A stretch of 44,934 bases of DNA from Oscillospiraceae bacterium (GTDB lineage: Bacteria > Bacillota > Clostridia > Oscillospirales > CAG-272). Each line of letters begins with the position of its first letter. Positions within the stretch are counted from its first letter, which is position 1. Shown here in pieces: positions 1-44,934 of this stretch. A program made the translations under genes and the position numbers. The notes under the pieces were generated by a model. That model searched no databases and had not been told where the DNA came from. It saw only the letters and a list, made by a program, of their open reading frames with translations. Location: contig SVTP01000019.1 of NCBI GenBank assembly GCA_015063725.1, forward strand, positions 1 through 44,934, given 5' to 3'.

Positions 1-1
1 T

Positions 2-316
2 ATCATCGGCTACGCTCCTTGCGAAATGCACGGTATTAAGGGCACCATGCAGAACTGCCAGCTCGAAATGAAGAAGGCTGTTGAGGCAGGTTATTGGCAG
101 ATGTTCCGCTATAACCCCACTCTCGAGTCCAACAAGCTCTCCATCGACTCTAAGGCTCCTACCGCTGACTACGTAGAGTTCATTAAGTCCGAGGCTCGTT
201 ACGCTCGTCTCGCTCAGTCCTTCCCCGAAAGAGCTGCTGACCTCTTCCAAAAGGCTGAAACCAACGCAAAAGCAAAATATGAAAGACTGCTCAAAATGGG
301 CAAGCTTTATGAATAA
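2..316 (+). CDS. nifJ: pyruvate:ferredoxin (flavodoxin) oxidoreductase, C-terminal fragment
   Basis: The window opens inside this gene; 104 residues and the stop are visible, about 9% of the usual ~1170-residue single-chain enzyme. The reading frame is open from base 2. The visible part (APCEMHGIKGTMQNCQLEMK, then GYWQMFRYNP, then APTADYVEFIKSEARYARL) is the conserved C-terminal end of the thiamine-pyrophosphate domain of pyruvate:ferredoxin oxidoreductase. The enzyme oxidises pyruvate to acetyl-CoA and CO2 and reduces ferredoxin, the central fermentative step in Clostridia; the acetyl-CoA could feed the acetate kinase encoded at 15.3-16.5 kb. A hairpin repeat begins 16 bp after the stop. Upstream domains and promoter lie outside the window. 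Confidence 0.93.
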   Translation: MIGYAPCEMHGIKGTMQNCQLEMKKAVEAGYWQMFRYNPTLESNKLSIDSKAPTADYVEFIKSEARYARLAQSFPERAADLFQKAETNAKAKYERLLKMGKLYE

Positions 317-331
317 TAATTTGTAAAGAAC

Positions 332-395
332 TGCGGGGGAACCTTTTTCGCGAAAAAGGTTCCCCCGCACCCCTTCCAAAAAGCACTCGCACGAA
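332..395 (+). repeat. Three-arm hairpin repeat, copy 1 (TTTTTCG type)
   Basis: A perfect 38-bp palindrome at 332-369 (half-site TGCGGGGGAACCTTTTTCG) is followed by a tail containing CCCCTTCCAAAAAGCACTC. It lies 16 bp after the nifJ stop, palindrome side toward the gene. Related copies lie at 3651, 18272, 19573, 30311, 32007, 34365, 35109, 37381 and 38273. The tail resembles the mirror image of the right arm. Confidence 0.9.
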
Positions 396-472
396 CAAGG
401 CTAAATAGAATCGTTAGTTTGCGGATGTGTAATATAATTAAATTAATAAATGAGAATTTGTAGGAGAGCGAT

Positions 473-835
473 ATGAGACTCAAGAACATTCTGATTGTTG
501 TGAAAGACATAGAAAAATCGAGAAAATTCTATCAAGATTTGTTTGGCATAGAGATGGTGCTTGATAATGACGGCAATATGATTTTAACGGAAGGTCTTGT
601 CCTTCAAGACGAGAAAATATGGAGATCGTTTTTAGATAGAGATATTATCCCAAAAAGCAACTCTTGCGAACTGTATTTTGAGGAGCAGGACATTGAAGCA
701 TTTGTTGAAAAATTGGAAAGACTGTATCCCTCTATTGAATATGTAAACCGTCTTATGACACATAGCTGGGGGCAACGAGTAATCCGATTTTACGATTTGG
801 ACGGTAACTTAATTGAAGTCGGAACACCGATATAA
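473..835 (+). CDS. VOC-superfamily (glyoxalase/bleomycin-resistance-like) protein
   Basis: A 120-residue protein with the two beta-alpha-beta-beta-beta halves of the vicinal-oxygen-chelate fold: residues 1-48 (LKNILIVVKDIEKSRKFYQD opening) and about 65-118 (CELYFEEQDIEAFVEKL, ending VIRFYDLDGNLIEVGTPI). The terminal NLIEVG glutamate is a usual metal ligand position, but the usual first-strand His is Asn5 here, so metal binding is uncertain. Family members include glyoxalases, antibiotic-binding resistance proteins and dioxygenases; the substrate cannot be assigned. An AGGAG ribosome site precedes the ATG by about 6 bases. The gene is more AT-rich than nifJ and stands alone between repeats, consistent with an accessory, possibly acquired, gene. 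Confidence 0.8.
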   Translation: MRLKNILIVVKDIEKSRKFYQDLFGIEMVLDNDGNMILTEGLVLQDEKIWRSFLDRDIIPKSNSCELYFEEQDIEAFVEKLERLYPSIEYVNRLMTHSWGQRVIRFYDLDGNLIEVGTPI

Positions 836-1006
836 CTAACAAATTCCAATTTGTTTGCGATAATCGTTTGCTTTCGGGGCGTCGAGGACGTCGCCCCCTA
901 CAAATATTGTTTTCCCTTTGCGAATGAACTCTCTTAGCGGATAGGGTCTCGCAGGCGCCACCAAGACCCTGCTCGCTAAGAGAGTTCTTGAGTTATAATG
1001 TAAAAA
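836..1006. repeat. Intergenic repeat mosaic
   Basis: Two small inverted repeats: a GGGGCGTCGAGGACGTCGCC hairpin near 876-899 (member of the GTAGGG-type hairpin family) and a 62-bp element at 926-987 with 14-bp inverted ends (GAACTCTCTTAGCG) enclosing AGGGTCT and AGACCCT. Pieces of the second element recur near 18425, 30560, 34520 and 34908. No coding potential beyond chance. Confidence 0.75.
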
Positions 1007-1036
1007 TTGATAAAAATTCAGCGAGGTGATGGATGT

Positions 1037-1642
1037 ATGAATGCTACCTTTCAAATAAACGGATTGGTGATTGAAACCGAGCGCTTGCTATTGCGTCCGT
1101 TTGCGCCTTCGGATCTGTGTGACTTTTATGAATACGCCTCTGTAGAAGGTGTTGGCGAAATGGCAGGTTGGAAGCACCACGAAAGCATTGAAAAATCACA
1201 AGAGATTTTGGATGTTTTTATAAAAGAAGACAAAACCTTTGCCATCGTCCTCAAAGAAAATAACAAGGTGATTGGTTCTTTGGGAATTGAAAAATACGGC
1301 ATGGAGCACGCCTTGACCGAGTTTGACGGCTACCAAGGACGAGAAATCGGCTATGTTTTGAGCAAATCCTATTGGGGAAAAGGTCTTATGCCCGAGGCGG
1401 TGCGCGCCGTTATTCGGTATTTGTTTGACGACTTACATTTTGACTTTTTGCTTTGCGGATATTATGATTTTAACATTCAATCAAAAAAAGTGCAAGAAAA
1501 ATGCGGCTTCAAGCCTTACAGAAAGCTTGTAATGGACACGCGTATGGGAACGGCCGAACCGGGGGTTTTGAACCTTTTGATAAACCCCGACAAAAACATC
1601 TCCTTTGTTTTTTCGCATCCCGAAACGTTGATTTATCAATGA
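1037..1642 (+). CDS. GNAT-family N-acetyltransferase (RimJ/RimL-like)
   Basis: A 201-residue acetyltransferase. Early ETERLLLRPFAPSDLCDFYEY is the typical opening of the RimJ/RimL-type GNAT group; the acetyl-CoA-binding region is IGYVLSKSYWGKGLMPEAVRAVIRYLF, whose WGKG is the Q/RxxGxG/A-like motif; NIQSKKVQEKCGFKPY is the usual motif-B end. Such enzymes acetylate amino groups of proteins or small molecules; the target here is unknown. I start at the ATG at 1037 because AGGTGAT lies 6 bases before it; an in-frame TTG at 1007 would add ten residues but has no ribosome site. The last ~18 residues (ISFVFSHPETLIYQ) extend past the fold. A single-gene unit between repeats and an XRE gene. Confidence 0.85.
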   Translation: MNATFQINGLVIETERLLLRPFAPSDLCDFYEYASVEGVGEMAGWKHHESIEKSQEILDVFIKEDKTFAIVLKENNKVIGSLGIEKYGMEHALTEFDGYQGREIGYVLSKSYWGKGLMPEAVRAVIRYLFDDLHFDFLLCGYYDFNIQSKKVQEKCGFKPYRKLVMDTRMGTAEPGVLNLLINPDKNISFVFSHPETLIYQ

Positions 1643-1679
1643 TGCAACCAAAAGCAAAAAGAACAAAGCTTCAAATCCC

Positions 1680-1720
1680 CCCACCGTTGGTCTATTTCGC
1701 CCTACTAAACCAACGGTGGG
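1680..1720. promoter_or_regulatory. 12-bp inverted repeat upstream of XRE gene
   Basis: CCCACCGTTGGT (1680-1691) and ACCAACGGTGGG (1709-1720) are perfectly complementary across a 17-base loop. No T-run follows on the plus strand, so a terminator is less likely than an operator or a structured leader. It lies 50 bp before the XRE start at 1770, with a TATACT box at about 1743-1748. Confidence 0.5.
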
Positions 1721-1769
1721 TGTACTTTACAGAAAATAATTGTTATACTGTATGTGAAAGGAGGCGCCT

Positions 1770-2378
1770 ATGAATCAAATCAAAATAGGAAAATTTATTG
1801 CCGATTGCAGAAAGCAAGTCAATTTGACGCAAATGCAGTTGGCAGAAAAACTCGGCATCACCGACAAAGCAGTATCCAAATGGGAAAGAGGCATTGCTAT
1901 GCCTGATACGTCCATTATGCTTGAGTTGTGTGATATCTTGCACATCAGTGTAAATGAATTACTTTGTGGGGAGAAAATCAGTATGGAAAACAACAACCAA
2001 AAAAATGAAGAGCTTATGCTCGCTATGGCAAAAGAATTGGAAAAAAAGAGTAAAACCGTGTGGACTTCGATGTGGGCTATTATGATTGTCAGTATGACCG
2101 CCCTTTTGGCAGGCATCTTTACTGTCGCATTCCTCGTTCCCGAGGGGCCGCTCATGGCAGTTTTGATGATTGCCCTTTGCGTTGTGTTCTTAATTCCTTG
2201 TTTTTATGCGGTGAGACTCGAGGTGAGCGTAGGTGCTTACAAGTGCAAAAAATGCGGCACCGAAATTGTACCTACCTATAAGGAAGCGATGATGGCACTG
2301 CACCGCGGCTTTACCCGTCACCTATATTGCCCTACCTGCGGCAAGCGCACTTGGTGCAAAAAAGTGTTGAAAAAATAA
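1770..2378 (+). CDS. XRE-family regulator with two membrane segments and zinc ribbon
   Basis: A 202-residue protein. Residues 4-67 form a helix-turn-helix of the XRE/Cro type (IADCRKQVNLTQMQLAEKLG, then AVSKWERG). After a short linker two hydrophobic segments lie at about 100-121 and 127-148, followed by a small zinc ribbon with Cys159/Cys162 and Cys187/Cys190. This layout (DNA-binding head, membrane hairpin, zinc ribbon) is common in Clostridia and suggests a regulator that senses the membrane or envelope, but the signal is unknown. An AAAGGAGG site precedes the ATG. A perfect 12-bp inverted repeat (1680-1720) upstream may be its operator. A rho-independent terminator follows directly at 2383, so it is transcribed as a single gene. 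Confidence 0.85.
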   Translation: MNQIKIGKFIADCRKQVNLTQMQLAEKLGITDKAVSKWERGIAMPDTSIMLELCDILHISVNELLCGEKISMENNNQKNEELMLAMAKELEKKSKTVWTSMWAIMIVSMTALLAGIFTVAFLVPEGPLMAVLMIALCVVFLIPCFYAVRLEVSVGAYKCKKCGTEIVPTYKEAMMALHRGFTRHLYCPTCGKRTWCKKVLKK

Positions 2379-2382
2379 AATG

Positions 2383-2415
2383 AAAAAGGAGAGACGTTTT
2401 GTCTCTCCTTTTTTG
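2383..2415 (+). terminator. rho-independent terminator
   Basis: AAAAAGGAGAGAC, loop GTTTT, then GTCTCTCCTTTTTT; begins 5 bases after the XRE stop at 2378. Confidence 0.9.
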
Positions 2416-2418
2416 TAT

Positions 2419-2600
2419 GCGATATGCGTTTGCTTTCGGGACGTCGAGGCGCCGTCCCCTACCGGCTGGTTGTTTATACTCAAAAATTCGTTGCTTTTCG
2501 GACCGTCGGGGACGCCGGTCCCTACAAAGTTTGTGTATGCCATTGTAGGGACCGACGTCCTCGGCGGTCCGTTTTTTTCATCAGACAATATTAAAATTGG
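2419..2600. repeat. GTAGGG-type hairpin repeats (three units)
   Basis: Three short hairpins in a row: a CGGGACGTCGAGGCGCCGTC unit (about 2437-2463), a GGACCGTCGGGGACGCCGGT unit (about 2500-2525) and an inverted GTAGGGACCGACGTCCTCGG unit (about 2546-2575). Each is 25-30 bp, has a GTAGGG or CCCTAC end and recurs in other gaps of the window. The spurious protein they encode is not a gene. Confidence 0.75.
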
Positions 2601-2680
2601 AGTTTTCTATTTACTTTTTCGCGGATATGTGCTATAATCAAATTGATGAGTAAAAATGCATCAAGAAATGAGGTTTTCTT

Positions 2681-3298
2681 ATGTTCCATTATTATAAGGT
2701 TATACACAAATATAAATTAGATAATGAAGATGAGACGAAAGAAATCGGTGTTTTTTCATCACAAGAAAGAGCGCTTGAGGCAATAGATAAAGTAAAGAGC
2801 AAGCCCGGGTTTGCTGAATATCAAGATGGTTTCACAATAGAAAAATTTTTCAAACTATCAAAACCTCTATTTCTCAATAATGTTTTTTGGAGCGACGGAT
2901 TTGATACATATTATTTCAATCGAAAATCCAATGTCATTTGTTGCGACAGAGAAAAAGACTTAATGAAGCATTTTGCTTTTTTATTAACCGAGCACAATTT
3001 TAAGTTTGATAAGCTTGAGCTGGGTGACATGGTTGATGAAAACGGAAAGCTTTGGTTTTACGGCCCATATAATTGCTACTATTTTTACAACGACAAGGTA
3101 TGTATTAATTTTATGAATTTGGTGCAAAGAGGCGATTGGTTCGTGTATATGACCAAAGAGGTGCTTTCCGATCAAAACCTTATTAATAAAGGGAAAGAAG
3201 CCCCCGAAGAATTATGGTACAGGTGGCCATTGCTTGCAGCGGCGATAAAAGAAGAGCTTGCAAAAAGCAATTCAATTTTTGGCATTCCATTGGATTGA
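2681..3298 (+). CDS. unknown protein with DUF7336-like N-terminus
   Basis: A 205-residue soluble protein. The first ~55 residues (YYKVIHKYKLDNEDETKEIG, then VFSSQERALEAIDKVKSKPG, then FAEYQDGFTIEKFF) match the pattern of a small domain I know as DUF7336, found in many bacterial proteins of unknown role, often in polymorphic or immunity-like loci. Residues 70-205 (aromatic-rich, with WFYGPYNCYYFYNDKVCINF) are not recognised. No signal peptide or membrane segment. The gene is distinctly AT-rich compared with flanking metabolic genes and sits alone between repeats, consistent with acquisition. Ribosome site is weak; the ATG at 2681 gives a full domain. A terminator follows at 3332. Confidence 0.7.
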   Translation: MFHYYKVIHKYKLDNEDETKEIGVFSSQERALEAIDKVKSKPGFAEYQDGFTIEKFFKLSKPLFLNNVFWSDGFDTYYFNRKSNVICCDREKDLMKHFAFLLTEHNFKFDKLELGDMVDENGKLWFYGPYNCYYFYNDKVCINFMNLVQRGDWFVYMTKEVLSDQNLINKGKEAPEELWYRWPLLAAAIKEELAKSNSIFGIPLD

Positions 3299-3331
3299 TA
3301 TCAATGTGCTTAAAATAATCAATTGATCTAT

Positions 3332-3364
3332 AAAACACCCCATCGGTTTTCGATGGGGTGTTTT
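3332..3364 (+). terminator. rho-independent terminator
   Basis: AAAACACCCCATCG, loop GTTTT, CGATGGGGTGTTTT; follows the 205-residue unknown gene by 33 bp. Confidence 0.88.
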
Positions 3365-3712
3365 GTTTGCGATAGTCGTTTGTTTTCGGGACGTCGAAGG
3401 CGCCGTCCCCTACCGGTTATTGTTTGCTCTCTATAATTTCTTAATTCTCGGACCGTCGAGGACGCCGGTCCCTACAAGGAAAAACAAAAATTTTGTAGGG
3501 ACCGACCTCCCGGGCGGTCCGTGTTACCGCGCAACAACTCTCTTATTTTGTAGGGTCTCGGTGGCCCCTACAAAATTGCGACAGCCAAAGCGAGGTTCCA
3601 CCTCGCGTCGACTGTCTATCCGTTTGTTTGGAGTTTTCTTTTGATATTTTTGTTAGAGAGTTCTTGAAAGGGGCGTGGGGGAAACTTCTTTTAAGAAGTT
3701 TCCCCCACATAA
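3365..3712. repeat. Intergenic repeat mosaic ending in three-arm hairpin copy 2
   Basis: This gap holds no gene. It contains GTAGGG-type hairpins at about 3388-3415, 3450-3475 and 3494-3522; a composite unit from about 3549 (GTAGGGTCTCGGTGGCCCCT, then AGCCAAAGCGAGG) that matches 38170-38235 closely; and the three-arm hairpin at 3651-3708 (reverse orientation, arm GTGGGGGAAACTTCTT, tail CTTGAAAGGGG on the left). The palindrome ends 18 bp from the nagA stop. The two composites at 3549-3708 and 38170-38329 are nearly the same ~160-bp unit, both downstream of minus-strand genes. Confidence 0.8.
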
Positions 3713-3726
3713 AATTCGTTCTTCAA

Positions 3727-4893
3727 TTAAACAATCTGCTTTCCTCTAACGAAAACGTGTTGCATGTTGATGTTCTCGTCGAAGATGACGATGTCGGCAT
3801 CCTTGCCGGCGTCGAGGGTTCCCTTGGTGGAGCACTTTGCCATCTTGGCGGGTGTTTCGGAAGCCATCTTAACGGCATCCACGAGGGGGATGCCTGCGGC
3901 AACCATGGTGCGCACAAGGCGGTCGGTGGTAGCAACGCTGCCTGCGAAGGCTTGTCCGTCGAGCATCCAAGCCACGCCGCGCTCTATGCGGCAAGGAAGT
4001 CCGTTATCAAGCTTTCCAAGAACGGTCTCGATGCCCTCGGGCATACCTGCACCGCGCATAGCATCGGTAACGAGGGCGGTTCTGTCCGCTCCCTTGAGCT
4101 TGTAGACCATTTGCAAGAGCTCGTAAGGCAGGTGCATGCCGTCGGCAATGATCTCTACAGTGATGTCGTCCGAGAGATATGCGGCTTCGATTGCGCCTGC
4201 AATACGCATACCGTTAACTCTTTCTACACCCTTCATGCAGGAGTAGAAGTGCGTCATGTGCGTGTAGCCGTTCTCGGCTGCCTCCAGCATTTGGCGGCAG
4301 TTAGCATCGGTGTGCGCAGCGGCAACAGAAATGCCGCGCGCGGTGAGCGCCTTTGCAAAGGCATAGCCCTTGTCGCGCTCGGGAGCAACGCTCCAACGAA
4401 CGATGTCGTCGGTTGCATTGAGAAATCTCTCGTACTCTGCGGGATCGGGATCACGCACGTAGCGAGGATCCTGCGCACCCTTTTGCGAGAGGGCGAAATA
4501 GGGACCTTCCATGTGCAGACCGATAAAGTCGGAGCCGAGGCGGTCCTTTTCTTTGATCGCCTTGTAGGAACGGAACATCTCAAGCGTAGCTTCAAACTCG
4601 CCCGAGGTTGCCGTAGGACACATAGCGGTGGTGCCGTGCTTTGCATGGAATGCAGCCGCGCCTTCGAATGCTTCCTCTGTTCCGTCGAGGAAGTCGTATC
4701 CGCCGCCGCCGTGCAGGTGCAGATCAATAAAGCCTGCCGAGACGTAGTTGCCCTTGGCATCGATTACTTGGTCGGGCATGCCGAGCTTTTCGGCTTCGCA
4801 GGGACAAAGGATCTTGCCGTCGGCAAACCAGAGTTCGCCCTCGGTGATCTTGCCGTCCTTAATGATGCGGCCATTGATAATTTGTGTCATCAT
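3727..4893 (-). CDS. nagA: N-acetylglucosamine-6-phosphate deacetylase
   Basis: A 388-residue amidohydrolase that removes the acetyl group from GlcNAc-6-phosphate, giving glucosamine-6-phosphate and acetate in the cytoplasm. The metal-binding HLHG is at 59-62, HMEGPY with the metal ligand Glu129 at 127-132, AAHTDA with His194, THFYSCMKG with His215 and the catalytic-base region TDAM with Asp277. Length matches the family (~380). The start overlaps the end of the nagB-like gene by 4 bp (ATGA), so the two are translationally coupled in one minus-strand operon. The downstream product of this step is the substrate expected for its neighbour. A three-arm hairpin repeat sits 18 bp after the stop and may end the transcript. 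Confidence 0.95.
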   Translation of the reverse strand: MMTQIINGRIIKDGKITEGELWFADGKILCPCEAEKLGMPDQVIDAKGNYVSAGFIDLHLHGGGGYDFLDGTEEAFEGAAAFHAKHGTTAMCPTATSGEFEATLEMFRSYKAIKEKDRLGSDFIGLHMEGPYFALSQKGAQDPRYVRDPDPAEYERFLNATDDIVRWSVAPERDKGYAFAKALTARGISVAAAHTDANCRQMLEAAENGYTHMTHFYSCMKGVERVNGMRIAGAIEAAYLSDDITVEIIADGMHLPYELLQMVYKLKGADRTALVTDAMRGAGMPEGIETVLGKLDNGLPCRIERGVAWMLDGQAFAGSVATTDRLVRTMVAAGIPLVDAVKMASETPAKMAKCSTKGTLDAGKDADIVIFDENINMQHVFVRGKQIV

Positions 4894-5654
4894 AACAGCT
4901 TTGCACCGCTGTCGGGATCGCAGTACATGACTGCGTTATCGTGCAGACGCATGATGGTTGCGGGAACGTCTGCGCTGATTTCTGCATTGACGGTGTTGTA
5001 AACTGCCTCTGCCTTGGTTGCGGCAGGAACGGTGCAGATCATCACCTTTGCTGCGGTGAGCGAGGGGATGGTGAGCGTAAATGCGTGCGTGGGCACGTCA
5101 TCAAGGGTTGCAAAGCAGCCGTCGTGTACCTGCTGGTTGCGGCAGGTCTCGTCCAGAGGAACGAGCTTGACCTTTTTGGGATCGTTAAAGTCTGCTACCC
5201 AAGGATCGTTGAACGCGATGTGTGCGTTCTCACCGATGCCGAGGAAAACGATATCGGTGGGATACTTGGTGAGCAGCTCGCCGTATCTCAGACATTCTGC
5301 TTCGGGATCGGGATTGTCGCCGCCAACGTAGTGAACCTCACCAAAGGGCAGCTTGCCAAATACGTGCTCATACAGATAGTAACCAAAGCTTTCCTTCTTT
5401 TCCTTGGGGAAGCCAACGTACTCGTCCATGTGGAAAGCGCGGCAACGTGTCCAGTCGATGTCGGGCTCTTGGAAGAGAGCTGCCAGGGTATCGTTCTGCG
5501 AGGGAGCAGCGGCAAAAATAATGTTTACCCACTCTTGCTTTGCAAGCAGCTCGCGGATAGCGTTTGCACCGTCGCGTGCGGCATCTTGACCTGCAAGTGC
5601 GCGGTTTTCAAAAATTCTGACGGTGAGTTTATCTTTGATAATTTGTTTCAACAT
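4890..5654 (-). CDS. nagB: glucosamine-6-phosphate deaminase-like protein (divergent NagB)
   Basis: A 254-residue member of the NagB/6-phosphogluconolactonase fold, expected to convert glucosamine-6-phosphate to fructose-6-phosphate and ammonia. FHMDEYVG (residues 74-81) holds the conserved Asp77-Glu78. The second signature reads GIGENAHIAFNDP (139-151): the position of the E. coli catalytic Asp141 is Asn143 and that of Glu148 is Asp150, while the His is kept (His145). I know this GEN(G/A)HIAFNDP form from a separate NagB-like lineage that often travels with Gfo/Idh/MocA dehydrogenases, as here. Deaminase activity is therefore likely from context (4-bp overlap with nagA) but not certain; a related isomerase or lactonase reaction is possible. 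The ribosome site (GAAAGG) is weak. Confidence 0.8.
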   Translation of the reverse strand: MLKQIIKDKLTVRIFENRALAGQDAARDGANAIRELLAKQEWVNIIFAAAPSQNDTLAALFQEPDIDWTRCRAFHMDEYVGFPKEKKESFGYYLYEHVFGKLPFGEVHYVGGDNPDPEAECLRYGELLTKYPTDIVFLGIGENAHIAFNDPWVADFNDPKKVKLVPLDETCRNQQVHDGCFATLDDVPTHAFTLTIPSLTAAKVMICTVPAATKAEAVYNTVNAEISADVPATIMRLHDNAVMYCDPDSGAKLL

Positions 5655-5699
5655 AAGTCGTAAAACCTTTCTTTTTGTGTTACGAATAACGCCGTTTAC

Positions 5700-5855
5700 A
5701 ACGGCTACACCTCATCAGTCACCTATCGGTGACAGCTTCCCCTCAAGGGGAAGCCTTTTGTTAGTTGCACCGTCGAACTTGCTTTAGCCTTCCCCTTGAG
5801 GGGAAGGTGGCGAGTTTACGAGCCGGATGAGGTGACGGATGCGCAGCATCCGCTA
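5700..5855. repeat. Pair of CCTTCCCC palindrome repeats
   Basis: Two 20-bp palindromes, GCTTCCCCTCAAGGGGAAGC (5735-5754) and CCTTCCCCTTGAGGGGAAGG (5788-5807), lie in inverted arrangement with flanks CACCTCATC and GATGAGGTGACGGATG. The same family recurs at 20354, 28219, 28327 (variant), 43971 and 44079. The unit sits between the Gfo/Idh gene and nagB in what otherwise looks like one operon. Confidence 0.85.
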
Positions 5856-5867
5856 ATTGGATAGTAT

Positions 5868-6737
5868 TTATACGGGCAAAATGCGTACAGGCTCGATCTT
5901 GCCGGATCGCAGGGATCTCTCCAGTGCTTCGAGAATGAAAACGGGACGGATAAAATCGTCGTAGCTTTCTTTCATCGCGCCACCTGCAAGCAGGTCGTGC
6001 ATATCGTCGAGCTGACGCTCAAACGCATAGGAATGAAGCTCGCATGGCTCGCTGAAGATGCCGTTTTCAGCATAGACGGTGGCGGCAAAATGTCCACCGG
6101 CAGATACGTAAGAGCCCGTGATGGGATAATCGCGGTAATTTGCTACAATGCCAACGTCACGCCCCTGTCTCACAGCACTCACCTCAAGGACGTCACCGCC
6201 AAAGAGAGTGATCATCATTTGCACAAGGTGCGGTGTGTAAAAATAGAAGCCGCCATATGGACTGTCGATCTCGATCGGTGCGCAAAGATTGCCGCCGTGA
6301 ATGATGCCGATCTCGCCACTTTTGATCTTCTCGGAAAGTGCAACAACCCCATTCAAAAACTTGCCAACGGAGCTGCCGCAAATGCGGACACCGTTCTTTT
6401 GCGCATCGCGCATAAAGGCAACCGCCTCTTCCCCACTGATGGTAACGGGCTTATCGATGAACATCGGGATGCCCGAGGACAGATAGGGCTTTGCATATTT
6501 GTAGTGGTTGTCACCATGGCGCGCCGTGATCATAATGCCGTCTACCTTGCCCACGAGCTCGTCATAGCTTCCCATTACGGGAACGCCAAACTCCTCGTGT
6601 AGCTTGCGCGCGGCATCAGCGTCATCGGAATAAATGCCGATGACGCTGATATCGGGGTGTCTCCCCTTTTTGTAGATCTGGCGCAAAAAGCTGTTGGCAT
6701 GGGTGTTCTCACACCCCAATATCGCAACTTTATACAT
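5868..6737 (-). CDS. Gfo/Idh/MocA-family oxidoreductase
   Basis: A 289-residue NAD(P)-dependent sugar dehydrogenase-type protein. The N-terminal Rossmann half begins VAILGCENTHANSFLRQ, an unusual version of the GxGxxG loop (GCENTH) seen in a subgroup of this family; IDKPVT at 94-99 is the EKP motif with Asp in place of Glu. The C-terminal half (about 120-289) is the substrate-binding alpha/beta domain and is shorter than average. The substrate is unknown; the setting with a second Gfo/Idh gene 33 bp upstream and nagBA downstream points to oxidation or epimerisation of an amino sugar or its derivative. The ribosome site is GGAG. Confidence 0.85.
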   Translation of the reverse strand: MYKVAILGCENTHANSFLRQIYKKGRHPDISVIGIYSDDADAARKLHEEFGVPVMGSYDELVGKVDGIMITARHGDNHYKYAKPYLSSGIPMFIDKPVTISGEEAVAFMRDAQKNGVRICGSSVGKFLNGVVALSEKIKSGEIGIIHGGNLCAPIEIDSPYGGFYFYTPHLVQMMITLFGGDVLEVSAVRQGRDVGIVANYRDYPITGSYVSAGGHFAATVYAENGIFSEPCELHSYAFERQLDDMHDLLAGGAMKESYDDFIRPVFILEALERSLRSGKIEPVRILPV

Positions 6738-6770
6738 TCAAAATCTCCGTGTAGAGGGATTTCCTCCAAA

Positions 6771-7844
6771 TCAATACTTAACGGGCAGCGGATTTTGTGC
6801 GTGCATAACCTCGATGAGCTCAATTACCTTGGCTGCCTTTTCGGGGGTAACGTACAGAGGTGCACCGTTCATAATGGTCTCATACATTTGGTTATAGAAC
6901 AGGTTGCAAGCGGTGCTGAAGGGATCGCCCTCGGTGGGAACCTCTTCGGTATGGAAGGGCAGCTTTTCGCCACAGTACATAGGTCTGCGGGTTTCGGGAT
7001 TGGTCAGAGGAGTAGAGATGACCTCGCGAGGTGTAAGCTCCTCGTCAACGATATATTTCAAGCTTACGGCACCGGAAACACCGCAGGTGATGTTGCCACG
7101 GTCACCCATGATCTTGAAGTTCTTGGGCGGGAATGCGTCGGCACTGTTGACCTCGATATCAATTACAGGCTTGCCGGGAGCGGTGATGATGAGCTTTGCC
7201 ATATCGTTACCGTCACCAAGGGTGAGAGCGGTATCCAGATGAGAGTATGCAACCTTTGCTTGGGGATCCCAGTCGATCAGGTCCATAGCAATACCGATGG
7301 GGTGAGGGCCGGTGTTGTAAACGCCGCCTGCGCAGAAGGATTGCAGAGTTTGCCAGTCCCAACGACGGCCGAAGCTGGAGTAACGTACGTTGATCTGCTT
7401 AACGTTACCGATCTTGCCGGATGCGAGGATCTCCTTCATTTTGAGCACGGTGGGGCCAAAGAGAGATTGATGGAACGCGGTGATGATGACGTTGTTCTCT
7501 TTTGCGGTTTTGATCAGATCCATGCACTCATAAGCGGTTTTTGCAAAGGGCTTTTCGTTGAGCACGTTGTAGCCGTGTTGCAGGCAGTCCTTAGCGATGG
7601 CGTAGTGCATGTGGGAGAAGGATGCGTTGATGATAAGGTCGATATCCTTGCGCCCAAAGAGCTCGGTGTAGGATGCGTAACCGTCGCAACCAAATTCCTT
7701 CATGCTTCTCTCGCGGCGCTCTTCGATCTCGTCAACAATTGCAACGACTTCGATATTTTTGTTCAGGTCGGAAAGGAAGTATGCACCGTGAATATCGCGG
7801 CCGCTACGTCCCTGACCAATAATGGCAACTTTCATTTTCTTCAT
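6771..7844 (-). CDS. Gfo/Idh/MocA-family oxidoreductase
   Basis: A 357-residue dehydrogenase, first gene of the minus-strand operon. VAIIGQGRSGRDIHG (6-20) is the dinucleotide loop with Gly10/Gly12/Gly15; NEKPF (96-100) holds the EKP motif; NTGPHPIGIAMDLIDWDP has the conserved His of the catalytic region (GxxxDxxxH-like). It is likely to oxidise a sugar or sugar alcohol with NAD(P). An AAGGAGG site lies about 9 bases before the ATG; a second ATG three codons in is possible. The gene is divergent from the AraC regulator at 8022, which is the obvious candidate to control it; the shared 177-bp gap contains a CGGTACCG palindrome at about 7889-7896. Confidence 0.87.
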   Translation of the reverse strand: MKKMKVAIIGQGRSGRDIHGAYFLSDLNKNIEVVAIVDEIEERRERSMKEFGCDGYASYTELFGRKDIDLIINASFSHMHYAIAKDCLQHGYNVLNEKPFAKTAYECMDLIKTAKENNVIITAFHQSLFGPTVLKMKEILASGKIGNVKQINVRYSSFGRRWDWQTLQSFCAGGVYNTGPHPIGIAMDLIDWDPQAKVAYSHLDTALTLGDGNDMAKLIITAPGKPVIDIEVNSADAFPPKNFKIMGDRGNITCGVSGAVSLKYIVDEELTPREVISTPLTNPETRRPMYCGEKLPFHTEEVPTEGDPFSTACNLFYNQMYETIMNGAPLYVTPEKAAKVIELIEVMHAQNPLPVKY

Positions 7845-8021
7845 AATACAATTCCTCCTTGTATGTATGTGTAAATCTACAAAGTTTTCGGTACCGAGAC
7901 CGATACAAGTTTAGTATATCATAATAAAATAAAAAAAGAAAGGGGTTTTTTTATTTTTTATATTGCAATTCTTACTTTTTTGTGGTAGGATATAGAAAAA
8001 GAGAGAAAGTGAGGTGGGGCT
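7845..8021. promoter_or_regulatory. divergent control region of amino-sugar locus
   Basis: For the plus-strand AraC gene: TTGCAA (7963-7968), 17 bases, TAGGAT (7986-7991). For the minus-strand dehydrogenase operon a TATACT-like box is visible at about 7912-7917 (minus). Between the boxes and the minus-strand start lies the palindromic sequence TTCGGTACCGAGACCG (about 7887-7903), a plausible binding site for the AraC protein. Confidence 0.55.
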
Positions 8022-8822
8022 ATGTTTGAGGTAACGTCAAAAGGTCCGATTTTTGAAATTTCGCACAAATACGTTGAAAACCCGACGGCTTCGCAATATG
8101 CACAGCACACGCATCCGTATTGTGAGTTGCTTCTGTTTGTGCGCGGGGATGCCAATTTTAACGTTGACGGCATTCTGCACCATCCCCGTCCCTATGACCT
8201 GCTCATCATACCGCAGGCAACCTACCACTACTTCATCCCACGCTCCCCACAGGCGTATGAGAACTACGTGCTTGACTTCTCTCCCGACCTCATTCCCATC
8301 GAGCACCGCCAAAAGCTCTTCTCAAAGCCCACCATTCTCAACATTGGCGAGGATGCCGATTTTTGCCGCTTTTTCGAGCTGCTTGACCTCTACCACGAGA
8401 CCTACAAGCCCACGGATTTCTCTCTTGTTTGCCGCTCCCTTTTGCGTGAGCTGCTCATCTTTTGCAGTTACCGCATGGATAGCTCCACACCCGTGGAGTC
8501 GGCGCGCAACCCTTTGGTGGAAACGATGCTCGGGCTGATTGCCGAGAATTTGGAAAAGCCACTCGATGCCGATTTTTTGGCGCGCGAAATGATGCTTTCC
8601 AAATCCTACGTACAAAACGTCTTTTCGCAGTCGATGCACATTGGACTGAAAAAATATATCACCCAAAAGAAGCTCTTTGCCGCACAGGCAGACCTTGCCG
8701 CAGGCATGTCCGCCGCCGACGTGTGCGCCAAATATGAGTTTAGCGACTACTCCTCGTTCTTCCGCCATTACAAGCAGATGATGGGCGTCTCGCCAAGGGA
8801 GACGAAAAGGAATGGAACCTAA
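8022..8822 (+). CDS. AraC-family transcriptional regulator
   Basis: A 266-residue regulator. Residues ~15-150 look like a cupin-type sensor domain (QHTHPYCELLLFVRGDANFN, then DLLIIPQATYHYFIP); residues ~165-262 are the paired helix-turn-helix DNA-binding domain, with LAREMMLSKSYVQNVFSQSM as the first unit and CAKYEFSDYSSFFRHYKQMMGVSPRE as the family signature. The HTHPYCELLLF stretch is the usual sugar-binding cupin opening. It is divergent from the two dehydrogenases and followed by the GH20 gene, so it likely activates the amino-sugar locus in response to a sugar. AGGTGGGG precedes the ATG. A plus-strand promoter is visible at 7963-7991. Confidence 0.9.
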   Translation: MFEVTSKGPIFEISHKYVENPTASQYAQHTHPYCELLLFVRGDANFNVDGILHHPRPYDLLIIPQATYHYFIPRSPQAYENYVLDFSPDLIPIEHRQKLFSKPTILNIGEDADFCRFFELLDLYHETYKPTDFSLVCRSLLRELLIFCSYRMDSSTPVESARNPLVETMLGLIAENLEKPLDADFLAREMMLSKSYVQNVFSQSMHIGLKKYITQKKLFAAQADLAAGMSAADVCAKYEFSDYSSFFRHYKQMMGVSPRETKRNGT

Positions 8823-8880
8823 TTCAATGGAAATCACAAGCATCCCAAAGCAAACGACTATAGCGTAATAAACCCACTGT

Positions 8881-9120
8881 ATGTCATCCTGAGCGAAGTC
8901 GAAATTTCTCCGAGCGAAAAGCGAGGAGAAATCGCAAGGCGTAGCCGTAGCGGGATCTCGTCCCGAGCCTCGGTGGCTTTTCAATGGGATGTTACATTTG
9001 CTATGGTAAGCCACCAAAATGTTTTAGGAGATCCCTGCGTCGCGTTGCTCCTTGGTTTTACCTCGCTCTTCGCTCAGTAAAACTTCGACTACGAGCTTCG
9101 CTCTCCGCTCAGGATGACAT
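8881..9120. mobile_element. MITE-like 240-bp element with inverted ends, copy 1
   Basis: ATGTCATCCTGAGCG (8881-8895) is repeated inverted as CGCTCAGGATGACAT (9106-9120), a perfect 15-bp terminal inverted repeat. Inside are GGGATCTCGT and GAGATCCC, GGTGGCTT and AAGCCACC, making a long imperfect palindrome. A second copy with the same ends is at 30833-31083. It encodes no transposase. It lies between the araC and GH20 genes and leaves 82 bp before the GH20 start. Confidence 0.75.
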
Positions 9121-9202
9121 GCTAAAATGTTTTTGCAACCATCTTGCACACCCCCAAAAGTATGCTATAATAAAACCAATCATGTTTAACAGGAGGTCCC
9201 TT

Positions 9203-10819
9203 ATGTTTTTGCCAAGAGTGAAAAATGAACGCTTGATTTCGGATAAAACCTTGACGCTTTCCTTCCCACTGAAGGTGTGGTGCGGTGACAGACCGAGCCG
9301 CAATCTGCTCCCGGTTCTGCACGAAATGATGCCTTACAGCTCTTTTGTGCAGTCTGCAAGGGAGGATGCCGATGTGACGGTTTGTGTGACGCCCGGCTTT
9401 ATTCAAAGACCTGAGTTTTACACCGTTACCTGCGCCGATGGCAAAATTGACGTGATGGCAACCGACTACCGCGGACTTATCAATGCGGCTGCAACACTGG
9501 CACAAGCCATCCGCTTTGAGGACGGAAAATTTGTCATTCCCGAAATCGCCATTACCGACCATCCCGACTCCTCTTGGCGTTCGGTCATGCTCGATCCCGC
9601 ACGCCACGTCATCCCCATGGACGAGGTCCGCGCCATCATTCTCGGCATGGCAAAATCCAAGTATAACAAGCTCCATCTACACCTGTGCGACCACCAGGGC
9701 TTCTCTTATTTTTCGGATGTTTACCCCGAGCTTCCCCTCTCCCCCGGCACGACCTACACCAAGGACGATCTGCGCGAGATCGTGGCTTACGCAGGAATGT
9801 TTGGCATTGACGTTATCCCCGAAATCGATCTGCCCGCGCACAGCTTTCATCTGACCAAAAAGTTTGACTACCTCAAATGTCACTCCGAGGACGAAGAAAA
9901 TGGCGGCAAACCGCTCAGCGGCTGGAACATTTGCATCGGCAACGAGGAAAGCTACACGTACATCAAAAACATCCTCTCGGAGCTTGCCGAGATCTTCCCT
10001 TACGAATACATTCACATGGGCACGGACGAGATCTATATGGATGACATTGACCGCGAGCCGCGCATCACGTCCTTCACCTGTCAATGCAAGGTGTGCAACG
10101 CGCGCTTTTTGCCCATGGGATATAACACGCTCCTGCCTCGCTTTTACTACTTTGTTAACCGCGTTTATAACATCGTAGGTGACCTTGGCAAAAAGATGAT
10201 GATGTGGAACGATCAAATCGATATATCAGACGGTGCTCCCGATATTCCGCGCGACATCCTGATCGAATTCTGGCGCGTGGCAATGCCCCACCGCGGACCC
10301 GTTGAGGGGTGCTCGATGCAAGCCTTTGTAGAAGCTGGCTTTGAGGTCGTCAACGCCGATTATCCCAACACGTATGTCGACCTTTATATGAAGTGGAACA
10401 AGCTGAAGGACTGGAACCTGCGCAAAAATCCCGCAGACACGCCTGCCGTTGATTTTCGTATTCTTGGCGGCGAGACCTGTGCTTGGGAGGGCAATAACTA
10501 CCCGCACTACCGCCACGCGCTCTATTTCACCTTCCCCACTTTTGGCGACAGATGCTGGAATGTTGAAAAACCACTTGCAGAGGACAAAGAAACTATGCTC
10601 GACCTGACGCGTGCTTGCCTTGGCGCATCCGTCCCCGTGGACTTCAATCTCTTTTCTTACCTCAAGGGTGTTCCGCTCGGCGATGCCTACCGTATGGAAG
10701 GCAAAATCTTCGCTGACGACGCTGACCTTTCCGCACTCCGCGCAACGCTCGAAAATCTCTCCCACCTTTCGGTTGACCAAGAGCACCTCAAAAACAATCT
10801 TTTGAGTTTGATCCAATAA
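9203..10819 (+). CDS. family 20 glycoside hydrolase (beta-N-acetylhexosaminidase)
   Basis: A 538-residue GH20 enzyme that would release terminal GlcNAc or GalNAc by substrate-assisted catalysis. A small N-terminal alpha/beta domain (to ~115) leads into the TIM barrel starting SSWRSVMLDPARHVIPMDE and NKLHLHLCDHQGFS. The catalytic pair is Asp275-Glu276 in HMGTDE (family form HxGGDE, so Gly is Thr here). No signal peptide, so it acts on imported oligosaccharides in the cytoplasm. I start at 9203 because AGGAGG (9191-9196) lies 6 bases before it; frames reaching back to 8984 run through a repeat element. With nagA, the nagB-like gene, and the AraC regulator it forms an amino-sugar utilisation locus, but no transporter or kinase is in view. 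A terminator follows. Confidence 0.92.
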   Translation: MFLPRVKNERLISDKTLTLSFPLKVWCGDRPSRNLLPVLHEMMPYSSFVQSAREDADVTVCVTPGFIQRPEFYTVTCADGKIDVMATDYRGLINAAATLAQAIRFEDGKFVIPEIAITDHPDSSWRSVMLDPARHVIPMDEVRAIILGMAKSKYNKLHLHLCDHQGFSYFSDVYPELPLSPGTTYTKDDLREIVAYAGMFGIDVIPEIDLPAHSFHLTKKFDYLKCHSEDEENGGKPLSGWNICIGNEESYTYIKNILSELAEIFPYEYIHMGTDEIYMDDIDREPRITSFTCQCKVCNARFLPMGYNTLLPRFYYFVNRVYNIVGDLGKKMMMWNDQIDISDGAPDIPRDILIEFWRVAMPHRGPVEGCSMQAFVEAGFEVVNADYPNTYVDLYMKWNKLKDWNLRKNPADTPAVDFRILGGETCAWEGNNYPHYRHALYFTFPTFGDRCWNVEKPLAEDKETMLDLTRACLGASVPVDFNLFSYLKGVPLGDAYRMEGKIFADDADLSALRATLENLSHLSVDQEHLKNNLLSLIQ

Positions 10820-10857
10820 AAAAGCCCCCGACAGATCATTCTGTCGGGGATTTTTTA
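10818..10857. terminator. bidirectional rho-independent terminator
   Basis: AAAGCCCCCGACAGA, loop TCAT, TCTGTCGGGG then ATTTTTTATTT. A-run on the left and T-run on the right let it serve the GH20 gene (plus) and the convergent transglutaminase-like gene (minus), whose stop codon lies inside it at 10855-10857. Confidence 0.9.
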
Positions 10858-11361
10858 TTTTAACTTATCAAGCAGAAAATACGGTCTTTCGCCAATGATA
10901 ACTTGATCGGTCACATCAAAGATCTCATAACCGTCCTTTTCCTGCGCTTGCAAAAAGGCATCCTCGTCATCGTAAACGAGCTCCTTGCCGTACCACGGCT
11001 TGCTTGACTGTGGGGTGAGCTCCAGATAAACGGTCTTGCTCTCTGCCAAAAAGGTGAGAACGGTGTGGACCTTGTTTTTTTGCTCATGGTGTGTGAGCCA
11101 GATTTTGCTTGGAACATTGTAGGCATCCAGAATTTGTCGCATCACCAAAACGGCATCGATGCAGGTGCCAACCTTTTTTTGTTTGGTAACCTCGGGATCC
11201 TGCACCCGAGAAATGGTGTTGGCAAGATGATAGAACACGGCATCAAATCCCCTCGCCATATTGGGTTTATAGATCTGCCCATCAACCACAAAGCCGTACT
11301 CGTAGCCACCCTTTATCAGTTCTGCTCGCAAAGCGTCACACAGTTGTACAATTGTCATCAT
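10855..11361 (-). CDS. small transglutaminase-like protein
   Basis: A 168-residue cytoplasmic protein with a likely transglutaminase/papain-like core: Cys67 in VGTCIDAVLVMRQIL, His99 in NKVHTVLTF and Glu114 in VYLELTP are spaced as in the Cys-His-Asp/Glu triad of that superfamily, and PSKIWLTHHE before the His resembles its typical strand. In this context such folds are peptidases or structural scaffolds; no specific substrate can be given. The GGGAGC ribosome site precedes two adjacent ATG codons. It stands alone between the GH20 gene (convergent) and the M3 peptidase. Confidence 0.6.
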   Translation of the reverse strand: MMTIVQLCDALRAELIKGGYEYGFVVDGQIYKPNMARGFDAVFYHLANTISRVQDPEVTKQKKVGTCIDAVLVMRQILDAYNVPSKIWLTHHEQKNKVHTVLTFLAESKTVYLELTPQSSKPWYGKELVYDDEDAFLQAQEKDGYEIFDVTDQVIIGERPYFLLDKLK

Positions 11362-11386
11362 TTTTGGAAGCTCCCTTTTTGTATGA

Positions 11387-11420
11387 ACACGACCGCCTCA
11401 AGTGAGGCGGTCGTGTGTTG
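11387..11420. terminator. GC-rich hairpin after M3 peptidase gene
   Basis: ACACGACCGCCTCA and TGAGGCGGTCGTGT form a perfect 14-bp stem with a 2-base loop. It lies 5 bp beyond the M3 stop. The T-run is on the plus side (TTGCGTTTTATTT), so it is a weaker terminator for the minus-strand gene than its stem suggests. Confidence 0.6.
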
Positions 11421-11424
11421 CGTT

Positions 11425-13557
11425 TTATTTCTTAAGGAAATATTCGTTCATGCTGATGTACAGCTGCTCGTCCTTGAAGGATCGCATACCTGCATGGGTA
11501 AGGATCTCTTCCATGGTCATTCCCGGGTTCTCATCAACGTATGTGAAGAGCTTAAGGTATGCATCCTTTGCTACATCAAATCCCTGGGTATTTGCAATAT
11601 CGTACAGTTGAAGAACGGAGAGTGCAGATACACTGTAGGAAATATAGTAGCAAGCAGAGGTAATGGTCATACCGTATTGCCAGTAGTCACCAATTACGTC
11701 AAGAGCGCCAAAGTCGGTGCAAATGCTCTTGTAGAGGAAATCATACTCATCATAGGTGATCTGACCGTCAGCCATAATAACGTCTGCGTTGAGGCCGTCA
11801 TATTGGTTGAGGTAGATTGCCTGTTCGAACACATCAATGGTCATGCCTGCCATAACGATGTAGAACATATTAACCAGCGTGTAGGTTTCTACAAGATTGA
11901 GTGCAACCTCGGTAAAGCCTGCATTTTCCTTCAGATAAGTGAGGTACAGCAGCTCGTTGCCTTGAGAGTGCATCTCAAGCAGGTCAAAGGATTGATTGAA
12001 TTCGGGGTTTTCTTCAGCAACGTCAGCACTGTAGATCTCGTTCATAAAGTGACCGAACTCGTGAACAATAGTGAATGCGTTATCATATCCCTCGCCAAAG
12101 TATGCAATGGGAAGTCTGACACCGGAGATGGTGGTAACGAATGCACCCTGATATTCACCGCGGAACATGTTGCCGTCGCCCATGAGCTTGTTGAACTCAT
12201 CAGAGAAGGTGATGTTCTTATCGGGGTTGGAGGTAAACGCCATCAGATCAATGTAATCGTTTACAAGCGTATTGGGAGCAAGATCCTCAAAGAAAGAGTT
12301 TTGAACCTGAGAATAGTAGGTGTCAATATCCGCCTGTTCTCTTACGGCAATGTGATCCCACTTGTAGTAAATAGCAGCAAAAACAGGTGCGATGTATTCC
12401 TTAACCATATCTGCGAGCTCTGCAGCATCTTGGTAGGTGTAATCTCTGCCGTAAACGTTTTCGTAAGCATACTCAAGGTAGTTTTCATAACCCATCAGTT
12501 GTGCCATCTTATTGTTGTTTGCAGCAAACTCGGCATACAGTTCGGCAACCTTTGCTTTTTGTTGCATTTCGGAAAGTGCCAAGAACTCGGTTTCGATTGC
12601 GTTGTTTCTCTCTTTGAGAGCGGTGTACTCGGGATTGGAAACTGCATCGGAGTCAAACAGGAAGGAGTTGATCTCTTCCTCGCTCATGCCTTGGTAGTAG
12701 AACTCACGGTAGCAAGAATCATAGAAGGGACGGGACAGCGTATAGAACTTTGCTACGATTTGGGTGTGGTAGTCCAGCATTTCGGCATGGGTTTCCTCGA
12801 GCTCCTTGTTATCCATATCGCAGTAGTAAGCGATTTCGGCGAGCTGTCTTTGGGAAATTGCATTCATGATGAGGTCGTACAACTCGGTGTGTACAGCATC
12901 AACAGCTGCAAACTCGTCGGCAAGTGCGCCCTCCTCTGCAAAACCGTGAAGTGCGGGATCGTATTTGGGAGCTGCTTCAATCAATGCCAAAACTTCATTG
13001 TACTTGTCGTCGATCGCCTTCTTATCCTCTTCGCCAAAGTTGAAGGTGAGCGCCTCGGTGTGCTTGCCGTTGGACTCTGCCCAATAGCAGCTGGGGCAAC
13101 CTTCATTAAGACAACGAACAAGGCGAGATGCCTCGGTGTCGGTTGCATAATTATGGTCAAGCGCGTCGGTGGTTATGTATTCTCTTTTTCCACAGTTCGA
13201 GCACTTGAGAATTGTCGTACCGGTTTCGGTGCAACTGGGCTTGTTCTCCATTTGCACTTTCATGTTGTGGCCAAGAGCTCCTACTTCTTTCTCCTCTCTT
13301 TCGCCGCAAGAGCAAATGCTGACCTCAAGGCCTGCAGCTTCGCATTGTGCGGGGGTGGAGTCCGCTTCGGAGAGTACAAACTCGTGGACATGTTCGGTAG
13401 TGGCTTCGGGAGTAGTTACTTCGGGAGTAGTTACTTCGGGAGTAGTTACTTCAGGGGTTGTTCCTGCGGGTGTTGTTTGTGCAGCAGGGCCGAAATTACA
13501 GCTTGCCATAGAGAACAAAAAAGCAAACACCAGCAAAAGGGCAATAATTTTTTTCAT
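11425..13557 (-). CDS. M3-family zinc metallopeptidase lipoprotein (oligoendopeptidase F-like)
   Basis: A 710-residue surface peptidase. The N-terminus is a lipoprotein signal with lipobox FSMASC (Cys20). Then three EVTTP repeats (36-50) form a flexible stalk, and residues ~57-160 hold two small Cys-paired modules (CSCGEREEKEVGALGHN and CTETGTTILKCSNCGKREYI), common in clostridial surface proteins. The catalytic domain has HEFGH at 499-503 and the third zinc ligand Glu528 in FDLLEMHSQG, exactly 25 residues later as expected for M3. It would cut short peptides outside the membrane. The lipid anchor and CxxC modules are an uncommon addition to a family that is mostly cytoplasmic. The gene stands alone, between a hairpin and tRNA-Leu. 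Confidence 0.9.
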   Translation of the reverse strand: MKKIIALLLVFAFLFSMASCNFGPAAQTTPAGTTPEVTTPEVTTPEVTTPEATTEHVHEFVLSEADSTPAQCEAAGLEVSICSCGEREEKEVGALGHNMKVQMENKPSCTETGTTILKCSNCGKREYITTDALDHNYATDTEASRLVRCLNEGCPSCYWAESNGKHTEALTFNFGEEDKKAIDDKYNEVLALIEAAPKYDPALHGFAEEGALADEFAAVDAVHTELYDLIMNAISQRQLAEIAYYCDMDNKELEETHAEMLDYHTQIVAKFYTLSRPFYDSCYREFYYQGMSEEEINSFLFDSDAVSNPEYTALKERNNAIETEFLALSEMQQKAKVAELYAEFAANNNKMAQLMGYENYLEYAYENVYGRDYTYQDAAELADMVKEYIAPVFAAIYYKWDHIAVREQADIDTYYSQVQNSFFEDLAPNTLVNDYIDLMAFTSNPDKNITFSDEFNKLMGDGNMFRGEYQGAFVTTISGVRLPIAYFGEGYDNAFTIVHEFGHFMNEIYSADVAEENPEFNQSFDLLEMHSQGNELLYLTYLKENAGFTEVALNLVETYTLVNMFYIVMAGMTIDVFEQAIYLNQYDGLNADVIMADGQITYDEYDFLYKSICTDFGALDVIGDYWQYGMTITSACYYISYSVSALSVLQLYDIANTQGFDVAKDAYLKLFTYVDENPGMTMEEILTHAGMRSFKDEQLYISMNEYFLKK
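13397..13456. repeat. 15-bp in-frame tandem repeat in peptidase stalk
   Basis: The unit GGGAGTAGTTACTTC occurs three times in a row with a fourth diverged copy, encoding repeated EVTTP in the M3 lipoprotein. The length is a multiple of three, so copy number can change without loss of frame. Confidence 0.85.
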
Positions 13558-13705
13558 AGCTATTCTCCTTTTCTAAAATAGATATGGTAATTGTACCACA
13601 GAAAATGGAAGATTGCAAGCCTTTTGCTTCTGTTTTGTATTTGATTGCGATTTTTTTGGCATTATTGACAAAATGCGTATCCTTTTTTTGGATAATTTTA
13701 AAGGC

Positions 13706-13736
13706 AAAAAAGCACTCGCAAGCGCGAGTGCTTTTT
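13706..13736 (-). terminator. terminator of tRNA-Leu
   Basis: Read on the minus strand: AAAAAGCACTCGC, loop GCTT, GCGAGTGCTTTTTT, directly after the tRNA. Confidence 0.88.
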
Positions 13737-13822
13737 GGTGCCGGTAGTCGGGGTCGAACCGACACGGTATCGCTACCACTGGATTTTGAGTCCAGCACGT
13801 CTGCCAATTCCATCATACCGGC
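13736..13822 (-). tRNA. tRNA-Leu(CAA)
   Basis: An 87-nt class II tRNA. Acceptor GCCGGTA pairs with TACCGGC, followed by A73 and an encoded CCA. The anticodon stem CTGGA/TCCAG encloses CTCAAAA, so the anticodon is CAA (codon UUG). The variable arm GTGGTAGCGATACC is long, as in tRNA-Leu, and the T loop is GGTTCGACCCC. A promoter and terminator of its own flank it. Confidence 0.97.
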
Positions 13823-13831
13823 GTATGACAA

Positions 13832-13865
13832 ATGGTATTATACCATATTCAAAATCAAAAATCAA
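13832..13865 (-). promoter_or_regulatory. promoter of tRNA-Leu with palindromic -10 region
   Basis: On the minus strand: TTGATT (13860-13865), 17 bases, TATAAT (13837-13842). The -10 box is embedded in the palindrome ATGGTATAATACCAT (13832-13846), which is repeated exactly at the tRNA-Arg promoter (22791-22805). Confidence 0.85.
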
Positions 13866-13925
13866 GGGCTTTTTAAAAATTCCTGAAATATTTTTCACGC
13901 AAACATCTTTCCCCAACAAAAACGC

Positions 13926-13978
13926 CCCCGCCTTTTAGCGTGATGTCCTTAACGGACAAATCACGCTAAAAGGCGGGG
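13926..13978 (-). terminator. strong rho-independent terminator
   Basis: A perfect 18-bp stem, CCCCGCCTTTTAGCGTGA with its complement at 13961-13978; on the minus strand it is followed by CGTTTTTGTT, ending the gene at 13995-14762. The plus-strand side is also T-rich. Confidence 0.9.
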
Positions 13979-13994
13979 TGTTGTTTTTTGCTTT

Positions 13995-14762
13995 TTACGA
14001 TTGAGGTGTTTCTACAAAAGTGGAGATATCAATAACCTGCTTACCGCTCTGCTTAATAACTTTTGCGGTTCCCACAACAACAGATGTCAGATCTGGATAC
14101 CATCTTGAGGAGGATTTTCTACCAATGGTTCTGTAAACCACTACCGTTTTACCCTCGTCTGCCTTGTCTAGCGCATCATACGAATAAACAACAACTTCAT
14201 CCTCGGCATCGTTCATGTCAACCGTAAAATGCAGCTTGTATGCGTTGGCATTCTCTAACGCTTTTGGCAGGTTGCCGCCCGACGTGCTGGTGTGTGCGCT
14301 GTGCAAAACACCTTGGTTGTCCCTTATCAATTCATTGTAAAGGAAACTGCCGACATGGTTGAGGTTTGCCGCCTCATACGCATCTTCTTCGATGCCCAAA
14401 TCCAGACATTCCTGCAAGCTACCAACAATCAGCGCAATCAAATTGTAGTGATTTGTGCCGTCCAGCTCCGGTGGTGTGGGAGGGGTAGACGGAGTTGTTT
14501 CTTCGGGGGTGCTTCCCTCGGGTGTGCTTTCTTCAGGCGGCGTGGGGGGATCGGGATCAGGTGCAGGGGTTGTTCCGGGGTCTCCCGGCAGGGTTACGAC
14601 GGGGGCATATTCAAACTCGTTCATAACAAATCCAAACTGATCGGAGCCGTCTTCCGGATATTCGGGATAAGAATATATCCACGTGGCCATAACCGGCGTT
14701 AACAAAAGCAAGGTTGAAAACAACAATATTGTAATGATCTTTGAAGACAACAGCCTTTTCAT
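13995..14762 (-). CDS. secreted or membrane-anchored Pro/Thr-rich protein, function unknown
   Basis: A 255-residue protein with a signal or anchor segment (about residues 8-27, IITILLFSTLLLLTPVMAT), then a conserved-looking ATWIYSYPEYPE and FGFVMNEFEY, a proline/threonine/glutamate-rich stalk (about 55-98, repeated STPEGSTPEETTPSTPP) and a ~155-residue C-terminal domain with no name I recognise. Proteins starting ATWxY after a signal segment and followed by a Pro-rich stalk are frequent in Clostridia, some near camelysin/TasA-like genes, so a surface role is plausible. Start chosen at 14762 where GGGGGAT precedes the ATG; an upstream in-frame start at 14807 would add residues without a ribosome site. 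Confidence 0.7.
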   Translation of the reverse strand: MKRLLSSKIITILLFSTLLLLTPVMATWIYSYPEYPEDGSDQFGFVMNEFEYAPVVTLPGDPGTTPAPDPDPPTPPEESTPEGSTPEETTPSTPPTPPELDGTNHYNLIALIVGSLQECLDLGIEEDAYEAANLNHVGSFLYNELIRDNQGVLHSAHTSTSGGNLPKALENANAYKLHFTVDMNDAEDEVVVYSYDALDKADEGKTVVVYRTIGRKSSSRWYPDLTSVVVGTAKVIKQSGKQVIDISTFVETPQS

Positions 14763-14822
14763 AATATCCCCCTTTCCGTGAGTTTTGTTTGTTTTTTGAA
14801 ATTGCAAAAACGTTTATCGCTC

Positions 14823-15320
14823 TTACCCAAAGATAGCGCCAAGACCGAGATAGAAAAGCACGGTCATAATGGCGGTAGCAACCAAGACGCCGAGAACGGC
14901 GGCAAGAAAGCTCTTTTTGGCATCGAGCCCGAGCACCGAGGCGATCAGCGTTCCTGTCCACGCGCCTGTTCCGGGTAGTGGCACGGCTACGAAAATAGCA
15001 ACGCCCCAATAGGAATATTTTTCGATCGTTCCCTTGTGCTTTTCTATTTTACGGTCAAGCCATGCGGCAACGCTTGCAAAAAATTTGACGCGGCTCTCTC
15101 TCATCCATTTGAGAATAGCACGAATGAACAAGAGAATGAACGGCACGGGCAAAAGGTTCCCTGCTATGCTGAAGAGCGCGGTCTGCCACCACGGCATACC
15201 AAGCCCCCAGCCGAGCGGAATTGCGCCGCGACACTCGATGATGGGAAGCATTGAGCAAAAGAACACGCAAAGCTCTCGCCCAACAGTTTCCAAAAAAAAC
15301 TGCTTAATCGCTTCTACCAT
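14823..15320 (-). CDS. small multidrug-export-type membrane protein (COG2426)
   Basis: A 165-residue integral membrane protein with about four hydrophobic segments (15-38, 43-68, 102-125, 130-160). MLPIIECRGAIPLGWGLGMPWW and YWGVAIFVAVPLPGTGAWTGTLIAS are signatures of the family named small multi-drug export protein (Pfam Sm_multidrug_ex). The two PLPGTG/IECRGAIP motifs resemble those of DedA-type transport proteins with re-entrant loops. The name is historical; the substrate is not established. It lies 7 bp downstream of ackA on the same strand, so co-transcription is likely. Confidence 0.85.
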   Translation of the reverse strand: MVEAIKQFFLETVGRELCVFFCSMLPIIECRGAIPLGWGLGMPWWQTALFSIAGNLLPVPFILLFIRAILKWMRESRVKFFASVAAWLDRKIEKHKGTIEKYSYWGVAIFVAVPLPGTGAWTGTLIASVLGLDAKKSFLAAVLGVLVATAIMTVLFYLGLGAIFG

Positions 15321-15327
15321 AAAGGAA

Positions 15328-16545
15328 TTACAGAGCCTTTACAAGTTCCTCGGTATCCTTTGCGATCATCAATTCCTCGTTGGTGGGAATGACGAGCACG
15401 CGAACCTTGGAATCGGGAGCGGAGATATCAACCTCGGCCGCACCGCGGATCGCCTTTGCGTTGAGTTCTTCGTCGATCTTAACGCCCATAAATGCCAAAT
15501 TCTTGGCTACGTCGGAGCGATAGTTGGGGTTGTTTTCACCAATACCACCTGCAAAGGTGATGGCATCAACGCCGCCCATTGCCGCTGCAAAGGAGCCTAC
15601 GTACTTGGTGAGCTGGTGAACAACCATCTTTTCAACGAGTTGACAACGCTTATCGCCATTCTTTGCACCCTCGCCGATGTCGCGGTTATCGCTGGTCTTT
15701 TGTGTAACGCCCAGCATACCGGACTTTTTATTCATAATGGTGTCGATCTGGTCGGGAGTGAGGTTCTCTTTCTTCATCAGAAGCGGAACGATTGCAGGGT
15801 CGATGGAGCCGCAACGGGTACCCATCATAATGCCTTCCAGAGGAGTCAAGCCCATGGTGGTGTCATAGCACTTGCCGTCCTTAACTGCAGCAATGGAAGA
15901 ACCGTTGCCAAGGTGGCAGGTAACGATCTTGAGTCCCTCTGCGTTTGCGGGATCCTTGCCCAGCATCAGAGCTGCACGCATAGAAACGTAGCGGTGGCTG
16001 GTGCCGTGGAAGCCGTAACGGCGGATGCGGTACTTTTCGTAGTATTCATAAGGAAGCGCATACATGTATGCGTAATCGGGCATGGTTTGGTGGAAGCCGG
16101 TATCAAAAACAGCTACCTGAGGTACGCCGGGCATGGTCTTTTCGCAAGCGCGGATGCCGGTGAGGTTGTGGGGGTTGTGCAAGGGGCCGAGCTCGCAGCA
16201 CTCTTCGATGGCTGCAATAACCTTTTCGTCAATAATAACAGAGCCCGAGAACTTTTCGCCGCCATGGAGCACGCGGTGTCCGACTGCGGTAATCTCAGAA
16301 AGAGACTCGATAACGCCGTTTTCTTTAGAAGTCAGGGTGTCCAGAACGATCTCTACTGCTGCTGCGTGGTCCTTCATAAAGATGTCGAGCTTATAATCTT
16401 CTCTGCCCTCTACCTTGTGCTTGAAGTTGCCGCCCTCAATACCGATACGGTCGCAAAGACCTTTTGCGAGCACGGATTCGTTCTCCATATCGATCAACTG
16501 ATACTTAATAGACGAGCTACCTGCGTTGATAACCAGAATTTTCAT
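15328..16545 (-). CDS. ackA: acetate kinase
   Basis: A 405-residue kinase converting acetyl phosphate and ADP to acetate and ATP, the energy-yielding end of acetyl-CoA fermentation that starts with enzymes such as the nifJ product. NAGSSSIKYQL at 7-17 and the ASKHA-fold motifs GFHGTSHRYVS, HLGNGSSIAAVKDG and FAGGIGENNP are all present. Start at 16545 follows AGGAGGA by 8 bases; a longer in-frame extension to 16722 runs through the promoter and is rejected. A minus-strand promoter TTGCAT-17-TATAAT lies at 16628-16656. No pta gene is adjacent. Confidence 0.97.
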   Translation of the reverse strand: MKILVINAGSSSIKYQLIDMENESVLAKGLCDRIGIEGGNFKHKVEGREDYKLDIFMKDHAAAVEIVLDTLTSKENGVIESLSEITAVGHRVLHGGEKFSGSVIIDEKVIAAIEECCELGPLHNPHNLTGIRACEKTMPGVPQVAVFDTGFHQTMPDYAYMYALPYEYYEKYRIRRYGFHGTSHRYVSMRAALMLGKDPANAEGLKIVTCHLGNGSSIAAVKDGKCYDTTMGLTPLEGIMMGTRCGSIDPAIVPLLMKKENLTPDQIDTIMNKKSGMLGVTQKTSDNRDIGEGAKNGDKRCQLVEKMVVHQLTKYVGSFAAAMGGVDAITFAGGIGENNPNYRSDVAKNLAFMGVKIDEELNAKAIRGAAEVDISAPDSKVRVLVIPTNEELMIAKDTEELVKAL

Positions 16546-16627
16546 AATTTTGTTCCTCCTCGATTTTTGCGTGCGCCAAGCGCCGCGCGATTTTGTCCGA
16601 CTGTGCGGACATATTCTGTCATTGTAT

Positions 16628-16656
16628 ATTATAAAACAAAAAGTGCCGCAATGCAA
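16628..16656 (-). promoter_or_regulatory. ackA promoter
   Basis: Minus strand: TTGCAT (16651-16656), 17 bases, TATAAT (16628-16633); about 75 bases of leader to the ackA start. The rest of the 16546-16767 gap is AT-rich and shows nothing else. Confidence 0.75.
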
Positions 16657-16767
16657 GAGCAAATTGAAAATTTGTTTTTGTTTTTTCGGCTTTGTGACAA
16701 AAAAGCGGGAAAGTTCTTTCATTTTCGCCCCATCTTATTTTATTTGGGCTATTTTTTTGATTTTGTC

Positions 16768-16796
16768 TTGCAATTGGCACAAAAAAAAGTTATAAT
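16768..16796 (+). promoter_or_regulatory. promoter of phosphohexomutase gene
   Basis: TTGCAA (16768-16773), 17 bases, TATAAT (16791-16796); 41 bases before the ATG at 16838. Confidence 0.85.
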
Positions 16797-16837
16797 AATA
16801 CCAACGAATACCAAAATCGAGATTGGAGGCTACGAAT

Positions 16838-18265
16838 ATGAGTAAGCAACAAAAAATTGAATTTGGTACGGGCGGATGGCGCGGCATCATTGGTGACGAT
16901 TTTATCAAAGCCAACGTGCAGCGCGTGGCGTATGCCGTTTGCCGTTTGGCTCGTGAAGAAGGAAAGACCGACCAGCCCATTGTGATCGGCTATGACCGCC
17001 GCTTTTTGTCGGAGATCTCCTCTCGCTGGATCGCAGAGGTACTGGCGGCGCAGGGCATTGCATCTATCCTGGTCAATCGCTCCACCCCCACGCCGCTGAT
17101 CATGTTTTTGACCGAGCATCACAAGCTGCACTACGGTCTTGAGGTGACAGCAAGCCACAACCCCTCTGCCTACAACGGCATCAAGCTGATCGTAGAGGAA
17201 GGCCGCGACGCACCTTTGGAGACTACCGCGCGCATGGAAGCGCTCCTTGCGGAAGATGCCGACCTTGATATCCCCACCCTTTCCATCAAAGAGGGAGAGG
17301 AAAAGGGGCTCGTCTCCTACATGCACGCGCCCTTTAACGATTTTATCGATCACATTCTCTCCAAGCTCAACCAATCTGTTATCAAGGAGCGCGGTCTGCG
17401 CATCCTCTTTGACCCCATGCACGGCTCGGGTATTTATCCCATCACCGTCATTTTGCAAACGCTGCGCTGCACGGTTGACCTGATCAACGACAACAAGGAC
17501 GCCTACTTTGGCGGCGGCATTCCCGCGCCCACCGAGTCTCGCCTGTACGATCTGCGCAACCACGTGGTTGCAGGCGGTTATGACCTTGGCATCGCCTTTG
17601 ACGGCGACGGCGACCGCTTGGGCATTGTGGATGAGAACGGCAACTACATTGATGCCAACCAGATCCTTTGCCTGCTCTACTACTATCTGCACGCGCACAA
17701 GGGCTGGAAAGGTCCCGTTGTACGCAACCTTGCCACCACGCACATGCTTGACAAGATCGCCGCATCCTTTGGCGAGGAATGTCACGAGGTCCCCATTGGA
17801 TTTAAGTATATTTCCGCAGGCATTGACCAATACGATGCAGTCCTCGGCGGTGAGTCCTCGGGCGGCTTGACTGTTCGCGGACACATTCACGGCAAGGACT
17901 CTATCTATGCCGCTTCCCTCTTTATCGAGATGGTCTGCGCACTCGGCTCTCCCACCAAGATGCTGCGCGAGCTGGAAGACCGTTTTGGCACTCATGAGAT
18001 GGTGGAAGCCAACCTCGAGTTCCCTGCCGAGCGCAAGCCCGAAATTCAAAAGACCTTGATGGTTGACAAAAAGCTCCCCGACTTTGATGCCGACGTCGTT
18101 CGCGTCAGCTACGAGGACGGCTGCAAGGTCTATTTCTCGGATGATTCCTTCGTCATTTGCCGCTTCTCCGGCACCGAGCCTCTGCTCCGCATCTTTGCCG
18201 AAGCATCCGACGCCGCCCGCGCCGCGGCTTATATTACACCGTTTAGAAAGTTGTTAGATATTTGA
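16838..18265 (+). CDS. alpha-D-phosphohexomutase (phosphoglucomutase/phosphomannomutase)
   Basis: A 475-residue enzyme interconverting sugar 1- and 6-phosphates. The four family loops are present in order: catalytic phosphoserine TASHNPSAYNGIK (~104-116), metal loop DGDGDR (~260), sugar-specificity loop GGESSGG (~342) and phosphate loop FSGTEPLLRIFAE (~451). GESSGG in the third loop is shared by phosphoglucomutases and by PGM/PMM bifunctional enzymes, so glucose or mannose specificity is not decided. The start at 16838 has GGAGG 9 bases upstream; a TTG at 16823 in frame lies inside the ribosome site and is rejected. Consensus-like promoter at 16768-16796. A three-arm hairpin begins 6 bp after the stop. 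Confidence 0.93.
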   Translation: MSKQQKIEFGTGGWRGIIGDDFIKANVQRVAYAVCRLAREEGKTDQPIVIGYDRRFLSEISSRWIAEVLAAQGIASILVNRSTPTPLIMFLTEHHKLHYGLEVTASHNPSAYNGIKLIVEEGRDAPLETTARMEALLAEDADLDIPTLSIKEGEEKGLVSYMHAPFNDFIDHILSKLNQSVIKERGLRILFDPMHGSGIYPITVILQTLRCTVDLINDNKDAYFGGGIPAPTESRLYDLRNHVVAGGYDLGIAFDGDGDRLGIVDENGNYIDANQILCLLYYYLHAHKGWKGPVVRNLATTHMLDKIAASFGEECHEVPIGFKYISAGIDQYDAVLGGESSGGLTVRGHIHGKDSIYAASLFIEMVCALGSPTKMLRELEDRFGTHEMVEANLEFPAERKPEIQKTLMVDKKLPDFDADVVRVSYEDGCKVYFSDDSFVICRFSGTEPLLRIFAEASDAARAAAYITPFRKLLDI

Positions 18266-18271
18266 GGATTT

Positions 18272-18535
18272 GTGGGGGAAACTTCTTGCAAGAAGTTTCC
18301 CCCACACCCCTTTCAAGAACTCTCGCACAAAAAATCTATAAAAATAAGTCGTTAGTGTACTGACGGACGGGCGGCGCGAGGATAAACCTCGCTTTGGCTC
18401 TCGCAAGAAATCAGGGGCCACCGAGACCCTGCTTTCTAGGAAACTTGTTTTGAGGAGAAACGGACCGCCGGGGACGTCGGTCCCTACAAAAAATTTAATA
18501 TTCACCGTAGGGGCGACCATTGGTCGCCCGTTTTT
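18272..18535. repeat. Three-arm hairpin copy 3 with attached repeat mosaic
   Basis: 18272-18305 is a perfect 34-bp palindrome (half-site GTGGGGGAAACTTCTTG), followed by the tail ACCCCTTTCAAGAACTC. After it come the composite units GCGCGAGGATAAACCTCGC (about 18374), GAGACCCTGC (about 18422), GGACCGCCGGGGACGTCGGT (18461) and GTAGGGGCGACCATTGGTCG (about 18508-18530). The whole 264 bp is non-coding repeat material. Confidence 0.85.
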
Positions 18536-18601
18536 TATTCACATATAATCGTTTATTAGCGCACCGTAAACGAAAAAGTTTGGCGGTTTGTCTTATCCCA
18601 C

Positions 18602-18736
18602 TTGAAAATTCCCCGTTTTTCTGCTATAATGGGTTCAAACAACCGATGGTTGAGTGAAAAATCTCCGCTTGGTTGAGTAAATTTGCCTTTATTCAACTGT
18701 TGTTCGCTTCACTTTGCCGCTGGGGGATGGTATAAT
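18602..18736 (+). promoter_or_regulatory. two tandem promoters flanking GGTTGAGT boxes
   Basis: Promoter 1: TTGAAA (18602-18607), 17 bases, TATAAT (18625-18630). Promoter 2: TTCACT (18708-18713), 17 bases, TATAAT (18731-18736). Between them lie GGTTGAGTGAAA (18648), GGTTGAGTAAAT (18671) and an inverted ATTCAAC (18691), plus CAACCGATGGTTG (18640-18652). These are candidate operators for the XRE protein encoded just downstream. Confidence 0.65.
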
Positions 18737-18765
18737 GGAGCCATCACAAGAAAGGAGTTGTACTT

Positions 18766-19272
18766 ATGAACACAACACTTGGAAAAAGAATTGCGGCTCT
18801 CCGCCACGAAAAAGGATTGAAGCAAGATGAGCTTGCCGAAAAATTAGGTGTTAGCGCGCAAGCGGTCAGCAAGTGGGAAAACGACCAGACCTGCCCCGAT
18901 ATTTCCCTGCTCCCCCTGCTTGCAAAAACGCTTGGTGTGAGCGTGGATGAGCTTCTCTCGGGCAAGCAAGAAAATGCACCTGCCGTTCAAATCGTTCCCG
19001 CAAGCGAGAGAAAAAATATCAACAACATGATACTCCGCATCATTATAAAATCTGCAAGGAAGAAAGACAACGTGCGTATCAATATTCCTATGCCTTTGGT
19101 AAAAGTAGGACTTGATATAGGCTTGAACATGACGCAAGTATCAAGCGGCAACGAAGCGCTCAGAAACGTCGACCTTTCCAAGATTTTAGAGCTTGTAGAG
19201 CAAGGCGTTGTTGGAAATCTTATGGACATGGAAAGCGATGACGGTGACAGCATACAGATATTTGTGGAGTAA
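18766..19272 (+). CDS. XRE-family regulator with YvlB/SHOCT-like C-terminal domain
   Basis: A 168-residue protein. Residues 3-66 are an XRE helix-turn-helix (IAALRHEKGLKQDELAEKLG, AVSKWENDQTCPD). Residues ~85-168 (ILRIIIKSARKKDNVRINIP, MPLVKVGLDIG, then LSKILELVEQGVVGNLMDME and GDSIQIFVE) resemble the short domain found at one end of YvlB/LiaX-type envelope-stress proteins, in which KVNVNxPLxLVK and GxLxDxxxxDGxxVxIxVE are typical. So this may be a regulator fused to that sensing module. AAAGGAG precedes the ATG. The next gene begins 6 bp after the stop, so the two form one unit. Confidence 0.8.
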   Translation: MNTTLGKRIAALRHEKGLKQDELAEKLGVSAQAVSKWENDQTCPDISLLPLLAKTLGVSVDELLSGKQENAPAVQIVPASERKNINNMILRIIIKSARKKDNVRINIPMPLVKVGLDIGLNMTQVSSGNEALRNVDLSKILELVEQGVVGNLMDMESDDGDSIQIFVE

Positions 19273-19278
19273 GACAAA

Positions 19279-19521
19279 ATGAAAATCTCTATCAAAAGCG
19301 ATAAATTGAAAATGGTGCTCCGTTTTCCAACAGGTCTTGTTATTAATCGCTTCACCGCGGGCATCATTCGCAGATCCTTGAAGAAGAAAGGAATTCATCT
19401 GTCACGCAAGCAAACCGTTTTGTTTATCAAAGAGTTGAAAAGGTATAAGAAAAAGCACCGCGACTGGAACCTTGTGGAAGTCACCGAAAGCGGCACAAAC
19501 AGCGTCATTATTAAAATTTAA
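19279..19521 (+). CDS. small protein partner of XRE/YvlB-like regulator
   Basis: An 80-residue basic protein (MKISIKSDKLKMVLRFPTGL opening; lysine/arginine-rich middle; ends GTNSVIIKI). It begins 6 bases after the XRE stop and shares its theme of a short beta-strand start and a VxIxI end, which again looks like the YvlB-type module cut down to one copy. I do not recognise a named family. No signal or membrane segment. A terminator follows at 19532. The pair regulator plus small partner is probably a two-gene operon under the promoters at 18602-18736. Confidence 0.7.
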   Translation: MKISIKSDKLKMVLRFPTGLVINRFTAGIIRRSLKKKGIHLSRKQTVLFIKELKRYKKKHRDWNLVEVTESGTNSVIIKI

Positions 19522-19531
19522 CCCAATATGC

Positions 19532-19560
19532 AAAAGGGATAGCAAGTATGCTATCCCTTT
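19532..19560 (+). terminator. AAGGGATAGC-type terminator hairpin
   Basis: AAAGGGATAGC and GCTATCCCTTT with a short loop, 11 bp after the previous stop. Nearly identical hairpins occur at 30592, 34871 and 38116. Confidence 0.8.
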
Positions 19561-19572
19561 ATGTTTACTTTT

Positions 19573-19630
19573 GTGAGTGCTTTTTTGAAGGGGTGCGGGG
19601 AAACTTTTTTCGCGAAAAAAGTTTCCCCGC
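19573..19630 (-). repeat. Three-arm hairpin repeat, copy 4 (six-T variant)
   Basis: A perfect 36-bp palindrome at 19595-19630 (half-site GCGGGGAAACTTTTTTCG), with its tail on the left. The arm has six T where other copies of this type have five, and the tail likewise has six A (minus strand CCCCTTCAAAAAAGC). It lies 17 bp beyond the thiN stop. Confidence 0.9.
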
Positions 19631-19647
19631 GTCCATTCCACAAAAAA

Positions 19648-20289
19648 TCAATCCATACTCTCAATAATCCAAGCTCCGCCGCGTTTGATCTCAATGAGGG
19701 CACAGTTGCCCACGATCTCGTTTGAGACCGCCCACTGGTTGCGGCGCAAGATGCGGCCGTTTTTGAGGGGGTACTTGCAGCCGTCGAGGGTGATACCCTT
19801 GACCGTTTCGTCGGCTGCGATGAGCGAGAAAAAGCGATACTGCGAGCGCGGCAGAATAGTGCCGCCATTGCGGATAAAGCGCACGCGGTTTTTGCCGTCG
19901 GTGAGGATGGCAAAGATGCGCCCCTCCTTGCGCTCCCACAAATCCTCAAGAATGGCGAGGGTGGAGAGCGTGTGATCGATGCGACCGCTCATTCCGCCAA
20001 CGATGGTGATCTCTTCCGCTCCGCGCTCGATGGCAACCTTGACGGCAAGCTGCGTGTCGGTGTCGTCCTTCTCACGAGGGACGCGCAGACACTCCACACC
20101 GTCGGGGATGTTCTCCTCACCGAGGGTGTCAAAGTCACCAAGGACAACGTCGGGCGTGATGCCCAAGCGACGGGCAGTCAGGTATCCCGCATCGGCGGCG
20201 ATGACAAGGGCGCCTACCTCGGGTTTTTCGGTTAGGTATTCGTCAAACACGGTGCCGCCCGTGTAAATAAACGCTGTTTTTCGTTCCAT
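19648..20289 (-). CDS. thiN: thiamine pyrophosphokinase
   Basis: A 213-residue enzyme that makes thiamine diphosphate from thiamine and ATP. The catalytic N-terminal domain shows AADAGYLTARRLGITPDVVL, GDFDTL and DDTDTQLAVKVAIERG, followed by GGMSGRIDHTLSTL; the C-terminal ~70 residues are the small beta domain (GITLDGCKYPLKNG) that binds the vitamin. Thiamine diphosphate is the cofactor of the pyruvate oxidoreductase and transketolase in this window. In many Firmicutes this gene follows rpe and rsgA; here it stands alone with hairpin repeats on both sides. The start has a weak ribosome site (AGGAGTGCAATATG). Confidence 0.93.
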   Translation of the reverse strand: MERKTAFIYTGGTVFDEYLTEKPEVGALVIAADAGYLTARRLGITPDVVLGDFDTLGEENIPDGVECLRVPREKDDTDTQLAVKVAIERGAEEITIVGGMSGRIDHTLSTLAILEDLWERKEGRIFAILTDGKNRVRFIRNGGTILPRSQYRFFSLIAADETVKGITLDGCKYPLKNGRILRRNQWAVSNEIVGNCALIEIKRGGAWIIESMD

Positions 20290-20324
20290 ATTGCACTCCT
20301 TTTGGGTTACAATTGCTTTTGGAA

Positions 20325-20380
20325 ATCACCTCATCCGTCTCGCAAGCTCGCCACCTTCCCCTCAAGGGGAAGGCTTTTGG
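20325..20380. repeat. CCTTCCCC palindrome repeat
   Basis: The 20-bp palindrome CCTTCCCCTCAAGGGGAAGG (20354-20373) with the left flank CACCTCATCCG and CGCAAGCTCGCCA; same family as 5735, 28219 and 43971. Confidence 0.85.
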
Positions 20381-20465
20381 CAACCAACGCGCGAAACTGC
20401 CAGAAGAAAACATCCATATTCTTTACAAATCAGGGGAAGAAGCGCGTGTCCTCTTCCCCGTGTTT

Positions 20466-21764
20466 TTATGCGTTGAGTTCTGCTTGCAAGTCAGCGAGAG
20501 CAACCTCTTTTTCCTCGCGCGTAGCAAGGTTCTTGAGGCGAACCACGCCGCGTGCGTACTCGTCACCGCCCATGATGACGGCGTGCGAATATTCGCCCTT
20601 GACGGCGTATTCGAGCTGCTTGCCAAACTTCTTTTGTCCGAGATACATCGAAGACACGATGCCTGCATCACGCAGATTCTCTACCAGCGAGGTGTACGCC
20701 TCGTAGGGAACGTCGTCAAAACGAGTGACCAGCACCTTGACTGCCGAGCCAAAGCTCTCGGGAACGAGGTTGTGCGTAGTCAGGAAGTTCTCCAGCGTTA
20801 CGTCGCCCATGCCATAGCCCACGCCCGAGATGCGCGCGTTCTTTACAAACAAGTCAACGAGGTTGTCGTATCTGCCGCCGCCAAACATGGCGCGGTTGTT
20901 TTCGGGGGCGTTGTCGAACACCTCAAAAACAGTGCCCGTGTAATAATCCAAGCCGCGAATGATGCCGAAATCAAACATACAGTATTTATCCAAGCCCATT
21001 TTGCGCAGTGCCGTAAACAGAGACAAAAGCTCCTGCGCGCCTTGCGATTCGGGGCAAAGTGCAGTGGCTTCTTCCACGCTCATTTCATACAGAGCATCGA
21101 TCTTGGCGATCTGTTGTGCGGTCAGACCAAGAGCGGTGAGATCCTTTTCGTAGCTTTCGCGCGTGACCTTGTTTTTGCGGTCGATGACCTTGGAGACCTG
21201 ACGGCTGCCCTCGGCATCCTTGCCTGTAATGGCGGTAACAACGTCATTGAAGAAACGGCGGTTGTTGATGCGCACGGTGAACATCTTTTCATCCGCGCCA
21301 AAAGCGCGCATAATGCGAATAGCGCTTGTGATGACCTCAAGGTCGGCTTCGTATGTGTTACAACCAAAGATATCGACGTTGATCTGCCAGAATTCGCGCA
21401 GGCGGCCTCTTTGGGGTGCTTCGTAGCGATACATATTGCCAATGGAGAACCACTTGAGCGGAAAGCTCATCTCACCCATCTTTGCCGCGACCATACGGGC
21501 AACGGTGGGCGTCATTTCGGGACGGATCGCCAAACGGCGGTCGCCTCTGTCGGCAAAGTTGTAGGTCTGCTTGGTAGCGATCTCTTCGCCGCTCTTTGCA
21601 GCGTAGATGTCCAAGGATTCCAGCATGGGACCGTTGTATTCGTCAAACGTCGCGTTCTCAAGCTCTTTGCGAATGACGCCAAAGAACCAGTTGCGCAGCT
21701 TCATTTCCTGCGGATAAAAATCTCTTGTGCCCTTGTAGGGTTGCATAGAAAGCTTTTCTGCCAT
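20466..21764 (-). CDS. hisS: histidyl-tRNA synthetase
   Basis: A 432-residue class II synthetase charging tRNA-His. Motif 1 lies in GTRDFYPQEMKLRNWFFGVI, motif 2 is YRYEAPQRGRLREFWQINVD, the HisA signature is GLDYYTGTVFEVF and motif 3 is FGGGRYDNL. The C-terminal anticodon-binding domain ends ARGVVRLKNLATREEKEVAL. Start at 21764 follows AGAGGT; an in-frame extension to 21884 covers the terminator of the next gene and is rejected. It stands alone; aspS, its frequent partner in Firmicutes, is not here. No room for a T-box leader before it. Confidence 0.96.
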   Translation of the reverse strand: MAEKLSMQPYKGTRDFYPQEMKLRNWFFGVIRKELENATFDEYNGPMLESLDIYAAKSGEEIATKQTYNFADRGDRRLAIRPEMTPTVARMVAAKMGEMSFPLKWFSIGNMYRYEAPQRGRLREFWQINVDIFGCNTYEADLEVITSAIRIMRAFGADEKMFTVRINNRRFFNDVVTAITGKDAEGSRQVSKVIDRKNKVTRESYEKDLTALGLTAQQIAKIDALYEMSVEEATALCPESQGAQELLSLFTALRKMGLDKYCMFDFGIIRGLDYYTGTVFEVFDNAPENNRAMFGGGRYDNLVDLFVKNARISGVGYGMGDVTLENFLTTHNLVPESFGSAVKVLVTRFDDVPYEAYTSLVENLRDAGIVSSMYLGQKKFGKQLEYAVKGEYSHAVIMGGDEYARGVVRLKNLATREEKEVALADLQAELNA

Positions 21765-21873
21765 GTTTATAACCTCTTTGTGTATTTCGTGTACTTCATT
21801 ACCCTTTATTATATCAAATCCCCGACACGATTGCAAGAGGTTTTGAAAAAAAGCAGACGGGATATTCAAAAAT

Positions 21874-21899
21874 AAAAAAGCCACAACCGTGGCTTTTTT
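21874..21899 (-). terminator. rho-independent terminator
   Basis: AAAAAAGCCAC, loop AACC, GTGGCTTTTTT: ends the zinc-ribbon membrane protein gene on the minus strand. Confidence 0.88.
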
Positions 21900-21905
21900 A
21901 TTTTT

Positions 21906-22250
21906 TCAAAATCTTTGGAAATAAATTACCCATGTTTGCGCCAAAACAATCAAATTAAAAAGAAAACCGATGCCAAAAGAAATCAGGCTGGCAATTAAGC
22001 ACGCTCTCACTCTTCTCGGTCTTTCGTGCTCAATCGCCCAATAGATAAAGCCAAACAAAGGAATCAGCACTGCCAAAATGCAAAGTCCAACACTGATTTT
22101 ATCATATTCATAATCTTCATAATCTTCATATTCTTCATCCTCTTCAGGTCTCGCATCACCGATAGGATCCTCGATCATAAAACCACATGAGGGGCAAAAG
22201 TCGGAGGTATCAGAGATTCCATTTCCGCATTTCGAGCAAATTTTCATCAT
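21906..22250 (-). CDS. zinc-ribbon membrane protein
   Basis: A 114-residue protein. The N-terminal zinc ribbon has CSKCG and CPSCG (residues 5-25), then a strongly acidic repeat EDEEYEDYEDYEYD, then two hydrophobic segments (about 54-75 and 83-110) separated by HERPRRVRAC. This is the common zinc-ribbon-plus-DUF4190-like layout of small Firmicutes membrane proteins; function unknown. The start at 22250 has GAGGAG 6 bases upstream. It is driven by a perfect consensus promoter (22294-22322) whose spacer contains a palindrome also found near the divergent XRE gene, so it is likely repressed by that XRE protein. Confidence 0.75.
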   Translation of the reverse strand: MMKICSKCGNGISDTSDFCPSCGFMIEDPIGDARPEEDEEYEDYEDYEYDKISVGLCILAVLIPLFGFIYWAIEHERPRRVRACLIASLISFGIGFLFNLIVLAQTWVIYFQRF

Positions 22251-22272
22251 TCTTCTCCTCAAATGTTTATTA

Positions 22273-22353
22273 TTCCTTTTTGGAATTATTTATATTATAA
22301 TTCTGTTTTAGAATTTTGTCAAGTGTTTTTCGGGTTATAATTCTAAAAAAGAA
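22273..22353. promoter_or_regulatory. divergent promoter region with three TTCY-N5-RGAA operators
   Basis: Minus-strand promoter: TTGACA (22317-22322), 17 bases, TATAAT (22294-22299), a perfect consensus. Plus-strand TATAAT at 22336-22341. Three 13-bp palindromes of one type lie at 22273-22285 (TTCCTTTTTGGAA), 22301-22313 (TTCTGTTTTAGAA) and 22341-22353 (TTCTAAAAAAGAA). The middle one fills the minus promoter spacer, the third overlaps the plus -10 box. Confidence 0.8.
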
Positions 22354-22371
22354 CAAAAGCAAGGAATCATT

Positions 22372-22617
22372 ATGAAAATTCGCAAGCAAGAATACGGAAA
22401 CGCCAATATGGTTGGAAGAAATATCGAATTGCTCCGCAAAGAACGCGGCATTAAGCAAAAGGATTTTATTGCAAAAATGCAGGTGATGGGATGTGACATC
22501 AATCCGACAAGCTACTCCAAGCTCGAGGGGCAAGTGCGCAGTGCAACCGACAAGGAGATTTATGTAATTTCGAAAATTTTAGGCGTAAAGATGGAAGAAC
22601 TATTTGATAAAGAATAA
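22372..22617 (+). CDS. small XRE-family regulator
   Basis: An 81-residue protein, essentially only a helix-turn-helix (NIELLRKERGIKQKDFIAKMQ, then INPTSYSKLEGQVRSATDKE). The recognition helix region differs from the AVSKWE type of the other XRE proteins here and resembles the group with SYSKLE. It is divergent from the zinc-ribbon membrane protein, and three like palindromes in the shared promoter region suggest it controls both itself and that gene. AAGGA precedes the ATG. The final residues MEELFDKE are typical of short XRE proteins. Confidence 0.85.
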   Translation: MKIRKQEYGNANMVGRNIELLRKERGIKQKDFIAKMQVMGCDINPTSYSKLEGQVRSATDKEIYVISKILGVKMEELFDKE

Positions 22618-22620
22618 GAC

Positions 22621-22702
22621 AACGTAGGGCGGGGGCTTGCTCCCGCCGCTTTGTTTGAGCAAAACACTCTTAAGGCGGCAGGAGCAAGCCCCTGCCCTAC
22701 AA
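22621..22702. repeat. Inverted pair of GCGGGGGCTTGC repeats
   Basis: GTAGGGCGGGGGCTTGCTCC (from about 22624) and its inverted counterpart GGAGCAAGCCCCTGCCCTAC (to about 22700) form a roughly 77-bp inverted pair around AAAACACTC. A single copy is at 34799-34826. The rest of 22703-22771 shows nothing. Confidence 0.8.
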
Positions 22703-22771
22703 AAGATTTTTCTTTTGCCGAAAAATGGCGGCGAAAAGTTTGCCGCTTTCGATTTTTTTGTGCGGAACGGC

Positions 22772-22805
22772 TTGCAATCAGGCAGAAAATATGGTATAAT
22801 ACCAT
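22772..22805 (+). promoter_or_regulatory. promoter of tRNA-Arg with palindromic -10 region
   Basis: TTGCAA (22772-22777), 17 bases, TATAAT (22795-22800), inside ATGGTATAATACCAT (22791-22805), identical to the tRNA-Leu promoter palindrome. Confidence 0.88.
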
Positions 22806-22818
22806 CACGGCAAACGAT

Positions 22819-22895
22819 GCACCATTAGCTCAGCTGGATAGAGCACAAGCCTCCGACGCTTGGTGTCGACGGTTCGAATCCGCCATGGTGTGCCA
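22819..22895 (+). tRNA. tRNA-Arg(CCG)
   Basis: A 77-nt tRNA. Acceptor GCACCAT pairs with ATGGTGT (one G-U pair), then G73 and an encoded CCA. The D loop is AGCTCAGCTGGATAGAGCA; the anticodon stem CAAGC/GCTTG encloses CTCCGAC, so the anticodon is CCG (codon CGG). The T arm is CGACGGTTCGAATCCG-like. A terminator at 22898 follows directly. Confidence 0.97.
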
Positions 22896-22897
22896 AC

Positions 22898-22939
22898 AAA
22901 AAACGCACTTTTGTCTACCAAGACAAAGGTGCGTTTTTT
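22898..22939 (+). terminator. terminator of tRNA-Arg
   Basis: AAAAAACGCACTTTTGTCT, loop ACCA, and the matching AGACAAAGGTGCGTTTTTT. Confidence 0.92.
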
Positions 22940-22940
22940 G

Positions 22941-23110
22941 AATGATGTTTGCCTTCGGCAAATGATGTTGGGCTACGCCCAATGATGATGGCTACGCCTT
23001 ATGATGCGTGGCTTCGCCACATTTTATGGCAAGCATCGCATCATTGCGAGTGAAACGAGCAACATCATTATGCGAAGCATAACATCATGTCGCCGCAGGC
23101 GATGCATCAT
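22941..23110. repeat. Array of short hairpins separated by ATGATG
   Basis: Mini-hairpins TTTGCCTTCGGCAA, TGGGCTACGCCCA, GGCTACGCC and GTGGCTTCGCCAC are each separated by ATGATG; after a centre near 23020-23040 the spacer appears inverted as CATCAT with GCGAAGC and CGCCGCAGGCG. The whole is an imperfect large palindrome of about 170 bp with UUCG/UAC loops. The following 23111-23151 shows nothing. Confidence 0.75.
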
Positions 23111-23151
23111 TTAATAAATATGCAAATTTACAATACACATTATGTTTAACG

Positions 23152-23186
23152 CAAAAAGTCCAAGTCTTTCGACCTGGACTTTTTTC
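23152..23186 (-). terminator. terminator of PBP2 gene
   Basis: Minus strand: AAAAAAGTCCAGGTC, loop GAAA, GACTTGGACTTTTTGCGTT, immediately after the stop. Confidence 0.88.
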
Positions 23187-25244
23187 TTATTGTTCACTGT
23201 AATAGGCTTCTAAAATTCTTGCGGCGGTAATGGCGGAATAGTAACCGTGTGCACCATCCTCCAAAACCACTGAGATGACAATGTCGGGATCGTTATAAGG
23301 TGCCGTCGCTACAAAGAGCGCGTTATCGGGGAGATCGGCCCCCTTTTGCGCGGTTCCTGTTTTGCCGCCAACTGTCACGGGAATGTCATCGTTGTCGCTT
23401 AACCAGCGACGCGTGAAATTTGTTTCCTGCACCATTTCTTTCATGCCCTCAAAAACGGTGTCAAGGTCATTTTGTGCGATGTCCAAACGGCTCAGCACAG
23501 TATCTTCGGTTTGCGTATACACAAAGCTGGGTTCATCACTGCCAAAGCGATAAACGCTATGCAGCAGATGTGCCGTATATCTTGTGCCGCCGTTGGAAAG
23601 TGTGCCTATGTAGCAAGCCAGTTGCATGGGGGAGAGCTGGTGATCGGACTGCCCAATGGCTGCCTGCCAGGTCATGCCGGGCTGCCAGAGCTCGGGGCTT
23701 TGAATCTCCCCGCGGTAGCTGGGACCTGCAAGGATTCCCGGATCGCCGCCAAGCTCCAAGCCTGTGAGTTGCCCAAGGCCGAACTGTGAGAGGTATTTCT
23801 CCATTTTTTCAATACCAAGGCGATCTCCAAGCTCGCAGAAAAAGCTGTTGCAGGAATAAGCGATAGCTTCTACCACATCAATGCTTCCCCACGAGTGGGA
23901 ATCGGAGTAAGTTGAGCAGCCAATGGTGTTTTTGTATCTGCCTGTGCAGACGATATTTTCTGTTTGATGCAAAACGCCTTCCTTAAGTGCAATTGCTGCC
24001 ATGCCGGGCTTGATTGTAGAACCGGGGGCATAAAAGCCAAACAATGCGCGATTGGTTAAAGGCTTTGCAGGGTCCTGTGCCAGCAGATTGTAATCGGCAT
24101 TGTAGGTGGTCAGATCATAGGTGGGATAGGATGCAATGGCAAGCACCTCAAAGGTGTTGGGATCCATTGCCACAACCGCACCTGCCTGACAGGAGCCACC
24201 CTCGGGTTGTCCCGCAACGTACTCTACGTTTTCTTTCAAGCCATCCTCTGCGGCAATTTGCAGGTTGATGTCAATGGTCAAATAGACGTCATTGCCCGCT
24301 ACGGCATCACTCAAAACCTCAACGTCCAAAACGTTGCCGTTTTTGTCCTCTTTGATCTTGACCTTGCCGTCGGTGCCGCGCAGATAATTTTCAAATGCCG
24401 CTTCGCAACCCGATTTGCCGACAATGGCATTCATTTGGTAGCCAAGCTCGTTGTAGTAATCCCACTCTTCGTCATAGATGGGACCGACAAGACCGAGGAT
24501 GTGCGATGCATAGCCGGGATAGCAATACTCTCTTTCGACGTTAACGGTAAAGTTGACTGCCTGGATGTTTTGTTCCTTGATGTAGGTCATCAGCAACATA
24601 TCCGCGCCCTCGCAAAGAACATACTCTCCCGACGAGCGGAAGCGCGCGGCATCCATATCGTAATACATTCGAATCAGGGTATCGACCTCTTGGTCGCTGA
24701 AGCGACGGTTACCTTGGTTATCGGTTTGCAAAAGGTCGTAGGTGTCGGTGTAATAGTCGCGCAGCTCTTTGGCAGTGGCTTCGGCTTTGAGTCCGAGGTC
24801 TCCGAGCACGCGCTTGAGGCGATAGGAGCGGATCGAGTCACCGTTCAGGGTGTCGGCACTGTAGGTGTAATTGGGATAGGTGCCGTCAAACGGGAAGAAT
24901 TTTTGTTCTCTGACCCCCTCGCCGCCGCGCTTGGCAAGCGCCGACTGTATTTTGAGACAGACATCGTTTCTTTGTTGCACCGAAAGAGCAAAAAACGGCT
25001 TGTGCGCGACGGAAAGATCATAGCTGTATCGGTTTGCCACAAGCTTGACGCCGTTGCGGTCATAGATCTCACCGCGCACCGCTTGCACAGTGACCTCACG
25101 TTCTTTGATGTCCGCTGTGTACTCGTTCTCGCGACCGGAGATCTGTATGAAGAACAGTCTGCCGAGATAGATCACGCAAACCAAGCAAAACAGTGCTACA
25201 ATGCCAAGATAGCGCAACGTGTGGTTGGGGTTGCGATTGTTCAC
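23187..25244 (-). CDS. mrdA: penicillin-binding protein 2 (class B transpeptidase, elongasome)
   Basis: A 685-residue cell-wall transpeptidase. One N-terminal membrane anchor (about 13-33, YLGIVALFCLVCVIYLGRLF) is followed by the dimerisation region (RGEIYDRNGVKLV) and the transpeptidase domain with the nucleophile Ser409 in STIK, the SCN motif at 464-466 and KTGT with Lys628. It cross-links peptidoglycan together with the MreB-directed machinery. I start at GTG 25244 because GGAGGT lies 6 bases before it; a TTG six codons earlier overlaps that site. The CPBP protease gene ends just upstream (41 bp), and mreB and maf follow beyond, so this is the usual shape-gene neighbourhood but without mreC and mreD. 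Confidence 0.93.
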   Translation of the reverse strand: MNNRNPNHTLRYLGIVALFCLVCVIYLGRLFFIQISGRENEYTADIKEREVTVQAVRGEIYDRNGVKLVANRYSYDLSVAHKPFFALSVQQRNDVCLKIQSALAKRGGEGVREQKFFPFDGTYPNYTYSADTLNGDSIRSYRLKRVLGDLGLKAEATAKELRDYYTDTYDLLQTDNQGNRRFSDQEVDTLIRMYYDMDAARFRSSGEYVLCEGADMLLMTYIKEQNIQAVNFTVNVEREYCYPGYASHILGLVGPIYDEEWDYYNELGYQMNAIVGKSGCEAAFENYLRGTDGKVKIKEDKNGNVLDVEVLSDAVAGNDVYLTIDINLQIAAEDGLKENVEYVAGQPEGGSCQAGAVVAMDPNTFEVLAIASYPTYDLTTYNADYNLLAQDPAKPLTNRALFGFYAPGSTIKPGMAAIALKEGVLHQTENIVCTGRYKNTIGCSTYSDSHSWGSIDVVEAIAYSCNSFFCELGDRLGIEKMEKYLSQFGLGQLTGLELGGDPGILAGPSYRGEIQSPELWQPGMTWQAAIGQSDHQLSPMQLACYIGTLSNGGTRYTAHLLHSVYRFGSDEPSFVYTQTEDTVLSRLDIAQNDLDTVFEGMKEMVQETNFTRRWLSDNDDIPVTVGGKTGTAQKGADLPDNALFVATAPYNDPDIVISVVLEDGAHGYYSAITAARILEAYYSEQ

Positions 25245-25285
25245 ACGGACACCTCCTTTCAAAAAAATCGAAATGAAAAATCAAG

Positions 25286-26311
25286 TTATACCAAAAGGCT
25301 GGAAAGGATCAAAAATGCGATCATCACCACAAGCACCCATGTGCCGGGGTTGGCAATGATGACGTTTGACCATGCCTCGCGGGTGAGGGTATATTCCCCT
25401 TGCCCGAGGGATCGGCGGAAGCGGCGCAGGTTGGCAATCAAAAAGATAATGCCAACAACGAGAGCGAAAATAACAAAAATGTTATAAGCCATCAGCATCG
25501 CCGCACCCAGGGTATCGCCCTCGGCAGGAGTAAGCGTTTCGCCCAGGCGGCGAAGAAGCTCAGTTGTATAAACACCGCCGATCATGTTAAAGGCGGAGTG
25601 GATGGAAATGGTATAGAGCACGCTGCCCGTGCGCACGTAGATAAAGCTGAGCAAAATGCCAACTACGGTTGCATAAAAGAGCTGACTGAGGTTGCCGTGG
25701 ATCAAACCGAAGATCACACCCGAGATCAGGATAGCGGGCAGGTCTCCGTAGCGGCGCAAACGGTCAATGACCGCTTTGCGATAAAAGAGCTCCTCAAAAA
25801 TGGGGGCGAGGATACCCACAAAGAGAATGTTAATGCCAAGAGGGGTGACAACGGTCATTTGCTCCAGCTCGTTCTCCACCTCGGCCCCTGTCAAAAGGGA
25901 GATCCAGGAGCTGATATACTGCCCCACAAAATTTGCTGCAAAGGAGAGAGCAAAGCACAGGCAAAGAAAGCCCACCCACATCAAAGGGTTCAGCCGTCTT
26001 TTTTGCGGTGCGCTTTTGGGAACGGTGCACAGCAACAAGAACGCCAAAGGCATGCCAACAAAATACATGGGCAAGGAAGAAAGCGCCCACATGTACCACT
26101 CGTTTTCGGTAACGGCGGGGAATTGATTGAGAACAACACTGTGAATGACCGCCTGTGCCACCGAGGTCAAAATAATGACCAGTACAACGGCAAATGCAAT
26201 GATGCCGATATGCCAACGCACGCGGGAAAGCTTAAGGGGCGGCGTTGTAGGTGCAGTATAATAATCTTGATAGCTGTAATCCTGATAATTGTAGTCTTGA
26301 TATTGGTTCAT
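25286..26311 (-). CDS. CPBP-family intramembrane protease (CAAX-like)
   Basis: A 341-residue membrane protein with about eight hydrophobic segments. The family motifs are EELFYRKAVIDRLRRYG (the glutamate pair and Arg), HGNLSQLFYATVVGILLSFIY (His) and ISIHSAFN (His, Asn), which form the membrane-embedded active site of CAAX/bacteriocin-processing proteases. The N-terminus repeats YQDY four times (NQYQDYNYQDYSYQDYYTAP). The GGGAG site precedes the ATG at 26311. Family roles include prenyl-protein processing, bacteriocin immunity and envelope quality control; none is settled here. It occupies the place where mreC and mreD lie in most Firmicutes. Confidence 0.88.
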   Translation of the reverse strand: MNQYQDYNYQDYSYQDYYTAPTTPPLKLSRVRWHIGIIAFAVVLVIILTSVAQAVIHSVVLNQFPAVTENEWYMWALSSLPMYFVGMPLAFLLLCTVPKSAPQKRRLNPLMWVGFLCLCFALSFAANFVGQYISSWISLLTGAEVENELEQMTVVTPLGINILFVGILAPIFEELFYRKAVIDRLRRYGDLPAILISGVIFGLIHGNLSQLFYATVVGILLSFIYVRTGSVLYTISIHSAFNMIGGVYTTELLRRLGETLTPAEGDTLGAAMLMAYNIFVIFALVVGIIFLIANLRRFRRSLGQGEYTLTREAWSNVIIANPGTWVLVVMIAFLILSSLLV

Positions 26312-26410
26312 CTTAATCTCCCTTCTACCGCTCTGCGGCGGTACAAAACGATGGCGAAAGCGGTGCATTTCGGCTTTTCAATTACGAAACTTTCACGCTA
26401 CTTTTTTGAT

Positions 26411-26441
26411 AAAAACAAGGGCGGTGATGTGCTCGCCCTTG
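26411..26441 (-). terminator. terminator after mreB
   Basis: Minus strand: CAAGGGCG and CGCCCTTG stem, then TTTTTAT. It separates mreB from the CPBP-PBP2 pair. Confidence 0.8.
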
Positions 26442-26452
26442 CTGTTGATGAT

Positions 26453-27460
26453 CTACTTGACTTTGTATTTGACAAACTCGGAGAAGTCTCCTGCGCTTTG
26501 CAGCATTCTGCCAAGTCCGCGGCATACTGCCTCCATCGGCTTTTTGGCAATGATGACGCGAATGCCCGTGCGGTCACTGATGGCGCGGTCGATACCGGGG
26601 AGCAATGAGCCGCCGCCAACGAGCACGATGCCAAAATCAAAAATGTCGGCGGAGAGCTCGGGGGGCGTTTCCTCGAGTGTCATTTTGACCATGGAAATAA
26701 TTTCGGAGAGCGGCTCCTTGATCGCCTCGCGCACTTCCCCGCTCTTGACCTCAATGGTAACGGCAAGACCTGTGCGCAGGTCTCTGCCACAGACCTCCAT
26801 GCTGCCGCGGTCGATGTCGGACACTGCCGTGCCGATGCGCTTTTTGAGCACCTCGGCGGTGATATCACCGATGAGGATGTTGCGCGTTTGCTTTAAGTAA
26901 TTGACGATTGCGATATCCAATTCGTTCCCCGCAACGCGCAGAGAGTTGGACTGCACCACGCCGCCAAGACTGAGGATCGCCGTCTCAGAAACGCCGCCGC
27001 CAAGGTCAACGACCATGGCGCCTCTCGCCTTGGAAATTTGAATACCCGCACCGACTGCCGCCGCAATGGGTTGGTCGATCAGTCCCACGTTCTTGGCTCC
27101 CGCCTCAAAGGTGGCATCCTCAACGGCGCGGCGTTCAACGCCGGTCACTCCGTAAGGAATACACACAAGCGCTACGGGGCGGTTGAAGAAGGACGTCATA
27201 TCCATGCGCTCAAAAAAGTCGTGCAGCATCAAAGAGGTGGTATGTAGGTCGGTGATAACACCGTCCTTGAGGGGGCGAAGGGCGAGAATGTTGCCCGGCG
27301 TTTTGCCCACCATGCGCTTGGCAGTTGTGCCCGATGCGATGACCTCTTTGGTGGTACGGTCGAGAGAGACCACCGAGGGCGCGCGCAACACGATGCCCTT
27401 GTCTTTGAGATAGATCATTGTGTTTGATGTACCAAGATCAATGCCGATCTGCTTTGCCAA
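26453..27460 (-). CDS. mreB: MreB/Mbl-family rod-shape actin
   Basis: A 335-residue actin homologue that guides cell-wall synthesis along the long axis. The nucleotide-binding phosphate 1 motif is IGIDLGTSNTMIYL (5-18), phosphate 2 is VVDLGGGVSETAI and the adenosine motif is GIVLVGGGSLLPGI; family length matches. The start is a TTG codon at 27460 with AAGGAGGTGAG about 8 bases upstream; no in-frame ATG fits. It could be the Mbl or MreBH paralogue rather than MreB. It is directly downstream of maf (72 bp), as in many Firmicutes, but mreC and mreD do not follow. Confidence 0.92.
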   Translation of the reverse strand: MAKQIGIDLGTSNTMIYLKDKGIVLRAPSVVSLDRTTKEVIASGTTAKRMVGKTPGNILALRPLKDGVITDLHTTSLMLHDFFERMDMTSFFNRPVALVCIPYGVTGVERRAVEDATFEAGAKNVGLIDQPIAAAVGAGIQISKARGAMVVDLGGGVSETAILSLGGVVQSNSLRVAGNELDIAIVNYLKQTRNILIGDITAEVLKKRIGTAVSDIDRGSMEVCGRDLRTGLAVTIEVKSGEVREAIKEPLSEIISMVKMTLEETPPELSADIFDFGIVLVGGGSLLPGIDRAISDRTGIRVIIAKKPMEAVCRGLGRMLQSAGDFSEFVKYKVK

Positions 27461-27532
27461 CGGTGCTCACCTCCTTAAAAATTTTAAAATCTTAAATCTA
27501 TTATATCACAAAGATTTGCGTTTGCCTACCCC

Positions 27533-28120
27533 TTATAGCAAATTTTCTTTGAAAATTTCTTGGTGCAGGCGGCACATACGGTGCACGGGGAGCCCGACCA
27601 CGTTGAAATAGTCGCCCTTGATACCCTCGATGTATGCCGATGCAAGCCCTTGAATAGCGTACGCGCCTGCTTTGTCGTAAGGCTTTGCGGCTCTGACGTA
27701 GTTGCAAATCGTCTCCTCGTCCATCTCGTCAAAGGTGACGGTGGTGACCTCGTGGCTCACGCCAAGCACACCCTTGCCAATGAGACATATACCGCTGACG
27801 ACCTCGTGGTCTCTGCCCGAATAAAGGCGGAGCATTCTTTTTGCGTCTTCCTCGTCCACGGGCTTGCCCAAGATCTCACCGTCGATGGCAACGATGGTAT
27901 CCGACGAAATAATGACCGTATCGCTCAAATCATATCCTTTTGCAAGAAGTGCATCGCGCACGGCAAGTCCCTTGCGGAGAGAAAGCTCATCGACAAGTTT
28001 GTAGGGATCGGTGATGTCGCTGCTCTCGTCGGCATCCGAGGTGATGACCTCAAAGGTGACGCCGAGCATTTCCAATATCTCGCGACGTCTGGGAGACTTG
28101 GATGCCAGAATGTATTTCAT
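27533..28120 (-). CDS. maf: Maf-family nucleotide pyrophosphatase
   Basis: A 195-residue house-cleaning enzyme that hydrolyses non-canonical nucleoside triphosphates such as dTTP/UTP derivatives. The signature SKSPRRREIL lies at 7-16, DTIVAIDGEILGKP (~74-87) holds the conserved Asp and Lys, and SGRDHEVVSGIC and AYAIQGLASAYIEGIKGDYFNVVGLP are typical. Adjacent to mreB as in many genomes, which is why it was first called a septum-formation inhibitor. No terminator separates it from mreB, so co-transcription is possible. Confidence 0.93.
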   Translation of the reverse strand: MKYILASKSPRRREILEMLGVTFEVITSDADESSDITDPYKLVDELSLRKGLAVRDALLAKGYDLSDTVIISSDTIVAIDGEILGKPVDEEDAKRMLRLYSGRDHEVVSGICLIGKGVLGVSHEVTTVTFDEMDEETICNYVRAAKPYDKAGAYAIQGLASAYIEGIKGDYFNVVGLPVHRMCRLHQEIFKENLL

Positions 28121-28167
28121 AGTTTGTTTTCACAGAGTTTGTCTCTGTTCCTTTCGTGCTCAATACT

Positions 28168-28376
28168 TTTATCGGATGCTCCGCATCCGTCACCTCATCC
28201 GGCTCGTAATACTCGCCACCTTCCCCTCAAGGGGAAGGCTTTGGGTTTTTGCCCACACACTCTATTGCAGCGTCTTAAGTGTTTTCGTGCGGAAAGTTTT
28301 TTCGAGACGAGTTTTGCAATTTCAGCCTCCCCTGTGCAAGGGGAGGTGGCACGAGCTTGCGAGTGACGGAAGGGTT
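28168..28376. repeat. Two CCTTCCCC-type palindrome repeats
   Basis: The canonical copy is CCTTCCCCTCAAGGGGAAGG at 28219-28238 with flank GGATGCTCCGCATCC and CACCTCATCCGG. A variant copy at about 28327-28347 has CCTCCCCTGTGCAAGGGGAG and flank GGTGGCACGAGCTTGCGAGT. The remaining bases of 28121-28455 show no gene. Confidence 0.8.
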
Positions 28377-28455
28377 GGTTCTTTCGAATACCAAAATTAC
28401 GGGATTTCTACATTGCATCGGGGGAAGAAAGCTCGGCTCCCCTCCCCCACGTAAC

Positions 28456-29397
28456 TTATTTTTTCATCGAGATCGCTTTTTTGGCAGCCTCGGCAATTTT
28501 TTCGGGGGTCAGTCCGTACGCCTCCAGGAGTGCGGGAACGGTGCCCGAGTGCCCGTAGGTGTCATTCATACCAACGCGAATGACGGGAACGGGACAGCTC
28601 TCGCAGATCGCCTCGGTAACAGCCGCGCCAAGTCCACCAATGATGTTGTGCTCCTCGGCGGTAACGATCGCACCCGTCTCGGCGGCAGCCTGTGCCAAAA
28701 TTTCTTTGTCGATGGGCTTGATGGTGTGCATATTGATCACACGTGCACGGATTTTCTTTTTAGCAAGCAGGTCTCTTGCTTCCAGCGCCATGGAGACCAT
28801 CAGTCCGGTTGCCACAATGGTAACATCCTTGCCGTCTGCCACGCAAACACCCTTGCCAAGCTCAAACTTGTAGTCGGGGGTGTCGTTGATGATCGGTACG
28901 GCAAAACGTCCGAAACGAAGATAGAACGGGCCGTTTGTGGTGAGTGCCGCCTCGACTGCAGCTTTTGCCTCAATGGCATCCGAGGGGTTGACAATGGTCA
29001 TGCCGGGGATGGTGCGCATCAGCGCGATATCCTCGTTGCATTGGTGGGTTGCTCCATCCTCGCCGACGGTGATGCCTGCGTGGGTTGCGCCGATTTTGAC
29101 GTTGAGGTGGGGGTAACCGATGGAGTTGCGCACCTGCTCGAAGGCTCTGCCTGCGGCAAACATGGCAAAGCTGGATGCAAAAACGGTCTTTCCTGTGGTG
29201 GCGATTCCTGCCGCCACGCTCATCATATTGCCCTCGGCAATGCCGCAATCAAAAAATCTTTCAGGACACGCCTTTTTAAACTTGATGGTTTTGGTCGCCT
29301 CTGCGAGGTCGGCATCAAGAACCACAAAATCGTATTTATCTGCCAGCTCAACAAGAGCCGCGCCGTATGCTTCTCTGGTTGCCAATTTTTCTGCCAT
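28456..29397 (-). CDS. transketolase, C-terminal subunit
   Basis: A 313-residue protein with the pyrimidine-binding and C-terminal domains of transketolase. Features include the catalytic-glutamate region GCGIAEGNMMSVAAG-like (FDCGIAEGNMMS), FAMFAAGRAFEQVRNSIGYP and the C-domain HNIIGGLGAAVTEAI. With the N-terminal subunit encoded directly upstream it forms a split transketolase, a form common in Clostridia that moves two-carbon units in the pentose phosphate pathway. Start at 29397 follows AAGGAGGG; the upstream gene ends at 29411, so spacing is tight. An in-frame ATG at 29418 overlaps the upstream gene and has no site of its own. Confidence 0.92.
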   Translation of the reverse strand: MAEKLATREAYGAALVELADKYDFVVLDADLAEATKTIKFKKACPERFFDCGIAEGNMMSVAAGIATTGKTVFASSFAMFAAGRAFEQVRNSIGYPHLNVKIGATHAGITVGEDGATHQCNEDIALMRTIPGMTIVNPSDAIEAKAAVEAALTTNGPFYLRFGRFAVPIINDTPDYKFELGKGVCVADGKDVTIVATGLMVSMALEARDLLAKKKIRARVINMHTIKPIDKEILAQAAAETGAIVTAEEHNIIGGLGAAVTEAICESCPVPVIRVGMNDTYGHSGTVPALLEAYGLTPEKIAEAAKKAISMKK

Positions 29398-29410
29398 TCT
29401 GATACCCTCC

Positions 29411-30232
29411 TTACGCATTCAGTTCCGCCAAAGCCTGGGCACATTGCTCATCGTTGGGAGCCGCGCCGTGCCAGTTGACCTTGTTTTCCATGAAGGATAC
29501 GCCCTTGCCCTTGACCGTTTTGGCAACGATGGCGGTGGGCTTGCCCTTGACGGCTTTTGCTTCATTGAAAGCCGCTTCGATCTGCTCGAAATCGTGACCG
29601 TCGATGGAAATAACGTGGAAGCCAAAGGCTTCGAGCTTTTTATCGTGGGGTGTGGGGTTCATAACCTCGGAGACGGGACCGTCGATCTGCAATCCGTTCC
29701 AGTCGATGATCACACAGAGGTTATCAAGCTTGTAGTGGGCTGCGAACATGCAAGCCTCCCAAACCTGTCCCTCCTCGCTCTCGCCGTCGCCGACGATGGT
29801 GTAAACGCGGTAGTCCTTGCCGTCAATTTTGCCTGCCAGCGCCATGCCTGCCGCCGAGCTGATGCCAAGCCCCAAAGATCCTGCCGACATATCAACGCCG
29901 GGGGTGAGTGTCATATCGGGGTGCCCTTGCAGACGTGCACCGATCTTGCGCAGCGTGGTCAGCTCCTCCACGGGAAAATAGCCGCGGTTTGCAAGCGCGG
30001 AATAAAGCCCCGGGGCGCAGTGTCCCTTGGAGAGAACAAAACGGTCTCGCATGGGATCTTGAGGATTTGCGGGGTCGATGTTCATTTCTTCAAAATACAG
30101 ATACGCCAGAATGTCGGCGATGGAAAGCGAGCCGCCGGGATGCCCCGACTTTGCCGCGTTTGTACTCTTGATAACACCAATGCGGATCTGTCTTGCTGCC
30201 TCGCGCAAGGCTTGCAGTTTGCTTTGCTCCAT
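29411..30232 (-). CDS. transketolase, N-terminal subunit
   Basis: A 273-residue protein with the thiamine-diphosphate-binding domain. SKGHCAPGLYSAL and GHPDMTLTPGVDMSAGSLGLG carry substrate and cofactor contacts; GDGESEEGQVWEA is the cofactor/metal motif (GDGxxxEGxxWEA form). It partners with the C-terminal subunit just downstream. GGAGGT precedes the ATG, and a perfect consensus promoter, TTGACA-17-TATAAT, lies at 30266-30294. Thiamine diphosphate could come via the thiN enzyme at 19.6-20.3 kb. Confidence 0.94.
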   Translation of the reverse strand: MEQSKLQALREAARQIRIGVIKSTNAAKSGHPGGSLSIADILAYLYFEEMNIDPANPQDPMRDRFVLSKGHCAPGLYSALANRGYFPVEELTTLRKIGARLQGHPDMTLTPGVDMSAGSLGLGISSAAGMALAGKIDGKDYRVYTIVGDGESEEGQVWEACMFAAHYKLDNLCVIIDWNGLQIDGPVSEVMNPTPHDKKLEAFGFHVISIDGHDFEQIEAAFNEAKAVKGKPTAIVAKTVKGKGVSFMENKVNWHGAAPNDEQCAQALAELNA

Positions 30233-30265
30233 TTTGTACCTCCATGGGGTTTAAACTTCCCTTTT

Positions 30266-30294
30266 ATTATATCCCAATTATGTGTTCTTGTCAA
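30266..30294 (-). promoter_or_regulatory. transketolase promoter (perfect consensus)
   Basis: Minus strand: TTGACA (30289-30294), 17 bases, TATAAT (30266-30271). The palindrome of a three-arm repeat starts 16 bp upstream of the -35 box. Confidence 0.88.
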
Positions 30295-30310
30295 TAAGAA
30301 AAGAGATTTT

Positions 30311-30830
30311 GTGGGGAAAACTTCTTGCAAGAAGTTTTCCCCACGCCCCTTTCAAGAACTCTCTGACAAAAGGTCTAAAAATAGGCTCACTACTACACTA
30401 ACAGACAGACGACGCGCATCACGAGGATGCGCTTTTGCTACCGCTAACGGTCAGGTAGCGAAGCGGCGCGAACGTAATGAATGACAGTCCGGTGGACTGT
30501 CAGAACGTTAAGTTGCCGCAGGCAACTTTTGTGACACGAGCCGCAGCGAGACCCTCCAAGACCCTGCCCGTTAGGAGAGTAGAAACACAACAAAGGGATA
30601 GCGTATTTGCTATCCCTATTATTGTGTCTTGGTAGGGGACGGCGCCTCGACGTCCCGAAAACAAACGCACATCGAGAATAAACGCGGGAGGCGAAACGCC
30701 TCCCCTACAATCAATTTTTATGTTTTCGTAGAGGAGGGGTCTCCCCTCCCGCAACAAAACCAAACAACCTTTGTAGGGGACGACGTCCTCGACGCCCCGC
30801 CTCTAACGATAATAACCAAATAAAAAATCA
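30311..30830. repeat. Large repeat mosaic beginning with three-arm hairpin copy 5
   Basis: 30311-30344 is a perfect 34-bp palindrome (half-site GTGGGGAAAACTTCTTG) with tail CCCCTTTCAAGAACTCTC. It is followed by composite units (AGACGACGCGCATCACGAGG near 30403, CAAGACCCTGCCCGTTAGGA near 30557), an AAGGGATAGC hairpin at 30592-30620 and GTAGGG-type hairpins at about 30631-30656, 30683-30712, 30727-30752 and 30773-30802. No gene in these 520 bases. This is the only three-arm copy not beside a stop codon. Confidence 0.82.
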
Positions 30831-30832
30831 AC

Positions 30833-31083
30833 ATGTCATCCTGAGCGAAGAAAAACGCTTGCGTTTTACGCAGTCGAAGTTTTACCGAGCGAAGAGCGAG
30901 GTAAAACCGAGGAGCTATAGCGACGACGGGATCTCTTTGCGAGTTTGGGTGGCTTGTCATAACAAATGTAACATCCCCCGCGGCAAGCCACCGAGGCTCG
31001 TTACGAGATCCCGCGGCGGCTTACGCCTTGCGCTTCTGCCTCGCTTCTCGCTCAGCAGAAGTTCGACTCCGCTCAGGATGACA
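30833..31083. mobile_element. MITE-like 251-bp element with inverted ends, copy 2
   Basis: ATGTCATCCTGAGCG (30833-30847) and CGCTCAGGATGACA (31070-31083) are the same inverted ends as in 8881-9120. Inside, GGGATCTC and GAGATCCC, and GGTGGCTTG and CAAGCCACC, are kept, while the arms carry different filler. It lies just upstream of the small RNA promoter. Confidence 0.75.
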
Positions 31084-31121
31084 GGTTGACGGTTTATTTG
31101 AGGTGTTTTTTTCAAAAATCA

Positions 31122-31150
31122 TTGACAAACCCGCTTCCTCGTGTTATAAT
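31122..31150 (+). promoter_or_regulatory. promoter of structured RNA (perfect consensus)
   Basis: TTGACA (31122-31127), 17 bases, TATAAT (31145-31150). Predicted start at about 31157, exactly where the closing stem of the RNA begins. Confidence 0.9.
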
Positions 31151-31156
31151 CAAGGT

Positions 31157-31322
31157 GTCACACAAACTGAATAATTTCGGAATAGGTCTTTTTCTTTTGT
31201 AGGGATAACTGTACCCTTTTTTAGCCAAAATAACGTCTCACCGGTTTACGTTACGTAAAAACGTAAACCCCTTAACGGTGAGATGTGGCTGAAATATTCC
31301 TATTCCTATCGGTTTGTGTGAC
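31157..31322 (+). ncRNA. structured small RNA, 6S-like shape, unidentified
   Basis: About 166 nt, not coding. The ends pair perfectly: GTCACACAAAC (31157-31167) with GTTTGTGTGAC (31312-31322). Inside are GGAATAGG (31179-31186) with CCTATTCC (31299-31306), a large asymmetric bubble (31187-31222 against 31291-31298), AGCCA with TGGCT, TCTCACCG (31236-31243) with CGGTGAGA (31276-31283), and GTTTACG with CGTAAAC. A single long irregular hairpin with a central asymmetric bubble is the 6S RNA plan, and length fits, but I see no conserved 6S sequence that would settle it. It has its own perfect promoter and a terminator, so it is an independent gene. Features of tmRNA, RNase P RNA and SRP RNA are absent. 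Confidence 0.75.
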
Positions 31323-31345
31323 AACAATCGGGGTTTGCGTTTTTC

Positions 31346-31383
31346 GGTGTGCATGACTTCGGTTGTGCACACCTTTTTGTTTT
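31346..31383 (+). terminator. terminator of structured RNA, UUCG loop
   Basis: A 12-bp stem starting GGTGTGCATGAC with two G-U pairs, capped by TTCG, then TTTTTGTTTTT. It ends 16 bases before the next ATG. Confidence 0.93.
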
Positions 31384-31399
31384 TAGGAAGGACAGTAAA

Positions 31400-31984
31400 A
31401 TGAAAGATCAGCAGATACTAATTAGTGACTTGTTAATTTTGCTTCTCGTCCTTGTTGTTATTGATGTTATTTGGAACTTGATAATGGCAAAGGCGATGGA
31501 AAAGATTGCCCGCCAAAAGGGGTACGGTGAGGAATTTAATTGCTTTATGATATGCTTTTGGCTTGGTATGATCGGTTGTCTCTATGTAATCGCTCTGCCC
31601 GACCTGAAGCAACGCGAGCAGCTTGACAGAATTATCGAGCTATTAGATCCACAGACGCCCACGAGTCCGCCCCAACAGGATGTTGTTTGGAAAATGCAAA
31701 AATTGCCCTCTGTTACATCCAAAAAGGATGGCAGTGCCGAGGCATATCTCCGCGAGGTTGGAATGACGCCCGAAGAATATTCCTGCAAATCCTTGGCTGT
31801 TTTTGGGGAAGATTCCGTCGGCGAATGTGAGATGTGCAAAAAGACACAAAAAACAAGAAAGCACTGCGGCATTAGAAGAAACAACACATTCAGCAACATC
31901 TCTGTTTGCGCCGATTGCATCAACGTGTTTGCAGAATACAATCCTAATGCGGTCTTTGATCTGGAAATCAAGAAACCAAACTAA
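31400..31984 (+). CDS. membrane protein with two CxxC pairs, function unknown
   Basis: A 194-residue protein. Two hydrophobic segments lie at about 8-30 and 47-67; then a linker with a Pro-rich stretch (PQTPTSPPQQD), an amphipathic part (AEAYLREVGMTPEEYS) and a C-terminal module with Cys143-x-x-Cys146 and Cys170-x-x-Cys173, likely binding zinc or another metal on the cytoplasmic side. I do not recognise the family. Start at 31400 follows AAGGACAG; it begins 16 bases after the RNA terminator, so its own promoter must lie inside or just after the RNA gene, or it depends on read-through. A three-arm repeat follows 22 bp downstream. Confidence 0.72.
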   Translation: MKDQQILISDLLILLLVLVVIDVIWNLIMAKAMEKIARQKGYGEEFNCFMICFWLGMIGCLYVIALPDLKQREQLDRIIELLDPQTPTSPPQQDVVWKMQKLPSVTSKKDGSAEAYLREVGMTPEEYSCKSLAVFGEDSVGECEMCKKTQKTRKHCGIRRNNTFSNISVCADCINVFAEYNPNAVFDLEIKKPN

Positions 31985-32006
31985 CAACTCTATAAATGCC
32001 CCTTTG

Positions 32007-32095
32007 CGTGAAAGTTCTTGAAGGGGGTGCGGGGGGAACTTCTTTCAAGAAGTTCCCCCCGCATTCTCTCCAAAAACTTTTCTCTCAAAGTAAGT
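32007..32095. repeat. Three-arm hairpin repeat, copy 6 (tails on both sides)
   Basis: A 34-bp near-perfect palindrome at 32029-32062 (arm GCGGGGGGAACTTCTT) has the usual tail on the left (minus strand CCCCCTTCAAGAAC) and a second tail-like stretch on the right (CTCCAAAAACTTTTCTCTC). The arm has two A between G and C runs and the left tail has two T, again matching. Confidence 0.85.
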
Positions 32096-32115
32096 CAAAA
32101 ATTTCACAAAACCTA

Positions 32116-32144
32116 TTGATAATTTTCCCAATTTGTGGTATGAT
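32116..32144 (+). promoter_or_regulatory. pgk promoter
   Basis: TTGATA (32116-32121), 17 bases, TATGAT (32139-32144), preceded by TGG as an extended -10; 48 bases before the pgk ATG. Confidence 0.8.
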
Positions 32145-32191
32145 ATATGCGTATGAGCAAAATTCTTATTTTTTGAAAGGAATGAAAAATT

Positions 32192-33502
32192 ATGACCTAC
32201 AACAAAAAGTCGATTGAAGATATCGAAATCAAAGCCGGTCAAAAGGTATTTGTCCGTTGCGATTTCAACGTCCCCATGAAGGACGGCGTTATCACCTCCG
32301 ATAAGAGAATCGTTGGTGCTCTGCCCACCATCAAATACCTGATGGACAAGGGCGCAAAGGTTATCCTCTCCTCTCACATGGGCAAGCCCCACGCAATCTT
32401 CACTCCCAACTTCAAGTTGGATAAGAAGGAGCAAAAGAAGGTTGACGCTCTCCCCGAGAACGAGAGAGAGGCTGCTACCGCAGAGCTCAAGGCAAAGGCG
32501 CTCAAGAACGATCCCGTTAAGTTCACCCTTAAGCCCGTAGCTGACCGCCTCAACCAAGACCTTGACGGCAAGGTTGTATTCGCAACCGATATCATCGGTG
32601 AAGATGCACAGGCAAAGGTTGCCGCTATGGAAAACGGCACCTGCGTACTCATTGAGAACGTTCGTTTTGACGCTCGCGAGACCAAGAACAACCCCGAGTT
32701 TGCAAAGGCTCTGGCTGACCTTGCAGGTGAGGGCGGTTTGTTTGTAAACGACGCTTTCGGTACTGCTCACCGCGCACACGCATCCACCGCAGGTGTTGCT
32801 GATTACCTCCCCGCAGTTTGCGGCTACCTGATTCAAAAAGAGATCGGCGTTATGGGTAAAGCCCTCGCTGATCCTGCACGTCCCTTCGTTGCTATCCTTG
32901 GCGGTGCTAAGGTTTCCGACAAGATCGGCGTTATCAACAACCTCCTCGAAAAGTGCGACACCCTCATCGTTGGCGGCGGTATGGCTTACACCTTCTTTGC
33001 TGCTAAGGGCTACAGCGTTGGTACTTCCCTTTGCGAGACCGACAAAATCGACCTTGCAAAAGAGATGATGGCTAAGGCTGAGGCAAAGGGCGTTAAATTC
33101 CTGCTCCCCATCGACAACAAGGTTGGTAAGGAATACGACGAGAACACCGAGGCTATGTACGTTGACTCCAACAAGATCCCCGACGATTGGATGGGTCTTG
33201 ACATTGGCCCCAAGACCTGCGAGCTCTTCTCCGCAGCTATCAAGGGCGCAGGCACCGTTGTTTGGAACGGCCCCATGGGTGTTTCCGAATGGAAGAACTT
33301 TGCAACCGGTACCGAGACCGTTGCCGCAGCAGTTGCTGAGTCCGGCGCAGTTTCCATCATCGGCGGCGGCGACTCCGCAGAGGCTGTTGAGCGTCTCGGC
33401 TTTGGCCCCAAGATGACTCACATCTCCACCGGTGGCGGTGCATCTCTCGAGTTCCTCGAGGGCCTTGAGCTCCCCGGCATTGCTTGCCTGCTTGATAAGT
33501 AA
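32192..33502 (+). CDS. pgk: phosphoglycerate kinase with N-domain insertion
   Basis: A 436-residue glycolytic kinase making ATP from 1,3-bisphosphoglycerate. [14 protein letters not shown] (19-32), SSHMGKP (60-66), [18 protein letters not shown] and [13 protein letters not shown] are canonical. It is about 40 residues longer than the usual ~395: after [16 protein letters not shown] there are about 34 extra, charged residues (about 76-109, [20 protein letters not shown] and on) before the usual [11 protein letters not shown]. This looks like a helical insertion beside the substrate-binding loop. GAAAGGAAT precedes the ATG. Gap to tpiA is 74 bp with a hairpin between. Confidence 0.95.
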
Positions 33503-33520
33503 TTTATCCTAAAAATTCAA

Positions 33521-33556
33521 ACGGGGAACGGCGAGCCGCCGTTCCCCTTATTTTGT
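33521..33556 (+). terminator. intercistronic hairpin between pgk and tpiA
   Basis: GGGGAACGGCG, short loop, CGCCGTTCCCC, then TTATTTTG. The weak T-run suggests partial termination or mRNA stabilisation, allowing different levels of the two proteins. Confidence 0.7.
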
Positions 33557-33576
33557 AAATAAGAGAGGAAATTGAC

Positions 33577-34344
33577 ATGAATCCTGCAAAAAGAAGAACT
33601 GTGATTGCCGGCAACTGGAAGATGAACTTCACTCCTGCCGAGGCAACTGCGTTTATCAACGAAATCAAGCCCATGGTTGCAGGCAAAGACAACTGCGACA
33701 TCATCTTCTGCGCTCCCTTTGTTACCATCGCGGCTGCGCAAGAGGCTGCCAAGGGCTCTAACATTCAAATCGGCGCCGAGAACGTTCACTTTGCTGAAAA
33801 AGGCGCTTACACCGGCGAGGTATCTGCAAAGATGCTGACCGCTTGCGGTGTGGAATACGTTATTATCGGTCACTCCGAGAGACGTCAATATTTTGGCGAG
33901 ACCGACGAGACCGTTAACCTGCGCACCAAGGCTGCTCTCGCTGCCGGCATGAAGGTTATCCTTTGCCTGGGCGAGGTAAAGGAGCAACGTCTTTCCGGCA
34001 TCACCGACGAGGTGGTTGCTATGCAGACCAAGCTCGACCTGCAAGGTGTTTCCGCCGAGGAAATGAAGAACGTTATCATCGCTTACGAGCCTGTTTGGGC
34101 AATCGGTACAGGACTGACCGCCACTCCCGAGCAAGCCGAGGAGACCTGCGGCGTTATCCGCAAGGTCCTCGCTTCGATGTACGGCGCAGACGTTGCCGAG
34201 TCCGTTACCATTCAATACGGCGGTTCGATGAACGAAAAGAACGCAGCTGAACTGCTCGCAAAGCCCAACGTGGACGGCGGCCTCATCGGCGGCGCTTCCC
34301 TCGTTGCAGAAAAATTCACCGCTATTGTTGACGCGGCTCAATAA
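33577..34344 (+). CDS. tpiA: triosephosphate isomerase
   Basis: A 255-residue TIM barrel interconverting glyceraldehyde-3-phosphate and dihydroxyacetone phosphate. Active-site residues are visible: Lys15 in GNWKMN, His99 in IIGHSERR and Glu171 in AYEPVWAIGTG; the phosphate-binding GG is in DGGLIGGASL. It lies downstream of pgk as in many Firmicutes; gapdh and gpmI, often next to them, are not in the window. GAGAGGAAATTGAC precedes the ATG. A three-arm repeat begins 20 bp after the stop. Confidence 0.97.
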   Translation: MNPAKRRTVIAGNWKMNFTPAEATAFINEIKPMVAGKDNCDIIFCAPFVTIAAAQEAAKGSNIQIGAENVHFAEKGAYTGEVSAKMLTACGVEYVIIGHSERRQYFGETDETVNLRTKAALAAGMKVILCLGEVKEQRLSGITDEVVAMQTKLDLQGVSAEEMKNVIIAYEPVWAIGTGLTATPEQAEETCGVIRKVLASMYGADVAESVTIQYGGSMNEKNAAELLAKPNVDGGLIGGASLVAEKFTAIVDAAQ

Positions 34345-34364
34345 TTTTTGACAGAAAAGAGATT

Positions 34365-35170
34365 GTGGGGGAACCTTTTTCGCGAAAAAGGGTTCCCCCA
34401 CACCCCTTCCAAAAAGCGCTCTAACAAAAGGTCTAAAAATAGAGTTGTCAGCGCACTAACAGACGGACGGCGCGAGGGTAACCCTCGCTTTGGCTCTCGC
34501 AAACGGTCAGGCACCTCCAAGACCCTGCCCGTTAAGAGAGTTGTTTGCCATTGGCGCGGACCGTCGAGGATGCCGATCCCTACAAGGGCAAACATAAATT
34601 TTGTAGGGACCGGCCTCCCGGACGGTCCGAGAAAACGAAAAATCTCTGCAAATAAAGGCGGGCGACCAATGGTCGCCCTACGGTTATTATGAAATTCATT
34701 GTAGGGGCGACCAGTGGTCGCCCGCTTTTTGTAAACGATAACCGTTTATTTTCGGGACGTCGTGGGCGCCGTCCCCTACGATAAATTTTATTATATATCG
34801 TAGGGCGGGGGCTTGCTCCCGCCGCTTTTTACGGGACGTCGAGGGCGCCGTCCCCTACCAAGATACAATAATAGGGATAGCAAGTATGCTATCCTTTTAT
34901 TTTTATTCATGGGCTCTCAACTTTCTGAGCGGATAGGGTTAGTGGGTCTCGCTGCGGCTCGGTCACGCTCACGTTCTGACAGTCCACCGGACTGTCATTC
35001 ATTACGCTCGCGCCGCTTCGCTACCCAGCCGCTTGCGAGAGCAAAAGCAAGTCACGGACTTGCGTCGCCCGTCTGTCCGTATCTTTGGGGTGAATTCTTT
35101 TTCTTTTTGTGCGAGTGCTTTTTGGAGGGGGTGCGGGGGAACCCTTTTTCGCGAAAAAGGTTCCCCCGCA
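34365..35170. repeat. Largest repeat mosaic: two three-arm hairpins (copies 7 and 8) facing each other
   Basis: This 806-bp gap has no gene. Copy 7 (34365-34427, arm GTGGGGGAACCTTTTT, tail CCCCTTCCAAAAAGCGCTC) follows tpiA by 20 bp. Copy 8 (35109-35170, inverted, arm TGCGGGGGAACCCTTTTT) precedes the ThyX-like stop by 11 bp. Between them lie GCGCGAGGGTAACCCTCGC near 34470, CAAGACCCTGCCCGTTAAGA near 34519, GTAGGG-type hairpins at about 34557, 34601, 34660, 34700, 34754, 34799 and 34831, and an AAGGGATAGC hairpin at 34871-34900. The plus gene and the minus gene converge here. Confidence 0.85.
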
Positions 35171-35181
35171 TCATCTACCAA

Positions 35182-35805
35182 TCACTCCCTAATACAAATC
35201 CATTCGGCGGCGCAGGGGAGAGATTCGATCCAGTCGCAGAGGGTGTGCCACTCGGCGAGCTTGTGGGTGCGGCGCGCGTAATAGATGTTAATGAGGTTTT
35301 CGTAGTTAAGCGTAACGGTACGCATTTGGTTGTAAGAGGACGGCAGCATTTGGATCATATTGTGCCAGCTTTGGCGGTCCTCTTTGTTCTCAAGGAACTT
35401 TTGGCGTTCGCACTCGAGGTAGTCGATGATGGCATCGAGCAGATTGAGTCCACCCTCGTCGAGGCGGTCGTGCGAGAAATCGTCGCGAGAAAATTCCTTG
35501 GCGTGGATCTTGTGCATGGTCGAGGTAGAGTTGGCAACGGTGCCGACCTTGTAGGTGTCAAACTCCTTCCACCAATACAGGGGCGCGGTGATGTCAACAG
35601 AAACGAACACCTGACGCAAAAACTTGCGATGGTCGCTGCCTGCAACCGCCAAGCGGTGACCAAAATCAAGGTCGGCGGCGCCGATAATAAACTTGCCGTT
35701 CTCGTCATAGGTGCTATCCGACTTTGCCCAGCTGTTCATGGGGTTGCGTGCGCCACGGATGGCGTTGTCGATATTCATAACGGATGTGCGTTCCACTTTC
35801 AGCAT
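35182..35805 (-). CDS. ThyX-like protein of unknown function
   Basis: A 207-residue protein of a family widespread in Clostridia and their phages that I associate with flavin-dependent thymidylate synthase (ThyX) by its HRKFLRQ and STSTMHK region; AIRGARNPMNSWAKSDST, ITAPLYWWKEFDTYKVGTVAN and LPSSYNQMRTVTLNYENLINIYYARR are its hallmark stretches. The strict ThyX motif RHR-x7-S is not seen intact, so thymidylate synthesis is doubtful. The ribosome site is GGAGG and the promoter at 35838-35866 is near-perfect (TTGACA-17-TATACT). A three-arm repeat lies 11 bp beyond its stop. It stands alone, divergent from the antiporter. Confidence 0.65.
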   Translation of the reverse strand: MLKVERTSVMNIDNAIRGARNPMNSWAKSDSTYDENGKFIIGAADLDFGHRLAVAGSDHRKFLRQVFVSVDITAPLYWWKEFDTYKVGTVANSTSTMHKIHAKEFSRDDFSHDRLDEGGLNLLDAIIDYLECERQKFLENKEDRQSWHNMIQMLPSSYNQMRTVTLNYENLINIYYARRTHKLAEWHTLCDWIESLPCAAEWICIRE

Positions 35806-35837
35806 TGTACTGTCCTCCGCGCGTTTTTTCTGTATTC

Positions 35838-35866
35838 AGTATACCATATCCGCACTCGAATGTCAA
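35838..35866 (-). promoter_or_regulatory. promoter of ThyX-like gene
   Basis: Minus strand: TTGACA (35861-35866), 17 bases, TATACT (35838-35843), with TGG just before the -10 box. Confidence 0.85.
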
Positions 35867-35932
35867 TTCCTTTTTTCTTTTTCGTTCTTTTTAGATTGTG
35901 AAAAAGATGTTTAAATTTTTTTAATTTTCCTA

Positions 35933-35961
35933 TTGACATTCACGCGCAATGGGAGTATAAT
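35933..35961 (+). promoter_or_regulatory. antiporter promoter (perfect consensus)
   Basis: TTGACA (35933-35938), 17 bases, TATAAT (35956-35961), 50 bases before the ATG. Confidence 0.9.
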
Positions 35962-36011
35962 AGTCGATGTTTTGTGATTTTGATTATTTTACATAAAGAA
36001 GGTATTTAACT

Positions 36012-37367
36012 ATGTTTTACGAACAATTTGCAGGTGCGTTCTCCGAGGGTGGCAGCTCCCAGGTTCTGTTTGGTCTGGCGCTGGCACTGTTTATGGGATT
36101 GCTGCTCTCCCGTTTTGCAAAGCCCTTGGGACTTCCCGCCGTTACGGGATATTTGATTGCAGGCGTGCTGATCGGTCCTTACGGTCTTGGCGCGCTTGGC
36201 ATTACAGGTGTATTTTCGAACGCCGAAATGATGAAAGGCACCGGCGCGATCGTGCAGGACGTTGCCCTCGGCTTTATTGCGTTTGCCATTGGCTCGGAGT
36301 TTAAGCTCTCCTCGCTCAAAAAAACAGGACGTCAGGCAGCCATTGTCGGTTGTGCGCAAGCAATTGTGACCATGCTGGTGGTCGACGGCGCGCTGATCGG
36401 GCTTCACTTTATCCTTGGGGAAGAAGTGCTCCCTCTCTCGGTTGCTATCACACTTGGCGCAATCGCTACTGCGACCGCTCCTGCGGCAACCATGATGGTC
36501 GTGAAGCAATACAAGGCAAAAGGTCCCCTGACCAGTCTGCTTTTGCCTGTTGTTGCACTTGACGACGCAGTTGGTCTTGTTTGCTTTGCGGTTTCGATGG
36601 GTATTGCCCAAGCGCTGGAAAGCGGTGCAGAGGCAGTTGGCATCGTTTCCCTTTTGATCAATCCCCTGTTAGAGGTTCTTCTTTCGTTGGTACTCGGCGC
36701 TCTTGCCGGTTGGTTGCTCTCGGTGGTTGAGGATCACTTCCAATCCAACAGTAAGCGTCTTTGTATCACTCTGACCTTTGTGCTCCTCACGGTTGCTCTG
36801 GCACAGATGGAATTCCATCTTCCCTTTGGCATTGAGATCGCTTTCTCAAACCTTCTCGTTTGTATGATGATGGGTACACTCTTCTGCAATATTTGTGATA
36901 GCGCGGATGAACTCATGGAAAAGACCGATAAATGGACAATGCCCGTGCTCATTCTCTTCTTTGTATTCAGCGGTGCGGAGCTTGACCTGAGCATCTTCGG
37001 CTCGCCGATGATCATTCTCATTGGTGCGGTTTACGTGCTCTTCCGCGCGCTTGGCAAATACGTAGGCGCGGCAAGCAGCGCAAAGCTCTCCGGATGCCGC
37101 AAATCGATTGTCAAATACCTCGGTATCACACTCTTCCCGCAGGCGGGTGTTGCTCTTGGAATGTCTGCCATTGCAGGTGCGCTCCTCGCGGAAGGATACA
37201 TCGTGCGCAATATCGTGCTCTTTGGTGTGTTGGTATATGAATTAGTAGGTCCTATGCTGACAAAGATCGCCCTGACAAAAGCAGGCGATATCGTTCCCAA
37301 AGAAGAAGCACACACCCACCACACCTTGGCAGAAGTTTTTGCCGACGACGTGGATGATGAGGAGTAA
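36012..37367 (+). CDS. cation:proton antiporter, CPA2 family
   Basis: A 451-residue membrane protein with about 12 hydrophobic segments from residue 18 onward. LGLPAVTGYLIAGVLIGPYGL is the typical first motif of the KefB/NapA-like CPA2 exchangers, and LDDAVGLVCFAVSMG holds the transport-site Asp pair in the fifth-sixth helix region; LGATATATAPAATMMVV-like glycine/threonine-rich segments (GAIATATAPAATM) precede it. It should exchange Na+ or K+ for H+ across the membrane. The short cytoplasmic tail is His-rich and acidic (EEAHTHHTLAEVFADDVDDEE), without a TrkA domain. Own promoter, own downstream repeat; single-gene unit. Confidence 0.9.
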   Translation: MFYEQFAGAFSEGGSSQVLFGLALALFMGLLLSRFAKPLGLPAVTGYLIAGVLIGPYGLGALGITGVFSNAEMMKGTGAIVQDVALGFIAFAIGSEFKLSSLKKTGRQAAIVGCAQAIVTMLVVDGALIGLHFILGEEVLPLSVAITLGAIATATAPAATMMVVKQYKAKGPLTSLLLPVVALDDAVGLVCFAVSMGIAQALESGAEAVGIVSLLINPLLEVLLSLVLGALAGWLLSVVEDHFQSNSKRLCITLTFVLLTVALAQMEFHLPFGIEIAFSNLLVCMMMGTLFCNICDSADELMEKTDKWTMPVLILFFVFSGAELDLSIFGSPMIILIGAVYVLFRALGKYVGAASSAKLSGCRKSIVKYLGITLFPQAGVALGMSAIAGALLAEGYIVRNIVLFGVLVYELVGPMLTKIALTKAGDIVPKEEAHTHHTLAEVFADDVDDEE

Positions 37368-37380
37368 ATTTTAAAAGATT

Positions 37381-37442
37381 GCAGGGGGAAACTTTTTAAG
37401 GAAAAAGTTTCCCCCTGCACCCCTTTCAAAAACTTTTGAACA
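37381..37442 (+). repeat. Three-arm hairpin repeat, copy 9 (AAAAA variant)
   Basis: Palindrome at 37381-37418: arm GCAGGGGGAAACTTTTT, loop AAGG, then the complement. Tail CCCCTTTCAAAAACTTTTG. The arm run is TTTTT and the tail has AAAAA, unlike the AAGAA copies. It begins 13 bp after the antiporter stop. Confidence 0.88.
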
Positions 37443-37576
37443 AAAGGAAGAAAAAAGAGTTTATCATACACGGACAGGACACAAGATGTCACCCATCAAT
37501 CACGGCATTTCTCGCTTTGTGTCGTGGAGTTTTGCATTTTGGTGTGATATTATTTAGACACAAGGAGGAGTGACAA

Positions 37577-38110
37577 ATGAACCAACAAAAAATAGGCAAA
37601 TTTCTCAAATGCCTACGCAAAGAAAAAGGATTGACACAAGAACAGGTTGCAGAGCATTTTTACGTATCTTCAAGAACAGTATCGCGATGGGAGACCGGTA
37701 GTAATATGCCCCATATTGATATGCTCATAGAGCTTGCAGATTTTTATGATGTGGATATCCGCGAAATAATAGATGGGGAAAGGAAAAGCGAGAAGATGAA
37801 TAATGAAACCAAAGAAACCCTGAAAAAGGTAGCAGAATACACAACAGAAGAAACTAACAGACGCAAAGAAAAATTGCGAACAATGTTGGCTTCCTCTATT
37901 TGCTTGATGCTTGTTAGTTATCTGCTTTTTGGAAATGAGCACAAAGGACGATTGAACGGCATAATTCCTGCAAATATTTGCGATAATATTATGTCATTTG
38001 TGTGCGGTTTGGCGCTTGCTTCATTGATGCTTTATGCACTTCACTGTTTGGGTGTATTTGATAAAATCAATCAATGGAAAAGAAGTCGCAAAAGAAACAA
38101 ATGCCAATAA
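37577..38110 (+). CDS. XRE-family regulator with two membrane segments
   Basis: A 177-residue protein: XRE helix-turn-helix at 5-68 (LRKEKGLTQEQVAEHFYVSS, TVSRWETGSNMPH), a charged linker (about 70-112, KTETLKKVAEYTTEETNRRK-like), a hydrophobic segment at about 115-132 (TMLASSICLMLVSYLLFG) and another at about 144-165 (DNIMSFVCGLALASLMLYAL). It has the same DNA-binding-head-plus-membrane-tail plan as the protein at 1770 but no zinc ribbon. AAGGAGGAG precedes the ATG; an extended -10 (TGATATTAT) lies at about 37541-37549. The signal and targets are unknown. An AAGGGATAGC terminator follows. Confidence 0.83.
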   Translation: MNQQKIGKFLKCLRKEKGLTQEQVAEHFYVSSRTVSRWETGSNMPHIDMLIELADFYDVDIREIIDGERKSEKMNNETKETLKKVAEYTTEETNRRKEKLRTMLASSICLMLVSYLLFGNEHKGRLNGIIPANICDNIMSFVCGLALASLMLYALHCLGVFDKINQWKRSRKRNKCQ

Positions 38111-38115
38111 AAACC

Positions 38116-38143
38116 AAAGGGATAGCACATTTGCTATCCCTTT
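38116..38143 (+). terminator. AAGGGATAGC-type terminator hairpin
   Basis: AAAGGGATAGC, loop ACATTT, GCTATCCCTTT, 5 bp after the XRE stop. Confidence 0.82.
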
Positions 38144-38149
38144 GCGTAC

Positions 38150-38329
38150 CTAAACAACTTTCTTATTTTGTAGGGTCTCGGCGGTCCCTACAAAATTGCG
38201 GTAGCCAAAGCGAGGTTTACCCTCGCGTCGTCCGTCTGTTAGTGCACTGACAACTCTATTTTTAGACCTCTTGTTAGAGAGTTCTTGAAAGGGGTGTGGG
38301 GGAAACTTCTCGAAAGAAGTTTCCCCCAC
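38150..38329 (-). repeat. Composite repeat with three-arm hairpin copy 10
   Basis: Matches 3542-3708 in order: GTAGGGTCTCGGCGGTCCCT, then AGCCAAAGCGAGG, CGTCTGTTAGTGCACTGACA, TAGAGAGTTCTTGAAAGGGG and the palindrome at 38296-38329 (arm GTGGGGGAAACTTCT). The palindrome ends 9 bp from the ylmH stop. Confidence 0.85.
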
Positions 38330-38338
38330 ATTTTCATT

Positions 38339-39154
38339 CTAAACTAACTGGTCTGCTCTCAAACGCAGTCTTCCCTTTCGGGTTTCTCCGTCGAAGGAGC
38401 GCAGGACGAAGCGTCCGTGGCCGCGAACAGAGACGGTAATGGGCGGTGTGAGAACGGCATCGACGCGTTCCTCGGGCTCGAAATCGACCTCAACCAGACC
38501 GCTGCGCACGGCGTTTTGCGCCGCCTCACGCGAGAGGTTGCAGAGTGCGGCAACCACGCAGTCAAGTCGCGGAGATGCGACGGTATCACTGACGGGACGG
38601 TACTGCTTGCCGTCGGTGAAGGTTTCGTCAAGGGTACACTCGCGGCAGCGGACGGTATCCGCGCCAACCTTGGTCAGCTCCCCCATCAAAAATCCTGCGA
38701 GCGTGCGGGGGCAAAAGAGGATGGCACTGTGCGCGTCTTGCACGGCAATGTCACCAATGGCATCTCGCTCGATGCCAAGCCCCAAGATAGCACCAAGATA
38801 ATCGCGGTGCGACAGATTGCGAAAGCCGCTGCCCTTGATAGAAAGCGACACGACCGCATCGGTCAGCTCCTCGGCAAGACAGTCAAAGAGAGCCGCCTCG
38901 CGCGCGGTAGCATCCTCGGGCAGGATGGCAGTCAGGTAGTCGGGCAAGAGAAACAGACACACCCTCTCGGCGGTGCTGTGCCCTCCCCAAAACCAATACG
39001 CATCCTGCAGTCCACGCGCATCCAGCATCCGTTCGGCGCGGCGGCGCTGGCGCATGGTCAAAAAAGGAATGTGCGCAACGCTCCCCGAGGTGCATTTGCG
39101 AATGGCATCCTCAAGTCGCGCTTCAAACAGGTCACGCGTGTTCTCTGTCCCCAT
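38339..39154 (-). CDS. ylmH: YlmH-family RNA-binding protein, S4 domain
   Basis: A 271-residue protein of the division-cluster YlmH family. The N-terminal part has the alpha/beta domain (IPFLTMRQRRRAERMLDARG, FWGGHSTAERVCLFLLPDYL); the C-terminal S4 RNA-binding domain reads LDCVVAALCNLSREAAQNAVRSGLVEVDFE and ends GRFVLRSFDGETRKGRLRL. In Bacillus YlmH helps clear peptidyl-tRNA from stalled ribosomes and affects division-gene expression. Start at 39154 overlaps the YggT stop by one base (TAATG), indicating coupling; GGAGGT lies about 10 bases upstream. A longer in-frame reading to 39244 runs inside yggT and is rejected. Confidence 0.9.
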   Translation of the reverse strand: MGTENTRDLFEARLEDAIRKCTSGSVAHIPFLTMRQRRRAERMLDARGLQDAYWFWGGHSTAERVCLFLLPDYLTAILPEDATAREAALFDCLAEELTDAVVSLSIKGSGFRNLSHRDYLGAILGLGIERDAIGDIAVQDAHSAILFCPRTLAGFLMGELTKVGADTVRCRECTLDETFTDGKQYRPVSDTVASPRLDCVVAALCNLSREAAQNAVRSGLVEVDFEPEERVDAVLTPPITVSVRGHGRFVLRSFDGETRKGRLRLRADQLV

Positions 39155-39432
39155 TATACGAGGACCTCCAGGATGGTTTGCAGAATGACAATGGCAAAGA
39201 CAGCAAACAGAAACGGCATATCGATGGGCGAGCCGACAAACCAATTCATTTTGTCAAACAGCTTGCGGAACGGCAGAATGATAGGCTCGGTGATGGTATA
39301 CAAAAAGGATGCCATGGGGCCATCCCCCATCGGATCGATCCAGGAAAGAATGGCGCGCGCAAACATGGCAATATCCAAAACGCTCAGGAGCGCCAGTGCA
39401 ATATTTTTGATAAGATTGACCACGTAGATCAT
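39154..39432 (-). CDS. yggT: YggT-family membrane protein
   Basis: A 92-residue membrane protein with two long hydrophobic hairpins (about 6-28 and 68-90) and the family motif RAILSWIDPMGDGPMASFLYTITEPIILPFR in the middle. YggT proteins lie in division clusters of Gram-positives and cyanobacteria; the precise role is unclear. The ATG at 39432 has AAGGAGAA upstream. A terminator between this gene and sepF (39484-39517) suggests that part of the transcript stops before it. Confidence 0.9.
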   Translation of the reverse strand: MIYVVNLIKNIALALLSVLDIAMFARAILSWIDPMGDGPMASFLYTITEPIILPFRKLFDKMNWFVGSPIDMPFLFAVFAIVILQTILEVLV

Positions 39433-39483
39433 AGGGTTCTCCTTTGAAAAACACAAAAGCAAGTTGGAATTTTGTTTTATAGC

Positions 39484-39517
39484 AAAAGGCTGTTGCGCAA
39501 ACCGCAACAGCCTTTTA
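39484..39517 (-). terminator. terminator after sepF
   Basis: AAAAGGCTGTTGCG, loop CAAAC, CGCAACAGCCTTTT; on the minus strand followed by GCTATAAAAC. Confidence 0.82.
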
Positions 39518-39537
39518 TGCGCAGGGATTACGCAAGA

Positions 39538-40053
39538 TTATGCTTCCTCTTCGTACTCCTCGGTCAGACCGCTTGTTTCTTGTGCGGGAGCCGCCTGGAC
39601 GGGTTGGGGCTCTGCAGGTGCCTCTACGTCGGGAGCAAAGCCGGAGATATCAACACCGGAAGGAGAGATAACGATGGTGTTTTTGTTGGTTCTGATCATC
39701 TCGCCGCCAAGCACGTATGCAACACCGGACAAAAAGTCAACCAGGCGGTGTGCCTGCTCTTTGGTCAGGCGGCTGATGTCAAGCAGAACGATGCAACCGT
39801 CCTTGAGCTTGTCGGCAATTCTGGTTGCCTCGATGTGGCTCTTGGGTTGGAGCAGCTTCAGGGATACCTTATCGGCTGCGCTTACAGGACGGAATTCGGG
39901 ATCCTTGCGTGCAGGGTTCTCCAATGCGGAAACGCTGTTTGCAGTATCGTCGGGGATCTGAATATCCTCGGGCATTACGTACAGCTCGTTCTCGTCGTAG
40001 CTCTCGTCAAAATCCGCATTGTCATTGCGAACAAATCTTTTCAGTAAATTCAT
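39538..40053 (-). CDS. sepF: cell division protein SepF
   Basis: A 171-residue FtsZ-binding and membrane-binding protein needed for septum assembly. The short N-terminal amphipathic stretch (MNLLKRFVRN) is the membrane anchor; an acidic linker follows; the core (about 60-137) includes KLLQPKSHIEATRIADKLKDGCIVLLDISRLTKEQAHRLVDFLSGVAYVLGG, the SepF signature; residues 140-171 are an unusually long Pro/Glu/Ala-rich tail. Encoded between yggS and yggT, the standard order in Firmicutes. Confidence 0.95.
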   Translation of the reverse strand: MNLLKRFVRNDNADFDESYDENELYVMPEDIQIPDDTANSVSALENPARKDPEFRPVSAADKVSLKLLQPKSHIEATRIADKLKDGCIVLLDISRLTKEQAHRLVDFLSGVAYVLGGEMIRTNKNTIVISPSGVDISGFAPDVEAPAEPQPVQAAPAQETSGLTEEYEEEA

Positions 40054-40086
40054 TTTTTGCCTCCTATATGTTCCTCATACAAAATA

Positions 40087-40785
40087 CTAATGATTACGTG
40101 GCGCAAACAGTGCGCGCCCGACGCGAACGATATCCGCGCCCTCCTCGATAGCGACCTCAAAGCTATCGGACATTCCCATCGACAAAATGGGCCTACTTAT
40201 ATTATGAAGTGTTTTTTGCCAAATGTCAAGACATAATTGAGAAGTTTTGCGAAAATATTTTCGATATTCCTCAATTTTTTCGCATTTTGGCGCCATTGTC
40301 ATAAATCCGCAGAGTCTCAAATGCGAAAATTGACCGAGTGCCTCGCAAAACGCGGCGGCGTCGGCAGGGGAAATTCCGCTCTTGTTTTCTTCCATGCCGC
40401 TGTTGATCTCTACCAAAACGTCCATCACAATACCGCGCTTTGCAGCTTGCTTTTCGATCTCGGCGGCAAGCGGGAGACTATCCAGCGAGTGGATCATGGA
40501 CACCTTATCGATAATATACTTGACCTTGTTTTTTTGCAGGGTACCGATAAAGTGTACGCGCAGATCTTTGCGGTCAAGTGCATCCCAATGCTCCAGCAGC
40601 TGCTGCACGCGGTTCTCGCCGATATCGTTAACACCAAGACTGTGCAGATAATTGATGTGCGCGGTGTCGGTGTATTTGACCGCCGCCAGAAGCGTGACCT
40701 CTCTGCCACCCGACCGCGCTCTTGCCGCATCGATGCGTGCGCGGATCGCGGCAAGGTTTTCATCCACGTATGAAAAAGCCGTCAT
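40087..40785 (-). CDS. yggS: YggS/PLPBP-family pyridoxal-phosphate homeostasis protein
   Basis: A 232-residue single-domain TIM barrel that binds pyridoxal phosphate on Lys37 (LLAAVKYTD) and buffers the free cofactor; it is not known as an enzyme. Typical stretches: GVNDIGENRVQQLLEH, HFIGTLQKNKVKYII, LVEINSGMEENKSGI and LSMGMSDSFEVAIEEGADIVRVGRALFAPR. It overlaps the HlyD-like gene upstream by 4 bp and precedes sepF by 33 bp. Confidence 0.95.
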   Translation of the reverse strand: MTAFSYVDENLAAIRARIDAARARSGGREVTLLAAVKYTDTAHINYLHSLGVNDIGENRVQQLLEHWDALDRKDLRVHFIGTLQKNKVKYIIDKVSMIHSLDSLPLAAEIEKQAAKRGIVMDVLVEINSGMEENKSGISPADAAAFCEALGQFSHLRLCGFMTMAPKCEKIEEYRKYFRKTSQLCLDIWQKTLHNISRPILSMGMSDSFEVAIEEGADIVRVGRALFAPRNH

Positions 40786-42032
40786 CGGTACACCTTCCCT
40801 TCGTAAAGATCACTTCCCGAAACGATCAGGATATCGTTTTCGGCAAGCTCGGTTGAGGAGCCTTCACCGGGGAGCTCTGCAATAGCATAGCCCTCTCCCA
40901 TCCAAATGATGTGCGCTTGGCGGAAGCGCACGGTGCTTTCCTCAAAAACGTAAACGCCCATAAGATTGCCCTCTGTGACGAGTGCGGACTCGGGAATGTA
41001 AAAGCCCTCCGTTTCTCCCACAACGATCTCAACCGTTTGCTCGCGGTAAAACAAGAAGTCATTGGGATGATCCTCACAACGGAACACGGCAAGGACTGTG
41101 CCCTCTCCCGCAACCGTTCTCTCAAGCGTCAGGACCGCCTCGGTATCGTTGTTTTCGGGGAAGGTAAAGCGGTATTCCCTGCCCGCGAAAAAGCCGGATG
41201 CAACCGAGGGGGAAAGCTCGAGCGCCAGATACCACTCGTACCCATACACCAGCTTGCCCACTGTTTGCCCATCGGGAACCTTGGGGGTGCTTTCGATAAG
41301 CGTGTGCAAGGATTCGGGAGTCAGGTTTTCCAGAGCGGCGGTGCTGAACGCGCTCTCAAAGCCGTCTACGTATCCGCCGTCGTAAAAAAGCCCCGAGGAT
41401 ATCTCGCTCTTGATTTCGACAGAGCTTGCCGCCCCGAGCAGGTCTTCTTTTTCCTCTCGCAAGGCTTGCAGGTGCTCCTTTGTCTCGTTGGTCTCGCCCA
41501 CCAAGGAAACGTAGCGGTTGAGCGCTACGAGCAGTTTTTCCTCAAGTGCGGGGATCTGGTCGAGCCTGCCTGCCTCGGTTGCCGCGCTGATCTCGCGGTA
41601 GAGCGCGGTGTATTCGGCGCGGTATTTGTTCGCCTCGGAAAGCGGCGTTCCCGCCTTGAGCTGACTATCCTCTAAAATGCGGATGGCGCGGTTGATGCGC
41701 GAGAGCTTCAGCTGTGCCGCCGCGAGTGCATCGCCGCTTGCAGCGGTAGACCAAACCTTGGCAACAGACACGTTTTTGCCAACCTTGGTGCCGTTTTCCA
41801 CCAAGGTGTCAACCAATCCGGTACCCGTAGTGGTGAGCACCTCCTCATTGCGGAAGAGATACCCCTGCGCAGAGGTGATCTGCGTATCGGTGATGCGGCG
41901 CACAGGTGTGGTGAGCACGTTGCCCATGGCAAAGTCCATGGCGTGTGCCACTGTATAAACGATCAACCCCAGCATTGCCAGAATAGCGGCTATGCGGAGT
42001 GCGTATTTTTGCAAAAAGTTTTTTCTTGTCAC
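40782..42032 (-). CDS. HlyD-like membrane-anchored protein of division cluster
   Basis: A 416-residue protein with one N-terminal membrane segment (about 11-33, LRIAAILAMLGLIVYTVAHA), a lipoyl/barrel-sandwich-like stretch (GYLFRNEEVLTTTGTGLVDTLVENGTKVGKNVSVAKVW), a coiled-coil region (about 115-200) and a C-terminal beta-rich part ending GEGYAIAELPGEG and NDILIVSGSDLYEGKVYR. This is the HlyD/periplasmic-adaptor family member often found just upstream of yggS-sepF in Clostridia; no partner transporter is nearby, so an export role is unproven and a wall or division role is possible. Both ends overlap neighbours by 4 bp. Confidence 0.82.
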   Translation of the reverse strand: MTRKNFLQKYALRIAAILAMLGLIVYTVAHAMDFAMGNVLTTPVRRITDTQITSAQGYLFRNEEVLTTTGTGLVDTLVENGTKVGKNVSVAKVWSTAASGDALAAAQLKLSRINRAIRILEDSQLKAGTPLSEANKYRAEYTALYREISAATEAGRLDQIPALEEKLLVALNRYVSLVGETNETKEHLQALREEKEDLLGAASSVEIKSEISSGLFYDGGYVDGFESAFSTAALENLTPESLHTLIESTPKVPDGQTVGKLVYGYEWYLALELSPSVASGFFAGREYRFTFPENNDTEAVLTLERTVAGEGTVLAVFRCEDHPNDFLFYREQTVEIVVGETEGFYIPESALVTEGNLMGVYVFEESTVRFRQAHIIWMGEGYAIAELPGEGSSTELAENDILIVSGSDLYEGKVYR

Positions 42033-42997
42033 GGCGCGCCCTCCTCTCCTCGGAAGAGAGAAACGATCTCGTCACAGACCGCGTCAAGGGAGCGAAGCTC
42101 TCCCTCGCGCTCCATATCCACCCAACGGACATAGGGCTTTGCCGAGAACCAGGTGAGCTGACGCTTTGCATAGCGACGGGTGGCGGTTTTCAGGTTTTCG
42201 GTGGCTTCGGTCAAGGTTTCATTGCCGCCGAGATAGCCCAAAAGCTCCTTGTAGCCGATGGCTTGTGCCGCGGTGAGATTGACCTCGAACACGCCATCCT
42301 CCAAAAGCCCGCGCGTTTCCTCGAGCAGTCCGTCCGCCATCATCATATCCACGCGGCGGTTGATGCGCTCGTAGAGCACCTCGCGGCGCGGATAGAAAAG
42401 ACCGACGACAACGGCTTCAAAGGGAGACTCCACCGCTTGTGAACGGCGGTCAAATTCGCTTTTGGGAATACCCGTTTGCTCGTAGATCTCCAAGGCGCGA
42501 ACCACGCGCTTGACATTGTTTGGGTGAATGGCATCGGCGCTTTCAGGGTCGACCGCGCGTAATCGCTCGTGCAAAGCAAGAGCCCCCTCACGCTCGGCAA
42601 ACGCGAACAGAGATGCGCGCAAATCCTCGTCGGCGTGCGTTTCTTCCATCTCGCCGCACAAAAAACGGTCGAGATAAAGCCCTGTTCCACCGCAAAGGAT
42701 GGGCAATTTTTGGCGCGCGACGATCTCGCGGACAGCCTCGCCTGCCATAGTGACGTAGTCGGCGCAGGAGAACGCCACGTCGGGCTCGACCGCGTCGATC
42801 ATGTGATGTGGCACACCGCTCATTTCTTCGACGGTCGGCTTTGCCGTACCGATGTTCATACGGCGGTAGACCTGCATGGAGTCGCAGGAGACGATCTCGC
42901 CGCCCAGGCGACGGGCAACCTCAATGGAGACTGCCGTTTTTCCGCTTGCCGTAGGGCCGACTATGGCAAGTATTTTGATTTTTTTGTGACTTGTCAT
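42029..42997 (-). CDS. miaA: tRNA dimethylallyltransferase
   Basis: A 322-residue enzyme that adds a dimethylallyl group to A37 of tRNAs reading U-initial codons, such as the tRNA-Leu(CAA) encoded in this window. P-loop GPTASGKT is at 14-21, DSMQVYRRMNIGTAKP (~38-53) is the signature, and GGTGLYLDRFLCG, NNVKRVVRALEIYE and QAIGYKELLGYL are conserved. The start at 42997 follows GGGAGGGAAGAG. It overlaps the HlyD-like gene by 4 bp (ATGA). hfq and mutL, common partners, are absent. Confidence 0.96.
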   Translation of the reverse strand: MTSHKKIKILAIVGPTASGKTAVSIEVARRLGGEIVSCDSMQVYRRMNIGTAKPTVEEMSGVPHHMIDAVEPDVAFSCADYVTMAGEAVREIVARQKLPILCGGTGLYLDRFLCGEMEETHADEDLRASLFAFAEREGALALHERLRAVDPESADAIHPNNVKRVVRALEIYEQTGIPKSEFDRRSQAVESPFEAVVVGLFYPRREVLYERINRRVDMMMADGLLEETRGLLEDGVFEVNLTAAQAIGYKELLGYLGGNETLTEATENLKTATRRYAKRQLTWFSAKPYVRWVDMEREGELRSLDAVCDEIVSLFRGEEGAP

Positions 42998-43091
42998 CTC
43001 TTCCCTCCCGCAAGCATTTTTGTGTGAGCGCATACCGCCCCATCATAGAATCATTATCTTTATTATACAATATCCCCGCTTGTTTGTCAAG

Positions 43092-43120
43092 AAAAAAAGC
43101 TTGCCAAAGCAAGCTTTTTT
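43092..43120. terminator. terminator after HAD phosphatase gene
   Basis: AAAAAAGCTTGC, loop CAAA, GCAAGCTTTTTT; separates the HAD gene from miaA, so miaA needs its own promoter in 42998-43090. Confidence 0.88.
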
Positions 43121-43128
43121 CCCACTGT

Positions 43129-43809
43129 TTAGACTTCCATATGGGGCAGAGCATCCGCAAGGGTTGTGCCCTCTCCAAGATAGAGATCGGCGGCGGCAGC
43201 GAGCCGCTCGGCAGAGGAATGGTGAGAGTCATAAACACCAACGGTAACAAATCCCGCACGCCTTGCCGTCTCGAGCGCGAGGGCGGAATCCTCAAATACG
43301 GCGGTCTCGGATAGGGGCGTTCCCAAGACCTTGCACGCCGCCAAAAATACGTCGGGGCGCTCCTTCCCCACGCCGATATCCGAGCAGGAAATGATGGTCT
43401 CGGGTGTGAAAAATTCGGCAAGGCCGCAGCTCTCAAGTGCAATATTGAGGTAGCGGCGGTCGGTTGCAGAGGCAAGACACATCCGCACACCGCGCTCGCG
43501 CAGAGCGGTCAAAAGTTCAATAGCGCCCGGCTTTGCCATTGCCACAGTGGTGTAAAAATGATGAACGTAATCAGCGGCAAACGCATCAAATTCTTCGGGT
43601 GGGCACGGAATTTTCAAATACCCATGAATGTAAGAAATGGCTTTGCCAAAGATCATCGTGCGCACGTAGGTATCAAAGTGCACGGGGTCCATGCGAAAAT
43701 CGGGATCTCCAAAATACTTCTTTCCCATATCCTTCCAAAAACAGTCCCAGAACGCAAGAGAGTCGACAAGCGTTCCGTCCATATCAAAAATGACGCCTTG
43801 GATCTTCAT
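43129..43809 (-). CDS. HAD-superfamily phosphatase/phosphoglucomutase-like protein
   Basis: A 226-residue hydrolase. The nucleophile and acid motif FDMDGTLVDS has Asp9 and Asp11; the helical cap runs about 16-90; LASATDRRYLNIAL is motif 2; GVGKERPDVFLAACKVLG is motif 3 with its Lys; VFEDSALALETARRAGFVTVGV is motif 4. It falls in the beta-phosphoglucomutase/pseudouridine-phosphatase group (IA subfamily). The substrate is probably a small sugar or nucleotide phosphate but cannot be named. It is the first gene of the minus-strand run toward miaA, with a terminator between. Confidence 0.88.
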   Translation of the reverse strand: MKIQGVIFDMDGTLVDSLAFWDCFWKDMGKKYFGDPDFRMDPVHFDTYVRTMIFGKAISYIHGYLKIPCPPEEFDAFAADYVHHFYTTVAMAKPGAIELLTALRERGVRMCLASATDRRYLNIALESCGLAEFFTPETIISCSDIGVGKERPDVFLAACKVLGTPLSETAVFEDSALALETARRAGFVTVGVYDSHHSSAERLAAAADLYLGEGTTLADALPHMEV

Positions 43810-43904
43810 AAAAGCCCTCCTCTATCTGACGCATGTATTGTTGCAACCATTATAGCATCTTTTGAAAAGAATTGCAAGCGGATGACAAAAAATCGCACAT
43901 TTCT

Positions 43905-44150
43905 CTCTACGTCCGTCGGATGCTCCGCATCCGTCACCTCATCCGTCAAATGACGCAAGCGCATTTGACACCTTCCCCTCAAGGGGAAGGCTTTGGAGTA
44001 GTTGCCGCTTTGCAAAGCGTAAATTTCAATAATGTCTGATGTGCTAATATTCTTTCTTTCGGCGAACTTACTTTTAGCCTTCCCCTTGAGGGGAAGGTGT
44101 CAAACGTCGCAAAGCGACGGGTGACGGATGAGGTGACGCCATCGCAGATG
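43905..44150. repeat. Inverted pair of CCTTCCCC palindrome repeats
   Basis: CCTTCCCCTCAAGGGGAAGG (43971-43990) and CCTTCCCCTTGAGGGGAAGG (44079-44098) are flanked outward by GGATGCTCCGCATCCGTCAC and its counterpart GGTGACGGATGAGGTGACG. Together they form a long imperfect inverted repeat of about 245 bp with an 88-bp centre. No gene. Confidence 0.83.
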
Positions 44151-44167
44151 GCGCAGGATTACCGCGC

Positions 44168-44205
44168 AAAAAAGCTCCCCAACCTTGCGGGTTGGGGATG
44201 TTTTA
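44168..44205 (-). terminator. terminator of small minus-strand XRE gene
   Basis: Minus strand: TCCCCAACC, loop, GGTTGGGGAGCTTTTTT, 6 bp after the stop. Confidence 0.85.
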
Positions 44206-44412
44206 TTACGGCGTGTCGGTCAGTCCGATAAAATAATCTGCGCTGACCTTGTAAAAACGGCATAGCTTGATCATGTCATCAATCTTCAGCTCCGCTCTGC
44301 CATCTTCAATGTGGCTATACCCTTGTTGAGATTTGTTGATTACTGCTCCAACCTCTTTTTGCGTCAGATCATGGTCCTCGCGTAAATTTCTCATCCGTAT
44401 ACGATAATTCAT
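44206..44412 (-). CDS. small XRE-family repressor (divergent switch, left)
   Basis: A 68-residue stand-alone helix-turn-helix protein (MRNLREDHDLTQKEVGAVIN, QQGYSHIEDGRAELK, then FYKVSADYFIGLTDTP). The recognition helix SQQGYSHIEDG resembles the immunity/ImmR and phage-repressor-like XRE group. AAGGAGTAGGGT precedes the ATG. Its minus-strand promoter TTGTCA-16-TATGAT (44448-44475) has a 19-bp operator in the spacer, and a second identical operator lies in the divergent promoter, so it probably represses both. Terminator at 44168. Confidence 0.85.
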   Translation of the reverse strand: MNYRIRMRNLREDHDLTQKEVGAVINKSQQGYSHIEDGRAELKIDDMIKLCRFYKVSADYFIGLTDTP

Positions 44413-44447
44413 ACCCTACTCCTTGCATGAAACTATACAAAAAGTTT

Positions 44448-44497
44448 ATCATACTCATATTTTGAGTATTGACAAATACTCAATATTTGAGTATAAT
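44448..44497. promoter_or_regulatory. divergent overlapping promoters with twin 19-bp operators
   Basis: Plus promoter: TTGACA (44469-44474), 17 bases, TATAAT (44492-44497), perfect. Minus promoter: TTGTCA (44470-44475), 16 bases, TATGAT (44448-44453). The -35 boxes overlap by five bases. Operators ATACTCA-N5-TGAGTAT lie at 44451-44469 (minus spacer) and 44476-44494 (plus spacer), centres 25 bp apart. Confidence 0.9.
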
Positions 44498-44550
44498 GGT
44501 GATATGGACTTTTGCTTTTGGGTAGAGATATGTTTTTTGAGGAGGTAAAA

Positions 44551-44799
44551 ATGTTTTGTTCTGAATACGAAAAAGAAACCGGTGATACGTCTTTCCGTGT
44601 ACGAAAGATCATTATTGCACAGAAAATAAAAGAATTTCGTCAAAAAAATCGCTTGACACAAAGTCAATTTGCAGATCTGTTTGGCATAACGGCACAATGC
44701 GTCTCCAAATGGGAGCGAGAAAAATGCTATCCCGATATTGCTCTTTTGCCTTCGCTTGCCGAAGCAATGGGGTGCCGGATCGATGAATTTTTTGATTGA
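44551..44799 (+). CDS. small XRE-family regulator (divergent switch, right)
   Basis: An 82-residue protein with a 15-residue N-terminal extension (MFCSEYEKETGDTSF) before the helix-turn-helix (IIIAQKIKEFRQKNRLTQSQ, then QCVSKWEREKCYPD and MGCRIDEFFD). The VSKWE recognition helix belongs to the common Clostridia XRE group, unlike its divergent neighbour. I start at 44551 because GAGGAGGT lies 7 bases upstream; a TTG at 44512 in frame has no site. It is driven by the perfect plus promoter carrying one of the twin operators. A terminator follows at 44820. Confidence 0.85.
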   Translation: MFCSEYEKETGDTSFRVRKIIIAQKIKEFRQKNRLTQSQFADLFGITAQCVSKWEREKCYPDIALLPSLAEAMGCRIDEFFD

Positions 44800-44819
44800 T
44801 TTCATATAACAATAAAAAT

Positions 44820-44850
44820 CCCCCCGTAAAACGGGGGGTATTTCATTTTC
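44820..44850 (+). terminator. terminator of plus-strand XRE gene
   Basis: CCCCCCGT, loop AAA, ACGGGGGG, then TATTTCATTTTC. The last 84 bases of the window show a GCGCAC-AA-GTGCGC hairpin (about 44877-44890) but nothing I can name. Confidence 0.8.
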
Positions 44851-44934
44851 GGGCATAGCCCTAATAATACTGGCTGCGCACAAGTGCGCTTGAGATTGGC
44901 CTGCCAGCCATGCAATTGTTACTTACTACCCATA

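Follow-up and report, generated by a model that had tools for sequence, protein, structure and literature searches.

A mirror-tailed hairpin at gene ends of gut Clostridia without detectable Rho: a candidate terminator with a proposed alternate-strand triplex core

Introduction

Judged by the main text of Holder et al. 2015 (PMC4666352), the closest known systems to the element described here are the PIT, BoxC and TM-ECO intrastrand triplex motifs of E. coli and its relatives. They are short, multi-copy and intergenic, and they are built from three consecutive segments of one strand, a hairpin and a third strand in mirror order, with a 3-nt second loop and canonical triads. According to the same text, these purine-motif triplexes form one class of homopurine/homopyrimidine motif with 9-nt stems, and in E. 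coli they favour neither one strand orientation nor any specific distance from genes. The terms alternate strand, strand switch and junction are absent from that main text. Recognition of a hairpin by a third strand on purine tracts of its alternate strands has been proposed from in vitro work; the complexes, as PMC3660596 presents them, are synthetic and peptide-dependent, with other strand polarities in the model.

At gene ends the relevant comparison is with intrinsic terminators, in which a strong hairpin shortly past the stop codon is followed by a U-tract, and with REP-type hairpins that stabilise RNA 3' ends. The latter are described in a 2026 cyanobacterial study (PMC13289151) as GC-rich hairpins without a U-tract near gene ends, and their ends are ascribed there to trimming after Rho termination. 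The same study, in its account of another Rho-less bacterium, describes many transcript ends without the features of intrinsic terminators.

Here we analyse an element present in ten copies in the window, by which we mean the whole stretch of 44,934 nucleotides that was examined. As in the PIT and TM motifs, a hairpin is followed on the same strand by a third segment in mirror order. The element differs from them in that the putative third strand switches between the stem strands, that stem types vary and covary with the tail, and that orientation and distance are fixed in most copies, the site being the gene end. Its layout is read from natural covariation, unlike that of the in vitro alternate-strand triplexes. 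From intrinsic terminators, whose strong hairpin near the stop codon at the ends of transcription units it shares, it differs in what follows the hairpin, which is CCCC and the mirror tail in place of an immediate U-tract.

Results

All ten copies claimed in a preliminary description of the window were located at the positions given there, off by at most 1-2 bases. On the plus strand, copy 1 has its hairpin at 332..369 (arm GGGGGAACCTTTTTCG), 15 nt past the stop codon of the gene at 2-316, and its mirror tail at 370..384 (CCCCTTCCAAAAAGC). Copy 3, from which the preliminary description started, lies 5 nt past the stop codon of a phosphoglucomutase/phosphomannomutase gene (16823-18265), with the hairpin at 18271..18306 (arm GGGGGAAACTTCTTG) and the tail at 18307..18320 (CCCCTTTCAAGAAC). 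The hairpin of copy 7 (34364..34402, the right arm longer by one G; tail 34403..34417, CCCCTTCCAAAAAGC) begins 19 nt past the stop codon of the triosephosphate isomerase gene (33601-34344), and that of copy 9 (37380..37419, arm GGGGGAAACTTTTT; tail 37420..37433, CCCCTTTCAAAAAC) 12 nt past the stop codon of a sodium/hydrogen exchanger gene (36012-37367). Copy 5 (hairpin 30310..30345; tail 30346..30359, CCCCTTTCAAGAAC) has no same-strand stop codon before it, the upstream gene being divergent. On the minus strand, copy 2 (hairpin 3674..3709, arm GGGGGAAACTTCTT; tail 3660..3673, CCCCTTTCAAGAAC) follows the stop codon of an amidohydrolase-like gene (3727-4893), copy 4 (19595..19630, arm GGGGAAACTTTTTTCG; tail 19579..19593, CCCCTTCAAAAAAGC) that of a thiamin pyrophosphokinase gene (19648-20289), copy 8 (35132..35170, again with one extra G in the right arm; tail 35117..35131, CCCCCTCCAAAAAGC) that of the gene at 35182-35805, and copy 10 (38295..38330, arm GGGGGAAACTTCTT; tail 38281..38294, CCCCTTTCAAGAAC) that of a YlmH-like gene (38339-39154), all four genes being on the minus strand. 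Copy 6 (hairpin 32028..32063; tail 32014..32027, CCCCCTTCAAGAAC) lies between two plus-strand genes, with no same-strand stop codon before it. Copies 5 and 6 enclose a gene at 31484-31984; searched against Pfam as a potential transposase, it gave no match.

The relation between arm and tail is easily seen in copy 3 (18271-18320, plus strand), in which the left arm is TGTGGGGGAAACTTCTTG, the right arm is its reverse complement and the tail is CCCCTTTCAAGAAC. When complemented without reversal, the tail reads GGGGAAAGTTCTTG, which is the left arm from the G-run on, one G shorter and with a single change, the C at the purine/pyrimidine junction to G. Apart from small differences in run length this rule holds for 10 of 10 window copies. 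The links drawn earlier between arm and tail types stand: five copies join a CTTCTT arm to a CAAGAAC tail and three a TTTTTCG arm to an AAAAAGC tail, the copy at 19595 has six T in the arm and six A in the tail, that at 37380 has the CAAAAAC tail, and that at 32028 has AA in the arm and TT in the tail. Small mismatches occur in the copies at 35132 (one T in the tail for two A), 19595 (two T for three A) and 30310 (three T for four A).

Across the collected copies the hairpin is perfect or near-perfect, mostly of 14-18 bp, and its arms run G/A and then C/T; the purines thus switch strand, and the stem is not of the single homopurine/homopyrimidine class of the PIT and TM motifs (classes I-IV). 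A turn of about 3 nt, overlapping the closing pairs of the stem, leads into a tail of 12-16 nt that is a mirror match of the hairpin as far as the apex, followed by a short pyrimidine stretch. Right arm and tail form a mirror repeat around a 3-base centre, and read on the complementary strand the tail is the arm in reverse, the junction C, which becomes G, excepted. In all copies taken together the C+T block of the tail is usually one base shorter than the G+A block of the arm. Directly 3' of the hairpin stands CCC or CCCC rather than the U-tract of an intrinsic terminator. Downstream of the tail T makes up 74-79% at three positions in 112 copies from other genomes; these are mostly runs of at most 3 T, a run of at least four occurring after the tail in 5 of 91 own-genome copies and 22 of 112 others. 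In some relatives (loci L171, L107 and L245) a further hairpin lies immediately downstream and has the tail as its left arm, CCTTTCAAAAATTTTTGAAAGG being an example, and this further hairpin could sequester the third strand.

The preliminary description had proposed that the association of arm and tail be compared with a shuffled-pairs null. From the own genome and its relatives 139 copies were gathered by a mechanical filter, which required a G-run close to the base, a loop no longer than 12 and CCC after C[AG]. Two of them, from the opposite strands of a single palindrome (L117, arm CGGGGATTTTCT), have the look of chance hairpins and were retained; on more loci the same filter gave 151 rows. 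The tail fits its own arm with a self score of 12.48 against 9.77 (sd 0.13) for shuffled arm-tail pairs in 5000 shuffles, z=21, and the mirror z is still 19.9 with the junction rule left out. A direct-repeat reading, which amounts to antiparallel pairing, reaches z=9.4 and is outscored by the mirror in 137 of the 139 copies. Since 24 of the 139 rows resisted parsing into runs, the run correlations rest on the remaining 115: rho is 0.81 for A-run against T-run and 0.94 for the C-runs at the junction, and only 0.37 for G-run against C-run (0.72, 0.90 and 0.35, respectively, over 63 unique combinations). A G occurs in the tail of 37/37 copies with an internal C in the arm and 4/78 copies without one, or 14/14 and 4/49 among the unique combinations.

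The covariation is thus stronger than had been reported, and it extends to other genera. When 27 further genomes of the family, from 18 genera that do not include the window's, were each represented by a single copy, and the copies were found by a profile blind to which tail belongs to which arm, the mirror gave z=9.5, the antiparallel complement 3.4, plain reversal 1.9 and a direct copy -2.0. In an assumption-free scan of 918 hairpin sides, to be read as a contrast and not as a rate since the loci were mostly picked for carrying the element, a mirror score of 10 was reached by 149 sides (99 without the junction rule), and the same score by 15 in the antiparallel, 5 in the reversed and 1 in the direct reading.

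The earlier statement that the tail cannot pair antiparallel with the arm stood only in part. Over 6-7 bases the tail can pair with the arm on its loop side, since AAGAA and AAAAA are the same in either direction; the antiparallel reading is second best because the loop-side blocks are nearly symmetric. Long asymmetric arms settle the order in favour of the mirror, and on these antiparallel pairing was rejected. At the tpiA end of genome G026 (L170) the 23-base arm GTGGAAAAAGGGGAAACTTCTTG stands with a complement of the tail reading TGGAAAAAGGGAAAGTTCTTG / TGGAAAAAGGGAAAGTTCTTGG, which scores 18.8 as a mirror and 9.0 as antiparallel, and in G001 the arm GAGAGGGGAGAAACCTTTTT stands with GAGAGGGGCAAAACTTTTT (13.0 versus 7.0). 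Mirror order is also kept in L240 (CTTCCTG to GTTCCTG) and L234 (CTTCTTTG to GTTCTTTG), and the asymmetric arm of L096 likewise agrees with it.

An intramolecular triplex, which the preliminary description had suggested, fits the mirror covariation, its spread across genera, the long asymmetric arms and the fading of the match past the apex. It had been drawn on the written strand, where a C of the arm facing a C of the tail at the junction had to be accepted as a constant exception. On the complementary strand that exception disappears, the same position being G over G-C, a canonical triad. The strands also differ in the loop-side purines that they offer, those complementary to the left arm in the template-strand hairpin and those of the right arm in the written-strand hairpin. 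Among copies with unequal arms in the loop-side half, the tail agrees with the left arm in 19 and with the right arm in 2 (15 and 2 over distinct pairs; p=0.0002); a looser count gives 29 to 4 with 2 ties. Because the junction letter is canonical there and the loop-side tail follows the left arm, the complementary strand is favoured, and the triplex is probably on the template strand, complementary to the message. The base half has no preference (3 left, 4 right, 4 ties; 9 to 11 with 6 ties in the looser count), which neither strand model predicts, the template-strand model expecting the right arm. Copies whose arms differ in both halves or have no clear junction divide into 3 left, 3 right and 2 ties. 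G-T mismatches in the stems do not significantly outnumber A-C mismatches in an even-handed scan (17 to 9, p=0.17), and U-tract hairpins show no bias either (12 to 18); earlier counts were 37 to 16, with an extension favouring G-T, and 28 to 13, with hairpins from the same filter, and the assignment of the strand makes no use of any of them.

A letter code was counted for the third-strand letters over the 5' arm, read on the complementary strand, in 181 elements. These had been chosen by their mirror score, as had those of the loop analysis below and part of those examined for asymmetric arms, so that none of these sets is a test of the mirror as such. G goes to G in 651/663 columns, T to T in 786/796, internal C to C in 84/96, junction C to G in 206/224 aligned columns, and A to A in 376/445 and to G in 59/445; as an example, CCAC of L232 is read as GGTG on the complementary strand. 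If the tail is a third strand, the code is one of purine-motif triads over the G/A half and pyrimidine-motif triads over the other half, the A-to-G columns excepted, and the predicted crossing point is G over G-C, again canonical. Some details count against a triplex. The A-to-G columns, in the base half, give no canonical triad unless run lengths slip, and T over A-T, a combination permitted in the purine motif, is seldom found (7/445 base-half A columns), the alignment score behind the A columns disfavouring both G and T over A. In 146 four-base loops the match extends to the first loop base (z=11.6), which was likewise counted against the model; from the first loop base to the first base of the right arm it is weak (2.5 to 3.9) and beyond that near zero. 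In 32 three-base loops it stops where the stem stops.

The placement of the element was determined with genes called by a hexamer gene finder, which replaced an ORF-length caller that had put 13 copies inside ORFs. The upstream gene is on the same strand in 108 of the 139 copies, on the opposite strand in 27 and not in view in 4, and in 95 of the 108 the element starts 4-24 nt past the stop codon, so that a stable hairpin follows a stop as in intrinsic terminators. The 27 copies after an opposite-strand gene, with 13 more at over 30 nt from the stop, count against a terminator. For the window together with ten 20-kb stretches of its genome, the distance from the stop codon is 0-19 nt for 12 elements, resembling that for U-tract hairpins (median 9 nt, quartiles 3.5 and 20.5, n=47). 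The preliminary description had missed both this gene-oriented placement just past stop codons and the alternation with ordinary terminators described next.

At orthologous ends of tpiA, the phosphoglucomutase-family gene and the sodium/hydrogen exchanger, judged over a 140-nt span, 15 of 78 carry the element, 39 a U-tract hairpin, 10 another hairpin and 14 none, and none carries both; a further five were too short. The U-tract class was relaxed to admit hairpins whose stem runs into the T-run, and classes were assigned automatically, the tpiA end of G008, with a mirror-like tail by eye, being scored as hairpin only. At convergent ends of the own genome (window and ten stretches) 8/41 have the element, 27/41 a U-tract, 6 neither and none both. 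For the window alone the figures are 7/12, 4 and 1 neither; for the ten stretches, picked without regard to copies and lying on large contigs poor in them, they are 1/29, 23/29 and 5 neither, and this rarity was counted against the terminator explanation. The element was found in 0/141 short co-directional gaps (four sets) and, as a control, on the antisense side of 0/296 gene starts, where a looser U-tract class gave 22/296. The element thus alternates with hairpin-plus-U terminators at gene ends, never both in the sets tested. Two convergent gene pairs of the window have one element per gene (34364 with 35132, 37380 with 38295); therefore one element seems not to serve both directions, and the element seems to act one way. 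A third pair, 332 with 3674, is 3.4 kb apart with possible weak genes in between.

Searches for Rho gave no match to its RNA-binding family (PF07497) in any of 35 genomes of the genus and none to the full-length protein (TIGR00767) in 196 genomes of the family, 116 of which are at least 90% complete. It was found neither in the own genome nor in 8 others of the order in a class-wide sample, 202 of whose 245 genomes have it; in control searches the two models matched in 9 and 8 of 14 known genomes. As no Rho was found in the family, the ends of the element are unlikely to be trimmed products of Rho termination. Gene ends would therefore need such cis signals or another factor.

To follow the element among genomes a covariance model was built from 41 copies; its E-values are rough, and larger searches were run under stricter filters. 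In the 1.85-Mb own genome it gave 104 matches at E 1e-6 or better, some of them the opposite strand of the same palindrome. Counting the own genome where it belongs, matches occur in 29/35 genomes of the genus and 4/245 of the class-wide sample; in the family they occur in 100/196 genomes and 47/71 genera. One class-sample match, G367, is of the same order and another family; its seven loci contain, at the match or close to it, four distinct copies with mirror tails. The other two are single loci in which the scan found no mirror-tailed copy. The four copies of G367 are near-identical (L261-L265, arm GGGGGAGACCCTTTTG) and keep the mirror outside the junction and not in it. G001, of the same genus as the window, has no model match and still contains two mirror-tailed copies of another arm type, CGCGAGAGGGGAGAAACCTTTTT, in 100 kb (L279, L281); the model therefore undercounts, and arm types extend beyond those it covers. 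Searching named genomes by pattern returned 19 stretches, whose titles all describe them as metagenome-assembled Oscillospiraceae, Clostridiales or Clostridia and, where they name a source, give goat, roe deer and water buffalo caecum. At gathering score Rfam yielded only two tRNAs in the window and no family for the element; its best match in 1400-1800 of L006 was 17.3 bits against a cut-off of 90.

In the own genome the copies are dense on small contigs (ten on this 45-kb contig) and rare on contigs over 80 kb, perhaps through assembly breakage at repeats or through a real regional bias. A motif like GACGGACGGCGCGAG occurs in the 300 nt past the tail start in 46 of 75 own-genome copies, 44 of which have it at 55-59 nt; small hairpins often come next, with an end AAGAGAGTTGTT that by eye could pair with AACTCTC after the tail. 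This downstream unit, seen in the window at about 18360-18450, 34460-34560 and 3500-3616 and also in L004, L006, L024 and L026, looks like a larger structured repeat or MITE bearing the element, and it has no Rfam family. Another palindromic repeat, CGACCAATGGTCGCCC...GGGCGACCAGTGGTCG, lies at about 34660-34720 of the window and in other intergenic regions, and a unit like TAGGGGACGGCGCCNTCGACGTCCC also recurs between genes.

Discussion

At the ends of many genes in these uncultured gut bacteria the element seems to be a substitute for the usual transcription stop signal. The explanation that we put forward, tentatively and at somewhat less than even confidence, is a one-way Rho-independent transcription terminator whose core would be an alternate-strand intrastrand triplex. 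In its wider form, which is possible but rather doubtful, the element would represent a new class of bacterial terminator, spread through gut Clostridia of a family that lacks detectable Rho; three-stranded DNA of the template strand would take the place of the U-tract, as a natural alternate-strand triplex with three coevolving strands. We infer a third strand from the covariation, and also its location on the template strand and the job of termination. On the template strand, the tail would fold into the groove of the hairpin, read the G/A half of one arm antiparallel (G.GC, A.AT), cross the groove at the junction as G over G-C, and read the other arm parallel in its A/G half (T.AT, isolated C+.GC). 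By conjecture, transcription would yield an RNA hairpin that holds the message off the template; the freed template might then fold back and pull the tail segment from the RNA-DNA hybrid behind RNA polymerase, and breakage of the hybrid would release the transcript, the role that the U-tract has elsewhere.

What has to be weighed against a template-strand triplex is above all a triplex in the nascent RNA, the main rival, in which the tail would lie in the groove of the RNA hairpin and either pull the U/C stretch from the polymerase or guard the 3' end of the message from exonucleases. Orientation and distance past stop codons are fixed in most copies, the RNA hairpin is strong (-31.5 kcal/mol, z -5.84 for the fold of one copy), other genomes have a short T stretch past the tail, and the base half, with C/U parallel to G/A, would be a pyrimidine motif, possible for RNA according to the main text of PMC4666352. 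Its weak point is the loop-side half, which would need the purine motif that RNA cannot form in that same account, and in which the tail follows the left arm and not the right; the junction, C over C-G, would not be canonical either. We therefore regard an RNA triplex as unlikely, though worth serious attention. Classical H-DNA, with right arm and tail as a mirror repeat in duplex DNA and no need of a hairpin, would account for the mirror repeat and its 3-base centre. It expects the tail to follow the right arm in both halves, whereas the loop-side half follows the left, and the palindrome is kept in the collected copies; we consider it very improbable.

A history without any third-strand contact is also conceivable, in which a mobile or recombining 3'-UTR repeat of REP or MITE kind has few subfamilies and the arm-tail match is due to descent. 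The high copy number would suit it, as would the longer downstream unit common to 46/75 own-genome copies and, by eye, the change of type that the closely related genomes G000 and G007 show at their tpiA and PGM gene ends. Mirror covariation spans many arm types and 27 genomes from 18 genera, which speaks against descent, as do the fixed orientation and distance in most copies, unlike those of the E. coli triplex motifs, and the fact that a U-tract hairpin never stands beside the element in the ends judged; to our knowledge, moreover, templated copying cannot produce a mirror image. The prospects of a mobile repeat as the whole explanation are accordingly poor. Least probable, along with H-DNA, is a switch between two hairpins, with tail and left arm as alternative antiparallel pairs: the antiparallel self score does exceed that of shuffles (z=9.4 in 139 copies, 3.4 in 27 genomes) and the loop-side tail follows the left arm, but the mirror outscores it in 137/139 copies and in asymmetric arms, by which it was already disfavoured, and the G/A half would pair only with its block order swapped. 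Replication that copies in mirror form, once offered as an explanation of the covariation, is not needed, selection on a third strand explaining the data, and no support for it was seen; we know of no templating that makes a parallel complement.

REPs are not known to have a mirror tail. Their ascription to trimming after Rho termination (PMC13289151) also sets them apart from the present element, in whose family no Rho was found. Searches of the open-access literature turned up neither a description of the sequence nor one of a triplex terminator, and the single match to the letters of the element was a virus paper.

A natural triple helix would be expected to betray itself by three segments covarying in mirror order, a pattern read here from many genomes and not from one oligonucleotide. 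With the letter code found (G to G, A to A, T to T, C to C, junction C to G), a few point mutants would suffice to test the question. If the proposed terminator is real, triplex DNA would gain a defined, orientation-dependent job in living cells, a job for which the studies summarised in the main text of PMC4666352 give no evidence in the case of the E. coli motifs, and the element would show how a lineage without Rho can end its transcripts without U-tracts.
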